Of a stretch of 64,000 nt of DNA, positions 1-64,000 are shown in pieces (within the stretch, counting starts at the first letter, position 1; each line of letters starts with the position of its first letter). The DNA lies in assembly GCA_017640665.1 (NCBI GenBank), contig JAEPQE010000002.1, positions 186,001 to 250,000 on the forward strand, given 5' to 3'. The notes under the pieces were generated by a model. It was not told where the DNA came from. It ran no database searches and saw nothing but the letters and a program-made list of their open reading frames with translations. This DNA comes from Balneolaceae bacterium (GTDB taxonomy: Bacteria; Bacteroidota; Rhodothermia; Balneolales; Balneolaceae). The translations under genes were made by a program, and so were the position numbers.

Positions 1-1
1 A

Positions 2-511
2 GTTAGAGGAATTGACTCTAATCCGGATATGATAGTTGGAAATTTAAAAGCATATGCTAATTATAAGTTTAAAATGAAGGGTAATAAATTAATAGGTCCT
101 TCAAAGATTAAAACATTTAAAGAGTTTACGGAAGATAGGGTTACTAAAGAGCTAGCAGAATCAAGACAATTTTTGGATAAATATTCGAAACAAAGATCAA
201 TTGCATTGTCAAAATTTGAATCTCTTTATAAAACATCAAAATTAATTGCTTATTTATTCGAATTAATTATTCTTTCAATTGTATCATTGGTCTATATTTC
301 CATTTCTAGCGATATAAAATCGACACTTATATTGTTTATTGTTATCGCATCTGCAAGATTATTCACTCTTATGTTTAAAGATTATTTTGGCATCCATAAA
401 TGGATGAAAAACAAGTTGTTTTTATTTTTAGTTAAACGTTTGACATTTGTGAAATTATACCCAGAAGATTCAGATCTTAATGAAGCTTTAAACCATTATT
501 TAGATAAATAA
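2..511 (+). CDS. C-terminal part of an unrecognised two-TM membrane protein (5' truncated)
   Basis: The frame is open to the left window edge (it reads VRGIDSNPD before the ATG at 29), so the real start probably lies outside. What remains is a Lys-rich soluble stretch, then two hydrophobic segments (about residues 71-91 and 97-115 counted from the ATG at 29) and a short basic tail. The DNA is clearly more AT-rich than the copper genes that follow, as in other accessory genes here. Two adjacent membrane helices after a helical region recall SLATT-type membrane proteins, but I see no diagnostic motif and assign no function. Confidence 0.6.
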   Translation, partial: VRGIDSNPDMIVGNLKAYANYKFKMKGNKLIGPSKIKTFKEFTEDRVTKELAESRQFLDKYSKQRSIALSKFESLYKTSKLIAYLFELIILSIVSLVYISISSDIKSTLILFIVIASARLFTLMFKDYFGIHKWMKNKLFLFLVKRLTFVKLYPEDSDLNEALNHYLDK

Positions 512-529
512 TGATTTAAAAATTAAATT

Positions 530-1099
530 TTGAAAACTCAGTATATCTACATCAAAAACATGGTTTGCGACCGCTGTATAAAAGTAGTCAGAGAAGAGCT
601 CGAGCAATTAGGATATCCCATAAAAGAAATTGAACTGGGCAAAGTGCAACTGTCTAAAGAGGTTGAAGTTGATATTGATAAAATAGCCTCAGCATTAGAA
701 AAAGAAGGGTTTGAATTAATTGATGATCAAAGTTCAAAGACCATAAGTACTATCAAAACAAAAATTATTGAACTTATTCATCAAAAAAAACAGGCAGATA
801 AAAATCAAAACCTTTCGACCTACCTTGAGAAAGAATTAAAGAAAAGCTACTCCTCATTAAGTAGTTTATTCTCTGAAGTTGAAGGTCGAACTATTGAGAA
901 ATATGCAATTCAACAACGTATTGAACGGGTTAAAGAATTATTGGTATATGGAGAGAAAACGATCAGTGAAATTGCATGGGAACTTGGGTACAGCAGTGCA
1001 CAGTATTTATCTAATCAGTTTAAGTCAGAAACCGGACTCTCTCCTTCTCAGTTCAGGAATATGATGAGAAATTCCCGCAAGTCACTGGATGAGGTTTAG
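530..1099 (+). CDS. AraC-family regulator with N-terminal HMA-like metal-binding domain
   Basis: Starts with TTG at 530; no in-frame ATG precedes the conserved N-terminus. Residues 1-65 look like a heavy-metal-associated fold with a CxxC pair (C13 and C16, in NMVCDRCIKVV), as in copper chaperones. The C-terminal half (about 85-180) is an AraC helix-turn-helix with the typical segment ISEIAWELGYSS and the ending TGLSPSQFR. Such HMA-AraC fusions accompany copper-efflux genes in Bacteroidota. Its position just upstream of the CopA ATPase suggests a metal-responsive activator of that gene. That it senses copper through the CxxC is inference. Confidence 0.85.
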   Translation: MKTQYIYIKNMVCDRCIKVVREELEQLGYPIKEIELGKVQLSKEVEVDIDKIASALEKEGFELIDDQSSKTISTIKTKIIELIHQKKQADKNQNLSTYLEKELKKSYSSLSSLFSEVEGRTIEKYAIQQRIERVKELLVYGEKTISEIAWELGYSSAQYLSNQFKSETGLSPSQFRNMMRNSRKSLDEV

Positions 1100-1120
1100 G
1101 ATTTCGTTCTCCTTTTCCTG

Positions 1121-1192
1121 GTCATCCTGAGGATACTTCCGAAGGATCTTGCTGGGTATCCGCTTAGATCCTTCGCTTTCGCTCAGGAAGAC
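1121..1192. repeat. dispersed GTCATCCTGAG palindrome, copy 1
   Basis: Imperfect inverted repeat: a left arm GTCATCCTGAGG..CTTCCGAAGGATCT and a right arm AGATCCTTCG..CGCTCAGGAAGAC around a short loop. The same arms recur at 8620-8694 and 24290-24403. It fills much of the gap between the AraC-HMA gene and copA and could fold as an RNA hairpin that also ends the upstream transcript. Confidence 0.75.
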
Positions 1193-1302
1193 AATTAAAT
1201 AGTTCATTGGTCTTTAACGTAAAATCCTACACATCTTTTCTGTAATTCTGTAAGGAGAACGGCATCTGGATTCCTGATATTCTTTAAAAGAATTTAAAGA
1301 CT

Positions 1303-3795
1303 ATGAAACACAACTATAGTATCCAGGGAATGAGTTGCAGCGGCTGCAAAGATCATGTAGAACAGGCCCTCAGTAAAGTAATCGGAGTAAATGAAGTTCA
1401 AGTAGATTTAGAAAAAGGAACTGCTGAAATCAAAATGAACTTCGATTTGAGTATTTCTATGCTACAGGATGCGTTGAAAGAAACTGGAGGTCAATACTCT
1501 ATTCGAAAAGCTGACGAACAGTCAACACCAAACCATTCCAATCACAACCAGAATCAACCCAAAAAGGACGGGAATGGAACCGGTAAATTTTACTGCCCCA
1601 TGCAATGTGAAGGCGATAAAATGTATGACGAGCCGGGTGATTGTCCGGTTTGCGGGATGGATTTAGTAGAGGAAGTAAGCATGAATTCTTCGGTAAGTTC
1701 TGCTCAGTATACATGTCCTATGCATCCCGAGGTGATCAAGGATGAACCCGGCTCATGCCCGAAGTGCGGAATGGATCTGGTTCCTAAAGAAGCAGATGAG
1801 TCAGCCGAGGAAAAGAAATACAGAGGACTATTAAAGAAATTCTGGATAGCAGTCGCTTTTACCTTACCTATATTCATTATCGCAATGAGCGAGATGATTC
1901 CTGAGAATCCATTGTATCAGATAATGAATATAAAAATCTGGAACTGGATTCAATTCGGGCTCTCCCTTCCGGTCGTTTTCTATGCCACCTGGATGTTCTT
2001 TGAACGTGCATGGCGATCTATTAAAACCTGGAACCTGAATATGTTTACGCTCATCGGGATCGGTGCAGGTATTGCCTGGTTATTTAGTGTATTTGCACTC
2101 CTATTTCCTGATTTCTTCCCCGACCAGTTTAAAACGAATGCCGGAACGGTACATTTGTATTTTGAGTCAGCCACAGTAATTCTCACCTTAGTTTTGCTGG
2201 GGCAAGTTCTCGAAGCTAAAGCTCATTCCCAAACAAATAGTGCAGTTAAAGAGTTGATGAAACTGGCTCCAAATACTGCTATTCGGGTAAATGAGGATGG
2301 TTCTGAAGAGGAAATTCATATTGATGAAATCCAAAAAGGAGATCACCTGAAAGTAAAACCCGGAGAGAAAATTCCGGTTGACGGAGTGATTGTTAACGGT
2401 ATCAGTACGATCGATGAGTCTATGATTACCGGAGAGCCGGTGCCCGTGGAGAAATCTTCTGAGGACTCTGTGAGCTCAGGAACTATTAATGGAAACAGTA
2501 GTTTTGTGATGAAAGCCGAGAAAGTCGGTGATGAGACCTTACTTTCTCAAATTGTAGACATGGTGAACAAGGCAAGCCGAAGTCGTGCTCCAATCCAAAA
2601 TCTTGCCGACAAAATATCGAGCTACTTTGTTCCTGCTGTAGTTGTGATTGCTGTCACTACGTTTGCAGTGTGGGCGCTGTGGGGACCTGAACCAGCCCAG
2701 GTTTATGCGTTAGTAAATGCCATTGCGGTTTTGATCATAGCCTGTCCGTGTGCCCTTGGGCTTGCTACACCTATGTCGGTAATGGTTGGGGTTGGGAAAG
2801 GAGCTCAGAACGGTGTATTGATCAAAAATGCTGAGTCTTTAGAGAGCCTCAACAAAATTGATGCCCTGATTATAGACAAAACGGGAACCATCACCGAAGG
2901 AAAGCCTTCCGTAGAAGAAATAATCTCCGTGAATGATCAGCTTGATTCGGATGATATCCTACAGCTGGCAGCATCTCTTAACAATGAAAGTGAACATCCT
3001 TTAGCAAAAGCAATCACCAATCACGCCATAGAAAAAGAGGTCGATCTGAAGAACGTCACCAATTTTGAATCTATTACAGGGAAAGGAATACGCGGATCTG
3101 TTGATGGAAAAGAAATCAAACTTGGAAATCAAAAGATGATTGATGTCAAAGATGGCTCTGCAGATGATTATCTGGAATCAGGTAAAACGGTTTCGTGGCT
3201 TTCCATAGATGACAAAGTTACCGGATTTGTAGTGATTGCTGATTCCATCAAAGAAAGCAGTAAAAAGGCAATTCAAGAACTTCAGGATAAAGGTATTGAA
3301 GTAACCATGCTTACTGGTGATAACCCCCAAACCGCTAAAGCAGTGGCTGAGGAAGTAGGACTGGACTCTTTCAAAGCCGAGTGTATGCCTGAGGATAAAA
3401 TCAACGAGGTAAAACGACTTCAGGATGAAGGCAAAAAGGTGGCTATGGCCGGAGATGGAACCAATGATGCCCCTGCCCTCGCTCAAGCCGATATAGGAAT
3501 TGCAATGGGAACCGGAACTGACGTTGCTATTGAAAGTGCCTCTATCACATTGGTAAAAGGGGATTTGAACGGAATTGTGAAAGCCTATCATTTGAGTGAA
3601 GAAGTGCTCAAAAACATCAAACAAAATCTGTTCTTCGCATTGATCTACAATACAGTAGGTATTCCAGTTGCTGCCGGAGTATTATTCCCGATATTTGGAA
3701 TTCTGCTTTCTCCTATGATTGCGGCTCTCGCAATGAGCTTCAGTTCGGTATCTGTTATTGGGAATTCGTTGAGATTGAAAGCAACTAAAATTTAG
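1303..3795 (+). CDS. copA: copper-exporting P1B-type ATPase (CopA)
   Basis: An 830-residue inner-membrane Cu+ export pump. Domains in order: an HMA domain (GMSCSGC, about residues 9-15); two short heavy-metal-binding zinc-ribbon-like modules (about 96-130 and 135-165, each ending CPxCGMDLV); then the membrane and ATPase core. Motifs seen: TGEP in the actuator (about 374), the CPC ion site in IACPCALG (about 480), the phosphorylation site DKTGT (about 525), the SEHPLA nucleotide motif, and GDGTNDAP (about 717). The late helices carry YN (LIYNTVG) and MSFSS, the P1B-1 signature for monovalent copper or silver. A strong copper-resistance call given the multicopper oxidase downstream. Confidence 0.97.
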   Translation: MKHNYSIQGMSCSGCKDHVEQALSKVIGVNEVQVDLEKGTAEIKMNFDLSISMLQDALKETGGQYSIRKADEQSTPNHSNHNQNQPKKDGNGTGKFYCPMQCEGDKMYDEPGDCPVCGMDLVEEVSMNSSVSSAQYTCPMHPEVIKDEPGSCPKCGMDLVPKEADESAEEKKYRGLLKKFWIAVAFTLPIFIIAMSEMIPENPLYQIMNIKIWNWIQFGLSLPVVFYATWMFFERAWRSIKTWNLNMFTLIGIGAGIAWLFSVFALLFPDFFPDQFKTNAGTVHLYFESATVILTLVLLGQVLEAKAHSQTNSAVKELMKLAPNTAIRVNEDGSEEEIHIDEIQKGDHLKVKPGEKIPVDGVIVNGISTIDESMITGEPVPVEKSSEDSVSSGTINGNSSFVMKAEKVGDETLLSQIVDMVNKASRSRAPIQNLADKISSYFVPAVVVIAVTTFAVWALWGPEPAQVYALVNAIAVLIIACPCALGLATPMSVMVGVGKGAQNGVLIKNAESLESLNKIDALIIDKTGTITEGKPSVEEIISVNDQLDSDDILQLAASLNNESEHPLAKAITNHAIEKEVDLKNVTNFESITGKGIRGSVDGKEIKLGNQKMIDVKDGSADDYLESGKTVSWLSIDDKVTGFVVIADSIKESSKKAIQELQDKGIEVTMLTGDNPQTAKAVAEEVGLDSFKAECMPEDKINEVKRLQDEGKKVAMAGDGTNDAPALAQADIGIAMGTGTDVAIESASITLVKGDLNGIVKAYHLSEEVLKNIKQNLFFALIYNTVGIPVAAGVLFPIFGILLSPMIAALAMSFSSVSVIGNSLRLKATKI

Positions 3796-3893
3796 TAACA
3801 TGATTTGGTTATTTCGAATACTTCTTGATAATCATTGATTTGAAATTGAGTCAAATTAGAGATTATCGTATTTGTTAACTTAACATTTAATCA

Positions 3894-3949
3894 TTTGCTT
3901 AAATAATAAAATTAAGATAAGTTTGTTCGGTAAAAAAATAACGAGCAAA
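3894..3949 (+). promoter_or_regulatory. Bacteroidota-type promoter and possible ArsR operator
   Basis: TTTG at 3894-3897, a 20-nt spacer and TAAGTTTG at 3918-3925 match the Bacteroidota -33/-7 pattern (TTG and TAnnTTTG). Overlapping it, TTTGTTCG (3922-3929) and CGAGCAAA (3942-3949) form an imperfect inverted repeat with a 12-nt spacer that would sit across the start of transcription, where an ArsR repressor typically binds. The promoter is seen directly; the operator role is inferred. Confidence 0.6.
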
Positions 3950-3953
3950 TAAT

Positions 3954-4334
3954 ATGAATAAACAAAATTGTATTCGGGATATTGCGGATTTAGCTCAAAT
4001 AACAAGATGTAGGAATTCACTGTCCAACATTACTGCCTCAACTGAAAAGCTCTCCGATATTCTAAAATTAGCCGGTAATGATGTTCGGCTTAAAATTCTC
4101 TACCTCCTCAACCAAGAACATCATCTCTGCCCATGTGATTTAGGGGATATATTGGATATGAGTGTTCCTGCTGTTTCTCAGCACTTAAGAAAACTAAAAG
4201 ATGGAGGTCTCGTGGAAACCCAAAGGGACGGAAAGGTGATCTTTTATTCGATCAACCAACAATTCATTTCTGTATTGAAACCCTGCTTCGATCAACTTGA
4301 AAACAACAACATTCTAAAAGTCACTGCCGCATGA
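3954..4334 (+). CDS. ArsR/SmtB-family metal-sensing repressor
   Basis: A 126-residue winged-helix repressor. The recognition region SVPAVSQHLRKLKDGGLV is typical of ArsR/SmtB, and the preceding helix carries LCPCDL, matching the ELCVCDL alpha-3 metal-binding motif of arsenic, cadmium and lead sensors. Extra N-terminal cysteines (C6 and C19) could complete the metal site. The gene overlaps the MerTP-type transporter by 4 bp, so it probably represses its own operon through the promoter just upstream and lets go on metal binding. Which metal (mercury, arsenic or another) cannot be told from sequence; context favours mercury. Confidence 0.9.
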   Translation: MNKQNCIRDIADLAQITRCRNSLSNITASTEKLSDILKLAGNDVRLKILYLLNQEHHLCPCDLGDILDMSVPAVSQHLRKLKDGGLVETQRDGKVIFYSINQQFISVLKPCFDQLENNNILKVTAA

Positions 4335-4945
4335 AAGAACCAAACTTAAATAACGACAAAACTCTGATGGGCACTGGAATAGCCGCTGCATTTATTGCTT
4401 CTCTTTGTTGTATCACCCCAGTGACAGCATCTTTAGCTGGAATCGGTGGCATTGCTTCCACTTTTTCCTGGATGGAGCCAGTACGGCCATATCTCATAGG
4501 CCTTACCATTTTGATTTTAGGCTTTGCCTGGTTTCAAAAGCTGAAACCGAAATCACAAGAAGAGATTGATTGTGCATGTGAAGACGATCCGTCCTTTTTT
4601 CAATCGAAAGGCTTTTTGGGTTTGATCACTCTATTGGCTACTATGCTTATGGCATTTCCTTATTATTCCGATGCTTTTTTTTCTAATGACAATGCTCAGA
4701 TCGTTTATGTTCAGGAATCAAATGTCCAAACGATTATCTATGATATCGTAGGCATGACCTGTACGGGCTGTGAGGCAACGGTTAACAACGCCGCTCAACA
4801 AGTTGAAGGCGTACTGGAAGTAAAAGCATCCTACGAGACCCAAACGGCAACCATCTCTTTTGATAAATCCAAGGTTCAACCAGAACAAATTAAACAAGCG
4901 ATCAATAAGACAGGCTTTACTGTTAAAGAAGAAATCTCTAAATAA
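4331..4945 (+). CDS. mercuric transport protein, MerT-MerP fusion type (MerTP)
   Basis: A 204-residue membrane protein. The N-terminal part resembles MerT: three hydrophobic segments (about 12-35, 43-63 and 90-110), a vicinal cysteine pair in the first helix (SLCCITPV) and a second pair in the loop (DCACEDD). The C-terminal part (about 135-204) is an HMA domain with GMTCTGCEA, equivalent to periplasmic MerP. Fused MerTP proteins occur in Bacteroidota. They import Hg(II) toward mercuric reductase, but no merA is present in this window. The ATGA overlap with the ArsR gene and the 1-bp overlap with the next gene show a tight operon. Confidence 0.85.
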   Translation: MKEPNLNNDKTLMGTGIAAAFIASLCCITPVTASLAGIGGIASTFSWMEPVRPYLIGLTILILGFAWFQKLKPKSQEEIDCACEDDPSFFQSKGFLGLITLLATMLMAFPYYSDAFFSNDNAQIVYVQESNVQTIIYDIVGMTCTGCEATVNNAAQQVEGVLEVKASYETQTATISFDKSKVQPEQIKQAINKTGFTVKEEISK

Positions 4946-5157
4946 TGAGTATGACAATACTTACAGAATCAACGCTTACATGCCCCAAATGTGGATATGA
5001 ATCCAAGGAAAAAATGCCAACTGATTCTTGCCAATTTTTTTGGGAGTGTCCAAATTGTAATTCCGTAACTAAACCTAAACAGGGAGACTGTTGTGTCTTT
5101 TGCTCTTATGGAGATGTTGCTTGCCCCCCTATCCAGCAAGATATAAATTGCTGTTGA
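4945..5157 (+). CDS. GDCCVxC-domain small cysteine-rich protein
   Basis: A 70-residue soluble protein, almost certainly metal-binding. It has two CxxC zinc-ribbon pairs (CPKCG and CPNCN) and the family hallmark GDCCVFCSYG, followed by a C-terminal Cys pair. In some relatives a cysteine of this hallmark is selenocysteine; here the codons are ordinary. The start overlaps the stop of the MerTP gene by one base (an in-frame ATG two codons later is the alternative). The operon places it in mercury or soft-metal handling; its biochemical role is unknown. Confidence 0.8.
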   Translation: MSMTILTESTLTCPKCGYESKEKMPTDSCQFFWECPNCNSVTKPKQGDCCVFCSYGDVACPPIQQDINCC

Positions 5158-5219
5158 TCAAAAAGAAACCAGAATAATTACGGAAGATGGCTAAAGTATC
5201 CTCTGCATTAAATTGAAAC

Positions 5220-5235
5220 TTTTACAATTGTAAAA
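5220..5235. promoter_or_regulatory. perfect 16-bp palindrome containing a cop-box-like TACAATTGTA
   Basis: TTTTACAATTGTAAAA is a perfect palindrome about 90 bp before the exported copper-region protein. Its core TACAATTGTA fits TACAnnTGTA, the operator recognised by CopY/BlaI-family repressors. No such repressor is visible in this window, so the regulator would be encoded elsewhere. Confidence 0.5.
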
Positions 5236-5323
5236 AATAAACTTGATGTATAGGATCATAACAAAAATGTGTAAAATTATGGAATCGTTTCGATCGAGGA
5301 AATACTTTTTTGTATAATCAGTC

Positions 5324-5833
5324 GTGAAAATCAGCAAAACATATCGTGTCTTAGCTCGATTAATTTCAGCTACGCTTTTCTTTGGAGCGATATCCCCTGT
5401 TGTTTTACAAGCCTCAATGCTTGCTCATTGTGAAACCATGATGGAGATTTCTGATGCTACCGAATCTTCAATGCACGGACATGATTCAATGTCGCACTCT
5501 TCTATGGAGATAAATCCGATCATGGATATGAATACAGAAGAAGATTGTAGCATGACTGCTGAGCTGATGGATCAGGATCAAACCAATAAAGAGGAGCGTT
5601 CTGTATTAACTCATTGTGAAATGTCTATTGATTGTGATTGCGACCTTACTTACCAAGCCGTTCACAAAAAAGCTCTTGTACTGCAACAACTGAAAGTTCC
5701 TATCCTTTCCACTTCTTTCTTTGAAACCGACTTATTAGAAGACCATCCCGATCCTTCACCAGTACCTATCTACTTTTCCAATTCATATTCACCTCCTCTT
5801 TTATTCCTTGCTAACGAATCTCTTTTGATTTAG
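5324..5833 (+). CDS. exported His/Met-rich protein of the copper region
   Basis: A 169-residue protein starting with GTG at 5324. A signal-peptide-like hydrophobic segment (about 10-30) is followed by a His/Met-rich stretch (HGHDSMSHSSME) and scattered cysteines (HCEMSIDCDCD). It matches no family I recognise, but Met/His-rich periplasmic proteins in this position commonly bind copper. It precedes the multicopper oxidase by 82 bp and probably shares its transcript. A short inverted repeat (ATCACC...GGTGAT, about 5839-5860) lies between them without a T-tract. Function as a periplasmic copper buffer is inference. Confidence 0.7.
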   Translation: MKISKTYRVLARLISATLFFGAISPVVLQASMLAHCETMMEISDATESSMHGHDSMSHSSMEINPIMDMNTEEDCSMTAELMDQDQTNKEERSVLTHCEMSIDCDCDLTYQAVHKKALVLQQLKVPILSTSFFETDLLEDHPDPSPVPIYFSNSYSPPLLFLANESLLI

Positions 5834-5915
5834 AAAAACATCACCAGATTTATCGGTGATCTCTGTAAAAGACTGTATACCAGCCAACTACGTATTCTAA
5901 ATCATTACTTCTATT

Positions 5916-8210
5916 ATGAAATTTGTTTATTTATTTCTCTCATCATTTTTGATTTCTCTTTCTTTAAATGCACAGGAATTAGTTCCCGTAATCAAAGGTG
6001 ACAGTATTATTTACCACCTTACTATTGACTACCAAACTGTCAATTTTACTGGCAAAGATGTTCAGGCAATGACCATTAATAATGGTATACCCGGACCTAC
6101 TCTTTGGTTTCAGGAAGGCAAACATGCCGTTATCAAAGTCACTAATAAAATGGATGTGGAAACCTCGGTGCATTGGCACGGACTTCTTCTCCCAAACTAT
6201 ATGGATGGCGTTGCTTATTTAACCACTCCTCCAATTCGCCCTGGAAAAACTCTTATTTATGACTTTCCTCTTATTCACTCCGGAACGTATTGGTATCATT
6301 CCCATACAGGTCTACAAGAACAAAGAGGTATTTATGGCAGCATTGTTATTGAGCCTAAAGAGCAGAATCTGGAGTATGATCACGATCTAGTCTTGCTCTT
6401 ATCTGATTGGACCGATGACAACCCAAATCATGTGATGAAGAATCTAAAGCGCCATAATGATTGGTATTCAGTTAAAATCGGAAGTGCCCCCTCCCTTCTG
6501 AAATCTATTCAGGAAAGAACCCTCAGATCACAGTTTAAGCTCTGGAGTATGAAAATGCCCGGAATGCATATCTCTGACATTCCTTATGATGCCTTTTTGA
6601 TAAACGGAGCTGAAGAACAAATTTATAATCACTTCAAACCAGGTGAAAAAGTGCGTGTAAGGGTAATTAACGCAGGAGCTTCTACCTATTTTTGGTTAAA
6701 TATTGGTGGAGGTCACTTTAACATAGTTTCTGCAGATGGGATTGATGTGCAACCCGTTCACGCTCCAAAAGTTCTCATTGGACTCGCCGAAACCTATGAT
6801 TTCATTGTTGAGATTGAAAAAGGTAAGAGTTTTGAATTCCGTGCAACGGCACAGGATGTAACCGGATCAGCTTCAGCCTTCTTAGGCAGAGGTGATAAAG
6901 TTTATGCTGAGGATATTCCTTTTCCAGATTACCAACAAATGGGTGCTCAAATGGCCGAAATGCACAGTGATGACGGACATGATATGTCTCTGGAAGCCAA
7001 TGAAACTGGTATTATGACTAAACTAGATCACTCAGCTATGCAGATGGAAGAGATGGATCATAGTAAAATGAATCACGAGGAAGGGGTGAAATCTGAAAAC
7101 CATTCTGGGCATGATATGAGCTCAATGAATCAAACCGCAGAAGCTATGGACCATGAAGGCCATTCCATGAATGCTGATCCAACTGCTCCAATGGATATGT
7201 GGAATACCGGATATAGCAATTCGGTGTTAAAGGCGAAGGAGAAAACCACCATTCATTCGGGAGATTCGCTTAGAAGTCTCACCTTTAACCTCACTGGAAA
7301 TATGTGGAGGTATACCTGGAGTATTAACGGTAAAGAACTTTCTGCATCAGATAAAATCAAAATAAAGAAAGGTGAAGTGGTTCGGATTACTTTGAATAAT
7401 GCTACGATGATGCATCATCCTATGCATTTGCATGGGCATTTCTTTCGGGTATTGAATGGTCAGGGAGAATATTCTCCAATCAAACATACTGTTGATGTGC
7501 CTCCAATGAGTCGTATAACCATCGAGTTTGAAGCTAATGAGGAAAAAGATTGGTTTTTTCACTGTCACGTACTTTATCACATGAAAACCGGTATGGCAAG
7601 AGTAATTAGCTATGAAGATAGTGAACGTGACCAAAGGCTTGCCCCTTACCCTTATGCTATGATTAATATGATGGACAAAAAATGGTACACCTGGGGCACT
7701 TTTGAGGGAGCTAGTCAATACGGAAGTTTGTCTTTAACACATTCTAACACAAACAATCAGTTAAATCTGATGGCAGAGTATGGCTGGAATGAAAATTATG
7801 AATTCACTTTGGATTATGAACGATTTACCGGTGAATATCTCCGGGTCTTCGGTGGACTTAAATCAGAAAATGAATCTAAAAACACCTTCGATGAACATGA
7901 TCTGGTAGTAAGAACAGGTTTTAGATATTTACTTTGGTACATCATGGATACCCAGTTTAGTGTCGATCATAAACTAAGACCGGAGATTGAGCTAGATACT
8001 CATATTCCTCTTACGCAACGACTTATATTAAACGGTCATTTTGAAGGAAAGACTAATTTTGGAATTATAGAAGAACCTCATTCAGAAGACATTGAATTTG
8101 AAATTACTTTTAATGCTGGATTAGAATACCTGTTGAGCAAGAATTTTGCTTTCATTGGAAGTTATGACAACCGCTTTGGCGCTGGTGGAGGAATAAGCTG
8201 GAGGTTCTAA
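5916..8210 (+). CDS. multicopper oxidase fused to a CopB-like outer-membrane barrel
   Basis: A 764-residue exported protein with signal peptide (1-19). Residues about 20-570 form a CopA-type multicopper oxidase with all four copper motifs: HWHG, WYHSHTG, HPMHLHGHFF and HCHVLYHMKTGM. A His/Met-rich insertion (about 345-425, many DHS, HDM and MDH repeats) probably binds extra copper. After about 575 the sequence changes to alternating beta-strand-like segments resembling CopB, and it ends in a terminal aromatic (ISWRF) like outer-membrane barrels. The oxidase would detoxify Cu(I). The fusion to a CopB-like part in one chain is unusual and would tether it to the outer membrane. Confidence 0.85.
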   Translation: MKFVYLFLSSFLISLSLNAQELVPVIKGDSIIYHLTIDYQTVNFTGKDVQAMTINNGIPGPTLWFQEGKHAVIKVTNKMDVETSVHWHGLLLPNYMDGVAYLTTPPIRPGKTLIYDFPLIHSGTYWYHSHTGLQEQRGIYGSIVIEPKEQNLEYDHDLVLLLSDWTDDNPNHVMKNLKRHNDWYSVKIGSAPSLLKSIQERTLRSQFKLWSMKMPGMHISDIPYDAFLINGAEEQIYNHFKPGEKVRVRVINAGASTYFWLNIGGGHFNIVSADGIDVQPVHAPKVLIGLAETYDFIVEIEKGKSFEFRATAQDVTGSASAFLGRGDKVYAEDIPFPDYQQMGAQMAEMHSDDGHDMSLEANETGIMTKLDHSAMQMEEMDHSKMNHEEGVKSENHSGHDMSSMNQTAEAMDHEGHSMNADPTAPMDMWNTGYSNSVLKAKEKTTIHSGDSLRSLTFNLTGNMWRYTWSINGKELSASDKIKIKKGEVVRITLNNATMMHHPMHLHGHFFRVLNGQGEYSPIKHTVDVPPMSRITIEFEANEEKDWFFHCHVLYHMKTGMARVISYEDSERDQRLAPYPYAMINMMDKKWYTWGTFEGASQYGSLSLTHSNTNNQLNLMAEYGWNENYEFTLDYERFTGEYLRVFGGLKSENESKNTFDEHDLVVRTGFRYLLWYIMDTQFSVDHKLRPEIELDTHIPLTQRLILNGHFEGKTNFGIIEEPHSEDIEFEITFNAGLEYLLSKNFAFIGSYDNRFGAGGGISWRF

Positions 8211-8263
8211 TCCACATGTCATAACATTTATGAAATATTCATATTTGTTAGTTACCATTAGCA

Positions 8264-8362
8264 ATGACTACGAAACAAAAAATAATCCGGCTTATTGGAG
8301 TCTGCATTTTATGTGCAGGACTAATTACCGGTATTGTTTTAGTTGTTCAATATTTCACTTAA
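8264..8362 (+). CDS. candidate 32-residue single-pass membrane protein
   Basis: A short frame from ATG 8264 to TAA 8360-8362. It codes for a basic N-terminus (MTTKQKIIR) and then an uninterrupted hydrophobic stretch with two cysteines (about residues 10-28), ending QYFT. It lies between the multicopper oxidase and the DUF2892 gene (15-bp gap). The overlapping longer frame from 8230 has no protein-like pattern. Support is the composition and position only; no clear ribosome binding site is seen. Confidence 0.45.
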   Translation: MTTKQKIIRLIGVCILCAGLITGIVLVVQYFT

Positions 8363-8377
8363 CAAATAGAGGTTATT

Positions 8378-8593
8378 ATGAAAAAGAATATGGGCTCCGC
8401 AGATCGCATTATCCGAGTTTTGATAGCGCTTATAATTGCTACTCTTTACTTCATGGAAATTATTTCAGGTACCGTGGCTATTGTTTTACTTGTGCTCGGA
8501 GCTGTTTTCCTCCTTACCAGCCTGGTAAGTACTTGTCCGCTTTACATGCCTTTTGGACTAAGTACTTGTAAGACTGAAGAAGCTACGGATTGA
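8378..8593 (+). CDS. DUF2892 (YgaP-like) small inner-membrane protein
   Basis: A 71-residue protein starting MKKNMGSADRIIRVLIALII, the usual beginning of DUF2892 proteins. It has two hydrophobic helices (about 12-32 and 35-52) and the conserved end CPLYMPFGLSTC. Members are often fused or adjacent to rhodanese domains or sit with heavy-metal genes; the biochemical role is unknown. AGAGG 7 bp upstream is a plausible ribosome binding site. It ends the metal-resistance run. Confidence 0.85.
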   Translation: MKKNMGSADRIIRVLIALIIATLYFMEIISGTVAIVLLVLGAVFLLTSLVSTCPLYMPFGLSTCKTEEATD

Positions 8594-8619
8594 TTCTCTG
8601 TTTCTTCTTTAACCTGTTC

Positions 8620-8694
8620 GTCATCCTGAGGACACTTCCGAAGAATCTGCAAAATTAGCTACGCTTGCAGATTCTTCGTTTTCACTCTGAGTGA
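8620..8694. repeat. dispersed GTCATCCTGAG palindrome, copy 2
   Basis: The left arm GTCATCCTGAGG..CTTCCGAAGAATCTGC pairs with GCAGATTCTTCG further on. It lies between convergent genes and may act as a two-way terminator. Same family as 1121-1192. Confidence 0.7.
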
Positions 8695-8712
8695 AAAAAT
8701 TACAGATATTTA

Positions 8713-9372
8713 TTAAATCTTCCTTATCACATTAACGCCATCACGAATGGGTAATAGTACTTGCTCTACCCTCTCGTCTGCCGCAACAAACTTGTTAAAT
8801 TCGGCAATAGCTTTAGCTTTGGGATCTTCAGGATTCAGAACAGTACCATCCCACAAGACATTGTCAGCTATGATCAATCCACCAGGTTTTAGTATTTCGA
8901 GAATCTTTTCGAAATAGAACAGGTATCTCAGTTTGTCACCATCTAAATAAGCCAGATCAAACTCGCCTTCAAGTGCATCTATTGTTTTCTTAGCATTCCC
9001 TTTGATCATTTTGATTTTATGCCCCACTCCGGAATCTTTAAAATGAGTTTGAGCGATTTTCTGATATTTCAGATTCATTTCCAGTGTAATTACTTCCCCA
9101 TCTTCTGGCAATGCCTCTGCCATGGTAATTGCCGAGTATCCAGTAAACGTACCTATCTCCAGCACACGTTTAGCTCCCGATATTTTGATAAGCATTTTCA
9201 GAAATTGTCCAACAACTCTTCCACTCAACATGTCGATGTATTGAAGTTGAGAATCGCTCGATTCAATTACCTTGGTAATTTCTACAGACTCGGGTGAAGT
9301 GTGCTTCTCTGAGTATTCACTTATTTTCGGATCGGTTATTGGAACGGCTGGTTTATTTCTGTGCTTTTTCAT
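8713..9372 (-). CDS. SAM-dependent O-methyltransferase (class I, COMT/YrrM-like)
   Basis: About 219 residues. The SAM-binding glycine motif VLEIGTFTGYSAI is clear, followed by the acidic end VITLEMN and the catalytic/metal region LAYLDGDKLRY. This is the caffeoyl-CoA O-methyltransferase-like family 3, usually metal-dependent and acting on catechols; the substrate here is unknown. I chose ATG at 9372 (MKKHRNKP) over 9393 because it leaves room for the divergent acyltransferase gene. It converges with the metal-resistance genes. Confidence 0.9.
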   Translation of the reverse strand: MKKHRNKPAVPITDPKISEYSEKHTSPESVEITKVIESSDSQLQYIDMLSGRVVGQFLKMLIKISGAKRVLEIGTFTGYSAITMAEALPEDGEVITLEMNLKYQKIAQTHFKDSGVGHKIKMIKGNAKKTIDALEGEFDLAYLDGDKLRYLFYFEKILEILKPGGLIIADNVLWDGTVLNPEDPKAKAIAEFNKFVAADERVEQVLLPIRDGVNVIRKI

Positions 9373-9420
9373 GATTGGAAGATAAGACCACAACCCCTAT
9401 CATCACCAAAAAAAGTATCA

Positions 9421-10074
9421 GTGGAATTCATCCCTGCAAAAGAATCTAAGCTCATCATCTGGTTTTTCGACTGGTATACCCGTTTTCTTATATGGAGAAG
9501 GTTTAGAAGAGTGATTATCAACCAGGAATATTTCCCAAAAAAAGATTCAAAAACGGTTTATTTCATAAATCACAATTATTGGTGGGACGGACTTCTTCCT
9601 CTCTATTTGAACCGAAAACTATTTAAACAACATGCTCGTGCGTTGATGGAAGACAAACAAATGCGCCAATATCCTTTCTTTTCGAGGATTGGAGCTTTTT
9701 CTGTCAATCTGGAAAATCCTCGTTCTTCTATTCAATCTCTTAGATATGCAGTGGAGTCTATGAAACGTAATAACTCATGCCTGTTCATCTATCCGGAAGG
9801 AAAACTAATGCCTGTTTCAGATTCTAAACCAAAATTCAAAGAAGGTCTTTCCTGGCTCTATAAAAAAATGGAAGGTGTAGACTTTGTACCTGTTGCCTTC
9901 TATATCGATCATTCTAAGGCAAACAAGCCTGATTTATATATCTCTATTGGAGAAAAGGTTAATGGTTATTCGTTAATGGAAAAGCCTGATATAAATTCTC
10001 TGTTTGAAGAATCAGTTCATAATCTACTGGTTCAAATCAAATTAAAGTTGAATAATTCAACGAATAACCATTAA
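9421..10074 (+). CDS. PlsC-like acyltransferase (CruD/CrtO-like candidate)
   Basis: A lysophospholipid-type acyltransferase with the HX4D motif in NHNYWWDG and the glycine/proline motif FIYPEGKLMP. Those features predict transfer of a fatty acyl group from acyl-ACP or acyl-CoA. I put the start at GTG 9421; an upstream in-frame GTG at 9361 would overlap the divergent methyltransferase start. Its neighbours, a CrtC-like hydratase and a CruC/CrtQ-like glycosyltransferase, suggest it acylates a carotenoid glycoside, but an ordinary phospholipid role cannot be excluded. Confidence 0.85.
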   Translation: MEFIPAKESKLIIWFFDWYTRFLIWRRFRRVIINQEYFPKKDSKTVYFINHNYWWDGLLPLYLNRKLFKQHARALMEDKQMRQYPFFSRIGAFSVNLENPRSSIQSLRYAVESMKRNNSCLFIYPEGKLMPVSDSKPKFKEGLSWLYKKMEGVDFVPVAFYIDHSKANKPDLYISIGEKVNGYSLMEKPDINSLFEESVHNLLVQIKLKLNNSTNNH

Positions 10075-10086
10075 TCAATAACGAGG

Positions 10087-11160
10087 TCACCACGTCCACT
10101 CATAAAACATCTTCGATCGCTGTACCCAATGTGGTTTCTGATTTAGAAATCGCAGCCTCATTCGAACCATCCACCAATACTTTTCTTCATAAATCTGATC
10201 TGGTTTGATATATTCTGATATTCCTTTCGCGACCATTGTATTGCCTTTATATTGCATCACAGCTTCGCTTAAAAAACGTTGGTAAAACGGACCGTTATCC
10301 ATTATAGAATTCAATTGAATGGTCGCCTCTACTTCCCGGGACTTTAATTCCAGCTTTCTTGCTGAACTCAATCCTAATCTATTCTTCGTAAAGTAATTGA
10401 GCTTCACTTCATCAAACGAGGTTAATACTTTATCCCCTTCTCTCGAAATAAGCCACGCCTTATATTGTTCACTGCCATCAAGACTGTTCATCACATAATA
10501 AATCAATGTAGATTCACTGAAGTGGAAACGTCCCCAGTACCAATCTTTGAAACTATCCTTCATAGGTTCATATCCGGTATTATGATCGTGATAACCCGTT
10601 CCGATGAACAAGATGTTAAAGTCATTGCTTTTTCCCTTAATAGAGATTGATCCATTCACCTGGGAATGAGGCTGAATCAAATTCCAGAAGTGTTTTTCAT
10701 CCTCTGATTCGTGATCAATCAAGTCGTCTGCCAAAATCGACGATGTAAATTTAAGCTTAGCATTGATCGAGTGGTTTGAATCCAGCGTTTGGGCTAGCAA
10801 TAACTCATACTCTACTTTTCCATCCCGAATACTTCGCTTAAAAAAATTACTCCCTATCGAACAAGAACCATCCTCTTCATCCCAGTGAAATCTCCCCTCC
10901 TGATATTCAAGAAAACTATAATACTCAGGTTTCCCATTTTTATAGATTGAAATACTGATTGCCGGGTATTGGTCCGGGTTTGCTTCGGGGCCAGCTTTTA
11001 TATATTCCGGCGAAAACGGGTTCCCCTGGAAAAAAATAACTACTAAGCTCCAGGTCTTATCCAAACTAATCGTATCAAAATACCACCACTCGTAACCTTG
11101 AGATGGTTTGTCGGGATCAAAATGCTCTTCTTCGAGTTTAGTTGAAATGTTCATATACAA
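10087..11160 (-). CDS. CrtC/AttH-like hydratase (carotenoid 1,2-hydratase family)
   Basis: A 357-residue soluble protein with the family opening GYEWWYFD and repeated beta-rich lipocalin-like segments (SLVVIFFQGNPF, KDWYWGRFHFS, KYWWMVRMRLRF). CrtC adds water across the terminal double bond of acyclic carotenoids; AttH-like relatives have other lipid-like substrates. Placement between an acyltransferase and a glycosyltransferase supports a carotenoid role, because a hydroxylated end group is what a glycosyltransferase would need. It has no signal peptide and runs opposite to both neighbours. Confidence 0.8.
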   Translation of the reverse strand: MYMNISTKLEEEHFDPDKPSQGYEWWYFDTISLDKTWSLVVIFFQGNPFSPEYIKAGPEANPDQYPAISISIYKNGKPEYYSFLEYQEGRFHWDEEDGSCSIGSNFFKRSIRDGKVEYELLLAQTLDSNHSINAKLKFTSSILADDLIDHESEDEKHFWNLIQPHSQVNGSISIKGKSNDFNILFIGTGYHDHNTGYEPMKDSFKDWYWGRFHFSESTLIYYVMNSLDGSEQYKAWLISREGDKVLTSFDEVKLNYFTKNRLGLSSARKLELKSREVEATIQLNSIMDNGPFYQRFLSEAVMQYKGNTMVAKGISEYIKPDQIYEEKYWWMVRMRLRFLNQKPHWVQRSKMFYEWTW

Positions 11161-11214
11161 ATAAACGGTTACTTATTGTGTCCGTCAACTGTTGGTTTAC
11201 TACCTTTCGTTCAA

Positions 11215-12366
11215 ATGATTTTCCTACTTTATTTTTCTATCATCTTTTTACTCATCACCTCTGTAGTGCTACTCAGAAACCTTTTTGAATTCCGTGCCCT
11301 GAAAAGTATCTCGCCGATACCTGAGGAAGATGCTCCATTTGTGAGTATTTGCATCCCTGCGCGCAATGAAGAAGCCGTAATAGAGCGGTGTGTAACAAGC
11401 GCTCTTAAACAAGATTACCCTACCTTCGAGGTTTTGGTACTAGACGACAATTCAACAGACGAAACCTCGGAAATCCTGAGACAATTATCCGGGATAATTA
11501 CCAATCTTAAACATTTGAAAGGAACTCCTAAACCTGAAGATTGGCTAGGCAAACCGTGGGCATGCCACCAACTATCTAAGGCAGCCAAAGGTCAAATAAT
11601 GGTATTTATTGATGCTGATGTTTGGTTAGATCCAGATGTACTTTCCAAAACCGTAGCCAGACTACGACATAAAGACGCTATTACGGTATGGCCTCAGCAA
11701 CAACTAAAAAGTTTCTGGGAGAATATGATTATTCCAATGATTCTGTTCGCACTTTATACACTCCTACCGGCAATTTATGTAGAACGCTCACCAGGATGGA
11801 TGCCGTCATTTATAAGCTCAAGATTTGATGAAAAATTTGCAGCCGCTTGTGGACAGTTTTTAGCTTTCCGAAGATCAACCTATGATCAGATCGGAGGGCA
11901 TGAAGCAGTAAAAAATAACGTAGTTGAGGATATGGAATTGGCAAGGAATCTAAAATCCTCAGGGTTTTTGCTGCAAATGGTGCACGGTGTAGATGCCGTG
12001 TATTGCCGGATGTACAGTTCTCATTCTGAAATCTGGGATGGATTTAAAAAGAACTTTTTGGCAGGCTTTGGAAACCTTTTCGAATTCATTTTAATGGGCA
12101 TTCTGCATCTTATCATATTTATACTTCCTTTTTTTACAGTTGCGATAGGAGTCTTTGAAAACGAGCCTTTAATAATTACCCTATCAACCATTGCAATATC
12201 ACTTATTCTGCTACAAAGAATAACGCTCTCAATACTCTTCAGATGGAATATATTCTACTCCTTCCTCCACCCTATTTCCGTATTCTGGTTTCAAATTCTG
12301 GGGCTTATTTCAATACTAAATAAAGCTCTCGGGATTAAAACATCCTGGAAAGGAAGAGAAGTCTGA
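11215..12366 (+). CDS. GT2 membrane glycosyltransferase (CruC/CrtQ-like)
   Basis: About 383 residues. An N-terminal membrane helix (residues 1-20) precedes a GT-A domain with SICIPARNEE, VLDDNSTDET and the DxD motif IDADVWLD. The WLGKPWACHQL segment is typical of the CruC/CrtQ/HpnB-like group. Three hydrophobic helices close the protein. It would transfer a sugar to a lipid-like acceptor, plausibly a hydroxycarotenoid. ATG 11215 is preferred to an upstream TTG at 11176 because the helix begins right at it. Confidence 0.85.
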   Translation: MIFLLYFSIIFLLITSVVLLRNLFEFRALKSISPIPEEDAPFVSICIPARNEEAVIERCVTSALKQDYPTFEVLVLDDNSTDETSEILRQLSGIITNLKHLKGTPKPEDWLGKPWACHQLSKAAKGQIMVFIDADVWLDPDVLSKTVARLRHKDAITVWPQQQLKSFWENMIIPMILFALYTLLPAIYVERSPGWMPSFISSRFDEKFAAACGQFLAFRRSTYDQIGGHEAVKNNVVEDMELARNLKSSGFLLQMVHGVDAVYCRMYSSHSEIWDGFKKNFLAGFGNLFEFILMGILHLIIFILPFFTVAIGVFENEPLIITLSTIAISLILLQRITLSILFRWNIFYSFLHPISVFWFQILGLISILNKALGIKTSWKGREV

Positions 12367-12429
12367 AATCCATAAAATTTCCATATAGTTCGGTTTCATT
12401 TTGTTCGACAGTTAAACATATTACAGCAG

Positions 12430-13347
12430 ATGAAAAAACTGATTGAGAAATATCTGAAATACCTTCAGGTTGAACGAAATTCCTCCCCACATACCATTAC
12501 TTCGTACAAAAACGACCTGACGTCTTTTCTTAATTTTTGTGCTTCTCAATTTGAATGCGATCCTGAACATGTTGATGTGCAACAGATTACACGATTAATT
12601 ATCCGATTGTGGCTTGGAGAGTTATCAGATGAAGGACTTTCAAAGAGTTCCATAGCCAGAAAGGTTGCAGCACTTCGTTCATTTTTTAAATACAGCTTTA
12701 AGCGGGGATACATCACCAAAAATCCAGCACATTTGTTAGTAGTTCCAAAGAAAGATAAATCGCTCCCAAAAACGGTTACACCGGAGGATCTGAACAGGAT
12801 GTTGGAGAATGTGGATATAGAAACTACCCGGGGACTACAGGACAGGGCTATTTTAGAAGTTTTTTATGGAACCGGAATTCGTGTAAGTGAATTGGTTGGA
12901 TTAAATCTAACAGATTTAGATTTAAGGGCAGGACAAATCACCGTGCAGGGTAAAGGAAATAAAGAGCGAATTGTGCCTTTAGGCGATACCGCCAGAGATA
13001 TTTTGAAAGATTTTACGAAGAAGAGAACTGAGTTATATGGCTCAAGAACAGATTCTGATGCCAGAAGAGCTTTGTTTTTAGCTGCAAGTGGACAGCGTGC
13101 CTACGTACGCTCTATTCGTTATATGGTTGAAAAGTATTTATCACGGGAAAGTGAAGTAACCCAAAAAAGCCCGCATGTATTGAGGCACAGCTTTGCTACT
13201 CACATGCTAAACAATGGAGCCGACATCCGATTAATCAAAGAGTTTTTAGGTCATGCTAATCTAGCAGCCACCCAGGTTTATACTCACACAAGTGTGGAAC
13301 GGCTAAAGAATGTGTACGAACAAGCACATCCAAGAGCAAAATCATAA
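12430..13347 (+). CDS. XerC/XerD-type tyrosine recombinase
   Basis: 305 residues, the normal Xer length. The N-terminal SAM-like DNA-binding domain (1-95) is followed by the catalytic domain. The active-site set is complete: Arg in GTGIRVSEL (about 151), Lys in GKGNKERIVP, HxxR in HVLRHSF (about 249-252), His in LGHANLAATQ and the nucleophilic Tyr in QVYTH (about 283). It should resolve chromosome dimers at dif during division. It heads a run with hpf and hprK, so it is housekeeping rather than element-borne. I cannot decide between XerC and XerD. Confidence 0.93.
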   Translation: MKKLIEKYLKYLQVERNSSPHTITSYKNDLTSFLNFCASQFECDPEHVDVQQITRLIIRLWLGELSDEGLSKSSIARKVAALRSFFKYSFKRGYITKNPAHLLVVPKKDKSLPKTVTPEDLNRMLENVDIETTRGLQDRAILEVFYGTGIRVSELVGLNLTDLDLRAGQITVQGKGNKERIVPLGDTARDILKDFTKKRTELYGSRTDSDARRALFLAASGQRAYVRSIRYMVEKYLSRESEVTQKSPHVLRHSFATHMLNNGADIRLIKEFLGHANLAATQVYTHTSVERLKNVYEQAHPRAKS

Positions 13348-13377
13348 AAATCAAAAAAAGGAAAAGGAATAAAAACT

Positions 13378-13677
13378 ATGAATATCAGATTTACAGCACG
13401 CCACTTCGATGCAAGTACAAGCCTAAAGAATTACAGTGAGGACGCTGTAACCAAGCTTGAACAGTTTTACGATCGGATAGTAAGCTGTAGTATTGTGTTG
13501 GAACCTCACGCAGATAATCAAAATCCACAACAAGCAGAAATTATTGTTAAAATCCCGAACAAGGTTCTTACTGCAACTGAAACTGCACCAAAGTATGAAC
13601 AAGCGGTTTTAGCAGCAGTTGACAACCTTTCCAGACAACTAAAGAGATACAAAGAAAAAAAGTTCACCACTCATTAA
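13378..13677 (+). CDS. hpf: ribosome hibernation-promoting factor, short HPF/RaiA type
   Basis: A 99-residue protein of the HPF/YfiA fold: the opening MNIRFTARHFDASTSLKNY, the middle ADNQNPQQAEIIVKIP and the ending AVDNLSRQLKRYKEKK are typical. It binds the 30S decoding region and promotes inactive dimers in stationary phase. Being the short form, it lacks the C-terminal dimerisation domain. A purine-rich stretch (AAAAGGAAAAGGAAT) precedes the start. hprK follows after 6 bp, an order also found in other Gram-negatives near rpoN and ptsN. Confidence 0.93.
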   Translation: MNIRFTARHFDASTSLKNYSEDAVTKLEQFYDRIVSCSIVLEPHADNQNPQQAEIIVKIPNKVLTATETAPKYEQAVLAAVDNLSRQLKRYKEKKFTTH

Positions 13678-13683
13678 TCACGT

Positions 13684-14715
13684 ATGCCATTTACGCCACA
13701 GCCCGCAATCCCTATTAAGGATAAGATATCTGTAAGCTATCTTGTACAACGATTAAAAGAACGAGTGCATATTGATTTAGTTGCTTGTGCAGCAGGGGAT
13801 TGTGGAGATCACCGATATGTGACTGAAGCTGATCTAACTCGTCCGGGGCTGGCCCTTGCTGGTTATCTGGAATTGTTTACATATCAGCGAATTCAGGTAA
13901 TCGGAAATACCGAAACGCAATACATTGAACACCTCCCTGAGGATAAACAGAAAGAAGCTTTTGCTAACCTGACTCAATACCAAATTCCGGTTATATTTCT
14001 TACGGATGGAAATCAGCTTCCTCAATATCTGCTCGACTTAGCAGAAGAGGTTGGAATTCCAATCTACGCCACTCCCTATGAAACTACTCGCTTCATGTTT
14101 CTTTTAAGGGATTTCCTAGAAGATCAATTTGCTCTTCAAACTATGGTACACGGTGCCATGGTTGATGTGTACGGAATTGGAATTCTTATTGCCGGTAAAT
14201 CAGGGATTGGAAAAAGCGAAGTAGCACTCGATTTGGTAGAGCGTGGGCATCGCCTTGTTGCAGATGATGTGGTAATGCTCACTAAAAAAAGCAGTGTTTT
14301 GATGGCATCTGCTACACAAATGAGCAAACATTTCATGGAAATCCGTGGCTTAGGGATCGTGGATGTAATGTCGATGTTTGGAATTCGGTCTGTTCGCTAT
14401 CAAAAGCGATTGGAAGTAGTTGTGGAACTAACTTTATGGGATGATACCAGTGAAGTAAACCGAACCGGACTAGATCACGACACGGTAAATATCATGAATC
14501 TGGAAATGCCCTACATCACCCTTCCCATTACACCGGGAAAAAACATTACCGTAATTGCAGAAGTGATTGCTATGAATCATTTATTGAAACATTATGGCTA
14601 TGATCCCGCAAAAGCTTTCCAGGATCGTATTCAATCAAGCATTGCTGAAAAAACTAAGGGTAAAGGCAACACAATGCAGCGAGCGATCGAGTATTTTGAA
14701 GGAGATATTGAGTAA
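13684..14715 (+). CDS. hprK: HPr kinase/phosphorylase
   Basis: 343 residues. The C-terminal kinase domain has the Walker A motif GKSGIGKS (about 171-178) and the HprK signature around EIRGLGIVDV (about 220). The N-terminal domain is of the usual type. HprK phosphorylates and dephosphorylates HPr on a serine, linking energy state to regulation. No PTS gene appears in the window, so HPr must lie elsewhere. Its pairing with hpf suggests growth-state control rather than sugar uptake, which is inference. Confidence 0.95.
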   Translation: MPFTPQPAIPIKDKISVSYLVQRLKERVHIDLVACAAGDCGDHRYVTEADLTRPGLALAGYLELFTYQRIQVIGNTETQYIEHLPEDKQKEAFANLTQYQIPVIFLTDGNQLPQYLLDLAEEVGIPIYATPYETTRFMFLLRDFLEDQFALQTMVHGAMVDVYGIGILIAGKSGIGKSEVALDLVERGHRLVADDVVMLTKKSSVLMASATQMSKHFMEIRGLGIVDVMSMFGIRSVRYQKRLEVVVELTLWDDTSEVNRTGLDHDTVNIMNLEMPYITLPITPGKNITVIAEVIAMNHLLKHYGYDPAKAFQDRIQSSIAEKTKGKGNTMQRAIEYFEGDIE

Positions 14716-14789
14716 CATTAGAGTTTAGAGTTACTCTTTGAAGAACTCCGGGGAGTTGCTAACTTATGCGAGTTTGAAATAATCAATCT

Positions 14790-15764
14790 ATGTCTTTAAA
14801 AAATCACTACTATTACGACGAGTCGTCTTGTGAATTTATACCGATAACTTATAATCGTAAAGAACAGGTTATCTACAACTTAGCAATCTGGATTTTGACT
14901 GGAGTTGTTTTCGCAGGGATTGGAATTATCCTGCTTTCCACTAAGGTAGGATCTCCTGCTGAACTGGCTTTAAAAGCTGAAAATGAAGCTCTCTATACAC
15001 AACTTGAAGAGACCAAACAGGCAATTTCTAATCTTGATCTTCAACTTGAGGACATTGCTTCCCGAGATAATGAAGTATATCGTTCTATTTTAGGACTCGA
15101 TGAAATAAGTCTGGAAGAAAGGCAGGCAGGTATTGGTGGAACCGATCCGTATGAAGAGTTTGACATATACGAGGAATCGACCGCCGATCTTTTGAAGTGG
15201 ACCGCTTCCAAAATTGATAATCTGGAACGTAAAATCGGGATTCAGAACCTGAGTTTTGAGGAAATTAAAAATCAATACAACAACAATAAAGAGAAGCTTA
15301 CCCATATCCCCGCTATTAAGCCCGGTAGTGGAATTCTCTTAAGTGGTTTTGGTTTACGCTACCACCCTATTCTTCAATACAGCCGCCCTCATAATGGAGT
15401 AGATTTCCGGGCTGAAATTGGCTCCCCGGTCTATGCAACAGGTGATGGTGTTGTTAAATATGCCGGTAGAAAAGGAAACCTTGGTAAAATTGTAGTTATT
15501 GATCATGGCTTTGGCTTTGAGACACTTTATGCTCACTTATCTGCTTTTAGTTCTGATATTAAATCCGGTACTAAAGTTCTTAGAGGGCAGGAAATAGCTA
15601 AGTCTGGTAATACAGGTTTGGTTGAAGGTCCTCACCTTCATTACGAAGTTCATCTTAATAACCGGGCTGTCGATCCACTCTTCTATTTATTTGCAGATAC
15701 CTCCCCTGAGGAATACATGATGTTCAGACAAATCTCTGAAACCAATTCCAATTCCCTCGATTAA
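14790..15764 (+). CDS. M23-family peptidoglycan endopeptidase, membrane-anchored with coiled coil
   Basis: 324 residues: a short cytosolic part, one membrane helix (about 28-50), a periplasmic coiled coil (about 60-100) and a LytM/M23 domain (about 175-300). The zinc motifs are present: HNGVDFR and HLHYEVH. Such proteins cut peptide crosslinks in the cell wall, often at division or through morphogenesis control. An intrinsic terminator follows within 10 bp. A small hairpin (AACTCCGGGGAGTT) lies in the 74-bp gap before the gene. Confidence 0.92.
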   Translation: MSLKNHYYYDESSCEFIPITYNRKEQVIYNLAIWILTGVVFAGIGIILLSTKVGSPAELALKAENEALYTQLEETKQAISNLDLQLEDIASRDNEVYRSILGLDEISLEERQAGIGGTDPYEEFDIYEESTADLLKWTASKIDNLERKIGIQNLSFEEIKNQYNNNKEKLTHIPAIKPGSGILLSGFGLRYHPILQYSRPHNGVDFRAEIGSPVYATGDGVVKYAGRKGNLGKIVVIDHGFGFETLYAHLSAFSSDIKSGTKVLRGQEIAKSGNTGLVEGPHLHYEVHLNNRAVDPLFYLFADTSPEEYMMFRQISETNSNSLD

Positions 15765-15769
15765 TTTAT

Positions 15770-15794
15770 AACCCCAACTTTTTTGGGGTTTTTT
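15770..15794 (+). terminator. intrinsic terminator after the M23 peptidase gene
   Basis: Stem AACCCCAA (15770-15777) and TTGGGGTT (15783-15790) with a 5-nt loop, followed directly by a T-run. Confidence 0.9.
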
Positions 15795-15862
15795 ATTGCA
15801 ATTATTTTCAACTTACAGCCTACCTTTTCACTTTCTTTCATTCATAACTTAATTACTATGTC

Positions 15863-17230
15863 ATGAAAAAGGTCTCTCTATTACTCTTGATCCTGTTAAT
15901 CAGTGTATCTGGCTCTGCCCAGGAAGCTATCCCTTCCTCCTTCGAAAACGACGTACAGTCTATTATAGATGCAGCCATTAACAGCGATTTTGCTTTTGAA
16001 CGACTCACCTATATGGGAGACACCTTTGGTCCAAGATTCAGTGGCTCTGAGAATCTGGAAAACTCCATTGACTGGATTGTGGAAGAAATGAAATCGGATG
16101 GATTTGATCGGGTATGGACTCAGCCTGTAAAAGTACCACATTGGGTACGAGGAGAAGAATCAGCAATATTGAATGTGCCTATCAAAAGAAAACTGCCAAT
16201 GCTTGGATTGGGAGGAAGTGTAGGTACCCCATCGAAAGGAATTACCGGAGAAGTGCTGGTAGTACAAAGTTTTGAAGAACTGGAAGAACGTAGCGAAGAA
16301 GCCGAAGGTAAAATTGTTCTCTTCAACGCTGAATTTACTTCTTATGGTCAAACCGTTGGCTATCGGGTTAACGGGGCTTCAGAAGCCGCTAAACACGGGG
16401 CTATCGCAAGTCTAATCGCATCAGTGGCATCGTATTCTATTCAAACACCTCATACTGGCGTTATGCGTTATGCTGATGGAGTTAAAAAAATTCCTCACGC
16501 AGCCATCACTGTAGAAGATGCCCTACTCATGCAAAGACTTGCAGACCGTGGCGAGAAACTCGAGGTGACATTAAAAATGGAAGCGCAAACCTTGCCTGAT
16601 GCTGACTCTCGAAATGTAATTGCCGAGATAAAAGGATCTGAGTTCCCGGATGAAATTATAGTTCTTGGAGGTCATATAGATTCCTGGGACGTTGGTACCG
16701 GAATGATGGATGACGGCGGAGGTTGCGTTGCAGCCTGGGAAGCTCTTCGATTGATTAAAAAACTTGGGCTCACCCCTAAAAGAACCATTCGCGTTGTTTT
16801 ATGGACAAACGAAGAGAATGGTTTAGCAGGTGCTAATGAGTATCGTCGCTGGGTTGAAGAAGATGAGCAATCATTAAACAACCATGTACTTGCAATGGAA
16901 TCAGATGCGGGAGTTTTTGATCCAATTGGATTCGGATTTACGGGAAGCGATGAGGCATTTGATATTCTTACCGAAATTGGAGCTCACCTTGAATCAATTG
17001 AATCTGGCGAGATAAGTAAAGGAGGTGGAGGTGCAGATATTGGCCCTTTAATGCGCGGTGGAGTCCCGGGGATGGGATTAAGAGTGAATGGCGATAAGTA
17101 TTTCTGGTTTCATCATACCGATGCAGATACTATTGATAAGTTGAATATTGATGATTTTAATGAATGCGTTGCCACCATGGCTGCTTTCGCGTACGGAGTA
17201 GCAGATTTAAATATCAGACTTCCACGCTAA
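15863..17230 (+). CDS. secreted M28-family metallopeptidase (carboxypeptidase Q-like)
   Basis: 455 residues with a signal peptide (1-19). The catalytic domain holds the two-zinc motifs GGHIDSWDVGTG, MMDDGGG and TNEENG, and a later FHHTDADT. A protease-associated insert lies at about 110-210. Members are aminopeptidases or dipeptidases acting on exported peptides. It converges with the TrmH gene with a 4-bp overlap of the stop regions. A general nutrient-scavenging role is likely. Confidence 0.93.
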   Translation: MKKVSLLLLILLISVSGSAQEAIPSSFENDVQSIIDAAINSDFAFERLTYMGDTFGPRFSGSENLENSIDWIVEEMKSDGFDRVWTQPVKVPHWVRGEESAILNVPIKRKLPMLGLGGSVGTPSKGITGEVLVVQSFEELEERSEEAEGKIVLFNAEFTSYGQTVGYRVNGASEAAKHGAIASLIASVASYSIQTPHTGVMRYADGVKKIPHAAITVEDALLMQRLADRGEKLEVTLKMEAQTLPDADSRNVIAEIKGSEFPDEIIVLGGHIDSWDVGTGMMDDGGGCVAAWEALRLIKKLGLTPKRTIRVVLWTNEENGLAGANEYRRWVEEDEQSLNNHVLAMESDAGVFDPIGFGFTGSDEAFDILTEIGAHLESIESGEISKGGGGADIGPLMRGGVPGMGLRVNGDKYFWFHHTDADTIDKLNIDDFNECVATMAAFAYGVADLNIRLPR

Positions 17231-17913
17231 TTAGTTCTGTCAGTCAGGAATTTCTCAACAAGTTTATCAGAAGCTTTAATCGTTTTTTTGAGCCACAGCA
17301 AAGATAATTCCCTTTGATATTCTTCGTCCAGCTGCCAGTTTAAATCTGAATTTCTGAGTCGAGTTGTAAGATCGTACAGGCAAACTGCTGCACTTACAGA
17401 GATATTGAAGCTCTCACTAAATCCGGACATAGGGATTTTAACATATCCATCGGCCTGTTCCATTGCGGTGTTACTCAATCCTTCCCTTTCTGTACCAAAG
17501 ACTAGTGCTGTTTTCTGATTAATAGGCAACTCATTTAAGTTTTGATCTTGTTCGTGAGGAGTGGTTGCAAACACTTTGTAGCCCTTTTCCCTCAGCGAAT
17601 CAAAACAGCTGGAAATATTTTCTTCTCCCGGTTGATTGTATTTGCTTAGAGTGAGCCATTGATGCGCTCCAATCGAAACCGTGCTTGCCGCATCAAATGC
17701 ATTCCGATTTTCTATAATATGTACATCCTGAATCCCAAAGCCGTCACAACTTCTAAGTACAGCATTTGCATTATGTGGCTTGTGAAGGTCTTCCAGAACA
17801 ACCGTAATATAGTTTGTCCGATTAGATAGCACTTCTTGGATAGTCTCCCAGCGCGACTCGGTAGTAAAGTCTCTCAGATATTCAATGAGTTGGCTTTGGG
17901 TGGCAGAATCCAT
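17227..17913 (-). CDS. trmH: TrmH-family tRNA/rRNA 2'-O-methyltransferase (SpoU)
   Basis: About 228 residues with the three SpoU motifs: NANAVLRSCDGFG, LVFGTEREGLS and IPMSGFSESFNISVSA. It has the C-terminal extension usual for TrmH, which makes Gm18 in tRNA; another RNA target is possible. I use ATG 17913, because the alternative start at 17937 lies inside the terminator hairpin of the upstream gene. Shares its 3' end with the convergent M28 gene. Confidence 0.92.
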   Translation of the reverse strand: MDSATQSQLIEYLRDFTTESRWETIQEVLSNRTNYITVVLEDLHKPHNANAVLRSCDGFGIQDVHIIENRNAFDAASTVSIGAHQWLTLSKYNQPGEENISSCFDSLREKGYKVFATTPHEQDQNLNELPINQKTALVFGTEREGLSNTAMEQADGYVKIPMSGFSESFNISVSAAVCLYDLTTRLRNSDLNWQLDEEYQRELSLLWLKKTIKASDKLVEKFLTDRTN

Positions 17914-17920
17914 ATTGCAT

Positions 17921-17951
17921 AAAAAAGGCTGTCCCACAAGAGACAGCCTTT
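17921..17951 (-). terminator. intrinsic terminator after the OmpR-type regulator gene
   Basis: On the minus strand, stem AAAGGCTGTC and GACAGCCTTT (17942-17951 and 17924-17933), 8-nt loop, then T-run. It separates the response regulator from trmH. Confidence 0.9.
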
Positions 17952-17968
17952 AAATAAATTATCGCTGA

Positions 17969-18640
17969 TTACTCACATCTGAAAGTAAATCCTTTCTTTC
18001 GGATTGTTTCAATGTAATCTACATCAGAGTATTCGCGTATTTTCTTTCTTAAATAACTGATATAGACGTTTATATAATTTGTTTGTGTGTCAAAGTGAAT
18101 ATCCCAAACCTTTTCAGCGAGTTCTTCCTGGGTAATAATCTTGTTCTTATTCTTCAGGAAATACACTAACAAATTGAACTCATTATTAGTAAGCTGAACC
18201 TTTTCATTATTGATCGAAAATTCTCTTTTAAGGAGATCCACTTTAAGCTCTCCACAGGTAAGAAGTTGATCTGTTGCTGATTCGGTTCTTCGCTGAATGG
18301 CTTCCATCCGAGCGATAAGTTCTTCTGTATTGAAGGGTTTTGTGAGATAATCATCAGCCCCTACTTTAAGGCATTTAACCTTCACATCCGTTTCCTGTTC
18401 TCCGGAAAGAATTAAAACAGGAGTGGTTATATTCTTGTCCCGGATACTTTTACAAACTTCATACCCATCACCATCAGGCAGCCCTAAGTCAAGAATTATC
18501 ATGTCAAATTCTCCCTCAGTAGCTGCTTTTTCGCCAGATGTAGCAGTATCTTCAGCATGTACGGAATTTCCGTTGTGCTCTAAAACAGCTTTAACCAGCG
18601 TTCTTACAGAGGGATCGTCTTCTACAACTAAAATATTCAT
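17969..18640 (-). CDS. OmpR/PhoB-family response regulator (orphan)
   Basis: 223 residues. Receiver domain 1-115 with acidic pocket VVEDDPS, phosphoacceptor Asp in IILDLGLPD (about 52) and Lys in DDYLTKPF. Winged-helix DNA-binding domain about 125-223 (EFNLLVYFLKN, INVYISYLRKKI). No kinase gene lies next to it; the nearest is the GAF kinase at 22848. It is followed by its own terminator, so it is a single-gene unit. Confidence 0.94.
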   Translation of the reverse strand: MNILVVEDDPSVRTLVKAVLEHNGNSVHAEDTATSGEKAATEGEFDMIILDLGLPDGDGYEVCKSIRDKNITTPVLILSGEQETDVKVKCLKVGADDYLTKPFNTEELIARMEAIQRRTESATDQLLTCGELKVDLLKREFSINNEKVQLTNNEFNLLVYFLKNKNKIITQEELAEKVWDIHFDTQTNYINVYISYLRKKIREYSDVDYIETIRKKGFTFRCE

Positions 18641-18776
18641 TCGCTAAATCCTAAAACATACTAAGTGAGTTGAACTAATCGTACGCATTTATTGGCTTCC
18701 AATCAATAGATTTGTTAGAAAAAACCAATAAACGTTAGAAATCCTGTTGATTGATTATTCTGGGCAATAATAGAAA

Positions 18777-19625
18777 TTAAAAATCTAAGTTCCTCAAATA
18801 ATCGTGTCCGGCCTTTAGATTCATTAAAGGAGCATCCACCCGTTCATCTTCTACAAAGTAAAATTTATAACCTGCTCTTTCCTGATTCCCCAAAACAGTT
18901 TTAATATCAACAATCCCTGTTCCAACTGTAGTTTGATTTAATTCCCGGTCCGAATCTTTCACATGAAATGAGATAAATCTTCCAGGGTATTTATTGATAA
19001 TCTCCATTGGATCATTCCCTGCTTTAACTACCCAATATAAATCTAATTGAAAACTTACCATATCAGGATCTGTCCCTTCAATCAAAATCTCCATTGGAAT
19101 CCTTCCGTCTTCTGTGGGAAAAAATTCGAAATCATGGTTATGATAGCCAAACCCAATTCCTGCTTCTTTAAATAAAACCCCAATCTCATTCAGGTTTTGT
19201 GCTATTGCATCATAATCTCCTCTCAATTCGTTCGGTATGTATGGAATGATCACGTATTCCACCCCTGCTTCTCGTGCAGCTTCGATCATCTGAGGTGCGT
19301 CTTCCGCTGTAAAATAATCACTATGAGTGGTTACCAACTCCATTCCATATTTCTCAACAGCACGTTTATATGCTGAAGGTTCCATTCCATAAAGTGTGCC
19401 ATCCGTACGCAGACCATAAGCTTCAATCTGATCAAAACCAATTTTGGCTAGTTCAGCAAGTGTGGAATCAAAGTTTTGAGAAAGTTCATTGCGAACTGAA
19501 TACACCTGCACTCCAATCTGTTTTTCATTTTCTGCGGGTGATGGTTTTTGTTCCGAACATCCAGTTGTTACAATTAATATTCCTATTAAAAAAATGAGGC
19601 TGGGCGAAACGCTCAATAATTTCAT
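18777..19625 (-). CDS. lipoprotein of the sugar phosphate isomerase/epimerase family
   Basis: 282 residues. A lipoprotein signal (hydrophobic 7-21 followed by TGC at 21-23) precedes a xylose-isomerase-like TIM barrel (IGVQVYSVRNEL, FQLDLYWVVKAG, FISFHVKDSD). The His and Asp/Glu residues for metal binding seem kept (GYHNHDFEF, HVKD). Exported members are common in Bacteroidota and are thought to act on sugars or cyclitols at the cell surface. The substrate is unknown. Confidence 0.88.
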   Translation of the reverse strand: MKLLSVSPSLIFLIGILIVTTGCSEQKPSPAENEKQIGVQVYSVRNELSQNFDSTLAELAKIGFDQIEAYGLRTDGTLYGMEPSAYKRAVEKYGMELVTTHSDYFTAEDAPQMIEAAREAGVEYVIIPYIPNELRGDYDAIAQNLNEIGVLFKEAGIGFGYHNHDFEFFPTEDGRIPMEILIEGTDPDMVSFQLDLYWVVKAGNDPMEIINKYPGRFISFHVKDSDRELNQTTVGTGIVDIKTVLGNQERAGYKFYFVEDERVDAPLMNLKAGHDYLRNLDF

Positions 19626-19732
19626 TTAAAGTACAGATGAGTTGTAGTTCTAAATAGCGGGACGAATATAATAATTCTAGCCAAAGTTGCCGAAAACATA
19701 AATTCCGTGATTGGGTTTTGAAGTGAATCCTC

Positions 19733-19752
19733 TTACTTTCTGATTAAAGTAA
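19733..19752. promoter_or_regulatory. inverted repeat in the bioB promoter region
   Basis: TTACTTT (19733-19739) and AAAGTAA (19746-19752), 6-nt spacer, lie just before a near-consensus -7 box TAATTTCG (19759-19766). The position suits an operator. It does not match the BirA or BioR operators I know. Confidence 0.35.
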
Positions 19753-19771
19753 TTAATCTAATTTCGAATAC

Positions 19772-20764
19772 ATGAGCGTTGTTAAGCATACCTGGACCGA
19801 AGAAGAAATCACAGAAATCTACAACACTCCCTTGATGGAGTTGATATACAAAGCTCAAACCGTACACAGAGAGTTTCATGAAACAGGAGAAGTTCAGGTT
19901 TGCACTCTCCTTTCCATTAAAACCGGAGGATGCTCTGAGGATTGCTCCTACTGCCCTCAGTCGGCTCGATATAATACAGGCGTAAATAACGAGAAGTTGA
20001 TGCCTAAGGAGATGATTCTGGCTGCAGCTGAACGAGCCAAAGAAGCCGGAAGTACTCGTTTTTGTATGGGAGCCGCTTGGAGAAGCGCTCGCCAAAATAA
20101 AGATTTTGATGAAGTACTGGATGTAGTCTCAGGTGTAGCTGATTTAGGACTGGAAGTCTGTGCCACGTTAGGTATGCTTAACGACGATCAGGCAGCCAAG
20201 TTAAAAGAAGCCGGACTGTACGCCTACAATCACAACTTGGACAGCAGCGAAGATTTTTATAAAAAGATTATCACTACTCGTACTTATGATGATCGCTTAG
20301 ATACCATCAAAAAAGTTCAGGATAACAACATTTCTGTTTGTTCCGGTGGTATTATCGGAATGGGCGAAACTCACGAAGATAGAATCGGCCTCCTCTATAC
20401 CCTTTCCAATTTAGATCCACACCCGGAATCCGTACCTGTAAATGCATTAATTGCAGTTGAAGGAACTCCAATGGAAGGACAGCCCAAAGTGCCAAGCTGG
20501 GAAATGGCTCGTATGATTGCTACCGCAAGAATCCTTATGCCGGAATCAATGGTTCGTCTTTCAGCCGGGCGAGTACGCATGAACTTTGAAGAACAAGCAC
20601 TTTGCTTTATGGCCGGAGCTAACTCTATCTTTACCGGCGAGAAGCTTCTCACAACCGACAACAATGCTTTAGATGAAGACATGCACATGTTTGAGCTATT
20701 CGGACTTAAAGCCCGCCCTGCCTACAAAAACGCCAAGCCGGAGCATGTACCAGAGGTGGTTTGA
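19772..20764 (+). CDS. bioB: biotin synthase
   Basis: 330 residues. The radical-SAM cluster motif CSEDCSYCPQ is followed by the BioB-specific sequence YNTGVNNEKLM. Further BioB signatures are YAYNHNLDSSEDFY, GIIGMGETHEDR and, near the end, AGANSIFTGEKLLT. It inserts sulfur into dethiobiotin. No other bio genes lie nearby. The stop codon overlaps the TTG start of an AbiC-like gene by 4 bp. Confidence 0.97.
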   Translation: MSVVKHTWTEEEITEIYNTPLMELIYKAQTVHREFHETGEVQVCTLLSIKTGGCSEDCSYCPQSARYNTGVNNEKLMPKEMILAAAERAKEAGSTRFCMGAAWRSARQNKDFDEVLDVVSGVADLGLEVCATLGMLNDDQAAKLKEAGLYAYNHNLDSSEDFYKKIITTRTYDDRLDTIKKVQDNNISVCSGGIIGMGETHEDRIGLLYTLSNLDPHPESVPVNALIAVEGTPMEGQPKVPSWEMARMIATARILMPESMVRLSAGRVRMNFEEQALCFMAGANSIFTGEKLLTTDNNALDEDMHMFELFGLKARPAYKNAKPEHVPEVV

Positions 20765-21585
20765 TAAGTAATTACTTTGATAAAAACCTAGTCGCAGTTT
20801 TTCTGACTTTATCAATTACTATTCTTTTAGTCGTAATAGGATTTTATATACTTTATTTCCACAATTTTGAGATCACTTCGCAAAACGAAGATTGGGGAAA
20901 TTTTGGAAGCTTTGTTGGTGGTGTAGCAGGTGCTTTATTTTCTTTTCTTACGATCCTACTCCTAGTTGTTACTTTTAAAAAACAGAATGAATCTTTTAAA
21001 CAGTCTCAGTTTGAAAGTTCTTTTTTTGAAATGTTACGTTTAAACCGAAATTTAATAGAAAAGATCGAATATAAAGACCCTCAAGAACGAATCAATAGGA
21101 AAGGACTTATTTACATAGATTATCTAAGTGAGCAATTAAATCAATTTTTTAGCACTAATCATATTAGTGATAACTCTAGAAGACAAATAATTAGTGGTAA
21201 ATTTCAAAAAAAGGATTTGCAGCAGCATCTACAAGATGAAGTAAATAGCATTTACAAATCCTTTTATAAAGGAAAAGAATCAATTTTGGGACATTATTTT
21301 CGATCACTTTACCACATACTCAAATTTGTTGAAGAATCTGAGATTTCTAATAAGGAGAAGTACAGCTCTTTTGTTCAAGCTTTTTTAACTGATTCAGAAC
21401 TTCATATTCTTTTCTATAATGGAATTAGTGATTTTGGAATTGATAAGTTTCACAACCTAATTGATAAGTTTTCTCTACTTGAAAATATTAAATCGAAAGG
21501 TGAATATTTTGATATTCAGTTTGAAAACTTATATCCCAAAACTTTTCCAAAATATGAAAAGAAGCGAGATAAGTATTCTTCTTGA
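20761..21585 (+). CDS. AbiC-like putative phage abortive-infection membrane protein
   Basis: 274 residues from TTG 20761 (next Met is well inside the conserved part). Two N-terminal membrane helices (about 9-30 and 48-72) flank NEDWGNFGSFVGG. Then comes KKQNESFKQSQFESSFFEML, the pattern of the putative phage abortive infection family. The rest is a helical cytosolic domain with no catalytic motif I recognise. The DNA is visibly AT-rich. The TTGA overlap with bioB suggests translational coupling to a housekeeping gene, an unusual setting for a defence gene. Family call is from pattern memory only. Confidence 0.7.
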   Translation: MISNYFDKNLVAVFLTLSITILLVVIGFYILYFHNFEITSQNEDWGNFGSFVGGVAGALFSFLTILLLVVTFKKQNESFKQSQFESSFFEMLRLNRNLIEKIEYKDPQERINRKGLIYIDYLSEQLNQFFSTNHISDNSRRQIISGKFQKKDLQQHLQDEVNSIYKSFYKGKESILGHYFRSLYHILKFVEESEISNKEKYSSFVQAFLTDSELHILFYNGISDFGIDKFHNLIDKFSLLENIKSKGEYFDIQFENLYPKTFPKYEKKRDKYSS

Positions 21586-21682
21586 TATTTCCACTTTCTA
21601 TCAATTTCAGTGTCCTACCACCTCTGAGAAAAGAACTATCTAATTAAATACTACTCAATCATTTAACACCTCCATTTAAATA

Positions 21683-21724
21683 CGAACCACCAACCTCACG
21701 ATTATGAGTCGTGCGCTCTAAACC
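21683..21724 (-). pseudogene. tRNA-Met(CAU)-like remnant
   Basis: Read on the minus strand, the sequence gives a D-arm end GGTTTAGAGCG, a perfect 5-bp anticodon stem CACGA/TCGTG around loop CTCATAA (anticodon CAU), a variable stretch AGGTT and the T-stem start GGTGGTTCG. Similarity then stops: no 3' half of the T-arm or acceptor stem follows. It is a fragment, not a working tRNA, and could be the scar of an integration or recombination event. Confidence 0.65.
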
Positions 21725-21725
21725 C

Positions 21726-21807
21726 ATCTCTGGTGCAAGCATCCACTTGTGCACACAAAGAACTTTTCATTTAAACCACTCTTCAGATTCTCACTTCCTT
21801 CGAAATG
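21726..21807. repeat. hairpin-bearing intergenic repeat, copy 1
   Basis: Begins TCTCTGGTGCAAGCATCC with a small GTGCAAG/CTTGTGCAC hairpin and ends near TTCGAAAT. A diverged second copy with the same order of blocks is at 24178-24278, and both are followed by a GTCATCCTGA palindrome. Confidence 0.6.
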
Positions 21808-21818
21808 TCAATCTCCTC

Positions 21819-21945
21819 GTCATCCTGAATACTGAATCGAGTTCAGCACAGGCTCGTTTCAGGATCTGTGGAGTAACCGTATTTTATCATTTACCTCAGA
21901 CCAAAGTACCAATCCCTACAGATGCTGAAATAAATTCAGCATGAC
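21819..21945. repeat. GTCATCCTGA palindrome family, longer variant
   Basis: Starts GTCATCCTGAATACTGAA and closes with TTCAGCATGAC on the same strand, with an internal TTCAG...CTGAA pairing. Related by its ends to the copies at 1121, 8620 and 24290. Confidence 0.55.
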
Positions 21946-21957
21946 AACCATTTTGAA

Positions 21958-22104
21958 CTGTCTCCCTTTGGAGGGAGACCGAGTCCAAACTTGTTTTGGG
22001 CTCAGAGGGAGGACAGTAACGGCAAAGAATAACCTATTCGCCTCCATCTTCTCCCTAATCAGCACAAAAGTGTACTGATCTATCCCTCTCCAAAAAGGGG
22101 ACAG
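21958..22104 (+). repeat. CTGTCTCCCTTT repeat, copy A
   Basis: Starts CTGTCTCCCTTTGGAGGGAG, has GAGGGAGGACAGT in the middle and ends TCCAAAAAGGGGACAG. Copy B with the same landmarks and orientation is at 22588-22731, on the other side of the DUF6868 gene. Confidence 0.75.
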
Positions 22105-22213
22105 GCTTAGTTGTCTGCTTTCGAATACAAACAAATTTTTAATAGCTCTCTTCATTCATCCTTCATACATCTTTTGTAAGTAGAAGTAATCTCTAACAAC
22201 TCAGGAGGTCCCA

Positions 22214-22462
22214 ATGACTTATGAAACGTTGTTTGATTTTTTACTTTGGAATACTGTATTCAATATTATTGTACTAGCATGGTGGTCAGTCTGGCTAATG
22301 ACTGGTGGTGATTTTGTATACAATATGCATTCCAGATGGTTTGAAATGTCGAGGGAAGACTTTAATAAGCTCCATTACTTTGGACTGGCATTCTATAAAC
22401 TAATGATCATTCTTTTTAATGTTGTCCCGCTACTGGTACTCTGGAAAATGGACGGATTTTAG
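22214..22462 (+). CDS. DUF6868-family small membrane protein
   Basis: 82 residues with two membrane helices (about 12-32 and 58-78) and the conserved middle HSRWFEMSREDFNKLHYFG. An unusually good ribosome binding site AGGAGGT lies 6 bp before the ATG. The family is widespread in bacteria but has no known function. The gene stands alone, bracketed by two copies of a 145-bp repeat. Confidence 0.82.
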   Translation: MTYETLFDFLLWNTVFNIIVLAWWSVWLMTGGDFVYNMHSRWFEMSREDFNKLHYFGLAFYKLMIILFNVVPLLVLWKMDGF

Positions 22463-22587
22463 GTTTTCGGTGTTATTAATTTGATCACGATTTATAGAAA
22501 CACTAGCTCTTAACTTAATTATCTATTTGATCAACAAAATACTCCTATCAGATCCCGGATCAAGTCCGGGATGACTACCAAGTTTAC

Positions 22588-22731
22588 CTGTCTCCCTTTA
22601 GAGGGAGACAGAAATCACGCTTGCGGGATTTCAGAGGGAGGACAGTCTAGGATATGACAAACTAGCCCTCACTGTCCTCTCCCTGACTTGCTCAATATTC
22701 GCAAGTCTGTCCCCTCTCCAAAGAGGGACAG
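22588..22731 (+). repeat. CTGTCTCCCTTT repeat, copy B
   Basis: Starts with the perfect hairpin CTGTCTCCCT/AGGGAGACAG, contains GAGGGAGGACAGT and ends CCAAAGAGGGACAG. Direct-orientation partner of 21958-22104. Confidence 0.75.
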
Positions 22732-22803
22732 TTTCCTTGTTCAAAATCAATTCCCTAATAGTTAAGAATTATTAAGCCTTCCTGAGAAGTTCAGGAATTC
22801 TGC

Positions 22804-22811
22804 TATATTTG
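22804..22811 (+). promoter_or_regulatory. -7 box TATATTTG before the GAF histidine kinase gene
   Basis: A perfect match to TAnnTTTG. It covers the TTG at 22809 that could otherwise be read as a start, which is why I place the gene start at ATG 22848. Confidence 0.6.
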
Positions 22812-22847
22812 CCCTGGTTACAGAAAAATAAAGGGTACGGGACTTTA

Positions 22848-24077
22848 ATGACTTCAGAAATTGATCCTAAGCAGGAGTTTGAACGGGTACTTAAACTTGC
22901 GGAATACGATATCGATTATTCAACCGATCATCCTATCCTCAATGACTTATCTAAACTCGCAGCCCATGTAGCTGGTATGCCTATTTCGCAGATAAATCTG
23001 CTTGGTCCGAATACCCAATGGACGCTTTCGAGTTTTGGGATTGATATTCAGCAGATGCCCAGAAATGAATCGATTTGTCAATTCACAATCCTCGAAACTG
23101 AATTCTTCGAAGCGAACGGGTTAGACTCTGATCAGCGTTTTAAGAATAGAGATTACGTTAAAGGTGATTTGCAACTGAAATATTATTTTGGTGTTCCTAT
23201 TACCACCAAAGACGGTCACAATATTGGAAGCATATGTGTCATGGATAATAAGCTGAATAAATTTCCATCTGAGAAAATCGAAATGCTTTCTATTATTGGA
23301 AATAATGTCCTCACAATTCTCGATCAGATTAAGTCAATGAAAGAGCTTAAACAGGAAATCGAAGAAATGGAAGAAAGCTCAAAAAAACTCACTCATGATA
23401 TCAGAGGACCTATCAATGGAATTATTGGACTTGCACGAATAGCTGATGAGCAAATTAAAGAGGGTAATTTTGAAGATATAGCTAGTATTAATGAAATGAT
23501 TCATAAAAGCAGCTCTTCCCTGATTGACCTGGCAGAAGAAATCCTGGGTACACATAAACAGGATATTAATGCCAATCCGATCCTTAAATACATCACATTA
23601 AAAGATCTTCAGAATAAGCTTCAGACACTTTTTGACCCACAGGCTGAATCAAAGAATTTGAAATTTGAAGTTCGATGTGGATTAGAACACCGAGATCTGA
23701 AATTTTCAAAGCAGCACCTCCTCCAGATCATTGGAAACCTTATTACTAACGCAGTTAAATTCACTCCGGAAGAAGGAACGGTGAAAGTTAATCTTGATAT
23801 TGAGACCAATGAATTTGGGGCTCAGCTTAAAATTAGTATTCAGGATACCGGTATAGGAATGCTTGAAGAGCAAGTTTCCAATCTTGTGAAAAAAGAAGAC
23901 GCTATTTCATCAATTGGCACCAATAAGGAACGGGGATTTGGGTTTGGCTTTCAACTTGCAAAGCGACTTATCCAATCCCTTAATGGAACTCTTGAAATTA
24001 ATTCTGAACGTGGAGTTGGAACAACAATTAATGTTTCTCTTCATGTTGCGTCTGAATTATCTGTACTAGCTACATAG
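22848..24077 (+). CDS. GAF-domain sensor histidine kinase (cytosolic)
   Basis: About 409 residues. A GAF domain (about 10-155) of the phytochrome-related type (GPNTQWTLSSFGI, YYFGVPITTKDGHNIGSICVMD) is followed by a short coiled coil, a HisKA-like dimerisation helix with the phosphoacceptor His in KLTHDIRGPINGI, and an ATPase domain with N box GNLITNAVKF, G1 DTGIGM and G2 GFGFGFQLAKRLI. No membrane helix, so the signal is internal. No response regulator is adjacent; the orphan OmpR-type regulator at 17969 is one possible partner. Confidence 0.93.
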   Translation: MTSEIDPKQEFERVLKLAEYDIDYSTDHPILNDLSKLAAHVAGMPISQINLLGPNTQWTLSSFGIDIQQMPRNESICQFTILETEFFEANGLDSDQRFKNRDYVKGDLQLKYYFGVPITTKDGHNIGSICVMDNKLNKFPSEKIEMLSIIGNNVLTILDQIKSMKELKQEIEEMEESSKKLTHDIRGPINGIIGLARIADEQIKEGNFEDIASINEMIHKSSSSLIDLAEEILGTHKQDINANPILKYITLKDLQNKLQTLFDPQAESKNLKFEVRCGLEHRDLKFSKQHLLQIIGNLITNAVKFTPEEGTVKVNLDIETNEFGAQLKISIQDTGIGMLEEQVSNLVKKEDAISSIGTNKERGFGFGFQLAKRLIQSLNGTLEINSERGVGTTINVSLHVASELSVLAT

Positions 24078-24140
24078 CTTTGTTGTCCTGAACCTCGTGA
24101 TGAACTAGATTCAGTATTCAGGGTGACCAAGAATCTTATT

Positions 24141-24177
24141 CTAATTGAATAATTCTTAATTCAATTACTTAACCACC
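24141..24177. repeat. 37-bp exact direct repeat, copy 1 (duplicated korB 3' end)
   Basis: Identical to 24420-24456, which contains the last codons and stop of korB plus a small AATTGAAT/ATTCAATT hairpin. The two copies bracket 242 bp of repeat sequence. Confidence 0.85.
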
Positions 24178-24278
24178 ACTCTAGCGCAAGCCTCCGCTTG
24201 TGCATTTAGAAATCCCTCCTTCAAATCACTCATTAGATTTCTCACTCCGCCTGCCTACCGTCAGACAGGTTCGAAATA
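24178..24278. repeat. hairpin-bearing intergenic repeat, copy 2
   Basis: Same order of blocks as 21726-21807: a GCGCAAGC/GCTTGTGC hairpin, a TTCAAATCACTC block, AGATTTCTCACT and TTCGAAAT. Confidence 0.6.
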
Positions 24279-24289
24279 ACAAATCCTAC

Positions 24290-24403
24290 GTCATCCTGAG
24301 CGAAAGCGAAGGAACTCATCGGGTATCAATTTCTACCCTTCTTATCTCCTCATCCTTATTATTATTATCCGAAAAGATCCTTCGGAGGTATCCTCAGGAT
24401 GAC
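24290..24403. repeat. dispersed GTCATCCTGAG palindrome, copy 3
   Basis: Arms GTCATCCTGAGCGAAAGCGAAGG and GATCCTTCGG..CCTCAGGATGAC around about 65 nt, in the opposite arm order from copy 1. Lies downstream of korB. Confidence 0.75.
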
Positions 24404-24419
24404 CAAGTATTTTTAATTG

Positions 24420-24456
24420 CTAATTGAATAATTCTTAATTCAATTACTTAACCACC
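24420..24456. repeat. 37-bp exact direct repeat, copy 2 (at korB stop)
   Basis: Partner of 24141-24177; overlaps the last codons of korB. Confidence 0.85.
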
Positions 24457-25523
24457 CAGGTTTCATTTCCCTGGATTAATGCATCAAGATTCGCTTCGCC
24501 TTGAGTTTCTTTAGCATGTTGTACCTGAGCTACCACGCCTTCATCATAGCAAGGGCGATCGATAGCGTATAACACACCAAACGGACGTGGAAACTGAACT
24601 CCTTCCCCATTGGCTGGATGTTCGAAGAATTTTGAAAGTAAATGAGCCTTGGTTGAATCCTGCTCATCGTGAACCCAAAGGTCATCTTTCGAAAAATCAT
24701 CTCCAAGAGTTACTACTTCAGGTTTTAAGCCGTCCAGGCGAACCCCTCTATCCTTTTCCTTACCAAATACTAATGGCTCTCCATGTTCCAGATAGATCGC
24801 TTCCTGTGGACGAGTTTTCTTGTCCGTAAACAACTCGAAAGCTCCATCATTAAAAACAATACAGTTCTGGTAGATTTCCAACATCGAAGTCCCTTGATGC
24901 TTATGGCTTCGGAGAATCATTTCTTTTAGATGCTTAGGGTCGCGGTCCATTGCACGGGCAACAAAACTTCCGTCCGCCCCTAAACTCAGTGCTAAGGGAT
25001 TGAATGGGTTATCAATGGAGCCATACGGTGTGGATTTAGTCACCATTCCCTTTGGAGAAGCTGGTGAATATTGCCCTTTGGTAAGACCATATATTTCGTT
25101 ATTAAAGAGCAAGAGATTCACATTTACATTTCTTCTAAGTAACTGGGCGAAATGATTGGCCCCAATCGAAAGAGAATCACCATCACCGGTAATAATCCAA
25201 ACAGTAAGGTCCGGGCGTGAGGTTTTGAGTCCGGTTGCAATGGCTGGTGCACGACCATGAATAGAATGCATTCCAAAAGTATCCATGTAATATGGGAAAC
25301 GGGATGAACAGCCAATGCCTGAAATAAATACAATATCCTTTTTGGCGATACCCAATTCCGGCATTGCGTTTTGAACTTGCTTAAGGATGGTATAGTCACC
25401 GCAACCCGGACACCAGCGCACATCCTGATCAGAGGAAAAATCCTTACCGGAGTAATCCGGGAGTGCTGTTAAATCCGCTTCGTTTTCTTTTACAAAATTA
25501 TCAATAAGTGTTTGTACAGACAT
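24444..25523 (-). CDS. korB: 2-oxoglutarate:ferredoxin oxidoreductase, beta subunit
   Basis: About 359 residues, the thiamine-diphosphate-binding subunit. Motifs: CPGCGDY near residue 38, SGIGCSSRFPYY, and the TPP/Mg motif GDGDSLSIGANH followed by NNEIYGLTKGQYSP. With KorA it converts 2-oxoglutarate and CoA to succinyl-CoA while reducing ferredoxin. ATG 25523 is used: a longer start at 25562 would overlap the korA end. The gap to korA is 10 bp, so one operon. Whether it runs oxidatively or in reverse cannot be told. Confidence 0.93.
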   Translation of the reverse strand: MSVQTLIDNFVKENEADLTALPDYSGKDFSSDQDVRWCPGCGDYTILKQVQNAMPELGIAKKDIVFISGIGCSSRFPYYMDTFGMHSIHGRAPAIATGLKTSRPDLTVWIITGDGDSLSIGANHFAQLLRRNVNVNLLLFNNEIYGLTKGQYSPASPKGMVTKSTPYGSIDNPFNPLALSLGADGSFVARAMDRDPKHLKEMILRSHKHQGTSMLEIYQNCIVFNDGAFELFTDKKTRPQEAIYLEHGEPLVFGKEKDRGVRLDGLKPEVVTLGDDFSKDDLWVHDEQDSTKAHLLSKFFEHPANGEGVQFPRPFGVLYAIDRPCYDEGVVAQVQHAKETQGEANLDALIQGNETWVVK

Positions 25524-25533
25524 AATGATTCGA

Positions 25534-27414
25534 TTAAGATTTTGTAGCTGTTTCTTCCCCAACCAGATCGAGGATTTCCTGTTTTAATTCAGACACTCCG
25601 AATGGGCGTCCTTTCACTTTGTTGATAGGCATTGCAGGTATTAAGAATTCTGACCTGATCAACCTAACCAATTGTCCATCATTTATTTCCGGAACAATTA
25701 CCTGATTAAATCCTTTCAGTAATTTCTCCAGATTCTTTGGAAATGGATTGATATACCGGAGATGTGCGTGAGAAATATCCATCCCTTCTCTTCTTAATTG
25801 GTGAACCACTGTTTTAATGGAACCATACGTACCGCCCCACCCTAATATCAGTACATCACCTGTTTCGTTACCCTGATCGATATTCTGTTCTGGAATATTA
25901 TTGGCAACAAGGTCCCGCTTATCACGACGGATATTTGTCATTTTCTGGTGATTATCCGGATCATAAGAAACGTTTCCGGTCACATCTTCTTTTTCCAGTC
26001 CACCTACACGGTGTTCGATACCTTCAGTACCAGGAATCGCCCATTTTCTTACCAGACGATCATCTCTCCGATATGGCATAAACGGCTCATCTTCCTCGGC
26101 ATGACGAGGTTTTTCAAACTCTACATTAATATTAGCGAGCTCACTTTCTTTTGGGAATTTCCATGGCTCAGAACCATTCGCGATGTATCCATCCGACAAA
26201 AAGATCACCGGAGTCATGTGCTCCAGGGAAATCCGAACGGCCTCAAATGCCATTTCAAAGCAATCTGCCGGAGAGCTTGGAGCTACTATCAATAAAGGAC
26301 TTTCCCCATTTCTTCCATAAACCGCCTGCATTAGATCCGCCTGCTCTGTTTTGGTCGGCATTCCGGTTGAAGGCCCTGCACGCTGGATGTTCAATACTAC
26401 TAACGGAAGTTCGAGCATTACTGCAAGACCAATCGCCTCGCCTTTTAATGCAATCCCCGGCCCTGATGAACTCGTTACCCCAATACTCCCACCAAAAGAA
26501 GCACCAATAGCTGAAGAACAAGCTGCAATTTCATCTTCTGCCTGAAAAGTTGTAATTCCGAATTTCTTATGTTGTGCAAGTCCGTGAAGTACGTCAGATG
26601 CAGGGGTAATTGGGTAGGTGCCCAGGAACATCGGCATATTTGCCTTTCTGGCGGCAGCAACCAAACCAAGTACTAAAGCTTCATTTCCAGTAATATTTCG
26701 ATAGGTGCCCGGCTCCAGATCAGCTTGCTCAACCGTAATCTGTGATCTGGAACTAAAAATCTCAGCCGTTTCACCGTAATAATAACCTGCTTTTAACACT
26801 CGGATATTAGCATCGGCGATTTCCGGTTTTTTCTTCCCGAATTTCAGATTTAAAAAATCGATCGTAGAATCCAATGGACGACTATACATCCAGTAGAGAA
26901 GCCCGAGTACAAACATATTCTTAGTTCGGTCTTCATCTTTGTACCCAAGCCCCATATCACCGATGGCTTCTTTCACCATCTTGTTCACATCAATCTCGAT
27001 AAGCTCATAATCATCCAATGAACCATCTTCGAGTGGATTTACGCCCTCAGGATATTTAGCCAGATTCAGATTCTTCTTATCAAAACCAGCAGTATTGGCG
27101 ATGATGGTCCCTCCTTTCTTCAGCAAAGAAAGATTTGCCTTCAGTGCTGCGGAATTCATCACAACTAATGCATCACATTCATCCCCGGGAGTTAAAATTT
27201 TACGGCTACCGAATTGAAGCTGAAAAGAAGACACACCGGGTACTGTTCCCTGAGGTGCTCGTATCTCTGCAGGAAATTCCGGAAGTGTTCTTAAATCGTT
27301 ACCGAGAAGAGCCGTTGTATTAGTGAATAGTGAGCCGGTTAGCTGCATTCCATCTCCGGAGTCACCTGCAAAGCGAATGGTGACATCCTCATGTACCTGA
27401 TCTTTAGTACTCAT
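25534..27414 (-). CDS. korA: 2-oxoglutarate:ferredoxin oxidoreductase, fused gamma-alpha subunit
   Basis: 626 residues. The N-terminal gamma domain (about 10-190) opens with IRFAGDSGDGMQLTG; the alpha (pyrimidine-binding) domain begins near 210 with YPITPASDVLH and contains QAEDEIAACSSAIGAS and GPSTGMPTKTEQADL. This gamma-alpha fusion is the common two-gene KorAB type. No separate ferredoxin-like delta subunit is encoded nearby, so electrons go to a soluble ferredoxin from elsewhere. Confidence 0.94.
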   Translation of the reverse strand: MSTKDQVHEDVTIRFAGDSGDGMQLTGSLFTNTTALLGNDLRTLPEFPAEIRAPQGTVPGVSSFQLQFGSRKILTPGDECDALVVMNSAALKANLSLLKKGGTIIANTAGFDKKNLNLAKYPEGVNPLEDGSLDDYELIEIDVNKMVKEAIGDMGLGYKDEDRTKNMFVLGLLYWMYSRPLDSTIDFLNLKFGKKKPEIADANIRVLKAGYYYGETAEIFSSRSQITVEQADLEPGTYRNITGNEALVLGLVAAARKANMPMFLGTYPITPASDVLHGLAQHKKFGITTFQAEDEIAACSSAIGASFGGSIGVTSSSGPGIALKGEAIGLAVMLELPLVVLNIQRAGPSTGMPTKTEQADLMQAVYGRNGESPLLIVAPSSPADCFEMAFEAVRISLEHMTPVIFLSDGYIANGSEPWKFPKESELANINVEFEKPRHAEEDEPFMPYRRDDRLVRKWAIPGTEGIEHRVGGLEKEDVTGNVSYDPDNHQKMTNIRRDKRDLVANNIPEQNIDQGNETGDVLILGWGGTYGSIKTVVHQLRREGMDISHAHLRYINPFPKNLEKLLKGFNQVIVPEINDGQLVRLIRSEFLIPAMPINKVKGRPFGVSELKQEILDLVGEETATKS

Positions 27415-27639
27415 TGTGTATGGTTAGAGGCTGTAACTTAAATTATTTAGGTCAGGCGAAATTGGGCTTTTTTGATCAGAAATGAAATATAAAGTTATCT
27501 TTTTGTTACCAATTCTAATGGAAGCGTTTCCTTATACATTCAATTTCATAGTTTTTAAGTATCAGGCGTTTTTTATTGAAGAGACTTAATCATAACAAGT
27601 TTATATTCCTCTACTCATCCAAGCCTTCAAAAAAAATTT

Positions 27640-29673
27640 ATGTTCCTAGCTGTAAGCTTGCCTTTTTTAAATGAAATCGTCGCTCTTTTCCTGGTAAGCG
27701 TTGTTATAGCTTTTCTTTGCTACAAGATTAAACTTGTCCCCATCGTCGGGTTTTTGATTGCCGGGGTTATTATCGGGCCGAACGCCCTTGGATTGGTTCA
27801 GGATCAGGAACTGGTGGATATGCTTGCTGAAATCGGGATTATCCTACTTCTGTTTACCATTGGGATAGAATTCAGCCTTGAAAAACTGGCGCGTATAAAG
27901 AATGCGATCTTCATCGGCGGCGGACTTCAGGTGCTGCTTACCGTTGCATCCGTTCTTGGAATATTTATACTCCTCAACATCAACTGGAAGATTGGAATTT
28001 ATACGGGCTTTCTGGTTGCTCTAAGCTCTACAGCAATCATACTCGGGTTACTAAGCGAGCAAAACAAAACCGATACTCCGGTTGGTCGGCTCTCTCTTGC
28101 GGTGCTGATTTTCCAGGATTTTGCCATTATTGCTATGGTGTTACTTGTACCGTTATTGTCTGGTGAAAGCGGCTCTACCGTAGATATTCTCATCGTACTC
28201 GGTAAAGCAGTCTTATTGATTATCGGGATTATTCTTCTGGCAAGAAAGGTTGTCCCTTGGATTTTAGATAAAGTAGCACAGACCAGGCGACAGGAACTCT
28301 TTCTCCTTACTGTAATGGCGATCTGTTTTGGAACCGCAGCGCTGACTAATCTTGCGGATGTAAGCCTTGCTCTAGGTGCATTTCTTGCCGGCTTGGTGGT
28401 GAGTGAAAGTCATTACAGCGATCACGCACTTAGCGAAATTCTTCCTCTTAAAACCATATTCAATGCGGTGTTCTTTGTTTCTGTAGGGATGTTGCTGGAC
28501 GTGACCTTTGTACTTGAGTATCCTCTGCTCCTGCTTGGGATTGCATCCGGTGTATTGGTGTTGAAGTTCATTCTAAGTTCGGTAAGTCTGTTAGTATTAG
28601 GTTATCCCATTCGGGTGGCGGCGGCATCGGGAATTGTATTAGCTCAGATTGGGGAATTCTCTTTTGTACTGGAACGTGCCGGGCGCAATGCCGGACTTGA
28701 TCCCGGTGGCTTTGGTGAATTAGGATCTCAAATGTTCATTGCGGTTTCTGTGATTCTGATGTTACTCACCCCTCTCTTTTTATCAATAAGCCCCAAAGTT
28801 GGAGAGCTGCTTTCTAAAACTCCATTGAAACGAATTGGCGAAAAGAGAAAAACTGATTCCGACTCAAAAGCTAAAGTAGAACTGGAAGATCATGTAATTC
28901 TTGTTGGTTATGGCCCCGCTGGAAGAAATCTTGCCGGCATATTTAAAGAGGTCAACATCCCATTCATCGTTATTGAAATGAATCCGCGATCAGTAAATGA
29001 AATGAAAGAAAATGGGATTAATACGATTTATGGGGATGCAACCAGAGCCCCAATTCTGGAGCATGCTCAAATACAAAATGCCAAACTTTGTGTGATAGCC
29101 ATTAACGACCTTGATGCAAACCCCAGAATCATTAAGGTGGCGAGATATCTTAATCCTACTCTTCAGATCATTGTAAGAACCCGTTATTTATCCCAGGCAG
29201 AAGCGATGGAGCAAGCCGGAGCGGATACGGTAGTCCCGGAAGAAATGGAAACCACTGTTCGCTTATTCTCTACGGTATTAAAAGCATATATGATACCGGA
29301 TGAAGAGATTGAACAACATATTCGGGAGTTAAGAGCGGAAGATTACCAAATCATGCGGGGAAGTATTCAGGAAGCTCATTTAATGGTACTACAAGGGCTT
29401 GATGAAGAAGGATTACATACCAGAGCGGTTGTAGTCCGCGAAGGAAGTTTTGCGGCCGATAAAACGCTGGCCGAACTGAAGCTCAGAAATGAATTTGAGA
29501 TTACCGTGTTAACCGTACAACGAGGAGATAAAAATACAGGAAACCCGGACGGAGCATTTCAATTGAAAGCGGGAGATCGATTGGTCATGGTTGGATTAGC
29601 TTCCCGCTTTGCCGATGCAGCAGAAGTATTCAGAGAAGAAAAGCCGCCGATAGAGTTTGAAGAAGAGTTTTAG
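27640..29673 (+). CDS. Kef-type (CPA2) cation:proton antiporter with TrkA-N and TrkA-C domains
   Basis: 677 residues: about twelve membrane helices (1-395) of the Na+/H+ exchanger type, a cytosolic NAD-binding RCK_N domain (GYGPAGRNLAGI at about 424) and an RCK_C domain (about 565-660). Such proteins move K+ or Na+ against protons, gated by nucleotide or glutathione ligands; the ion is unknown. It is divergent from korA with a 225-bp spacer and stands alone. A weak AGCTC/GAGCT hairpin lies after the stop. Confidence 0.93.
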   Translation: MFLAVSLPFLNEIVALFLVSVVIAFLCYKIKLVPIVGFLIAGVIIGPNALGLVQDQELVDMLAEIGIILLLFTIGIEFSLEKLARIKNAIFIGGGLQVLLTVASVLGIFILLNINWKIGIYTGFLVALSSTAIILGLLSEQNKTDTPVGRLSLAVLIFQDFAIIAMVLLVPLLSGESGSTVDILIVLGKAVLLIIGIILLARKVVPWILDKVAQTRRQELFLLTVMAICFGTAALTNLADVSLALGAFLAGLVVSESHYSDHALSEILPLKTIFNAVFFVSVGMLLDVTFVLEYPLLLLGIASGVLVLKFILSSVSLLVLGYPIRVAAASGIVLAQIGEFSFVLERAGRNAGLDPGGFGELGSQMFIAVSVILMLLTPLFLSISPKVGELLSKTPLKRIGEKRKTDSDSKAKVELEDHVILVGYGPAGRNLAGIFKEVNIPFIVIEMNPRSVNEMKENGINTIYGDATRAPILEHAQIQNAKLCVIAINDLDANPRIIKVARYLNPTLQIIVRTRYLSQAEAMEQAGADTVVPEEMETTVRLFSTVLKAYMIPDEEIEQHIRELRAEDYQIMRGSIQEAHLMVLQGLDEEGLHTRAVVVREGSFAADKTLAELKLRNEFEITVLTVQRGDKNTGNPDGAFQLKAGDRLVMVGLASRFADAAEVFREEKPPIEFEEEF

Positions 29674-29804
29674 GTACAGTCTAGCTCTTTAGTTGGAGCT
29701 ACTTTCGATGTAAGAATAAATGCCGTTCGATTCTTTTATATTAATTAGCATTTACTCATTTTATCCCCATGTTCAATTAGAAAAAATGAATAATCCTTAA
29801 AAGA

Positions 29805-29827
29805 TAAAGTGAACTCGGTTCACTTTA
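29805..29827. promoter_or_regulatory. 23-bp palindrome upstream of the HEPN-like gene
   Basis: TAAAGTGAAC and GTTCACTTTA, perfect 10-bp arms with a TCG spacer, about 30 bp before the ATG. Its symmetry and position suggest an operator for a dimeric regulator, or a short hairpin in the leader. Confidence 0.5.
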
Positions 29828-29858
29828 CTCTATTGTTATAGCCTATACTCCCCAAGAT

Positions 29859-30872
29859 ATGAGAGAATATCATAGAGCAATATTTTTCACAAAAGCTCCA
29901 CTTGGTGGATACTATAAATACAAAGACTATTTCCAGATATTTCCCTGCGATTTAGAGAACAGGCCTGTAACTGAGGCTCAACGACACTTTCCGAACATTC
30001 TTGAATTCTGGACTAGTAAAGATGAAAAAATTAAGAGTCCAATAGAATTTGAAGGATTAGAAGAACTTTTTGATTTGACCGCCAGAACGTTAACCAAACA
30101 AGATAATATCCTTGCCCTATTAACTGCATTCACAAATAACATATTCTTTAGATACACAGATTTAGGAGGGAATTGGGGAATTCCACTTTTGAAGGATAAC
30201 CCCGGAAAAGAAGCCAACACATGGTCTTCAAAATGGTGCTACAACATGTATCATTTCCCTGATCTTCCAAGACAAATGAAGATTACTCAGTTTTCCGAAC
30301 AAAAGATTAAAAGTATTAAAAGGGTTAATCACCAACTCTTTTATACCTACAAACCAAACCTGGATTCAGATATTGAAAGTGACATATTATTTCCTGAGAC
30401 CATAGATTTGTTGTTTGATTCTTACTATTCAATTGAACAGGAAGCGGCATCCTATATTGATGTCGCTTGTTCCTACATTGTTTCTGCCATTGAACTTCAT
30501 TACAGCAAAAAAACGCTTTCACTTCTATCCTCTTTTACAGCCATGGAAACCATGGTTAACCTTGAATATAAAGATGATAAACCAGAACAATGTGATACAT
30601 GTGGTCAACTTAAATTCAGCGTATCAAGAAAATTCAGAGAATACCTCTTAAAATATATCGGGGATAGTCAGGGCAATAAGAAAAAGTTTAACAACTACTA
30701 CTCAATTAGATCTAAGATTGTTCATACTGGTAAACAACTAAAGACAGAGAAGCTTTTCGCTGATGTGCCAGAAGATGAAAAACAGACAGAACTAGTAACT
30801 CGAATAGAAATACTGCAAATATCAAAGATGGCAATTGCCAACTGGCTATTGACTAATAAAGTAAGAAATTGA
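29859..30872 (+). CDS. HEPN-like protein, possible RNase or defence effector
   Basis: 337 residues with no signal or membrane helix. The N-terminal 200 residues are unassigned. A C-terminal helical domain (about 190-335) resembles Apea-like HEPN proteins: it has a CxxC pair (about 245 and 248) and an R-x4-H motif in IRSKIVHTG (R284, H289), the usual HEPN RNase active site. HEPN proteins of this kind often cleave RNA in phage defence or toxin systems. AT-rich single gene between unrelated neighbours, so probably an accessory acquisition. Function is inferred from the motif. Confidence 0.6.
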   Translation: MREYHRAIFFTKAPLGGYYKYKDYFQIFPCDLENRPVTEAQRHFPNILEFWTSKDEKIKSPIEFEGLEELFDLTARTLTKQDNILALLTAFTNNIFFRYTDLGGNWGIPLLKDNPGKEANTWSSKWCYNMYHFPDLPRQMKITQFSEQKIKSIKRVNHQLFYTYKPNLDSDIESDILFPETIDLLFDSYYSIEQEAASYIDVACSYIVSAIELHYSKKTLSLLSSFTAMETMVNLEYKDDKPEQCDTCGQLKFSVSRKFREYLLKYIGDSQGNKKKFNNYYSIRSKIVHTGKQLKTEKLFADVPEDEKQTELVTRIEILQISKMAIANWLLTNKVRN

Positions 30873-30905
30873 ATAAAAGTGTACAGGCTATAACAGTCCC
30901 TTGAT

Positions 30906-30928
30906 CTTTTAAGTCTGAGACTTAAAAG
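30906..30928. terminator. possible two-way terminator between convergent genes
   Basis: An almost fully symmetric palindrome, arms CTTTTAAGTCT and AGACTTAAAAG around one base, with T and A runs at its ends, in the gap between the HEPN-like gene and the glycosyltransferase gene. Confidence 0.5.
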
Positions 30929-30997
30929 TTTAAAGCTAAGCAAGCCTCAGAATTGGATTGAAAACCGAGTTTAAAATTTTCAAACTTAACCTCCCCC

Positions 30998-32308
30998 CTA
31001 CAACCCATACCTCTTTGCCATAGTTGATGACTTGGATGGATTCCAGACATCTTCATAAGAACGTTTGAAGAAGAATTCCTGGTAGTAGGCTGTAGTTCGT
31101 ACAAGCCGAAGATAAATTCCGGTATAGATGGTCATTAAAGGAATAAATTTAATCAGCTTCATCTCCTCTTTTTTCCGTTCTGTAAATAGTAAAATACTTC
31201 CCATCTGAACATAGCTCATTACCACATACAGTGTAAAATTCATCGGGATGATAAACTGCAACGAGGAGCTGTAATTGAAGATGATATCAATCATATACAC
31301 AATCCACATCAAATCGAGGATTACGTTATAGAACACATTTTCAAACAATGCGAAAAAGTTCGACCAGTTGAAGTTGGCATGAGGCATATACACATCCCGG
31401 TGTTTGCGTACTCTGAATCGGATAATGGATTTGTCCCATCTTAACCGCTGTTTGGTTAGTACTTTAAATTTCGACGGAGCATTGGTTAAACAAATAGCTT
31501 CCGGTTCAAAATGAATTTTATATCCGCACTTTCTGATTTTTACCGTGATATCTCCATCCAGTCCCGGGCCAATATCCCAACCTCCGATCTTGTCTAAAAT
31601 TTCAGGGCGGAATGCACCAAAAGCTCCGGATACGATCTTATAAATTCCAAGATAAGAAGTGATTATCCGACCCACAGAAACAGTTTTTAAATATTCAATC
31701 GCCTGAAGACTCGCACAGAGACTGTCATTATAATTCCTCACTTTCACGTTCCCTCCTACAGCACCAATCTTATCATCGTAGTAAAAAGGAATAACTACTT
31801 TTTCAATAGCGTCTCTGTCGAAGGAACAGTCGGCATCTAAGTGAACAATGAATTTCCCCTTTGCATAACGGAGTGCAAGATTAGCCGCAGAAGCCTTCCC
31901 TCCTCGTATCTCGTTCCTTATGAACATATCGATTAAGCCGAGTCGTTGCAGGTTTTTGCCTATGATCGGTGTTTCATCATCTGAGCCGTCATCCACAATG
32001 ATGAGTTCAAAATTCTGATAGGTCTGCTCGGCTAGTGATTTAGTAAGCTTAAAAAGATGAGCACCTTCGTTTTTCCCCGGAATAATGATGGAAACCAAAG
32101 GATTTTCCAGAAAGAAAGCTCTTCGTGCTTGCTCGAATTGTTCATTGTCGCTTTTCCGGGTTAGCCATTTAAAAAAAACGATGATGTAATCGATGATGAT
32201 GTATCGGGTAAACTCAAATAAACAAAAGTACCAGAACACTCTCAGGAACTTCTTGAACCCAACAGCAAACCAGTATTCAACATATTCGGGTGCCAGCTGC
32301 TCAAACAT
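30998..32308 (-). CDS. processive GT2 membrane polysaccharide synthase
   Basis: 436 residues. N-terminal hydrophobic segment (about 20-50), a cytosolic GT-A domain with VSIIIPGKNEG, VDDGSDDETP, DxD in HLDADCSF and the processivity motif KQRLRWDKS, then C-terminal membrane helices (about 310-400). This is the architecture of NodC, hyaluronan, PNAG and alginate (Alg8) synthases, which polymerise and translocate a glycan. Last gene of a unit with the dehydrogenase and TackOD1-like genes (4-bp gap). Polymer identity is unknown; a hexuronic or amino-uronic acid is plausible from the dehydrogenase. Confidence 0.88.
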   Translation of the reverse strand: MFEQLAPEYVEYWFAVGFKKFLRVFWYFCLFEFTRYIIIDYIIVFFKWLTRKSDNEQFEQARRAFFLENPLVSIIIPGKNEGAHLFKLTKSLAEQTYQNFELIIVDDGSDDETPIIGKNLQRLGLIDMFIRNEIRGGKASAANLALRYAKGKFIVHLDADCSFDRDAIEKVVIPFYYDDKIGAVGGNVKVRNYNDSLCASLQAIEYLKTVSVGRIITSYLGIYKIVSGAFGAFRPEILDKIGGWDIGPGLDGDITVKIRKCGYKIHFEPEAICLTNAPSKFKVLTKQRLRWDKSIIRFRVRKHRDVYMPHANFNWSNFFALFENVFYNVILDLMWIVYMIDIIFNYSSSLQFIIPMNFTLYVVMSYVQMGSILLFTERKKEEMKLIKFIPLMTIYTGIYLRLVRTTAYYQEFFFKRSYEDVWNPSKSSTMAKRYGL

Positions 32309-32312
32309 CTTC

Positions 32313-33692
32313 CTATCCGTTAGTCAGTTTAGAAATCAGTACTTCTACTGGATTATCAAATGTTCCGATTCCATCAGAAATCAGTTTTGAGATATTGTTT
32401 TGAATCAGCTTTCCGATTTTTTCAATACTCTCGGGAGTCTGATCATAGACTAAGAATCGATACCAAATGGTGCTGGGACTCGAAAGTACATCTGCCTTTC
32501 CCAGATAATTGGTTATAATTGCGCACATCTCTTTTTGAATGATTTCCTGTTGATCTACATGAAAACCGGACATGATCTCTGGATGAATTCGAACCGAACC
32601 TTCCCAGCTTAATTTCTCAGACAACCCTTCTCTTGAGATTTCCTGCTTTTTAAACAGTTCCAGAATTTGTTCGGAAACGGCATTAACTTTCCTGGGTTGT
32701 TCAGTTGCCCCCGTCTGTATATGAATTCCGTATTTAGCTGCTTGTTCTCCCAGTGGAGTTAATTCGTAAGAAGCTATTTCAATGTTACCGAGTTGTGATA
32801 GTTCATTATCCTTTCCACAGTCGATACACAACGCCTTGACCTCCGCTTGTTGGAACTGATGACTACAATCGTTGCAGGTGTGCATACTGGAAGGCTTATC
32901 ATAATCGATCCCAATATGACGCAACTCCTTATCACACTTCGGACATTCGAGCGCATCTTCTTTTTTATAATCCTGTTCGGGCGCAATGTGAGCACATAAA
33001 AAATGATGGATTAAATCTTCCGTTTTTAAATCTGCTGATCCACATTTTGGACAACACTCTCTGTAATTCAGATACCCTCCGGAGCATGTTCGGCAGGTAT
33101 GTGTTTTATCTTTCGTTTGTTTTACGGTGTACCCTTCTTCATACGATTTATTCAATATTTCGATAACCCGGGGTGCTTCTTCATCTTTTAATACAACGCT
33201 CAGAAATGGATACGCATATCCTATTTTTGAAGTTCTCGATCTGGCTGGCTCAAAAATCTGCTCTCTTGAATATGAAAACTGAAGAGCCGATTGTATTAAG
33301 GACTGAGTGTAATCCAGTTGATGAATTTCGTAGTTCATCTCCCTTAACTTTGCTTTGATGGATTTTAGCTGTTGCAGAATTACAGGCTTGGTATCGTCCG
33401 AGAAAACTCCATCAAACTGATACTTAATGGTATGGAGCTTTGATACCGTTGAACTGATGAAGACCGGTACAAGAGCATGTAACCGGTTTCTGTTTGATCT
33501 GATTATTCTGATAAGTTCTTTAGCTTCCTGACTGGTATTTGTCTGAACCAGAATTCCATCAATATTCTGAAGTGAATCAACATCCAGCTCCCCAACTCTG
33601 TTAATAACCAGCACATTCAGGCTTTCGTTATCAAAAGTAAGAGTTTTTGATGAGGAGTTTGGATGTTGTATGAGTTCAAACATGATATTCAC
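32313..33692 (-). CDS. degenerate receiver plus zinc-ribbon (TackOD1-like) protein of the polysaccharide locus
   Basis: 459 residues, soluble. The N-terminal 120 residues look like a receiver fold with strands (LNVLVINRVG, GILVQTN, LVPVFIS) but without a clear phosphoacceptor. The middle (about 165-300) is cysteine-rich: CRTC, CPKC, FLCAH, CPKC, CNDC and CIDC pairs, as in the thaumarchaeal output domain TackOD1. The C-terminal 150 residues are unassigned. It sits between the dehydrogenase and the synthase, with 4- and 22-bp gaps, where synthase-dependent systems often encode a regulatory partner. Family call is tentative; function unknown. Confidence 0.65.
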   Translation of the reverse strand: MNIMFELIQHPNSSSKTLTFDNESLNVLVINRVGELDVDSLQNIDGILVQTNTSQEAKELIRIIRSNRNRLHALVPVFISSTVSKLHTIKYQFDGVFSDDTKPVILQQLKSIKAKLREMNYEIHQLDYTQSLIQSALQFSYSREQIFEPARSRTSKIGYAYPFLSVVLKDEEAPRVIEILNKSYEEGYTVKQTKDKTHTCRTCSGGYLNYRECCPKCGSADLKTEDLIHHFLCAHIAPEQDYKKEDALECPKCDKELRHIGIDYDKPSSMHTCNDCSHQFQQAEVKALCIDCGKDNELSQLGNIEIASYELTPLGEQAAKYGIHIQTGATEQPRKVNAVSEQILELFKKQEISREGLSEKLSWEGSVRIHPEIMSGFHVDQQEIIQKEMCAIITNYLGKADVLSSPSTIWYRFLVYDQTPESIEKIGKLIQNNISKLISDGIGTFDNPVEVLISKLTNG

Positions 33693-33714
33693 CCTTGGGC
33701 TAAAGCTTCAGGCC

Positions 33715-35082
33715 TTAGAGGCTAAGGTAGGTTCCGTGAGAAACTTTGTCTTTAATGATGCCACGTACATCGAAGAAAATGGTATCTGAGTAAGAAATAG
33801 AATTGAAGTATGCTTCATCAAGCTCGTCGTACTCATCATGAGCAACTGCCATGATTACTACATCAAACTTACCTTCCTGCTCCTTTTTGCAATCGATTCC
33901 ATACTCATTATATACTTCTTGGCCATCAGCATGTGGATCTTCAACCTTGCTTTTGATACCAAATAACTCAAGTTTTTTTACTACATCAGCTACTTTAGAA
34001 TTTCGGATATCGCTAACGTTCTCTTTAAACGTGATTCCTTTTACCAGAACCGTACATGCTTTAGGATCTTTTCCAAGCTCGGTTAATTCTCTCTGTATTT
34101 TGAATGCGATATTATAAGGCATTCCATCATTGATGAATCTTGAACTTGAAATGACTCTTGGATCAACTTTTACTTGCTTTGCTTTATACGCCAGGTAATA
34201 AGGATCCACTCCAATACAGTGCCCCCCTACTAATCCGGGGAAGAATTTCAGGAAGTTCCATTTTGTACCAGCTGCTTCAAGTACGGCATTAGTATCAATA
34301 TCAAGTTTGTCGAAGATCAAAGAAAGTTCATTCATAAGAGCGATATTAACGTCACGTTGTGTATTCTCTATGATCTTAGAAGCTTCAGCAACTTTCATAC
34401 TGGCTGCTTTATGAATTCCCGCAGTAATAATGCTCTCGTACACCTTCGCTATTTGCTCAAGTGATTCTTCATCGCTTCCGGAAACCACTTTAGTGATATT
34501 TGTTACCGTGTGAACTTTATCACCCGGATTAATTCGTTCTGGTGAATACCCTACTTTGAAGTCTTCATTAAATGTTAATCCTGAAATTCTTTCCAAAATC
34601 GGAACACAAACTTCTTCCGTACATCCGGGATATACCGTAGATTCGAAAACTACATAATCTCCTTTCTTCAATACTTCGGCTACACTTGCAGTCGCTTTTT
34701 TCAAGGGAGTTAAGTTTGGCTCTCTGCGTTCATCAATGGGAGTTGGAACTGCAACTACATAAAATTCGGCTTCTGCAATTTGATTTATTTTAGAAGTGAA
34801 CCTGATGTTTTTGTTTTCAAATGCTTCACTGGATAATTCTTTGGAAGGATCAATTCCTTCTTTCATCATGTCCACGCGTTCGTCGTTTATATCAAAGCCG
34901 ATAACATCGAAGTTGTTTGCGAATTCTAAGGCGATTGGTAAGCCTACATATCCAAGGCCTACCATTGCCATTTTTGCTTCTCCAAGAGCCAATCTTGAGT
35001 ACATGCTGTTGTCATGTTTGATCAACCTTAAAGCAGGTGCTGAGGATTGAATTACATCTAGTTTTTTTGCTGTGTTGTTCAT
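33715..35082 (-). CDS. nucleotide-sugar dehydrogenase (UDP-HexNAc 6-dehydrogenase type)
   Basis: 455 residues of the UDP-glucose/GDP-mannose dehydrogenase superfamily, closest in pattern to TviB/WbpA. NAD motif VGLGYVGLPIALEF, catalytic Cys region GLVGGHCIGVDPYYLAYKA and the C-terminal UDP-binding domain (VADVVKKLELFG) are present. It oxidises C6 of a nucleotide sugar twice to make a uronic acid. First gene of its unit, preceded by a LytTR-type site and a good -7 box. It probably feeds the GT2 synthase two genes downstream. Confidence 0.9.
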   Translation of the reverse strand: MNNTAKKLDVIQSSAPALRLIKHDNSMYSRLALGEAKMAMVGLGYVGLPIALEFANNFDVIGFDINDERVDMMKEGIDPSKELSSEAFENKNIRFTSKINQIAEAEFYVVAVPTPIDERREPNLTPLKKATASVAEVLKKGDYVVFESTVYPGCTEEVCVPILERISGLTFNEDFKVGYSPERINPGDKVHTVTNITKVVSGSDEESLEQIAKVYESIITAGIHKAASMKVAEASKIIENTQRDVNIALMNELSLIFDKLDIDTNAVLEAAGTKWNFLKFFPGLVGGHCIGVDPYYLAYKAKQVKVDPRVISSSRFINDGMPYNIAFKIQRELTELGKDPKACTVLVKGITFKENVSDIRNSKVADVVKKLELFGIKSKVEDPHADGQEVYNEYGIDCKKEQEGKFDVVIMAVAHDEYDELDEAYFNSISYSDTIFFDVRGIIKDKVSHGTYLSL

Positions 35083-35119
35083 TGTCTTATTGATTTATTT
35101 TTGTTTTTAAATTCTGAGA

Positions 35120-35127
35120 CAAACTTA
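35120..35127 (-). promoter_or_regulatory. -7 box TAAGTTTG of the dehydrogenase-synthase unit
   Basis: Exact TAnnTTTG on the minus strand. Its upstream edge is 30 bp from the nearer LytTR half-site at 35157, the same spacing as before the TolC gene. Confidence 0.65.
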
Positions 35128-35156
35128 GCCAGTAATTCAGCCTTTTTGGGATATTA

Positions 35157-35185
35157 TCGATGAACGGAAAGAATCTGTCGGTGAA
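35157..35185 (-). promoter_or_regulatory. LytTR-type regulator site 1 (before nucleotide-sugar dehydrogenase)
   Basis: Minus-strand half-sites TTCACCGA (35178-35185) and TTCATCGA (35157-35164), 21 bp apart. The nearer one extends to TCCGTTCAT, a full match to the published LytTR half-site [TA][AC][CA]GTTN[AG][TG]. Confidence 0.75.
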
Positions 35186-35220
35186 TGGTTTAATTGGAGA
35201 GATTCTTTGTTTTAGAATAG

Positions 35221-35252
35221 AAAAAGGCCGACCTGATATCATCAAGCCGGCC
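35221..35252 (-). terminator. intrinsic terminator after the DUF4114 lipoprotein gene
   Basis: Minus-strand stem GGCCGGC/GTCGGCC with one mismatch and a 13-nt loop, followed by TTTTT. It separates the DUF4114 unit from site 1. Confidence 0.85.
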
Positions 35253-35272
35253 CTGTTGTTTATGAGTGTCAG

Positions 35273-37237
35273 TTATTTTCTAATAAAATCTGACGTACTT
35301 ATAGATTCCGGATCTTCAGACGAAATCATAAAAATGGCATCATTAAAATCTTTATCTCCCTGCGGTAAAGCGATGTCCTCGAAAGCCAATACAATACTTG
35401 TGCAGCCTTCATCATAGAAGACAATACTTTGCTGGCGCTCACTTACATTGAATTCAGGGATCGTATATTGAGTGTAAATTCCATCAGTTATTTTGTTTCC
35501 ATTCCATCCGTTAGATATAACGAAGAATCCAATTACTGTTCCTTCTTCGAAATCTCCAAGAAGCTTCATGGTGTTACCCTGAATCAGATCACCACCTGAG
35601 TATTTAGCCGAAGCGTTCGGGAAAATTACGACTTTATTTAAGTCACTTATTTGTGATGGAGGGTTGTCTTTGTGGTAGTAATAATATCCCAAAGTATTTC
35701 GGTACCCTGCTCCCTCACTGATAAACGTCACATAAACCTTGTCATCTTTCAGAAGCTCGATTTCCCGGTTTGGATTGTCAAAGTATTCTGGATTCCTAAC
35801 GGTCACATTGCTTCGTTCAGGAAGTACGTTACGGAACAGGTTTGGGAGCAACTCACTACACACTTCAACATTTTTGGGCTCCATACCGTGAGGCACACCC
35901 TTAGAATCGAAACCGTATAAGGTCTGATGTTCACCTAATTTACCTTTTCGTAGAATTTTGAGCCCTTCTCCTCCTTTTGCTACAAATATCCACTCCCCAT
36001 CGGTAGTCATATAATTTGCAGATCCCGGTACTTCATTCATATCCCATTCAAATACAGACTGTAATTCTCCCGGATTCTCCGGCATATTAAACACAGATAT
36101 TCCGTCAGCACCGTTAGCGGTGTAGAGATAATCGAAATCGCTGGTTACTCCATTAATATTTCCTTTAGTTAAAATATTATCAGGAGTACGGAATACTTCT
36201 TCCTCAGTATAAATATCGAATCCTTTCAGACCTTCCAATCCCATAGTCACAAATACAGTTTCCGGGTGACGTTGAGCAAAATGGAGAGTGGATTTTCCCC
36301 GATAATTTAGTTCCACATTCTGATGAACTGCGGTACCAATTGGGATCGATCTTGATAAGGACTCGCTTCCTACAGGTTTTACTTTTAGTTCTGCACTGTC
36401 TCCTGTAACCAACGTTACAACTGACGATGCAAATGGAATACTTCCATTCGTAGCTACATATTTTGCGTCAGAATATTCTTCGGAATTCTTAAAACTGAGG
36501 TCATTTACGTTCAGAGTAAAGGTTCCACCATGAGTTTTTCCAGCAGTAATGTATAAATCGTTTCCTGATCTTACTACCCCATTCGCTGAAGCACTTACCC
36601 CACCTTCAGTAAATTTTGATAACGAAATATCTTTTACCTGATTGGAAATCAATCCATCTCTAAGACTAATCTGACGAACTACAGCCCCTTTATTCTTATG
36701 TGATAAAGCCAGCCAGATTTTCCGATAAAACTCATCTCCCTGGTAATCCGTTGTGATAGCGTTTACATCTGCATTATCAAAAAGAGCCTGACTAACAAGT
36801 TTTGGATAGGCTCTGTTCGTAAGATCAAAGACTTCAAGTCCGCCCAGGTGGATATCTCCCTGTTTATTGTAAGACACATAAGCTTTATCATCAACTACCT
36901 GAACATGAGTAGCACTTAGTTTAGACCCCTTAAATACCGGAGATTCTACCTCTGCTACGAAATACCAGTTATGATCTAACACTTCACTATTCTCAATAGT
37001 TGATGTTTGACTTACGGATTGAGCTGTTTTTTCCTTTGCTTCGGGATCGAAGATTTCAGCTTTTCCTGAATTGTTTACGACCAAAGGTTTATTGATGTAA
37101 TTAATCCTTGAGTTCAGAATTTCCTGATTATGCTCAAGAACTATTTTGTCTTCTGTGGATTCTTCAGAATCAAATGTCGGGCTACAAGCAGTAATCAAAC
37201 CTGATCCAACCAACAGAAATATTAGTTTTGTTTTCAT
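35273..37237 (-). CDS. DUF4114 lipoprotein with beta-propeller-like repeats
   Basis: 654 residues. Lipoprotein signal (hydrophobic 4-15, then TACS with Cys 18). About 80-440 holds repeated strand blocks typical of LVIVD/beta-propeller repeats (THVQVVDDKAYVSYN, GVTSDFDYLYTANGADGISVFNMP, GEWIFVAKGGEGLKIL). The C-terminus (about 535-645) is a DUF4114 domain (GTVIGFFVISNGWNG, LAFEDIALPQGDKDFNDAIF), often calcium-associated. A surface or periplasmic binding protein, perhaps retaining or shaping the exported polymer. Single-gene unit with its own LytTR site and terminator. Confidence 0.85.
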   Translation of the reverse strand: MKTKLIFLLVGSGLITACSPTFDSEESTEDKIVLEHNQEILNSRINYINKPLVVNNSGKAEIFDPEAKEKTAQSVSQTSTIENSEVLDHNWYFVAEVESPVFKGSKLSATHVQVVDDKAYVSYNKQGDIHLGGLEVFDLTNRAYPKLVSQALFDNADVNAITTDYQGDEFYRKIWLALSHKNKGAVVRQISLRDGLISNQVKDISLSKFTEGGVSASANGVVRSGNDLYITAGKTHGGTFTLNVNDLSFKNSEEYSDAKYVATNGSIPFASSVVTLVTGDSAELKVKPVGSESLSRSIPIGTAVHQNVELNYRGKSTLHFAQRHPETVFVTMGLEGLKGFDIYTEEEVFRTPDNILTKGNINGVTSDFDYLYTANGADGISVFNMPENPGELQSVFEWDMNEVPGSANYMTTDGEWIFVAKGGEGLKILRKGKLGEHQTLYGFDSKGVPHGMEPKNVEVCSELLPNLFRNVLPERSNVTVRNPEYFDNPNREIELLKDDKVYVTFISEGAGYRNTLGYYYYHKDNPPSQISDLNKVVIFPNASAKYSGGDLIQGNTMKLLGDFEEGTVIGFFVISNGWNGNKITDGIYTQYTIPEFNVSERQQSIVFYDEGCTSIVLAFEDIALPQGDKDFNDAIFMISSEDPESISTSDFIRK

Positions 37238-37266
37238 TTTAGTCTTATTTGTTATAGTTCAAGGCT

Positions 37267-37298
37267 AAAAAATCCTGTTTATTAAGCGATAACAGGAT
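37267..37298 (-). terminator. terminator-like hairpin between LytTR site 2 and the DUF4114 gene
   Basis: Minus-strand stem ATCCTGTT (37291-37298) and AACAGGAT (37272-37279), 11-nt loop, followed by TTTTTT. It lies where sites 1 and 3 have their -7 box, so it could be an attenuator or a second terminator for the upstream unit. Confidence 0.6.
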
Positions 37299-37303
37299 AA
37301 TTT

Positions 37304-37332
37304 TCGATGAACTGCATGAATCCTTCGATGAA
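37304..37332 (-). promoter_or_regulatory. LytTR-type regulator site 2 (before DUF4114 lipoprotein)
   Basis: Two perfect minus-strand TTCATCGA half-sites (37325-37332 and 37304-37311), 21 bp apart, 67 bp before the gene start. The best -7 candidate is TAGCCTTG (37260-37267), one mismatch, 37 bp away. Confidence 0.75.
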
Positions 37333-37341
37333 TGGTTTCAT

Positions 37342-37376
37342 AAAAAAAACCGGCTCATTATCCATGAACCGGTTTT
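37342..37376 (-). terminator. intrinsic terminator after the HlyD-like gene
   Basis: Stem AAAACCGG (37346-37353) and CCGGTTTT (37369-37376), 15-nt loop, T-run on the minus strand from 37345 downward. Ends the TolC-HlyD unit. Confidence 0.88.
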
Positions 37377-37405
37377 ATATACATCATTATATTTTTGATA
37401 CTGTC

Positions 37406-38443
37406 TCAGTAAAATCTTCCTATACTTACTTTTACCGACATCTTGTAGAACTGCTTCCATCCTTCCAAATCGTCTTCATTAAGCGGACTGATGTCTACTA
37501 AAATCGATCGCTCAGTGGGTTCATATTTCTTTTGAAATTCATCCGGAAGTTCATAAGTAGATACATAGTATTTTTTTATAACACCTTTTTGCTTAGTGCC
37601 ATCAGGGAATTCGATACTCACAATTCTTCCTATCTCTACCTTATCTGCTTCTTTTTGATTGAAATAAGCTTGAATACGTAGGTCCTGAGGTTGGTGTATA
37701 GTCATTACTTCATCCCCTTTATAACAAACTTCATTTTCTTTAACGCTAATTCTCCCTATTAACCCATCAGTTGGTGCTACATACAGCTTCCTTTGACTCC
37801 CTCCACCACCGGTCCAGGCAGAACTACTGTAGTCTTTTTTTAATTGTGAAAGTTGATCTATATGGCGAATCAGAAACCTGATTTCTTCTTTTACTAATTC
37901 AAGATCATCTTCAGTTGTCCCAATTGCCCGCTGTTGATCATCAAAGGAGTTTCTTGTTATGGCAGCAAGAGTAATCAGCTCTCTGATCTTTTCGAGTTCG
38001 AACCGTTGAGTTTCCAGTCTTTCTTCCAGAATTGAACGCTCTGTTCTCTTTTCATTTAATTGGCGGGTAAGCCCAAATATCTCCCGATTAACTCGTTCCC
38101 GGTTAGCAATTATATTTGCATAAGTAGCTCCGTCATTCTCAAAATACTGATTGGTGTATGAAAACAGAGTATCTCCTTTTTGAATACTTGCTCCTTCTTC
38201 AATTTGTAATCCATTCAGGCGAATATCATCAGTGAAATGAACTTCAAGTTTATCCATCGTAACCATTCCATCAATCTCAATAACCGCGATCCCTTTGTAC
38301 AACTTAAAGCTCCCGTATAATGCTATAATCACAAGCAGAAGGATAAATAATACCCGGTCTGTATTGAGCTTCTTTTTCTTTTTTTCAGGCTCTTTGAGGT
38401 GACGAATCGTTGCATTTCCTTGTTTAAAGCTGAATTGTTCCAT
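37406..38443 (-). CDS. HlyD-family membrane-fusion adaptor (Alg44-like candidate)
   Basis: 345 residues: a basic cytosolic start (EPEKKKKKLN), one membrane helix (about 30-48), the first half of a lipoyl domain, a long helical hairpin (about 105-215), then the second lipoyl half (LYVAPTDGLIGRISVKENE) and a beta-barrel (IVSIEFPDGTKQKG). Overlaps the TolC stop by 1 bp (TAATG). No ABC, MFS or RND pump is encoded here, so its partner may be the GT2 synthase, as the membrane-fusion part of Alg44 serves alginate export. That pairing is inference. Confidence 0.85.
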   Translation of the reverse strand: MEQFSFKQGNATIRHLKEPEKKKKKLNTDRVLFILLLVIIALYGSFKLYKGIAVIEIDGMVTMDKLEVHFTDDIRLNGLQIEEGASIQKGDTLFSYTNQYFENDGATYANIIANRERVNREIFGLTRQLNEKRTERSILEERLETQRFELEKIRELITLAAITRNSFDDQQRAIGTTEDDLELVKEEIRFLIRHIDQLSQLKKDYSSSAWTGGGGSQRKLYVAPTDGLIGRISVKENEVCYKGDEVMTIHQPQDLRIQAYFNQKEADKVEIGRIVSIEFPDGTKQKGVIKKYYVSTYELPDEFQKKYEPTERSILVDISPLNEDDLEGWKQFYKMSVKVSIGRFY

Positions 38444-39714
38444 TATTCAACCTCCTCAAAGGCACTCAACATCACTGGCGATGTATATTCCAGATAATGT
38501 GTTATTTCGTTATCGGGAAGCAGTACATTCATTTTCACAAGTATCTGCATCATTTGTTTACTAAGTGATATTTCTTCAATCTTCAGCGATAGTAAGTCGT
38601 CCTGAAGTAGTGATGCATCAGTAGCTGGTAATTCAGAATTCATACTCTGTTTATGAATCTGTTGAACTCTGAATTTTTCCTCTAAAATTTTAGTAGTAGA
38701 AATGATATTAGTTAGCTGTTTCTCTTTGTACACGTATTCCTGATACAGCACCAGTAATTCCTTTTTCAGATTAGCGACTAAATAGAGATGTTCTTCCTCA
38801 ATTTTCTTATTGGCCAGTTGGTATTTCTGCTTCTTTAAACCCGTAGTTCTGTGAACAGGTACTGAAATACTTACTCCTGCAGACACAAAATCTCTTCTGG
38901 ATTCCACAAAGCTAACCTGATGATTATAATTCAGAGAAGCTTTAATGATTACTTCTTCTGCCCAAAAAACTGGCTCCTTGTTAATTCTTTTTTGCGCATC
39001 TATACTCGATTCTAAAAACTGACTTTGATCGATATCATTAAGGATTTCAGCAATGGAAATAGAAGGAATTTCGATTTCTTCATCCCCCGAAAAAATCAAA
39101 GGATTTCCGAATATGGAGATGAAAGCCTGATTCGATTGAGAAATATTCTTCGTCTGGAAAGAAACTTCATTTCGCCGTTTTTCAAGTTCCAGCACCTCCT
39201 GATTGGTGAAATAACCTTCTTTTCTGAGCGAACTGAACAACCTCTGTTTTGTTTTGAGTAATTCTTCCCTTGATAGATACACATCTAACAGTAGGTTGTC
39301 GTAGAGATATGCTGTTAATGAATACTGAGCATAATATGCTCTGGCCTTTGATTCTTTTTCAGAGTTGATCGCTTCTAATCTGGCTATTAGATCTAGTTGA
39401 TCCGCTTTCGATTGATTTTGATACCAACCTCCTTTCAACAAGTTCCAGCTCAAACCTGCCTTATAAAAAGTCTGAGCATTGTTCTCTGTTAAATCAGCTT
39501 CTATAAATCCTTCCCCAAATCGATGCTGTGCTGATGCATTAAAGGATAAGCCATAATCATTTCGATAGATTTCGGACTCAACGTTATATTCATTGACTAT
39601 TAACTGACTTTTTTCTGAAGCTCCGAAGTCGAGTATTTCTCTTATTAATTCTTGTCCTGATATTTCAGTCTGAATCAGAGCAGAGAATAAAATGGTTATA
39701 ATAATCCGGTTCAT
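38443..39714 (-). CDS. TolC-family outer-membrane channel
   Basis: 423 residues with a signal peptide (1-20). Long alternating helices and short strands as in outer-membrane efflux proteins; YKAGLSWNLLKGG and SAGVSISVPVHR are strand segments with the usual pattern. First gene of a two-gene unit with the HlyD-like adaptor. Preceded by LytTR site 3 and an exact -7 box. It would be the exit duct of the export system. Confidence 0.88.
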   Translation of the reverse strand: MNRIIITILFSALIQTEISGQELIREILDFGASEKSQLIVNEYNVESEIYRNDYGLSFNASAQHRFGEGFIEADLTENNAQTFYKAGLSWNLLKGGWYQNQSKADQLDLIARLEAINSEKESKARAYYAQYSLTAYLYDNLLLDVYLSREELLKTKQRLFSSLRKEGYFTNQEVLELEKRRNEVSFQTKNISQSNQAFISIFGNPLIFSGDEEIEIPSISIAEILNDIDQSQFLESSIDAQKRINKEPVFWAEEVIIKASLNYNHQVSFVESRRDFVSAGVSISVPVHRTTGLKKQKYQLANKKIEEEHLYLVANLKKELLVLYQEYVYKEKQLTNIISTTKILEEKFRVQQIHKQSMNSELPATDASLLQDDLLSLKIEEISLSKQMMQILVKMNVLLPDNEITHYLEYTSPVMLSAFEEVE

Positions 39715-39730
39715 GATGTATGTTTTTATT

Positions 39731-39738
39731 CAAACATA
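39731..39738 (-). promoter_or_regulatory. -7 box TATGTTTG of the TolC-HlyD unit
   Basis: Exact TAnnTTTG on the minus strand, 30 bp from the nearer LytTR half-site, 17 bp before the start codon. Confidence 0.65.
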
Positions 39739-39767
39739 AACCGGAATAAGATGCTACATGAGATTCT

Positions 39768-39796
39768 TCGATGAAATGCAGAATGCTGTCGGTGAA
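39768..39796 (-). promoter_or_regulatory. LytTR-type regulator site 3 (before TolC)
   Basis: Minus-strand half-sites TTCACCGA (39789-39796) and TTCATCGA (39768-39775), 21 bp apart. Located 23 bp after the stop of the LytTR regulator gene itself. Confidence 0.75.
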
Positions 39797-39819
39797 AGGA
39801 ATTTCAAGACCGATTAACC

Positions 39820-40503
39820 TTAGAGCATATTCAGTTTACTCAGTAAGGTCTCTTTGTTCCCGCGACTAATTGGGATGATCTCCTCAGCAATCAGGATACT
39901 GTTATCCTCAATATCTACAATCTTGTTTAAGTTGATGATATAAGAACGATGGACTTTCAAAAAAACAGACCCGGGTAGTTTCTCTTCTATCTTCTTTAAA
40001 GTGATATGAACCGTATGCTTTTTGTCTTCTGTTTTAATTTGTACATAATCGCCCTTAGCCTCGATAACCTGAATATCATCAAAGTTTAGCTTAACCAGCC
40101 TGGAGTTGATATTTACAAAGATCGAATCTGCCTTAACCTCTTCAGCAGAGTTTGATTTTTTAGTTTTCAGTTTATCCAAAGCCTTAAGAAAACGAGGCAT
40201 TGTTATGGGCTTAACTAAATAGTCAATCACATTGTATTCAAAAGCCTCAAGAGCGAAACTGGTATCTGTCGTAGTCATAATTACATCAGGTAGCTCAGAA
40301 ACCGATTTTACAAACTCGGCTCCTGTTAATTCGGGCATATGGATGTCCAAAAAAATAAAATCCAGATCAGTATTTTGAATAAAAGACAATGCGTCAGCAG
40401 GGTTTTCAAACTCACTTAGTACCTTAACAGAGCCCGTTTTTTCACAGAGTTTTTTAAGCGCCATTCTTGCGGTTTGTTCATCATCAATGATTATGCAATT
40501 CAT
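39820..40503 (-). CDS. LytTR-family response regulator
   Basis: 227 residues. Receiver domain 1-120 (IIDDEQTA, FLDIHMPELTG with Asp about 53, LVKPI) and a LytTR DNA-binding domain about 128-227 (IQVIEAKGDYVQIKTED, FLKVHRSYIINLNKI). LytTR proteins bind pairs of 9-bp direct repeats one or two helical turns apart, which is what the three nearby intergenic sites show. Last gene of the phosphorelay run; overlaps the HPt gene by 4 bp. Confidence 0.95.
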   Translation of the reverse strand: MNCIIIDDEQTARMALKKLCEKTGSVKVLSEFENPADALSFIQNTDLDFIFLDIHMPELTGAEFVKSVSELPDVIMTTTDTSFALEAFEYNVIDYLVKPITMPRFLKALDKLKTKKSNSAEEVKADSIFVNINSRLVKLNFDDIQVIEAKGDYVQIKTEDKKHTVHITLKKIEEKLPGSVFLKVHRSYIINLNKIVDIEDNSILIAEEIIPISRGNKETLLSKLNML

Positions 40504-41177
40504 ATCATATTCTCCAGCTCAGTTGCTGATTTTTTCAATTCTGAAGTTAGATATCCAACTTCACTTTCAAATTTAGTCCAACTATCAAAAGATTTAGTTT
40601 TAGCTGTATATTCAAGGTTTTCAGACAATTCATCAATAGATAAAATTCCAAATGTTCGGATTTTAGTCCTTAAAGCATGAATCGTTTCAGCTATTTTTTT
40701 AAAATCTTGATTCTTAACAGCGTCAAGTAAAACATCAATTTGGTCAGGGACTTCTTTAAGAAACACCTTTACCATTTCTCTCTTAAAATCTTCATCTCCA
40801 TCCGAAAGTTCATCCAGATAACTAAGATCAAGTGAAGAATCGTTTTCTTTTACCGATGTTCCTTTAATCATGCTTTCAAGATCATCTTCTTTGATAGGTT
40901 TCAGATAAAAGTGATCGGTATCAATTTTCAATTTTGATTGTAAAGATGGAGATAATTTGCTTCCGCTCACATAGTATACTTCTATAAACCCTGAGTAATC
41001 TGGTTCTTTTCCAGGTACGTAACAGTCTCTTATCAATATGGAATCGCCTGATATGTTCAGTGAATCCAGTTCATCCAGCGATTCCATAATAGTAACACTA
41101 GAGAGGCCCATTTTTTTTATTAGCCTTTTAAAGGCTAGCCGGTCAAATTCACTATCGTCTATATAAATAATCTCCAT
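40500..41177 (-). CDS. receiver-like plus HPt phosphotransfer protein
   Basis: About 225 residues from ATG 41177 (an earlier ATG at 41195 would overlap the upstream gene). The N-terminal 105 residues are a diverged receiver (IIYIDDSEFDR, ILIRDCYVPG, FYLKPIKEDDL) that still has an Asp in the usual place. The C-terminal half is an HPt four-helix domain with the phosphorylatable His in AETIHALRTKIRTFG. It would pass phosphate between the CheY-like receiver and the LytTR regulator. The 1-bp gap and 4-bp overlap with its neighbours show tight coupling. Confidence 0.85.
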   Translation of the reverse strand: MEIIYIDDSEFDRLAFKRLIKKMGLSSVTIMESLDELDSLNISGDSILIRDCYVPGKEPDYSGFIEVYYVSGSKLSPSLQSKLKIDTDHFYLKPIKEDDLESMIKGTSVKENDSSLDLSYLDELSDGDEDFKREMVKVFLKEVPDQIDVLLDAVKNQDFKKIAETIHALRTKIRTFGILSIDELSENLEYTAKTKSFDSWTKFESEVGYLTSELKKSATELENMI

Positions 41178-41178
41178 A

Positions 41179-41601
41179 CTAGGTTGCCAGCTCACTGATA
41201 TCCCAATAATGTTTCATGGTAGAAAGCATCTCCAGAAAGTCGCTGTATCTAACCGGCTTAACCATGTACCCTGCTGCTTGCCTTTCAAACCCTTTTAATT
41301 TATCAGAAGGATGTTTTGAGGTAGTCATTATAACAACCGGAATCATTTTAAGAACTTTGTCTTCCTTTACTTTTTCTAAAAACTCGAACCCATCCATAAT
41401 CGGCATATTCAAATCAAGTAATATAAGACCAGGTAAATTATCCTGATTTTCCATTAGCCAGGCTAGTCCTTCCTTTCCGTTTATTTTCGAAACCAAAGTA
41501 TTTTCAAACCCAAGCTTTTGGAAGGCCCTTTCTACTTTTTTTATTTCCAGCGCACTGTCTTCAAGAAGTAAAACTGATCTCTGATTTTTCATATGTTTCA
41601 T
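41179..41601 (-). CDS. CheY/Rcp1-like single-domain response regulator
   Basis: 140 residues, receiver only: LLLEDSALE, phosphoacceptor Asp in LILLDLNMPIMDG (about 61), Thr in VIMTTSKHP and Lys in YMVKPV. The EF-like insertion after beta-3 is as in Rcp1 proteins that serve PAS/GAF kinases. Its start overlaps the 3' end of the kinase gene by about 40 bp. Probably the first phosphate acceptor of the relay. Confidence 0.92.
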   Translation of the reverse strand: MKHMKNQRSVLLLEDSALEIKKVERAFQKLGFENTLVSKINGKEGLAWLMENQDNLPGLILLDLNMPIMDGFEFLEKVKEDKVLKMIPVVIMTTSKHPSDKLKGFERQAAGYMVKPVRYSDFLEMLSTMKHYWDISELAT

Positions 41602-43921
41602 TTTTTGGAAGGGTAAAGAAAAAAGTCACTCCTTTTTCTGTATTATTTTTGAACCAAATTTTCTGTCCATTATTCTCAATAATTTTTTTCACAATAGATA
41701 AGCCAATACCGGTAGAATCTTCATTTTTGTTATTGGCTTTTGCAAACAGATCAAACACATTCTCTCCAATTTCTTCAGAAATACCCTGCCCATTGTCTGA
41801 AATGCTGAAATGCCATTTTCCTTTTTCCGGGTGACAATTAATTTCTATCAATCCCGACTCGCTATCCATAAATCTAATCGCATTTGAAATCAGGTTTTGG
41901 AAAACCTGAGTTAATTGAATCCTGTTAAATAGAACAGTAGGTAACTTTTCCTGAGTCTTTATACTAATGTGTTCCGGAACATCCAGATTATTAATGCAGG
42001 TTTGTACCAATTCATTACAGTCTATTTTTTCATCCAGTTCCTGTTGACCAGAGGTAGTTGAGTAGGTGAGAATACCTTCAATCAGTTCATCCATTTTCTC
42101 GACATTATCGATAATCAGATTAAGCGTCTTTTCGCCTTCTTCATCAAGTTTATCACCATAATCTTCAATCACCCATTCACTTAACGAACTTATGGCTCGG
42201 AGTGGAGCTTTTAAATCATGAGAAACAACATGAGCGAATTCCTGAAGCTGATCGTTAACAACTTTAAGTTCGTTCAAGAGCCTTTCTCTCTTTTCTTCCT
42301 CCTTTTTCTTTTCTGTGATATCTCTTGCTATCGTTTGAATCGCTTTCTTGTTGTTATAGATAACAGGACTGGAGGTCACCTCAATTATTTTACGATTGTT
42401 TTTAAATGTAATAATCTCAAATTCAATGGATGGAACCTTCTTACCCTCTTGTAGTAATCTTAACCGATTCTCAAATTCAGGTTTCAATTCTCGGGTAGAC
42501 AAATCTATCAGATCTTTCCCTAGTATTTGATCTAATGTCTCAGCTTCATATAATTCTAATCCAGCAGGATTGAGATAAACGATTCTTCCCTTTTCTGTAA
42601 TCTGGATAGCTTCGGGCTGATTATCTACCAACTTATGCCAACGTTCTTCACTATTTCGTAGTAATCTTTCAGCTTCTTCTTTTTGTTTATTTACAATTGC
42701 ATTACTAAGCTGAGTTGAAACCATATTAGCAATAGTTGTTAAAGTCTCTAGGTGTTCCTGGGTATAAAAATTCTTTTCCGGATGTTCGGAATCAATCACC
42801 CCTATTACTTTATTGCCTTCAATAATTGGAACGCATAATTCGGAATATCTCACATTATCATCTACAATATATTCCGGATCATTAGAAGTATCATCTACTA
42901 TTACAGGAGCTCCGATTTTAGCAACACGGCCTACAACCCCTTTTCCTATTGGAATGGAAATAGGATCCAATATTTCGTCCTCCTCTGCTTTTTTGGGTCC
43001 ATAAGCAGCAAGCTGATGCAATAATTGGGTTTCTTCATCCAGGATATACACTATACAATCCTCAAAACCGAGTTTTTCAATGGTATTCTTAGCAATTTCC
43101 CATGCAACTTCTTCAAGAGTAGTTTTACCTAAAAGGTTAATTGCTAAATCATTAACGGCTTTTAGTAACCGCTCCGATTTTTTTTTCTCCGTGATATCTC
43201 TCACAAACGAACTGAAGAAATAGACTCCATCAATTTTATTTGGGATGATGGTTAATTCGACAGGAAATTCAATCCCGGTAGCATTAATGGCGGTAATTTC
43301 AATACGTTGGTTTAATACCGGACCTTCTCCTGTATTTAAAAAGTGCTTCATCCCTCGTTCATGAGCTTCCCGGTATTTTTGTGGGATGATGGTTTCGGAA
43401 AGACGTTTGCCTAATGCCCGTTGCTTACTCCATCCAAAAGTAATCTCTGCTTGTTTATTCCATTCTGTTATGATCCCTTTTTCATTAATTACTATAACTG
43501 CGTCTAGCGCAGAATCAATAACAGACTGAAGTTTGGTTTCGCTTTCTGATAATAGATGTTCTACAGAGCGTAATTTAGTAACTGGTCTTGCTACTCCAAA
43601 AAAGCCTTTCGGATTGCCCCCTTCATCTTTATATAAATTCGTAGTCTGGCCTACCCATACTTCATTACCAGAGCTCGTTTTAATAGGAAATTCAAAATAA
43701 TCTGATAACCTCTGGTTACTAAGAACTTCTTTAAAGTGATTGCGTGTGTCTTTTTGTTTGCTTTCACTTACAAAATCAGTGAAATGTCTTCCTATGATCT
43801 GATCAGATTCTAATCCCAATAAGCGCTCCATAAAGTGATTTACAAACGTAAATTCACCTTTAAGAGAACAAAAGAACATGATGTCTCCGGAGATATTTGC
43901 TATGTGCTCAAAAGATTTCAA
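41561..43921 (-). CDS. cytosolic PAS-PAS-GAF-PAS sensor histidine kinase
   Basis: 786 residues from TTG 43921; no in-frame ATG lies between an upstream stop and this start. Domains: PAS (about 1-115), PAS (125-245), GAF (255-410), PAS (420-540), coiled coil, HisKA with phosphoacceptor His in VVSHDLKAPLRAI (about 570), and ATPase with N box FQNLISNAIRF, G1 DNGQGI and TGIGLSIVKKII. No membrane helix, so it reads internal cues such as redox, light or small ligands. No attached receiver: that function is in the next gene. Confidence 0.94.
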   Translation of the reverse strand: MKSFEHIANISGDIMFFCSLKGEFTFVNHFMERLLGLESDQIIGRHFTDFVSESKQKDTRNHFKEVLSNQRLSDYFEFPIKTSSGNEVWVGQTTNLYKDEGGNPKGFFGVARPVTKLRSVEHLLSESETKLQSVIDSALDAVIVINEKGIITEWNKQAEITFGWSKQRALGKRLSETIIPQKYREAHERGMKHFLNTGEGPVLNQRIEITAINATGIEFPVELTIIPNKIDGVYFFSSFVRDITEKKKSERLLKAVNDLAINLLGKTTLEEVAWEIAKNTIEKLGFEDCIVYILDEETQLLHQLAAYGPKKAEEDEILDPISIPIGKGVVGRVAKIGAPVIVDDTSNDPEYIVDDNVRYSELCVPIIEGNKVIGVIDSEHPEKNFYTQEHLETLTTIANMVSTQLSNAIVNKQKEEAERLLRNSEERWHKLVDNQPEAIQITEKGRIVYLNPAGLELYEAETLDQILGKDLIDLSTRELKPEFENRLRLLQEGKKVPSIEFEIITFKNNRKIIEVTSSPVIYNNKKAIQTIARDITEKKKEEEKRERLLNELKVVNDQLQEFAHVVSHDLKAPLRAISSLSEWVIEDYGDKLDEEGEKTLNLIIDNVEKMDELIEGILTYSTTSGQQELDEKIDCNELVQTCINNLDVPEHISIKTQEKLPTVLFNRIQLTQVFQNLISNAIRFMDSESGLIEINCHPEKGKWHFSISDNGQGISEEIGENVFDLFAKANNKNEDSTGIGLSIVKKIIENNGQKIWFKNNTEKGVTFFFTLPKNETYEKSEISFTS

Positions 43922-43934
43922 ACTGAATAATGAT

Positions 43935-43961
43935 AAGTAAAAAGTACTATCACTTTTACTT
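43935..43961. promoter_or_regulatory. inverted repeat upstream of the relay operon
   Basis: AAGTAAAAAGT (43935-43945) and ACTTTTACTT (43952-43961) around ACTATC, 14 bp before the kinase start. One bulged A. It could be an operator or a leader hairpin; it carries no TTCATCGA half-site. Confidence 0.4.
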
Positions 43962-44030
43962 AGTTATCTATAAAGATTTTTAAAGCTTCATAATTCGCAT
44001 GAAGATCACTATCTCCTTATCTTTACTGCC

Positions 44031-45365
44031 ATGAAAAAAGTGGCATTTGAAACCCTCGGCTGTAAGCTCAATTTCTCAGAGACTTCCTCTATGCGGAGAG
44101 ATTTTGAGAATGAAGGATTTGAACTCGGTGAGTTCAATGAAGAGGCAGATGTGTATGTGATTAATACCTGTTCGGTCACGATGGATGCGAATAGTGCTTG
44201 CCGAAAGACTGTACGTCAGGCGCTTCGCCGAAATCCGGATGCTTTTGTTGCAGTGGTTGGATGTTATGCTCAGTTAGAACCGGAAGAAATCGCTCAGATT
44301 GATGGTGTGGATGTGGTTCTGGGTGCAAAAGATAAATTTAAGCTGCTGGATCTGTTTGATGAATTTGTAAAGCAGGAAAAAACCATCATTCACACTTCAG
44401 ATGTAAATGAAGCCGTCGATTTTCACCATGCTTTTTCCTCAGATGACCGTACACGCGCGTTTCTGAAAGTGCAGGATGGATGTAATTATAAATGCTCCTT
44501 CTGTACCATTCCCCTTGCTCGTGGTGAAAGTAGAAGTCCAAAGATTTCTACGGTGGTTAGAAATGCTGAACTACTGGTTGAAGAAGGATTCAAAGAAGTA
44601 ATTATTACCGGGGTTAATTCCGGCGACTTCGGTTATGGAACCGATGAAGATTTTTATCAGCTTCTGCAGGCCCTTGAACATGTAGACGGACTCGAGCGAC
44701 TAAGGGTCTCCTCTATCGAACCGAATCTATTACATGAAGATATTATTCGCTTTGCTGCAACTTCAACCAAGCTACAACCACATTTTCATATTCCGCTTCA
44801 AAGTGGTTCTGATGAAATGCTAAAGATTATGAAGCGCCGCTACCGATCTGATTTATATCGTGGTCGCGTTGAGTTGATCAGAGAATTAATGCCCGATGCC
44901 TGTATCGGTGTGGATGTGATTACCGGTCACCCAGGAGAAACGGAAGAGTTATTTCAGAAATCCTTTGATTTTATTGATTCAATGAATATTTCTTATCTGC
45001 ATGTGTTTACCTATTCCGAGCGACCGAACACGCATGCACTCACATTGAAACCTGTAATTCACAAGCAGGAACGTAAGAAGCGAACGTATAAGCTTCGCAG
45101 ACTTTCAAAAAAGAAACGTTTTGCTTTTGACCAGCAATTTGTTGGTCAAACAAGACCCGCTTTGTTTGAAGAAGAAAACAAAGAAGGACTTATGTTTGGC
45201 TGGACGGATAACTATGTCCGGATTGCAATTCCTTTCAATCACCGACTAACGAATACTATTCAACAGATTGAGATTGGTGAATATTCGCAGGATGGTTTTC
45301 ATCATGGGAAATTAGATGGTGAAATAGTAGAACAGGAACGGGCTATTGAAGAGCTATTGATTTAA
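44031..45365 (+). CDS. mtaB: tRNA t6A37 methylthiotransferase
   Basis: 444 residues. The N-terminal UPF0004 domain has three cysteines (LGCKLN, NTCSV and VGCYAQ); the radical-SAM cluster motif is CNYKCSFCTIP (about 150); a TRAM-like end follows. It adds methylthio to t6A at position 37 of tRNAs. The sequence pattern (SGSDEMLKIMKRRY, GVDVITGHPGET) fits MtaB rather than MiaB or RimO. Single gene. Confidence 0.94.
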   Translation: MKKVAFETLGCKLNFSETSSMRRDFENEGFELGEFNEEADVYVINTCSVTMDANSACRKTVRQALRRNPDAFVAVVGCYAQLEPEEIAQIDGVDVVLGAKDKFKLLDLFDEFVKQEKTIIHTSDVNEAVDFHHAFSSDDRTRAFLKVQDGCNYKCSFCTIPLARGESRSPKISTVVRNAELLVEEGFKEVIITGVNSGDFGYGTDEDFYQLLQALEHVDGLERLRVSSIEPNLLHEDIIRFAATSTKLQPHFHIPLQSGSDEMLKIMKRRYRSDLYRGRVELIRELMPDACIGVDVITGHPGETEELFQKSFDFIDSMNISYLHVFTYSERPNTHALTLKPVIHKQERKKRTYKLRRLSKKKRFAFDQQFVGQTRPALFEEENKEGLMFGWTDNYVRIAIPFNHRLTNTIQQIEIGEYSQDGFHHGKLDGEIVEQERAIEELLI

Positions 45366-45370
45366 CGACT

Positions 45371-45454
45371 GTCATTTCGAATCCCTTGCGGATAAGAAAT
45401 CTAAAAATTTCGCTAAAAATAAATTGCTAGATTTCTCCCTTTGGTCGAAATGAC
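45371..45454. repeat. GTCATTTCGA palindrome, variant family member
   Basis: Arms GTCATTTCGAATCCC..AAGAAATCT and AGATTTCTCCC..GGTCGAAATGAC around an AT-rich loop, between mtaB and the UDG gene. Same design as the GTCATCCTGAG palindromes but with a different end sequence. Confidence 0.7.
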
Positions 45455-45465
45455 AACAATAAAAA

Positions 45466-46278
45466 ATGATGTCTGAAACTAATCCACAAAATTTAATCGA
45501 AAGAGCCCAAAAATTGCTGAAACAGCAAAGTGATTTATTTGGCCCTTTCAATGTGGATATTGTGTCAACTACTCCTGATTCAGAAAAATCACCAGCTTCT
45601 GTTAATGTTCAGGTTAACCCGATGAGTAATAAACCTGAAGTCAATGAAGACCCTGAAATTTATCAACCTGATGAAGAAGCAAAACCTAAGAGTAAACTTG
45701 AACTGATTTCCCAAAGTTCTACTCTGGAAGAGCTAAGAGCACTCTGTGAACAAGCAGAGGAACTCAGAACCGATCTTGAAAATACGAATCTGGTATTTGG
45801 AGTTGGTAACCCGAGTGCGGACCTCATGATCATTGGCGAAGCTCCCGGAATGAATGAAGATGTACAGGGAGAACCCTTTGTTGGCCAGGCCGGCCAATTG
45901 CTCGATAAGATTATGAAAGCCATAGACTTCGACCGATCAGATATCTATATCGCTAATATTTTAAAGCACCGTCCGCCGAATAATAGAGATCCAAAACCGG
46001 AAGAACGTGAACGAAGCCTCCCATACCTTCTTCGTCAAATTGAATTGGTTAATCCTAAACTTATACTATGCGTTGGAAGAGTTTCTGCTACCACTCTACT
46101 GGGCAAAGATGATTCTTTAAAAAACTTACGTAAGAAATTTCATCCGTTTCTCGAGCGCGAATTAATGGCTACCTATCACCCTGCGGCTCTTCTTCGAAAC
46201 GAAAAGTGGAAACGTCCAACCTGGGAAGATGTTCAAATGCTTCGCGACCGTTATAACGCGCTTGGTGGTAAGCCTTAG
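45466..46278 (+). CDS. family-4-type uracil-DNA glycosylase lacking most Fe-S ligands
   Basis: 270 residues. About 85 N-terminal residues are low-complexity and unassigned. The catalytic domain has [24 protein letters not shown] and TYHPAALLR, the two family-4 motifs. Of the four cysteines that normally hold the 4Fe-4S cluster, only one (LRALCEQA) is present: CxxC is CEQA, the usual KCRPP is KHRPP, and the fourth is replaced near ERSLPYL. It should still remove uracil from DNA, but probably without the cluster. (The long motif above is split here: GEAPGMNED, then [12 protein letters not shown].). Confidence 0.88.
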
Positions 46279-46280
46279 GA

Positions 46281-46300
46281 TGTGGATAACTTGTGGACAA
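46281..46300. promoter_or_regulatory. two DnaA-box-like sequences upstream of dnaB
   Basis: TGTGGATAA (46281-46289) is the exact complement of the DnaA box TTATCCACA. TGTGGACAA (46292-46300) matches 8 of 9 in the same orientation, 11 bp on. They start 3 bp after the UDG stop. Confidence 0.6.
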
Positions 46301-46412
46301 TATTTCAAAAATTGTGGGTTCTCAACATTTCCTTGTTAATAAGTTTTGCGACAATTGAACGAATAATATGTTAGTTTTTGGCAAATCTATCTGTCTCTTT
46401 TTATAAATTTAT

Positions 46413-47951
46413 ATGTCTCCAAAAGACTCTTCAAACATAAAAAAACTAGCTTATTCTGATCAGGAAAGAATTCTTCAACAAGAAGGTAGAATTCCACCTC
46501 AAGCAGTTGAAGTTGAAGAATCTATCTTAGGTGCTATGCTTATTGAAAATGCCGCAGCTAATATTGCACTTCAAATGCTTAAGGTCGATGACTTTTATCA
46601 TAAAGCAAATCGCATAATTTTTGAAACACTATCGAATCTTTATGAGAGAGATAATCCTTTAGATTTACTTACTGTTGAGCATGAGCTAAGAGGACAAGGT
46701 CTTTTAGATCAGGTTGGAGGTACTTCATATCTTTCCGACTTAACAAGAAAAGTTAGCAGTTCAGCAAATATTGAGTACCACTCTCAAATTGTAGTAGAAC
46801 AAGCAATTAAAAGAAGCCTAATTCTTAGATGTAATGGGATTATAAAGGAATCCTATGATTCTAGTTCTGATGCTTATGATGTATTAAATGAAGCCGAGCA
46901 TTTGATATTTGAACTGGCAAATCAGAAAACTAAAAACAGTTCCATTCCTGTTTCTGAGATATTAAAGGATACCCTTGCCTATCTGGAAGATATGCGAGGA
47001 AAAAAATATGGCTTAACAGGTGTCCCATCTGGACTTGCCGTTGATCAAATGACTGCAGGCTGGCAAAATGGCGACCTAGTCATTATTGCTGCAAGGCCTT
47101 CTATGGGTAAAACTGCTTTTGTTTTAACCGCTGCCCGGAATGCCGCAATGCATCCTGATGAAAATCTTCGAACTCCGGTTGCTATATTTTCACTGGAAAT
47201 GTCAAATCAGTCGTTGGTGCAAAGACTTCTTACCATGGAAGCCCGGGTTCGTGCTGATGAAGCCCGAAAAGGAACTTTGAATGATGATAGTTTTAAGGAA
47301 TTAATAGAGGCAGCAGGTCGACTTTTTACCGCAGATCTATTTATTGATGATACGCCTGCGATTACGTTGATGGAACTCAGAACAAAGTGTCGAAGGTTAA
47401 AAAGCGATCATAACATTGGATTAATAGTAGTCGATTATCTTCAACTGATGCAGGGTTCTTCTAAAGATTCCGGAAATCGCGAGCAGGAAATTGCCTCGAT
47501 CTCCCGTGGCCTGAAATCACTTGCAAAAGAACTCGATGTTCCTGTGATTGCTTTATCTCAGTTGAGTCGTGCTGTGGAGCAGCGTGGCGGAGATAAACGT
47601 CCACAGTTGAGTGATCTGCGCGAATCCGGTTCCATTGAGCAAGATGCGGATATTGTGATGTTCCTTTACCGACCTGAATACTATGGAATCACCACAACTG
47701 CCGAAGGTCAGTCTACGGCCGGACTTGCCGAAGTAATTATCGGGAAGCAACGTAATGGCCCGGTTGGAAGTAAAATGCATTACTTCGTTAAAGATTACGC
47801 ACGTTTTGAAAATCTGACTTCTGCTGAAGGAGCGAATCCTCAGCTTGGAGGTGCTTCCAATGATTTGGTTGAAGCGAACTTCACTCCGCAGCAAGACTCA
47901 CCGACCATGCCTCATAATCCAGCTCCTGATGACGAAGACGCTCCGTTTTAG
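46413..47951 (+). CDS. dnaB: replicative DNA helicase DnaB
   Basis: 512 residues. N-terminal DnaB domain (IPPQAVEVEESILGAMLIE), RecA-like motor with Walker A ARPSMGKTAF (about 225), Walker B IGLIVVDYLQLMQG, and the DnaB signature SQLSRAVEQRGGDKRPQLSD with arginine finger region. No intein. It unwinds DNA at the fork. The 3' end overlaps the next peptidase gene by 23 bp. Confidence 0.97.
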   Translation: MSPKDSSNIKKLAYSDQERILQQEGRIPPQAVEVEESILGAMLIENAAANIALQMLKVDDFYHKANRIIFETLSNLYERDNPLDLLTVEHELRGQGLLDQVGGTSYLSDLTRKVSSSANIEYHSQIVVEQAIKRSLILRCNGIIKESYDSSSDAYDVLNEAEHLIFELANQKTKNSSIPVSEILKDTLAYLEDMRGKKYGLTGVPSGLAVDQMTAGWQNGDLVIIAARPSMGKTAFVLTAARNAAMHPDENLRTPVAIFSLEMSNQSLVQRLLTMEARVRADEARKGTLNDDSFKELIEAAGRLFTADLFIDDTPAITLMELRTKCRRLKSDHNIGLIVVDYLQLMQGSSKDSGNREQEIASISRGLKSLAKELDVPVIALSQLSRAVEQRGGDKRPQLSDLRESGSIEQDADIVMFLYRPEYYGITTTAEGQSTAGLAEVIIGKQRNGPVGSKMHYFVKDYARFENLTSAEGANPQLGGASNDLVEANFTPQQDSPTMPHNPAPDDEDAPF

Positions 47952-49215
47952 CCTGGTTTTGCTGTTTAGCTTTTTCTTCCTGATCGAAGTCAAAGCTCAG
48001 GTTCTCCCCTATGCCAAAGAAGTAGTTCAAAAATTAAGCTCTGAAGACTTCATAGGACGTGGATATGTAGAAAAGGGAGATAAAATCGCAGCCGAATTTA
48101 TACGGGATGAATATAAACGGCTGGGACTTCTCTCCTACACTAAAGACTACTTCCAGAAGTTCGATATCTCAGTAAATACCTTTCCAAAAGAGATTAAGCT
48201 GGAAATAAACGGACAAAAATTGAATGCCGGATATGATTATCTGGTTAGTCCCGAATCTCCATCAGTTAAAGGAACTTTTGATGTTGTTCCTCTTTCCATT
48301 GAGGAAATAATGAGCGACCAGCTACTTGGAGCGAAGCTTAGATCATCTGCCGGGAAATTCATTGTTACTGATAGCTATAACAAAGAAGATTTTGACAAAG
48401 AACAGCTGGAGCGTATTCAGGGAGTGATCGGTTTTCTGAAATATCATCCGAATAATCCGGCAGCAGGCACCATTGAGCTCACATCTGAAAAACTAACCTG
48501 GCACGGAGCTCAGCAACAATATCCAAAACCCTCTTTTACTGTATTCGCGGATAGTGTGGATATTCCGATCACTAAAATTAAAGTCGACCTTAAACCTAAG
48601 CTTGAAAAGAAATACGAAACCCAGAATGTAGTCGGATACATTGAAGGCGAGAACCAGGATTCACTAATCGTAATCATGGCTCATTATGATCATTTTGGCA
48701 AAATGGGCGGTGCCCTTTTCCCGGGAGCTAATGATAATGCCAGCGGTACCGCAATGCTGATGAGTTTGGCGAGACATTTCTCGGAAATCAAGCCTCCCTT
48801 CAATATGGCTTTTATTGCCTTTGGAGGAGAAGAAATCGGGTTATTGGGATCAAAATATTTTGTTGAAAATCCACTCTTTGATCTCTCCAGGGTGAAATTC
48901 TTACTTAATTTTGATCTCGCCGGGACCGGAGATGAGGGTATTCAAGTAGTGAATGGTTCGGTGTACAGAGACCAATTTGATCAGCTTTCTAAAATCAACG
49001 AAGAACAGGAATTATTACCTCAGGTTAAAATCCGCGGAGCAGCTTGCAACAGCGATCATTGTGCCTTTGATGAAGTCGGTGTACCAGGCTTCTATATTTA
49101 TACCTTAGGTGGAATAAGAGCCTACCACGATGTCTACGACCGCTACGAAACCCTCCCCTTTACTGAGTTCAAGGATTATTTTACATTGATGGTTGAATTC
49201 ATTTCTAACCTTTGA
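47929..49215 (+). CDS. secreted M28-family peptidase
   Basis: About 428 residues from ATG 47929, where a clean signal peptide begins (LRFSLVLLFSFFFLIEVKAQ). The longer frame upstream only reads through dnaB. A protease-associated insert (about 100-190) precedes the zinc domain: MAHYDHFGKMG, GANDNASGTAML, AFGGEEIGLLGS and a late SDHCAFDEVG. An aminopeptidase-type enzyme acting outside the cytoplasm. Overlaps dnaB by 23 bp, so it may be expressed with it. Confidence 0.92.
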   Translation: MTKTLRFSLVLLFSFFFLIEVKAQVLPYAKEVVQKLSSEDFIGRGYVEKGDKIAAEFIRDEYKRLGLLSYTKDYFQKFDISVNTFPKEIKLEINGQKLNAGYDYLVSPESPSVKGTFDVVPLSIEEIMSDQLLGAKLRSSAGKFIVTDSYNKEDFDKEQLERIQGVIGFLKYHPNNPAAGTIELTSEKLTWHGAQQQYPKPSFTVFADSVDIPITKIKVDLKPKLEKKYETQNVVGYIEGENQDSLIVIMAHYDHFGKMGGALFPGANDNASGTAMLMSLARHFSEIKPPFNMAFIAFGGEEIGLLGSKYFVENPLFDLSRVKFLLNFDLAGTGDEGIQVVNGSVYRDQFDQLSKINEEQELLPQVKIRGAACNSDHCAFDEVGVPGFYIYTLGGIRAYHDVYDRYETLPFTEFKDYFTLMVEFISNL

Positions 49216-49222
49216 TTATCCC

Positions 49223-49804
49223 ATGATACCAGAAGTAGACACCTTTATAGAAAAAGCCAGGCTCTGGAAAGATGAACTCATTGAGTCACGAAGAATTGTT
49301 CTAGAATGTGGGTTGACTGAAGAAGTAAAATGGTATCAGCCCTGCTACACGTTTAATGGAAATAATGTGGTTATCCTCAGCTGCTTTAAAAAGTATTATG
49401 CACTCAGCTTTTTTAAGGGTGCATTGCTGGACGATCCAACAGGAATTTTAGTTCAACCTACCGAAAACATGCAAGCCGGTCGACAAATTCGGTTTACCGA
49501 TGTATCTCAGATACTCGAACAGGAAGCGCAGATTAAAGCTATAATTAATAGTGCAATCGAAGTAGAGAAAAAAGGCCTTAAAGTTGATTTCAAGGATACT
49601 TCGGAATATAAAGTCCCTCAGGAATTACTGAACAAGTTCGAAGAAGATCCCAACTACAAAAAAGCTTTTTATGCCTTAACTCCCGGTCGACAACGCGGCT
49701 ATCTCCTCCATTTCTCAGGTGCAAAGCAATCCTCTACCCGAGCTGCAAGAATTGAACGCTGTGAGGATAAAATCTATGCCGGCAAAGGGTTTAATGAGAG
49801 GTAA
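49223..49804 (+). CDS. YdeI/DUF1801-family protein
   Basis: About 193 residues from ATG 49223 (7 bp after the peptidase stop). DUF1801-like fold at the start (VDTFIEKARLWKDELIESRR, GLTEEVKWYQPCYTF) and the YdeI C-terminal block (FYALTPGRQRGYLLHFSGAK, TRAARIERC). Members are linked to bacteriocin and antimicrobial-peptide tolerance, but the biochemistry is unknown. Soluble, no catalytic motif. Confidence 0.85.
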   Translation: MIPEVDTFIEKARLWKDELIESRRIVLECGLTEEVKWYQPCYTFNGNNVVILSCFKKYYALSFFKGALLDDPTGILVQPTENMQAGRQIRFTDVSQILEQEAQIKAIINSAIEVEKKGLKVDFKDTSEYKVPQELLNKFEEDPNYKKAFYALTPGRQRGYLLHFSGAKQSSTRAARIERCEDKIYAGKGFNER

Positions 49805-49846
49805 TTTTAAAACAAAAATTATTTCCAAACAGGTTAAATAATTCAC

Positions 49847-50473
49847 TTAGTTTTGTAGACTCATTGAGAAATCGATAGCAAAAGCAACCCAAAATAAAGC
49901 TATAACAGCTGACAATAAGATTCCCATAAGTAGCAAAGTTAATCGATTACTATATTTAGCCAATGTAATATTACTCCATACAGCATTAGTGTCATATAGA
50001 GAGTCGGTTCCATAACCACTGAGCCAAGATTTAAGTGAAATTCCACCTTGTTTTTTTTGGCGTTTAAAATCTTTCTTTGCCTGCATATCCATATCATCTT
50101 CAGTACCAATTACCTTTGTTATAGATCCACTTTTAAGCCCATTTTCTCCAGTAATTTCAATCTCAATCGTATACTTCCTTCTCTGACTATCAAAAATCGC
50201 TATTAAAATAAAACAGACAAAACTTGCAAAACCTGCCAAATAGGCAAAATTTAGATAATTCTCTTCTGTAATAAATAAATATGTAATCCCCATAAGTGCA
50301 ACACAAACAATTCTACCCGATGCTGTAACCAAAAAAGGAGGTGTTCTTTCTACCATCCAAGTCCATTTTTTGAATCTTCCGAATATCTTTACAACAAGTA
50401 CTCCAAATGTCGCTACTAAAAAACCTGCTATTGCAACTGTATTAGCAAGAAACCCATACTGTTGAATATCCAT
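49847..50473 (-). CDS. unknown membrane protein of an AT-rich gene pair
   Basis: 208 residues with four likely helices: about 8-30, 45-65, 72-92 and 180-203. The loop between helices 3 and 4 (95-178) is a cytosolic or periplasmic region with a Lys-rich part (KKDFKRQKKQGG). I recognise no family. The gene follows the next one by 5 bp on the same strand, so the two probably work together. AT-rich relative to neighbours. Confidence 0.7.
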   Translation of the reverse strand: MDIQQYGFLANTVAIAGFLVATFGVLVVKIFGRFKKWTWMVERTPPFLVTASGRIVCVALMGITYLFITEENYLNFAYLAGFASFVCFILIAIFDSQRRKYTIEIEITGENGLKSGSITKVIGTEDDMDMQAKKDFKRQKKQGGISLKSWLSGYGTDSLYDTNAVWSNITLAKYSNRLTLLLMGILLSAVIALFWVAFAIDFSMSLQN

Positions 50474-50478
50474 ATCTT

Positions 50479-51234
50479 CTAAAAATTTAATTGTATTGAG
50501 TTTTTTCCAGGTAAACTTATAACTGCGTTATTATCCCATTGAATTGTACTTCCATATGCTCCTCCATCTACACCAAATATGTAAGTACCCGATTGCAAAA
50601 CACTTGAAATAGGTGTTGTAGGAGACCCAAAATAGTTTCTTGATAATCTATACGCTCCAGACCAAAAAACTCTTAACCCAGATGTTTTTGTTATTACTTT
50701 AAAATTACAACCCGGTGTGGCTTTTGGAGGACGACCTTTAGTAGGTGGGATTCTTAATGTTTTGTTTCCCGGCCCTCCTGAGTTATCACCGTTTTGATTT
50801 CGAAAAAAATTAACTCTTGTGGCCAAAAACTTAGAAGCACCTTCTTTGAAAAGTTGAACAGCATTATCTCGACGAACAAATCTTAAATTAATTGATGGTG
50901 AAATAGATTTGAAAAAACTTAAATAATGAAAGTATAACTCATCCCATATATATATTCGATTCTTACTCAGGTTACTTATAAAAGCATTAAAATCCCATCC
51001 AAGAAAGTATGAAAGAGATACAGGAATAAGATTTCCATTTACTTCTATTGTGGGGCAGCTTTCATTAATACGCTCTAAAAAAAGAATATCTGCCTTAAAA
51101 GCATCAGAGTTTTCCTCAATATCGAAAAGCGTGATTTCATCATACTCTTGATAAATACTTCCTTCTTCAAAAATTCTATTTATGACATTTTGAGCGTACT
51201 CATAATCCTGTTCAGAATATTCAGCCATGATCAA
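50479..51234 (-). CDS. unknown soluble protein of an AT-rich gene pair
   Basis: 251 residues (ATG 51234; MAEYSEQDYEYAQ from the third codon is an equally good start). The N-terminal half is helical and acidic; a Pro/Gly-rich linker (GDNSGGPGNKTLRIPPTKGR) leads into a beta-rich C-terminal part (about 175-251) with VFWSGAYRLS, SGTYIFGVDGGAYG and WDNNAVISLPG. The end looks like a conserved beta-sandwich or binding module. No family assigned. First gene of the pair with the membrane protein. Confidence 0.7.
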   Translation of the reverse strand: MIMAEYSEQDYEYAQNVINRIFEEGSIYQEYDEITLFDIEENSDAFKADILFLERINESCPTIEVNGNLIPVSLSYFLGWDFNAFISNLSKNRIYIWDELYFHYLSFFKSISPSINLRFVRRDNAVQLFKEGASKFLATRVNFFRNQNGDNSGGPGNKTLRIPPTKGRPPKATPGCNFKVITKTSGLRVFWSGAYRLSRNYFGSPTTPISSVLQSGTYIFGVDGGAYGSTIQWDNNAVISLPGKNSIQLNF

Positions 51235-51314
51235 TTTATTTTCTGATAAAAATTAAATGAAATAAAAACAAGTAACTATTTCAAACTAAATATCCTTCTT
51301 TTGCTTCTCCTAGT

Positions 51315-52436
51315 TCAAGCGTCCGCTTGGACAACCATCTCCTCGAAAAGCTTATCAAACTTCCGGTACTGCCGACTCCACTCCAGATGCTTATTGATAT
51401 TCTGAAGGGAAGCTTTTGGTAATGGCTTGGTTACTCCCATCAACAAATCTTTCATGAATTTGAAGAGCTCATCTTCGTTTTCGTATAAAACAGGAGCGTG
51501 AAGTAAAGGGTCGTGGAGTGACTCAGGAATCAATTCAGGATAATGCAAACTCTTGGGTACGAGAGGGTGACATCCACAATAAATAGCCTCCATAATCGAC
51601 ACACAGAAAAACTCATAGGTAGCCGTAGAAACTACAATATCTCCGGAATGAAGAAGTTTGCTGTACGCTTCTTTATTATCCACATAACCAAAGTGGGTAA
51701 TCTGCTGACCAAACCGTTTCCAGGCTTTTTGAAATTCTTCCGGTTTTTCATGTTTGGTATCCCCTGCCAGAATTAAATCGAAGGTTAGATCAATATCGTT
51801 CAACCGGTTTAATACCCGAAAAAACATGGCAGGATTGCGATCGAATTGCCAGCGCTGATTCCAAACAATCACCGGGCGGTCATTTTTCTTACGAGTATCC
51901 GGTTGTTCATCAAAATGTTTTAAATCTAACCCCGGATGCATCACAATGCTTTTCTGGCGTATCTGATCAACGGTATTGTAATGCTTGTCATCGGGAAAAT
52001 TATCGAGGAAATCCGGAAGTGCTTCCAGCAGATCATCCAGATGAAACTGAGACGGAAACAATAGTTTGTCTGCGGTTAACATACTCAGATAGTTGATATA
52101 GCAGTAGGTCATATCACGGGTTTCCCCTTCTGGTATCGGACGAGTGAACTGGTTGTCATGCATATACATGATCTTCGGTGTATGAGCAAACCTTGGATTA
52201 TTCAGTGCTAAGAAAGCAGGGAGATTGGTCATGCTACTGGTTAGCAAAAGATCGATGTCTTCTTTGACCTCGCTGGTAAGTTGTGCCAGGGTCACGGAAT
52301 CGCCATGCATTCGCCACTTCCATCCCTTATAATTCAACTTTATGGGAATGATATTGTGACTAGAGTGCTTTTCTAAGCCCTGCAAAAAAGCTTTATGCGA
52401 GCCGCTGTAAAATGGTTCAATGGCGAGTATGTTCAT
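51315..52436 (-). CDS. QTMAN/GTDC1-like glycosyltransferase (DUF3524)
   Basis: 373 residues, GT-B fold. The N-terminus (ILAIEPFYSGSHKAFLQGL, KLNYKGWKWRMHGDS) is the DUF3524 hallmark shared with animal GTDC1, now known as tRNA-queuosine alpha-mannosyltransferase. The C-terminal half has the GT4 pattern (VWNQRWQFDRNPAMFFR, STATYEFFCVSIMEAIYCGC with the E-x-x-x-x-x-x-E donor site). Soluble. The bacterial substrate is not certain; queuosine-tRNA is the obvious candidate. Confidence 0.85.
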   Translation of the reverse strand: MNILAIEPFYSGSHKAFLQGLEKHSSHNIIPIKLNYKGWKWRMHGDSVTLAQLTSEVKEDIDLLLTSSMTNLPAFLALNNPRFAHTPKIMYMHDNQFTRPIPEGETRDMTYCYINYLSMLTADKLLFPSQFHLDDLLEALPDFLDNFPDDKHYNTVDQIRQKSIVMHPGLDLKHFDEQPDTRKKNDRPVIVWNQRWQFDRNPAMFFRVLNRLNDIDLTFDLILAGDTKHEKPEEFQKAWKRFGQQITHFGYVDNKEAYSKLLHSGDIVVSTATYEFFCVSIMEAIYCGCHPLVPKSLHYPELIPESLHDPLLHAPVLYENEDELFKFMKDLLMGVTKPLPKASLQNINKHLEWSRQYRKFDKLFEEMVVQADA

Positions 52437-52515
52437 ATTTGGAAGGAAACCATCATTAAAACTTATTCCTTTATAAAAAAGCCATCCGTTGTTAGTGTTT
52501 GTAGTTAATGGTTAA

Positions 52516-52560
52516 TGGTTATTTGTTATTGGAAAACTATTAACCAATAACAAATAACCA
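52516..52560. repeat. long perfect hairpin downstream of mutL
   Basis: Perfect 17-bp arms, 52516-52532 and 52544-52560, with an 11-nt loop. It begins 3 bp beyond the mutL stop on the minus strand. There is no T-run, so it is not a standard terminator. Confidence 0.7.
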
Positions 52561-52562
52561 AC

Positions 52563-54401
52563 TCAACGAAACCGTGATTGAATTTCGTCCAGAGAAAGAT
52601 ACACGATTGTTGGTTTTTTTAAAGGATCAAGATATGGCTGTTCACAGGCGAATAATTGGTCGACCAAACTCTCCATTTCCAGCTCCGTCATTTTCTTTCC
52701 CCTTGGGATCGCAGCTTTAGCAGCGAAAGCGATTGCGAGTCGGTCCCGGGCTTCCAGATTCAGTTTCTGACCCAATTCCTGATACTGATGCAGCATCGAA
52801 ACCAGCACTTCCTGCTCGTTTCCGATCTCAATATCAGCAGGAACTCCATTGATCATGGCCGTATTTCCGCTCAACATCTGCACTGAGAAACCCATTTGTT
52901 GGATAATCGGATGAAGTTCTTTTAGTAGAGTATAATCAGAGGCAGATAACTCCAGCGTTTGGGCGAACAATAACTGTTGAGTACTTGGCAGAGCTGAATT
53001 CGTAGCACTTAATGCTTTTTCAAAAATGATTCGTTTGTGAGCCAGATGCTGATCTATCATACATAAACCGGTTCGGGTCTGCGTAATGATGTAGGTATTA
53101 TGAAGCTGCCAGAAAGTTTTATCTACCGGAACTTCTTCAGATTGATTCCCAAAATCATTCCTGAAAGAATCAGGGGCTTCCGGTGAAGCTGATCTCCCAT
53201 ATAACTTTTCGGAAAACTCATCCCCTCTGCCTTTTGCCGGATTGATATTGATCCGGGATGGAATATGGTATTCAAAATCCCTGCTACTTCTTGGCTTTGC
53301 GGCAGGAGTATTAAATGAAAAACCGGAATCAAATCCTTTGGTAGATTCATCACTTAAAAAAGAATCCTCTTCCCGTGGAATATTCGGTACCTGAAAATGA
53401 TTGTTCAGGGCTCGGTTAACTACCGATCGAGCCAGCTGAATAATGCTCCGCTCATCCTCAAATTTGATCTCCATTTTTGCGGGATGCACATTAACATCAA
53501 TTTTAGCAGGATCGATGTCAAAGAAGAGCGCATAAAATGGATACTCGTTATTGCGGGTCCATGCATCATACAAACTCAAAATCACATGAGTCAAATACCG
53601 ATGCTGAAAAGGTCTTCCATTCACAAATAGGAACTGCTCTCCTCTGCTTTTCTTTGCCAGCTTTGGATCAGAAGCAAAGCCATTAATCTTCACATAGCTC
53701 GTTTCTTCCTCAAATTCAATCAAACTGGCTTTGTATGGAGCTCCAAAAATCTGAGTTATTCTGTCTTTCAAAGACTGGATCGGGAAATTATAAATCGTTT
53801 CTCCGTCGGCTATCACTTCAAATCCAATACCGGTGTTAGCCAGAGCAGCGTATTGAACGGAACGCAAAATATGTCGGAGTTCAGTGACATCTGTTTTCAA
53901 AAACTGTCGGCGGGCGGGAACATTAAAGAATAAATTTCGAACCGAAATCGAAGTCCCGTTATCTGTTGCTGCAGGTTTGATATCCCGCTCTTCACCACCC
54001 CACACTTCAAATTCCCAGCCGTTATCATCTTCGGCTCGTTTCGACTTCACCATCACCTGAGAAACCGATGCAATAGAAGCCATTGCCTCTCCCCTGAAAC
54101 CCATGGTCTTTATTTTGAAAAGATCATCAATCGAATTAATCTTGGAAGTAGCATGGCGCTCAAAGCAAAGTGGAAGGTCATCTGCGCTCATTCCACATCC
54201 ATTGTCTATTACCTGTATGAGCGTTCTTCCGGCATTTTCAATCACTATTTTGATGTGATCTGCTCCGGCATCAATCGCGTTGTCCAACAGTTCTTTAACC
54301 ACAGAAGCCGGACGTTGGATCACTTCACCAGCTGCAATTTTGTTGCTGATTTCAGGGGGTAACTGATGTATGACTGAGGTGCGCTCTTGCGTCTCGCTCA
54401 A
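52563..54401 (-). CDS. mutL: DNA mismatch repair protein MutL
   Basis: 612 residues. N-terminal GHKL ATPase: VVKELLDNAIDAGAD, DNGCGM, GFRGEAMASIASVS and NVHPAKMEIKF. A Ser/Pro-rich linker (about 340-425) joins the C-terminal dimerisation domain. The endonuclease motif DQHA-x2-E is altered (DQHLAHKR) and the CPHGRPT motif reads DPLKKPT, so nicking activity is doubtful. Followed on the same strand by nothing within 100 bp; preceded by a small tail-anchored gene. Confidence 0.95.
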   Translation of the reverse strand: MSETQERTSVIHQLPPEISNKIAAGEVIQRPASVVKELLDNAIDAGADHIKIVIENAGRTLIQVIDNGCGMSADDLPLCFERHATSKINSIDDLFKIKTMGFRGEAMASIASVSQVMVKSKRAEDDNGWEFEVWGGEERDIKPAATDNGTSISVRNLFFNVPARRQFLKTDVTELRHILRSVQYAALANTGIGFEVIADGETIYNFPIQSLKDRITQIFGAPYKASLIEFEEETSYVKINGFASDPKLAKKSRGEQFLFVNGRPFQHRYLTHVILSLYDAWTRNNEYPFYALFFDIDPAKIDVNVHPAKMEIKFEDERSIIQLARSVVNRALNNHFQVPNIPREEDSFLSDESTKGFDSGFSFNTPAAKPRSSRDFEYHIPSRININPAKGRGDEFSEKLYGRSASPEAPDSFRNDFGNQSEEVPVDKTFWQLHNTYIITQTRTGLCMIDQHLAHKRIIFEKALSATNSALPSTQQLLFAQTLELSASDYTLLKELHPIIQQMGFSVQMLSGNTAMINGVPADIEIGNEQEVLVSMLHQYQELGQKLNLEARDRLAIAFAAKAAIPRGKKMTELEMESLVDQLFACEQPYLDPLKKPTIVYLSLDEIQSRFR

Positions 54402-54416
54402 CGAATAAATCCAATT

Positions 54417-54629
54417 TTAAAGTGATATGATATAAACAACCAAAGCCAGCAGAAGTGCTAGTCCCAACACTCTGATATTTTGTTTTGGTTGAACCCGATT
54501 GTGCGTTTGAAACTTAATCCGCCTTTTTCTGCGGTTGTCTTCCCGCTCTTCTTTCTCGGGATCGTGGTACCGAAATGGTAAGTCAAATTTCCTGATTTTG
54601 GGCCTATAGCCGAACATGGGTCTAAGCAT
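54417..54629 (-). CDS. small tail-anchored membrane protein upstream of mutL
   Basis: 70 residues: an arginine/lysine-rich cytosolic part (KEEREDNRRKRRIKF) and one C-terminal membrane helix (about 52-69). The stop is 15 bp before the mutL start, same strand. The overlapping frame at 54458-54664 has no such organisation. No family known to me; the coupling with mutL is by position only. Confidence 0.65.
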   Translation of the reverse strand: MLRPMFGYRPKIRKFDLPFRYHDPEKEEREDNRRKRRIKFQTHNRVQPKQNIRVLGLALLLALVVYIISL

Positions 54630-54698
54630 GGTATCCGGGGTTTGTTAACCGTTATAGAAACCAACGGAGCTTTTCCGCCAATCGTACATCAATATAAG

Positions 54699-54765
54699 AA
54701 TTAGGAATAAAAGAATTAGGAATTGGGCGAGCTTTTCTGAATTCCTTAATCTTTTATTCCTAATT
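54699..54765. repeat. 26-bp near-perfect inverted repeat upstream of icd
   Basis: Arms 54699-54724 and 54740-54765 (AATTAGGAATAAAAG... and its complement), 24 of 26 paired, 15-nt loop. It lies between the divergent mutL side and icd. Confidence 0.7.
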
Positions 54766-54840
54766 GATAATTCTTAATTGAAACATTCCTAATTCCCTCT
54801 CTTTTTTCGTAGTTTCCAAGCCTGAAATTTAACAAACTAA

Positions 54841-57087
<2,247 letters not shown>

Positions 57088-57089
57088 TA

Positions 57090-57539
57090 ATGGAACGGAA
57101 AATTGTTCTTTTCTTGAGTCTATTTCTAATACTTTCATGTATTAAACAGCCTGATCAACAATTAATAGCGCAACGAATACAGGAGTTTGACACAGCGTAC
57201 AAAACCGGAGATGTAGAGAAATTGGATGAGATGATCTCATTTGATTACCTGCATACAAATCCATCTGGAAATATAGTTACGCGTGAAAATTGGTTAAACT
57301 GGAATATTTCGAGAGCAAGAGCTATTGAATCAGGCGAGTTGGTCATTAGTGCGTATGAGACTTCTGAGTTGAATATCAGAATAAAAAATCAGTATACAGT
57401 TGTTGCAAGCGGTGTTAACTATGCTTCCGGAACAGATAAAGGCGAACCATTTGAAACCAAAGTTCGATTTACTCATGTATGGGTTCTTGAAGATGGTTTA
57501 TGGAAGCGAGCTGTATTTCATGATTCTTATCTAGATTAG
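57090..57539 (+). CDS. SnoaL/NTF2-like (DUF4440) lipoprotein
   Basis: 149 residues from ATG 57090, 2 bp after the icd stop; an in-frame TTG overlapping that stop (57084) is the alternative. Lipoprotein signal ending LILSC (Cys about 17). The rest is a DUF4440 NTF2-like fold: QEFDTAYKTGDVEKLDEMIS, DYLHTNPSGN, FTHVWVLEDGLWKRAVFHDS. Such domains bind small ligands or act as simple enzymes; function unknown. Its placement suggests co-transcription with icd. Confidence 0.82.
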   Translation: MERKIVLFLSLFLILSCIKQPDQQLIAQRIQEFDTAYKTGDVEKLDEMISFDYLHTNPSGNIVTRENWLNWNISRARAIESGELVISAYETSELNIRIKNQYTVVASGVNYASGTDKGEPFETKVRFTHVWVLEDGLWKRAVFHDSYLD

Positions 57540-57546
57540 CTGCTTA

Positions 57547-58290
57547 ATGTGGGATCGAATCAAAGCTGATTTTTCAAATTGGGAAGCTAAAAATCCAATT
57601 GAAAACACATTCATTAACAACTGCATTTTCAATGCAGATTCTTTGTATGAATCGGTAGCTTTTGTCCTTTCTAATAAGATTTCTACTCACCTTTTGATTG
57701 TTCAAGATTGGATTCAGTTATTCAATAAGGCTTACAACAATTCCGACTATTTAAGAACTTCATTAGAACAAGATCTTCAGGCAATCTTAGATAGAGATTT
57801 TGCATGTACTCGTATATCTGACCCTCTCCTACACTATAATGGTTTTCATGGGTTACAACTTCAACGGTTGGCCAACTATTTCTTTAAGAATGGAATCTAT
57901 GCGACTTCTTCATTGATTCATGATAGAATGATAAGCTGTTGTTCAATGGATATTCATCCTGCTGTCCCGGTTGGCTTGGGTACCGTAATAGATCATGGAA
58001 TTGGAGTTGTAATAGGTGAGACAGCACGTATAGGAAATAACGTTTTTATGTACCACAATGTAACACTTGGAAGTAATGGAACCATTGGTGGTGATCGTCA
58101 CCCTACCATTGAAGATGATGTTCTTTTAGGCTCAAACACTTCTATACTAGGCAACATTACTATTGGTAAAGGCTCTGCTGTTGCAGCAGGAAGCATAGTT
58201 ACGAAATCAGTTCCTCCCGAGGTTTTGGTCGCAGGAAATCCTGCCAAAGAAATAGGACCTGCTAAAGAATTTCAAAAGAAAGGACATTAA
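57547..58290 (+). CDS. cysE: serine O-acetyltransferase (CysE)
   Basis: 247 residues. Helical N-terminal domain, then the left-handed beta-helix with hexapeptides: DIHPAVPVGLGTVIDHGIGV, GETARIGNNVFMYHNVTLG, and the catalytic and loop sequence GDRHPTIEDDVLLG, ending VAGNPAKEIG. It makes O-acetylserine for cysteine synthesis. No cysK lies next to it. Starts 7 bp after the DUF4440 gene. Confidence 0.92.
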   Translation: MWDRIKADFSNWEAKNPIENTFINNCIFNADSLYESVAFVLSNKISTHLLIVQDWIQLFNKAYNNSDYLRTSLEQDLQAILDRDFACTRISDPLLHYNGFHGLQLQRLANYFFKNGIYATSSLIHDRMISCCSMDIHPAVPVGLGTVIDHGIGVVIGETARIGNNVFMYHNVTLGSNGTIGGDRHPTIEDDVLLGSNTSILGNITIGKGSAVAAGSIVTKSVPPEVLVAGNPAKEIGPAKEFQKKGH

Positions 58291-58377
58291 TCATCGTCTA
58301 ATCAATGCCTTAATTTCACAATAGCATCCCTCCCGTCCCTTTAGTAGCTTCGGTTTTGTTTAACTAACTCCTCATTT

Positions 58378-60303
58378 ATGTCTTTTCTAAGAAGGACTTC
58401 ACTCTTACTTTTCTTTGGAATTCTTGTCTTTGGCTTTTCACAAAGCTGTAGTCAATCAAATCCTGAACCCCCTACTGCTTTCGAAAATCCCCCCGATTGG
58501 GCTAAAGAAGCCATTTGGTATCAGATTTTTGTAGAACGCTTCAGAAACGGTGATTCATCCAATGATCCAACTGTACACGATATTCAAGGTGCTTACCCCG
58601 GAATGGTACCTGAAGGTTGGCAAACAACTCCATGGACTCACGACTGGTATAAAGATGATCCGTACTTCGCTAATCTTTCTGATATCCGGGATTTCTTTGG
58701 CAATGAGCTGAATTATTTTGGGCAAAAGGCACAACTTCGGAGATACGGAGGTGACTTACAGGGAGTACTTGACAAAATGGATTATCTCGAGGATTTAGGG
58801 ATTACAGCGGTGTACTTCAATCCATTGAATGATGCCCCTTCCCTTCACAAATACGATGCTCGTAACTGGCACCATATCGATCGGAATTTTGGCCCTACCC
58901 CGGAAAAAGATGAGGAGTTAATTGCTTCGGAAGATCCCATTGATCCGAATACCTGGACATGGACAGGAGCTGACAAACTCTTTCTGAAGGTGATTGAAGA
59001 ATTTCATAAAAGAGACATCAAAGTAATTATGGATTTCTCGTGGAATCATACAGGTATCGAGTTCTGGGCATGGAAGGATGTTCTGGAAAAAGGAGAGAAT
59101 TCAGAATATGCGGATTGGTATTGGATAGATGAGTTCGATGATCCTGCTACCGAAGAAAATGAATTTGAGTATACCGGCTGGGCTGGAGTTCGGTCTCTTC
59201 CGGAGATTAAAGAAACTGTTCGACAAGATCACAGTGTATCCGTGGAAGTGTTTGAAGGCGATATTTATAGCGATGAGGTAAAGCAACATATTTTTGATGT
59301 AACACGTCGGTGGCTCGATCCAAATGGTGATGGTGATCCTTCTGACGGCGTAGATGGCTTCAGGCTTGATGTAGCCGCAGAAACTCCATTGGGATTCTGG
59401 CGCCAATTCAGAAAAATGGTTCGTGACATTAATCCCGACACCTATTTTCTGGGGGAAATATGGTGGCGACAATTCCCTGATCATTTACTTGATCCTGAAC
59501 CAGTCGTTCGAGGCGATATTTTTGATGCTCCAATGAACTACCGATGGTATCGCGCGACCAGACACTTTTTCAATCAATCCCCGGATAAAATCGCAGTTAG
59601 TGAATATGTAGATAGTCTTGAGTCCTTCAAAGAAAACCTGCGTCCACAAAGTAATTACGCTATGATGAACTTAACGGCGAGTCATGATGTCCCCCGCTTC
59701 GGCACTTCCATCTACAATAAGAATAAGTACAAGTACCAGGCCAAGCCGGACGATAATGCGGATTACAAAATTGATAAACCGGATGAAGAAACCTACACAA
59801 CTATGAAGCTGATTTTAGTACAACAGTTTACATATATAGGCGCACCACAGATTTGGGCCGGAGACGAAATGGCTATGTGGGGAGCTGACGATCCTTCTAC
59901 CCGAAAACCGTTAATCTGGAAAGATTATAAGTTTGAGGATGAAACTACACACCCAAATGGGTTATCAAGACCAACTAACGAAGTTAAACTCAATGATGAA
60001 TGGTTTAGTTTGTATAAGCAGCTCATAAGTATCAGAAAAGAACATCCTGTTCTTTCAACAGGTGATTTTGAATATCTGATTACAGATGATATAAATGAAA
60101 TTCTTACATACAGCCGATATAATGAACATAGTGAAGTGATAGCAGTCTTCAATACCGGAAATGATGAACAGGAAATCGAGATTCCAAAAAAATTCAAAAC
60201 TGAATACTCTAATCTCTTAAATGACTTTCAAAAGATTGAAACTGAAAGTATTATATCGATTCGCTTACCAGGCAGATCAGCTGCTATACTTGCAACCAAT
60301 TAG
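58378..60303 (+). CDS. secreted GH13 alpha-amylase-family lipoprotein
   Basis: 641 residues. Lipoprotein signal (LRRTSLLLFFGILVFGFSQSC). The (beta/alpha)8 barrel has the GH13 motifs: DFSWNHTG, DGFRLDVAAETP (nucleophile Asp), FLGEIWW (acid/base Glu) and TASHDVPR. An N-terminal region (WAKEAIWYQIFVERFRNGD) and an extra domain after the barrel are normal for neopullulanase or cyclomaltodextrinase-like enzymes. It acts on alpha-glucans outside the cytoplasm. The cupin gene follows after 11 bp. Confidence 0.93.
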   Translation: MSFLRRTSLLLFFGILVFGFSQSCSQSNPEPPTAFENPPDWAKEAIWYQIFVERFRNGDSSNDPTVHDIQGAYPGMVPEGWQTTPWTHDWYKDDPYFANLSDIRDFFGNELNYFGQKAQLRRYGGDLQGVLDKMDYLEDLGITAVYFNPLNDAPSLHKYDARNWHHIDRNFGPTPEKDEELIASEDPIDPNTWTWTGADKLFLKVIEEFHKRDIKVIMDFSWNHTGIEFWAWKDVLEKGENSEYADWYWIDEFDDPATEENEFEYTGWAGVRSLPEIKETVRQDHSVSVEVFEGDIYSDEVKQHIFDVTRRWLDPNGDGDPSDGVDGFRLDVAAETPLGFWRQFRKMVRDINPDTYFLGEIWWRQFPDHLLDPEPVVRGDIFDAPMNYRWYRATRHFFNQSPDKIAVSEYVDSLESFKENLRPQSNYAMMNLTASHDVPRFGTSIYNKNKYKYQAKPDDNADYKIDKPDEETYTTMKLILVQQFTYIGAPQIWAGDEMAMWGADDPSTRKPLIWKDYKFEDETTHPNGLSRPTNEVKLNDEWFSLYKQLISIRKEHPVLSTGDFEYLITDDINEILTYSRYNEHSEVIAVFNTGNDEQEIEIPKKFKTEYSNLLNDFQKIETESIISIRLPGRSAAILATN

Positions 60304-60314
60304 ACTCTCCTATT

Positions 60315-60734
60315 ATGTATACTTATCGAATAATTAAACTGGTTTTATTGATAATAATCCTCCCAGTAGGATTATTTGCACAGGAAGAAACTGTTAAAGT
60401 TGAAGTACTTTCTAAAACTTCTTCCAGCTGGGATGGAGCAGAAATTGAAGCCTACCCTTCCGGAAAACCTGAAATTACCATCTCCAGAATTACAATGCCG
60501 GTTGGTTTTGAACTACCGGTTCACAAACATACAACTCCACTAGGAGGAATGATTCTTGAAGGTGAATTAACAGTTACCAAAGAAAACGGAGAATCGAAAG
60601 TCTTTAAAGCTGGCGACCCTATTGTGGAAGTAATGAACACATGGCATGCTGGGAAAAATACAGGAGAAGTACCAACAGTATTAATTGCCTTCTATATAGG
60701 TGAACAAGATACTCCTTTGAGTATCAACCAATAA
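60315..60734 (+). CDS. exported cupin-domain protein
   Basis: 139 residues with a signal peptide (1-22). Cupin core about 45-130: VGFELPVHKHTTPLGGMILEGE with metal-binding His pair, and FKAGDPIVEVMNTWHAGKN. Small secreted cupins may be sugar-binding or isomerase-like; function unknown. Converges with the xylanase gene. Confidence 0.82.
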   Translation: MYTYRIIKLVLLIIILPVGLFAQEETVKVEVLSKTSSSWDGAEIEAYPSGKPEITISRITMPVGFELPVHKHTTPLGGMILEGELTVTKENGESKVFKAGDPIVEVMNTWHAGKNTGEVPTVLIAFYIGEQDTPLSINQ

Positions 60735-60740
60735 CAAGCG

Positions 60741-61808
60741 TTATTCGAACATATCAATAATAACACGAGCAGCGGGCTTAGGATCAAAATCTTCTTCAAA
60801 TAATAACGGCCACTCATTCTGGTTGTCCCAGAAATCTCTCAGCCATGTGTCATCATCTTTCACTCCCCACCAGGTAATTCCAAACTGTGATTCTTCAGGA
60901 AGACTTTTGTAGAAGCTAAATATAAATTGAGCCCTGTCAGTAAATCTCTGATCCAGTTCTGAAGTATATGAAGTTTCAGAAGCATCCGGATTGACTCTGA
61001 TATCCAATTCTGAATAGTGAATTTTCAATCCCCTTGAAACCACTTTATTTGTAGCCGCACTGATATTCGATTCAGAAGGCCAGTTGTAGCTTATATGCAT
61101 CTGAAACCCAATCCCATCAATAGGTACACCACGTTCAAGGAAATCATCAGTTAGTTCGAGAACCGCATCAAGTTTTGAGCCATTGGCGGCCATATTATAA
61201 TCGTTGTAAAATAACAGGGCGTCGGGATCAGCTTCTCTTGCCCATCTGAATACTTTTTCAATGTAGTCATCCCCCATTCTTTGCCTGAACACACTATTTC
61301 TCATCGGATTTCCTGATCCATCTTCGAATGCTTCGTTTACTACATCCCAGCTGGCTACTTTACCTTTGTATCGCCCAACTACATCTTTTACATAATTCTC
61401 AATCAGTGCCTCGAACTCCGTATCTGTACCATCAAAACTATTCATCCAATTCGGATAAGCACTATGCCACAACAAAGCATGTCCATGAACCCGGATATCT
61501 GATGCATTTGCAAAATCAACGATAGCATCAACCACTTCATAGTTAATCGAATTCGGGTTATTGTACATTGGACTCATCTTCATCTCATACTCCGCAGATA
61601 TACTGCTCGATTCCTCCCTCAGCAAATCAATGTAGGATCGGTTATTCAGATGAACGCGTTGAATTGCATATCCAACCGGAAAAGTTGGAGAGTTCCTTAA
61701 ACTTTGTTCCAGCATTTCTTCTCCCCCATTTCCTGTGCCTGAATCCTTACAGGAGAAAAAACACACAGTTAATATGAAAAAGTAAACAACACTCTTTGAT
61801 TTGATCAT
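60741..61808 (-). CDS. GH10 endo-1,4-beta-xylanase lipoprotein
   Basis: 355 residues. Lipoprotein signal (VCFFSC, Cys about 20). GH10 barrel: GHALLWHSAYPNWM, the acid/base Glu in WDVVNEAFEDG and the nucleophile Glu in HYSELDIRV, closing with FGITWWGVKDDDTWL. It cuts xylan chains at the cell surface. With the GH13 enzyme it shows use of plant or algal polysaccharides. Confidence 0.94.
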   Translation of the reverse strand: MIKSKSVVYFFILTVCFFSCKDSGTGNGGEEMLEQSLRNSPTFPVGYAIQRVHLNNRSYIDLLREESSSISAEYEMKMSPMYNNPNSINYEVVDAIVDFANASDIRVHGHALLWHSAYPNWMNSFDGTDTEFEALIENYVKDVVGRYKGKVASWDVVNEAFEDGSGNPMRNSVFRQRMGDDYIEKVFRWAREADPDALLFYNDYNMAANGSKLDAVLELTDDFLERGVPIDGIGFQMHISYNWPSESNISAATNKVVSRGLKIHYSELDIRVNPDASETSYTSELDQRFTDRAQFIFSFYKSLPEESQFGITWWGVKDDDTWLRDFWDNQNEWPLLFEEDFDPKPAARVIIDMFE

Positions 61809-61867
61809 ACTTCCGTTTTTCTACTAATGATGATAATTATCCAAGTTTCATTCAGTGATATCGAATT

Positions 61868-62371
61868 TCATGGATTATTTAGTTCTTCGTATTCCACTTC
61901 AAAATCGAACCACTCACCCAAATAATCTTTGAGCTCAAAATACAAACGATCCATTTCTTCAAGTTCATCCGGTTGGGCTTTTACCAGCTCTATTCTTTGT
62001 TTGTCTTTCGTTATAATTTCCAGAGTAAACCATTCTTTGTTAATTAATCCCCTTTCAACTAACGCCTGACCTGAATCAAAATTAGAAAACAAAAACCGAT
62101 CAATTTCATCAAAAGAGATATTCCTTCTTTTAATTCTGAGATAGCTAAAAATACGCAGATACTGAGTTAATGAATAAGTATCAGAACTAAACTCGTAGTC
62201 GTTTCTTGTGAATACTTTAATCAGAATGGCTACGGCAAATATCCAGAGAAATAAAGCGAAGAAAACCCCAAGCAATAAACAAGCGAATAATGCCATAAAA
62301 TCCAGTAAGGTAAAACTGGCTTCCACACTTACTGAAATGATTGGAGGGTTTTTTTGAAGTTTATAGCGCAT
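61868..62371 (-). CDS. two-TM membrane protein of unknown function
   Basis: 167 residues. Two adjoining helices (about 19-55) form a hairpin, then a soluble C-terminal domain (about 60-165) that could be a PH-like fold (YEFSSDTYSLTQYLRIF, WFTLEIITKDKQRIEL) with an acidic end. No family recognised. It follows the carboxylase gene by 17 bp on the same strand, so it may be co-transcribed. Confidence 0.7.
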   Translation of the reverse strand: MRYKLQKNPPIISVSVEASFTLLDFMALFACLLLGVFFALFLWIFAVAILIKVFTRNDYEFSSDTYSLTQYLRIFSYLRIKRRNISFDEIDRFLFSNFDSGQALVERGLINKEWFTLEIITKDKQRIELVKAQPDELEEMDRLYFELKDYLGEWFDFEVEYEELNNP

Positions 62372-62388
62372 CTAAGAATATAGAAACT

Positions 62389-64000
62389 CTATACCTGAAT
62401 CACTCCGGTTTTAAAATCTTCTATTTCAGGATTAAGATTGGCACACTTTAATGCATTCGAAATTCGATTTCTGGTTTCCAAAGGGTGAATAATTCCATCT
62501 ACCCAAAGTCTGGATGCAGCATAACGAACATTCGTTTGTTTATTGTAGCTATCGGTAATCTCTTTCATCAATTCAGCTTGTTTTTCTTCACTCACTTCCT
62601 CTCCTTTCTTTTTCATGGAAGCAATTTTAATCTGAAGCAAAGTTTTTGCAGCTGATGCCCCACTCATTACCGCAATATTCGCTGTTGGCCAAGCATACAT
62701 AAATCGCGGATCATACGCACGACCACACATTGCGTAATTCCCGGCTCCATAGCTGTTTCCAATCACTATAGTAATTTTTGGGACAGTAGAGTTTGCCATC
62801 GCATTCACCATTTTTGCCCCATCTTTGATGATGCCTCCATGCTCGCTTCTTTTTCCTATCATAAAACCAGTCACATCCTGTAAAAAAACCAAGGGTATCT
62901 TCTTCTGGTTACAGTTCATGATAAAACGAGCTGCTTTGTCCGCACTATCGGAATAAATTACTCCACCAATCTGCATCTCTCCTTGTTTAGTTTTGTTGAT
63001 AGTACGTTGATTGGCTACAATCCCAACACTCCAGCCATCTATCCGGGCATAGCCGGTTATCAAAGACTGACCATATCCCTTTTTGAATTCTGTAAAACTA
63101 TCTTCATCAATAATGCATTCCAGAATCTCATTCATATCATAAGGAGATGTTCTTGATTCAGGCAGAATATCGTAGACATCTGATGCAGGTCTTGCCGGAT
63201 CTTTAGGTTCAGACCGGTTAAAACCTGCTTTGTCAAACGGTCCCAGTTTATCAACTAAATCCCGGATGGTGTCAAGACATTCTTCATCGTCTTTCATCTT
63301 GTAGTCCGTAACGCCGCTAATTTCGGTATGGGTGGTAGCGCCACCTAAGGTTTCATTGTCTACTGATTCCCCGATTGCAGCTTTCACCAAATAACTTCCT
63401 GCAAGGAAAACACTGCCAGTTCCATCTACGATTAAAGCCTCATCGCTCATAATGGGCAAATATGCGCCCCCGGCTACACAACTCCCCATGATAGCCGCAA
63501 TTTGGGGGATTCCTTTTGCAGAGATTACTGCGTTGTTTCGAAACATTCTTCCAAAGTGTTCTTTATCTGGAAATATCTCATCTTGCATTGGAAGAAAAAC
63601 TCCCGCTGAGTCTACCAGGTAAATCAGTGGAATATGGTTTTCGATGGCAATTTCCTGTGCTCTCAGATTCTTTTTTGCTGTGATGGGGAACCACGCTCCT
63701 GCTTTTACGGTAGCATCATTGGCTACAATCATACAGGTTCTTCCGCTTACTTCTCCTATCCCGGTAACTACTCCACCGCCGGGACATCCTCCAACTTCCT
63801 CGTACATTTCATATCCGGCCCAGAGCCCTAGTTCATAAAAATCTGAATCCTTATCAACCAATTTTTTGATTCTTTCCCGGGCAGTAAGTTTTCCTTTACT
63901 ATGTTCTTTTTCGATTCTGGAAGTACCTCCCCCCAACTTAATCTGCTCTTCCTGATTATTTAATTCTTTAATTAATTCATTTAACCAATTCTTTGGTTTT
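62389..64000 (-). CDS. acyl-CoA carboxylase beta (carboxyltransferase) subunit, 5' truncated
   Basis: At least 537 codons. The frame continues without a stop to the window edge (ELNNQEEQIK before LGGG), so the real start is outside, and the TTG at 63936 is internal. Carboxyltransferase halves with LIYLVDSAGVFLPMQ, GSCVAGGAYLPIMSDE, IPLVFLQDVTGFMIGKRSE and GNSYGAGNYAMCGRAYDPR. This pattern fits the methylcrotonyl-CoA carboxylase type of leucine breakdown. Its biotin-carboxylase partner is not in the window. Confidence 0.93.
   Translation of the reverse strand, partial: KPKNWLNELIKELNNQEEQIKLGGGTSRIEKEHSKGKLTARERIKKLVDKDSDFYELGLWAGYEMYEEVGGCPGGGVVTGIGEVSGRTCMIVANDATVKAGAWFPITAKKNLRAQEIAIENHIPLIYLVDSAGVFLPMQDEIFPDKEHFGRMFRNNAVISAKGIPQIAAIMGSCVAGGAYLPIMSDEALIVDGTGSVFLAGSYLVKAAIGESVDNETLGGATTHTEISGVTDYKMKDDEECLDTIRDLVDKLGPFDKAGFNRSEPKDPARPASDVYDILPESRTSPYDMNEILECIIDEDSFTEFKKGYGQSLITGYARIDGWSVGIVANQRTINKTKQGEMQIGGVIYSDSADKAARFIMNCNQKKIPLVFLQDVTGFMIGKRSEHGGIIKDGAKMVNAMANSTVPKITIVIGNSYGAGNYAMCGRAYDPRFMYAWPTANIAVMSGASAAKTLLQIKIASMKKKGEEVSEEKQAELMKEITDSYNKQTNVRYAASRLWVDGIIHPLETRNRISNALKCANLNPEIEDFKTGVIQV

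Follow-up and report, generated by a model that had tools for sequence, protein, structure and literature searches.

LytTR-type direct repeats and their promoter phasing in a putative exopolysaccharide gene cluster of a Balneolaceae bacterium

Genes for the making and export of a polysaccharide stand beside the gene of a LytTR response regulator in a Balneolaceae bacterium, and three of their promoters carry the same direct repeat, which raises the question whether these repeats are operator sites and for which regulator. These bacteria encode many LytTR regulators, with 22 domains in the genome concerned, and no LytTR binding site or regulon of Bacteroidota or Balneolota was found in the open-access literature, most subscription journals lying outside this scope. 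The stretch analysed (the window) comprises 64,000 nucleotides of contig JAEPQE010000002.1. A preliminary description, made from the letters alone, interpreted the repeats as LytTR-type sites defining a local regulon. This interpretation is upheld by their confinement, their conservation, their tracking of one LytTR clade and their absence where LytTR is missing; comparison of sequences strongly supports the repeats as LytTR operator sites, and the adjacent regulator is likely to be their main binder.

Read along the minus strand, the cluster comprises a PAS/GAF histidine kinase, a receiver, an Hpt protein, the REC-LytTR regulator, a TolC-like protein, HlyD, a DUF4114 lipoprotein, a nucleotide-sugar dehydrogenase, a TackOD1 protein and a GT2 (Table 1). 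The dehydrogenase exceeded the cut-off of the general NDP-sugar dehydrogenase subfamily and remained below that of the TviB equivalog (463 vs 592 bits), and the GT2 did not reach the cut-off of the PgaC/IcaA poly-GlcNAc synthase equivalog (166 vs 422 bits). DUF4114 has been reported in calcium-dependent sugar-binding proteins (PMC9109919). Residues 332-459 of the TackOD1 protein, taken from a predicted model, were aligned with 4zvf (Z 13.3, rmsd 2.9, 125 aligned) and thus adopt a predicted GGDEF-type fold, while the GG[DE]EF catalytic signature is absent from the sequence of this protein in the window. The simplest reading of the cluster product would be an acidic amino-sugar exopolysaccharide. 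A simple swap between a receiver-TackOD1 fusion and LytTR control found no support, as many TackOD1 proteins of Bacteroidota have neither a recognisable receiver nor a LytTR nearby.

Table 1. Genes, repeats and promoter elements of the cluster, with positions in the window; distances of sites 1 to 3 to genes start where the proximal half-site ends.
Feature	Position	Strand	Remarks
Processive-type GT2	30998..32308	-	nearest NCBIfam PgaC/IcaA, below cut-off
TackOD1 protein, predicted GGDEF-like C-terminal fold (residues 332-459)	32313..33692	-	Pfam TackOD1 2.7e-52
Nucleotide-sugar dehydrogenase	33715..35082	-	nearest NCBIfam TviB (UDP-GlcNAc C6 dehydrogenase), below cut-off
-7 box TAAGTTTG	35120..35127	-	29 nt after site 1
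Site 1, LytTR-type direct repeat ACCATTCACCGA-N9-TCCGTTCATCGA	35157..35189	-	74 nt before dehydrogenase start codon
Terminator-like hairpin, 14 pairs	35224..35254	-	between DUF4114 gene and site 1
DUF4114 lipoprotein	35273..37237	-	Pfam 1e-12
Site 2 ACCATTCATCGA-N9-GCAGTTCATCGA	37304..37336	-	66 nt before DUF4114 lipoprotein start codon
Terminator-like hairpin, 13 pairs	37346..37376	-	between HlyD gene and site 2
HlyD-type membrane-fusion protein	37406..38443	-	Pfam HlyD_3 6.8e-9
TolC-like outer-membrane protein	38443..39714	-	no Pfam match; assigned by position and preliminary description
-7 box TATGTTTG	39731..39738	-	29 nt after site 3
Site 3 TCCTTTCACCGA-N9-GCATTTCATCGA	39768..39800	-	53 nt before TolC-like gene
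Third half-site, weaker (AGGTTAATCGG)	39810..39821	-	21 bp upstream of site 3; overlapping 2-mismatch match 39789-39817
REC-LytTR response regulator, proposed activator	39820..40503	-	Pfam LytTR 3.1e-21, Response_reg 1.3e-19
Hpt phosphotransfer protein, receiver-like N-terminus	40500..41195	-	Pfam Hpt 3.7e-7; receiver-like start by eye
Single-domain receiver	41179..41601	-	Pfam
PAS/GAF histidine kinase	41561..43921	-	Pfam

LytTR regulators of the AgrA type bind two half-sites [TA][AC][CA]GTTN[AG][TG] with 12-13 bp between them, which gives a period of 21-22 bp. Exact copies of TTCAYCGA-N13-TTCAYCGA occupy 35157-35185, 37304-37332 and 39768-39796 on the minus strand, all three as first described and each ahead of a start codon. 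The half-site is longer than this 8-mer and extends to about ACCATTCAYCGA; TCCGTTCAT of site 1 agrees with the AgrA-type consensus in 9/9 letters, the full match that had been claimed for it, and the remaining five half-sites agree in 7-8/9 in one common register. LytTR sites have been defined as two repeats, direct or inverse, of 9-11 nt each with 11-13 nt between (PMC4847170), and the 9-nt cores of all three sites, 21 bp apart with 12 nt between, fall within this definition. As noted before, 23 bp separate the end of site 3 from the stop codon of the LytTR gene at 39820. Sites 1 and 2 are each closely preceded by a strong terminator-like hairpin, which indicates that every one of the three sites stands at the head of a transcription unit of its own.

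The earlier judgement that chance is an unlikely source of the repeats agrees with base composition, by which about 1.5e-4 exact pairs per window and 0.009 per genome were expected, against three found, the latter expectation being post hoc because the motif was read from these same sites. When up to 3 mismatches were allowed, the window held 8 matches vs 2.2 expected, a number reached by 0/100 shuffles. In the whole genome of 3.8 Mb the exact repeat occurs at these three places and nowhere else, and the three one-mismatch matches all lie within coding sequence. Nor was a scatter to unrelated loci found: matches to the extended motif CMNTTCRHCGA-N10-CMNTTCRHCGA with at most 2 mismatches numbered three each in the window's genome and in two congeners (G039 and G040), all inside the cluster. 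Full genomes were scanned by pattern search, not by matrix, and reversed-pattern controls in these searches ruled out that the motif is common background; it was not found in viral contigs. Comparison of different promoters within one genome gave identities of 77-81% in the half-sites, 56% in the spacer and 27% in the upstream flank. There is a very small probability that the repeats serve another factor, are a mobile or REP-like repeat or arose by chance; against such an origin speak the missing copies elsewhere in the genome, the common orientation and promoter phase, the absence of the repeats where LytTR is missing and their presence in two separate LytTR systems.

The TAnnTTTG consensus of Bacteroidota sigma-A promoters sits at -12 to -5 (PMC9723704). 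An exact box of this kind had been noticed at a fixed distance from two of the repeats and is indeed present 29 nt after the proximal half-sites of sites 1 and 3, site 2 having a degenerate box only; an obvious -33 element was not seen in these promoters. The repeats precede the -7 box and hence fall outside the leader RNA from these promoters, a further point against an origin other than as LytTR sites. An exact TAnnTTTR box starts 29 or 30 nt past the proximal half-site at 18/45 sites (maximum of 2000 shuffles: 4), and the phasing is weak at the dehydrogenase and receiver promoters of Flavobacteriaceae. A box at -12 to -5 puts the end of the proximal half-site near -42 and the centre of the repeat near -58, which would be a usual place for an activator that touches polymerase. 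Some response regulators both activate and repress, and position data do not prove the sign of regulation, so the regulator might repress the three promoters instead. Repressor sites, however, usually overlap the core promoter, whereas the sites here stop upstream of it in a fixed phase of 29-30 nt to the -7 box, as expected of a polymerase-contacting activator, and repression appears distinctly unlikely.

For the comparison with relatives, TackOD1 served to gather 80 named loci. The congener G040, which matches CP051242 (Balneolaceae MAG ih13), and G039 each possess three sites at orthologous promoters; in Rhodohalobacter (G068, matching Rhodohalobacter sulfatireducens) the TolC site is present and the dehydrogenase site is weak. 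Site 3 is kept in all three genomes, site 1 in both congeners and weakly in G068, and site 2 in G040, its distal half being degenerate in G039; the sites of G068, like those of G039, are of unequal strength. G034 was not usable for sites, its contig starting 52 bp before DUF4114. A half-site matrix trained on Balneolaceae sites only provided an independent test in ten Flavobacteriaceae clusters (Tenacibaculum, Spongiivirga, Seonamhaeicola, Flavicella, Winogradskyella and others) with a LytTR gene 48-55% identical. Mean best scores peaked at a spacing of 21 bp (27.1), followed by 22 bp (17.4), and ranged from 5 to 13 at every other spacing, with 24 matches at 21 bp, seven at 22 bp and 0-5 elsewhere. 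These sites precede the receiver/kinase operon and the TolC, dehydrogenase and DUF4114 genes and are oriented with the gene. No 21-bp peak appeared in 30 TackOD1 clusters without LytTR or in nine further loci, namely eight whose LytTR is more distant and a second Tenacibaculum TackOD1 cluster (L101), which is without LytTR and in which the motif was not found. Conservation wherever the LytTR gene is kept therefore applies to G040, G039, Rhodohalobacter and the ten Flavobacteriaceae clusters, but not to L105, L109 and L169, where no motif was detectable.

The regulator itself exceeded the Pfam cut-offs of both Response_reg and LytTR and hence combines a receiver with a LytTR DNA-binding domain. 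Its FLKVHRS resembles the FhRhHRS motif of the LytTR domain (PMC4227749), Lys replacing the first Arg, and the phospho-acceptor is Asp53 in FLDIHMP; both are invariant or nearly so in four Balneolaceae orthologues. A maximum-likelihood tree placed the LytTR proteins of the cluster in a clade of their own (95/95), to which none of the 21 other LytTR proteins of the genome belongs; within it, a single sub-clade (95/95) unites the motif-bearing loci and also includes the motif-less L169. The sister clade of Saprospiraceae and Prolixibacteraceae displays a changed core, CCAAAAATCGA, in repeats at 21 bp, in most cases with nAnnTTTG 29-30 nt downstream, so that site and regulator appear to change together. 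As this core is A-rich, loose counts are high at neighbouring spacings too; the claim rests on near-exact matches, which genome-wide lie at the cluster in 3/4 Saprospiraceae genomes and in part at other loci in the remaining one, and on the phase of the box, and no such copies were found at that stringency in the Prolixibacteraceae genome. In this sister clade the site-bearing gene beside LytTR is GlmS-like (SIS + glutamine amidotransferase), and its product would feed UDP-GlcNAc synthesis. Specificity residues were compared by eye only, because a single-domain sequence search for the mapping of base contacts found no AgrA in Protein Data Bank sequences.

Outside the window's genome the family contains 17 exact matches, six of them inside ORFs and one in the G040 cluster. 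Nine precede lipoprotein-LytS operons, and only L055 is neither of these nor within an ORF; the nine together with the G040 match argue against regarding the other exact matches in the family as noise. These nine Balneolaceae genomes have one exact repeat each, 64-70 nt before the operon, with a LytTR gene downstream in 8/9 and, in most promoters, a TTTG element in phase with that of the cluster sites, and they provide an independent tie between the repeat and LytTR proteins. Unlike the cluster, the operon has a LytS-type kinase and a LytTR of another group, only 38% identical to the cluster regulator and nearer to other paralogues from the window's genome, and is apparently autoregulated; its lipoprotein has no recognisable copy in the window's genome. 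The proposed confinement of the repeat to promoters of export and polysaccharide genes thus stands for the window's genome and the two congeners and fails in the nine genomes, since the TTCAYCGA core is common to this second LytTR system and not exclusive to such genes. Flanking letters may tell the two systems apart, ACC standing ahead of the core at the sites of the polysaccharide cluster. Given 22 LytTR domains in the genome and a distant paralogue group with an equal core in relatives, another LytTR protein, e.g. of the LytS-partnered group, could mainly or also bind the sites, placing the cluster in a shared regulon. This seems unlikely, as the extended CC-containing motif, both in the window's genome and in two congeners, is confined to the cluster, the sites track the cluster LytTR across two phyla, and those of the sister clade change along with their regulator.

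The repeats fit the known class of LytTR sites, as judged from their letters. YpdB (PyrR) and BtsR of E. coli are REC-LytTR proteins like the cluster regulator, whose best NCBIfam match, below cut-off, is BtsR; YpdB binds a direct repeat of GGCATTTCAT (PMC4847170), equal in 9/10 letters to the proximal half of site 3 (GCATTTCAT). However, YpdB and BtsR have membrane LytS-type kinases and transporter targets, whereas the cluster has a PAS/GAF kinase with receiver and Hpt, and polysaccharide genes. In Pseudomonas aeruginosa AlgR, with the site CCGTTCGTC, controls algD (PMC4064291), which is likewise a case of a LytTR regulator on a nucleotide-sugar dehydrogenase promoter and of an acidic exopolysaccharide, and the site shares 8/9 letters with the proximal half-site of site 1. 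The AlgR sites at algD lie at -470, -394 and -45 (PMC4064291), a layout of far-upstream sites plus one near -45 that differs from the tandem arrangement of the cluster, where 21-bp repeats stop 29 nt short of a -7 box; AlgR-algD may be regarded as an analogy for the cluster, not as a system to which it belongs. AgrA of Staphylococcus aureus shares the LytTR domain and the FhRhHRS motif, and its consensus as quoted in the preliminary description matches the cluster half-sites in 7-9/9 letters, but it comes from another phylum and differs in its quorum-sensing kinase, its targets and its promoter type.

We consider it very probable that the three repeats are operator sites through which the neighbouring LytTR regulator activates the adjacent genes for making and exporting a polysaccharide. 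From the domains, phosphate would be passed from the PAS/GAF histidine kinase via the receiver and the Hpt protein to the regulator, which, once phosphorylated, would bind as a pair to one face of the DNA, at two ACCATTCAYCGA half-sites with a 21-bp spacing and a centre near -58, and recruit RNA polymerase to promoters that have a -7 box and no obvious -33 element. Three units would presumably be activated, TolC-HlyD, the DUF4114 lipoprotein and dehydrogenase-TackOD1-GT2, which together may synthesise an acidic amino-sugar exopolysaccharide, export it and hold it. On a wider scale, the chances are about even that Balneolota and Bacteroidota have both retained a LytTR promoter module of fixed phase (two half-sites at 21 bp, 29-30 nt and TAnnTTTG), its core changing with the regulator clade from CCATTCAYCGA to CCAAAAATCGA, and that this module controls an exopolysaccharide system that pairs a GT2 synthase with an uncharacterised REC-like/TackOD1/degenerate-GGDEF protein. 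If true, module and clade-wise change of the core would form a natural series from which to read the LytTR recognition code. For bacteria so rich in LytTR regulators the cluster supplies a concrete site, regulator, promoter geometry and set of target operons, with the second system and the sister clade as built-in comparisons, and it suggests how a widespread, unstudied TackOD1 polysaccharide cluster is switched on.

Features of the window discussed here
Feature	Position	Strand	Remark
TackOD1 protein	32313-33692	-	predicted GGDEF-type fold at the C-terminus, residues 332-459
Third half-site, weaker	39810-39821		21 bp upstream of site 3

The function of TackOD1 was described as obscure (PMC5847659). 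In a structural comparison, the C-terminus of the model predicted for the window's TackOD1 protein was matched to a GGDEF-type fold (Z 13.3, rmsd 2.9, 125 aligned), the GGDEF signature being absent from this part, and some structural alignments with PleD/WspR covered the entire model. No match to the receiver profile was found at its N-terminal part. Possibly this neighbour of a polysaccharide synthase is a PleD/WspR-like protein that has lost its activity.

In other Balneolaceae (L088-L096) an intact receiver-TackOD1 fusion was found with GT2 and HlyD, usually also TolC, and neither LytTR nor the 21-bp motif (the predicted LytTR site) was detected in these clusters. A single contig of Rhodohalobacter holds both this fusion cluster and a LytTR-type one.

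Triple half-site arrays resembling site 3, the motif copy upstream of the TolC-like gene, with its third half-site were seen at L107 and L099. Outside polysaccharide clusters, a lipoprotein-LytS(-LytTR) operon is kept in nine Balneolaceae genomes (L226-L234), each locus with one exact TTCAYCGA repeat upstream; a FIST-domain gene of Tenacibaculum (L205) is likewise preceded by a motif copy.

Among 80 TackOD1 loci (L097-L176), GT2 follows TackOD1 immediately in nearly all and an HlyD gene usually lies ahead of it; this recurrence suggests that these loci represent a widespread, uncharacterised polysaccharide system.

What the first reader, a model, noticed from the sequence alone, without database searches (positions are those of the whole stretch)
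39820..43921. A complete four-step phosphorelay split over four overlapping genes
Reading along the minus strand: a cytosolic PAS-PAS-GAF-PAS kinase without a receiver, an Rcp1-like receiver, a receiver-like plus HPt protein, and a LytTR regulator, with overlaps or gaps of a few bases. That is His-Asp-His-Asp in gene order, followed at once by the predicted targets. The HPt protein also carries a diverged receiver that could be a second input or a phosphate sink.
Basis: partly seen in the sequence, partly recalled or inferred. Interest (0 to 1): 0.72.

Follow-up and report, generated by a model that had tools for sequence, protein, structure and literature searches.

The report
Four-protein phosphorelay switching polysaccharide genes
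A bacterium of the family Balneolaceae carries four neighbouring genes that look like a complete bucket-brigade signalling chain, and the chain's last protein very probably switches on the sugar-polymer making and export genes right next to it through three matching DNA sites.

Summary
On the minus strand, 39820-43921 encodes a cytosolic PAS-PAS-GAF-PAS HisKA kinase without receiver, an Rcp1-like single receiver, a receiver+HPt protein and a LytTR regulator, almost or actually overlapping. The predicted phospho-Asp and HPt-His residues are conserved in 4 of 4 orthologous loci. Correction: the receiver of the HPt protein is divergent in sequence and short around helix 3, but keeps all its catalytic positions. 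The genes are conserved together (4 of 4), yet rare (4 of 92 family genomes).

New: a direct repeat, CATTCAYCGA with 21-bp period, lies upstream of all three downstream transcription units (tolC-like/hlyD; DUF4114; UGD-TackOD1-GT2), exactly 29 bp before a TAnnTTTG-like -7 box. The 3.8-Mb genome has one other hit (3 mismatches); 12 of 12 related TackOD1 loci without the relay lack it at up to 3 mismatches. It fits LytTR-site architecture. So this is most likely a dedicated Spo0/SdrG-PhyT-type split relay that transcriptionally activates one processive-GT2 polysaccharide locus, in a genome without detectable GGDEF proteins. Phosphotransfer, wiring and LytTR binding remain untested. New variant of a known kind.

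The parts
41561..43921 (-). Cytosolic sensor histidine kinase, PAS-PAS-GAF-PAS-HisKA-HATPase_c, no receiver; phospho-His H568 (codon 42218-42220)
   Evidence: Pfam; alignment; hydropathy; 66-79% identity in 2 congeners; the G236 ortholog lacks the GAF domain
41179..41592 (-). Rcp1-like single-domain receiver; phospho-Asp D60 (codon 41413-41415)
   Evidence: Pfam; E11 D12 D60 T90 K112 invariant in 4 of 4; 61-82% identity. 'Rcp1-like' is a recalled label
40500..41177 (-). Receiver + HPt protein; receiver D51 (41025-41027), HPt phospho-His H167 (40677-40679)
   Evidence: Pfam; HALRTKIRTFGI block invariant in the genus; H167, D51, S71, K93 in 4 of 4; AF2 model pLDDT 78, receiver fold without helix 3 plus helical bundle; HPt 3myf TMt 0.76, CheY-like TMt about 0.63
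39820..40503 (-). LytTR response regulator, REC-LytTR; phospho-Asp D53 (codon 40345-40347)
   Evidence: Pfam; 56-87% identity, D7 D8 D53 T77 K98 invariant in 4 of 4
39768..39798 (-). Predicted LytTR operator, direct repeat period 21 (tolC-like/hlyD unit)
39731..39738 (-). Predicted -7 box TATGTTTG, 29 bp downstream of the operator
38443..39714 (-). TolC-like outer membrane protein (no Pfam or PDB match; named from its position beside hlyD and recalled TolC character; weakly similar to the large proteins at the same place in relatives)
37406..38443 (-). HlyD-family membrane fusion protein
   Evidence: Pfam HlyD_3; TM segment
37304..37334 (-). Predicted LytTR operator upstream of the DUF4114 gene
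35273..37237 (-). Predicted secreted or surface protein with DUF4114
35157..35187 (-). Predicted LytTR operator upstream of UGD-TackOD1-GT2
35120..35127 (-). Predicted -7 box TAAGTTTG, 29 bp downstream of the operator
33715..35082 (-). UDP-glucose/GDP-mannose dehydrogenase family
32313..33692 (-). TackOD1 protein: N-terminal non-receiver domain, TackOD1 domain, GGDEF-like C-terminus
30998..32308 (-). Membrane GT2 with QRLRW motif (processive synthase-like; PDB matches include hyaluronan, chondroitin and heparosan synthases)

Best explanation
A dedicated four-step phosphorelay split over four proteins. The soluble PAS/GAF kinase autophosphorylates on H568. The phosphoryl group passes to the stand-alone Rcp1-like receiver (D60), then to H167 of the HPt domain, then to D53 of the LytTR regulator. 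Phospho-LytTR binds 21-bp-period direct repeats 29 bp upstream of the -7 boxes of three promoters and activates the adjacent polysaccharide synthesis and export genes. The receiver fused to the HPt still has a complete active site; it most likely acts as a second phospho-acceptor (extra input, back-flow or sink) or a docking domain. Shown: domains, conserved residues, co-conservation, DNA sites and their spacing. Inferred: order of transfer, direction (activation), the LytTR-site pairing, and the polysaccharide product.
For: Domains. Catalytic residues: RR, REC-HPt and LytTR in 4 of 4 orthologs, kinase in 3 of 3 congeners. Gene order in 4 of 4 genomes with the REC-HPt ortholog, of 92 family genomes searched. 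Own genome has only one other HPt hit. Motif: 3 hits in the window against 0.02 expected. Whole genomes at up to 3 mismatches: 3 of 4 hits in G000, 3 of 5 in G001 and 3 of 4 in G002 lie in this locus, and 1 of 4 in G236; reversed-pattern control 1, 1, 0 and 0. Offset 29 to the -7 box: 48 of 54 match points, next best offset 24, 0 of 2000 shuffles. Motif absent at up to 3 mismatches from 12 of 12 TackOD1 loci without the relay. LytTR sites described as two repeats of 9-11 nt with 11-13 nt spacers: PMC4847170, passages only.
Against: No phosphotransfer or binding data exist. The motif was derived from these same promoters, so only its rarity elsewhere, its conservation and the -7 spacing are semi-independent tests. 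In G236 the basic residue three after the HPt His is a Leu and the Pfam Hpt score (21.3) is under its cut-off; its UGD site needs 4 mismatches. The DUF4114 -7 box is weak (4 of 6 in the window). The fused receiver makes the wiring ambiguous. The genome has 22 LytTR domains, so another LytTR could bind the sites. Three loci with a window-like TackOD1 N-terminus (G115, G341, G430) show no relay nearby; G430 is cut by a contig end.
Confidence: 0.74

Rival explanations
1. The main line is kinase, then the receiver fused to the HPt (in cis), then HPt, then LytTR, as in an unfused hybrid kinase. The stand-alone Rcp1-like receiver is a phosphate sink or a separate output.
For: The fused receiver keeps all active-site positions in 4 of 4. 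In Flavobacterium loci the same kinase-receiver-HPt order is one polypeptide.
Against: The stand-alone receiver is much better conserved (61-82% against 34-57% identity) and lies directly after the kinase. The fused receiver has only 20-21 residues between its Asp and Ser, against 30 in the stand-alone receiver, and its model lacks helix 3.
Confidence: 0.2
2. No relay: the kinase phosphorylates the LytTR regulator directly, and the other two proteins are modulators (phosphatase or sink).
For: Two-step kinase-LytTR pairs are the usual arrangement (family knowledge, recalled).
Against: The kinase is HisKA/HATPase, not the LytS-type His_kinase family usual for LytTR partners (usual pairing recalled). 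The HPt block is the best-conserved stretch of an otherwise fast-evolving protein within the genus.
Confidence: 0.1
3. The direct repeats belong to another regulator, and the relay's output lies elsewhere.
For: 22 LytTR domains in the genome; no binding data.
Against: In each of the three genus genomes three sites sit at the three promoters directly downstream of this LytTR gene, and elsewhere there are only 1, 2 and 1 hits, all with 3 mismatches. Loci without the relay lack them.
Confidence: 0.1

Closest known systems
Pak-SdrG-PhyT-PhyR relay, Sphingomonas (PMC5898713, abstract seen)
   Same: Kinase, single-domain receiver, separate His phosphotransferase, output regulator: four proteins, four steps
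   Different: PhyT is membrane-bound and PhyR acts through the sigma factor EcfG; here a soluble receiver-HPt protein and a LytTR DNA-binding output, all four genes contiguous with their targets
Spo0 relay of Bacillus (KinA-Spo0F-Spo0B-Spo0A; recalled)
   Same: Relay split over four separate proteins with a stand-alone first receiver
   Different: Spo0B is not a canonical HPt domain; genes scattered; output Spo0A is not LytTR (all recalled)
RcaE-RcaF-RcaC (PMC8256508, passages seen)
   Same: A sensor kinase passes phosphate through a small receiver (RcaF) to a DNA-binding regulator acting at L-box promoter sites
   Different: RcaC carries HPt, two receivers and the DNA-binding domain in one protein (recalled); light-sensing kinase; different output domain
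E. coli YpdA/YpdB (PMC4847170, passages seen)
   Same: LytTR output; direct repeat GGCATTTCAT with an 11-nt spacer in the promoter shown gives the same 21-bp period and a similar half-site
   Different: Plain two-step LytS/LytTR system without HPt
Flavobacterium HK-REC-HPt / single receiver / YaiO / HEAT / GT2 clusters
   Same: Receiver-HPt relay beside a membrane GT2
   Different: Relay fused into a hybrid kinase, terminal receiver has no DNA-binding domain, no TackOD1; a different gene set

Membership tests
Multistep His-Asp-His-Asp phosphorelay | Kinase with intact phospho-His and ATPase domain | tested here: met
Multistep His-Asp-His-Asp phosphorelay | Intermediate receiver with complete active site | tested here: met
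   stand-alone; fused
Multistep His-Asp-His-Asp phosphorelay | HPt domain with conserved His in a helical bundle | tested here: met
   Pfam score under cut-off in the G236 ortholog
Multistep His-Asp-His-Asp phosphorelay | Terminal regulator with phospho-Asp and output domain | tested here: met
Multistep His-Asp-His-Asp phosphorelay | Phosphoryl group actually moves through all four sites | not testable with these tools
   needs biochemistry
LytTR response regulators | REC + LytTR domains | tested here: met
LytTR response regulators | Target site of two 9-11 nt repeats with 11-13 nt spacer | tested here: met
   10-nt repeats, 11-nt spacer at three promoters (definition); binding not shown
LytS/LytTR two-component pair | LytS-type (His_kinase family) membrane partner kinase | tested here: not met
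   HisKA kinase, no TM segment
REC-TackOD1 response regulators | Receiver domain fused to TackOD1 | tested here: not met
   The window's TackOD1 protein has a different N-terminal domain, related to a small stand-alone protein of relatives and without detectable match to the receiver alignment tried

The most novel reading that the evidence does not exclude
In this family one polysaccharide machine (GT2-HlyD-TolC-TackOD1) is run by two alternative control designs. In most loci TackOD1 itself carries a receiver, a response regulator sitting beside the synthase. In this lineage TackOD1 has no receiver, and a complete four-protein phosphorelay was added to control the same genes by transcription through LytTR sites, in genomes with no detectable GGDEF diguanylate cyclases, where TackOD1's GGDEF-like tail may be a relic or a ligand sensor.
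Probability: 0.4. Interest if true: 0.68.

Novelty: new variant of a known kind. Interest (0 to 1): 0.52.

Why it matters
It is a compact, self-contained system in which every component of a four-step relay, and apparently all its DNA targets, lie within 13 kb. That makes relay wiring (which receiver feeds the HPt, and what the second receiver does) directly testable. It also gives concrete predicted LytTR operators and promoters in a little-studied lineage (Balneolaceae), and an example of matrix-polysaccharide control without detectable c-di-GMP synthases.

Tried and rejected
1) That this LytTR receiver was borrowed from the REC-TackOD1 proteins of relatives: rejected. It is 32-36% identical to those receivers but 38-44% identical to several other LytTR receivers of the same genome.

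2) That the N-terminal domain of the window's TackOD1 protein is a pseudo-receiver: no support. hhalign against the RR alignment gave probability 0.1%. It is homologous to the small stand-alone protein of relatives (98%, E 1.6e-13).

3) A structure of the TackOD1 protein: two-sequence model, mean pLDDT 38, unusable and not searched.

4) That the relay is widespread: rejected, 4 of 92 family genomes. Wider phylum hits (213 of 394 genomes) are mostly generic HPt domains or hybrid kinases.

5) A strict one-to-one link between relay and receiver-less TackOD1: rejected. Relay in 4 of 7 receiver-less copies and 0 of 9 receiver-bearing ones; G115, G341 and the contig-edge G430 are receiver-less without a relay found.

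6) Motif upstream of the kinase gene (autoregulation): the best match has 7 to 9 mismatches in 4 of 4.

7) Literature: searches 'TackOD1' (1 paper), phosphorelay/exopolysaccharide/Bacteroidetes/HPt/LytTR (6 papers, judged by title and abstract only) and Balneolaceae + histidine kinase (0 papers) showed no report of this system; I make no wider claim.

Full report
What is there. The window is a stretch of a 3.8-Mb, 9-contig genome. A congener, G002, coincides with record CP051242.1, titled Balneolaceae bacterium ih13. Four minus-strand genes (39820-43921) encode, in transcription order, a PAS-PAS-GAF-PAS HisKA/HATPase kinase without receiver and without hydrophobic segments; a 137-residue Rcp1-like receiver; a receiver+HPt protein; and a REC-LytTR regulator. 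Comparison with congeners refines the boundaries: kinase/RR overlap of 32 bp, RR/REC-HPt gap of 1 bp, REC-HPt/LytTR overlap of 4 bp. The finding's coordinates and domain calls are correct.

Residues. RR D60, HPt H167 and LytTR D53, with the surrounding catalytic residues, are conserved in 4 of 4 loci: three in the genus and one, G236, in another genus of the family. For the kinase the residue check (H568 and its neighbours) is on the three genus members; in G236 the HisKA and HATPase domains are found by Pfam. The REC-HPt is the fastest-evolving relay protein (57, 38 and 34% identity), yet within the genus the HALRTKIRTFGI block around the His is invariant. Its Pfam score is indeed poor (13.3 bits), but the acidic pair, D51, S71 and K93 are kept in 4 of 4. 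Only 20-21 residues separate Asp and Ser, against 30 in the stand-alone receiver (numbering), and the AlphaFold2 model (5 sequences, mean pLDDT 78, about 60-70 in this stretch) shows no helix 3. The HPt part is a helical bundle most like solved HPt domains (3myf, TMt 0.76), and the receiver part is CheY-like (TMt about 0.63); no match reached E 0.001.

Co-conservation. Searching the 92 family genomes offered with the REC-HPt profile at E 1e-20 gave 4 genomes. In 4 of 4 the kinase, RR, REC-HPt and LytTR are adjacent in the same order and are followed by tolC-like, hlyD, UGD, TackOD1 and GT2 genes; the DUF4114 gene is present in 3 of 4. So the genes travel together, but the system is rare.

Targets. 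The downstream genes form a likely synthase-dependent polysaccharide locus: membrane GT2 with QRLRW, UDP-sugar dehydrogenase, HlyD, a TolC-like protein, and TackOD1. In their upstream regions I found a direct repeat CATTCAYCGA-N11-CATTCAYCGA. In the window there are 3 hits at up to 3 mismatches, at 35157, 37304 and 39768, against 0.02 expected by shuffling. In whole genomes at up to 3 mismatches: G000 4 hits, 3 of them here; G001 5 hits, 3 here; G002 4 hits, 3 here; G236 4 hits, 1 here (its UGD site has 4 mismatches); the reversed-pattern control gives 1, 1, 0 and 0. The repeat was read off these promoters, so the number of local hits is not itself a test. The tests are its rarity elsewhere, its single orientation, and the spacing: exactly 29 bp after the repeat stands a TAnnTTTG-like box, the Flavobacterium sigma-A -7 consensus (PMC9723704, passages). 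Summed over 9 congener promoters, offset 29 scores 48 of 54, the next offset 24, and 0 of 2000 shuffles reach it; with the window's three promoters alone, 16 of 18 against 8 and 0 of 2000. The DUF4114 box is the weak one (4 of 6). LytTR regulators are described as binding two 9-11-nt repeats with 11-13-nt spacers, and YpdB binds a GGCATTTCAT direct repeat (PMC4847170, passages); the sites here fit that architecture.

Controls from relatives. TackOD1 was found in 13 of 92 family genomes (14 copies). With two more from other families of the phylum (seven weaker matches there, below the family cut-off, were not examined), 16 copies were examined with neighbours. In 9 copies TackOD1 begins with a receiver (in one, G012, Asn stands at the phospho-Asp position); in 7, including the window, it begins with another domain. 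The relay is beside 4 of these 7 and 0 of the 9. The 12 loci without the relay have no repeat at up to 3 mismatches (two have a 4-mismatch match). Some receiver-type loci have other signalling genes nearby (a 142-aa receiver in L104, a kinase in L103). The three receiver-less copies without a relay (G115, G341, and G430, the last on an 8.6-kb contig) prevent a strict swap rule.

Mechanism. Best reading: kinase H568 to RR D60 to HPt H167 to LytTR D53, then activation of the three promoters. The choice of the stand-alone receiver as the first acceptor rests on its position, its higher conservation and its normal length; it is inference. The fused receiver is either a second entry or exit point for phosphate, or a docking part. 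Sensing by a soluble PAS/GAF array points to an internal or diffusible cue; none is identified. GGDEF domains were not detected in the three genus genomes, while 8 of 14 control genomes gave hits, so conventional c-di-GMP control of the synthase is unlikely there.

Comparison with the known. The logic is that of Spo0 (recalled), Pak-SdrG-PhyT-PhyR (PMC5898713, abstract) and RcaE-RcaF-RcaC (PMC8256508, passages). What differs is a contiguous, target-linked cassette, a two-domain receiver-HPt carrier, and a LytTR output reached through an HPt instead of a LytS-type kinase. I rate it a new variant of a known kind.

Noticed in passing
window 32313-33692 (C-terminus, from about residue 340); G236:C116:68508-68912: The C-terminal part of the TackOD1 proteins is a degenerate GGDEF-like domain: a profile of 12 TackOD1 proteins hits GGDEF structures (best 6zxm, E 5.9e-7), in genomes where no GGDEF protein is found over the cut-off.
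   Followed up: partly
L099, L100, L101, L103, L104, L105 (between hlyD and TackOD1 genes): A 106-119 aa stand-alone protein in receiver-type TackOD1 loci is homologous (hhalign 98%) to the N-terminal domain fused onto the window's TackOD1 protein. Function unknown; no detectable match to receivers.
   Followed up: partly
L036-L038, L146-L152, L155, L159: Flavobacteriia have a conserved cluster of hybrid kinase (HK-REC-HPt), a 121-aa lone receiver, HEAT-like protein and membrane GT2, often with YaiO: 9 of 20 loci that I picked from the better non-family hits (lone-HPt hits mostly left out), plus three named Flavobacteriaceae loci. A lone receiver may act directly on the synthase.
   Followed up: partly
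L080 (G367:C22): A split version of that cluster: 1224-aa kinase, separate 235-aa REC-HPt protein, 121-aa receiver, HEAT-like protein, GT2, YaiO.
   Followed up: no
L075, L076, L077: Three genomes from two other families share a different cluster: a two-domain REC-HPt protein with two further receivers, a kinase and a conserved block of roughly nine genes. Function not examined.
   Followed up: no
L001 (G000:C1:298828-299058): The only other HPt in the genome is a lone 114-aa protein with no kinase in the 3.2-kb stretch seen; it could cross-talk with this relay.
   Followed up: no
window 35273-37237; L099, L103, L106, L174: Relatives of the DUF4114 protein (matches mostly to its first 430 residues) recur beside TackOD1/GT2 genes in several other genomes, suggesting a secreted partner of the polysaccharide.
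   Followed up: no
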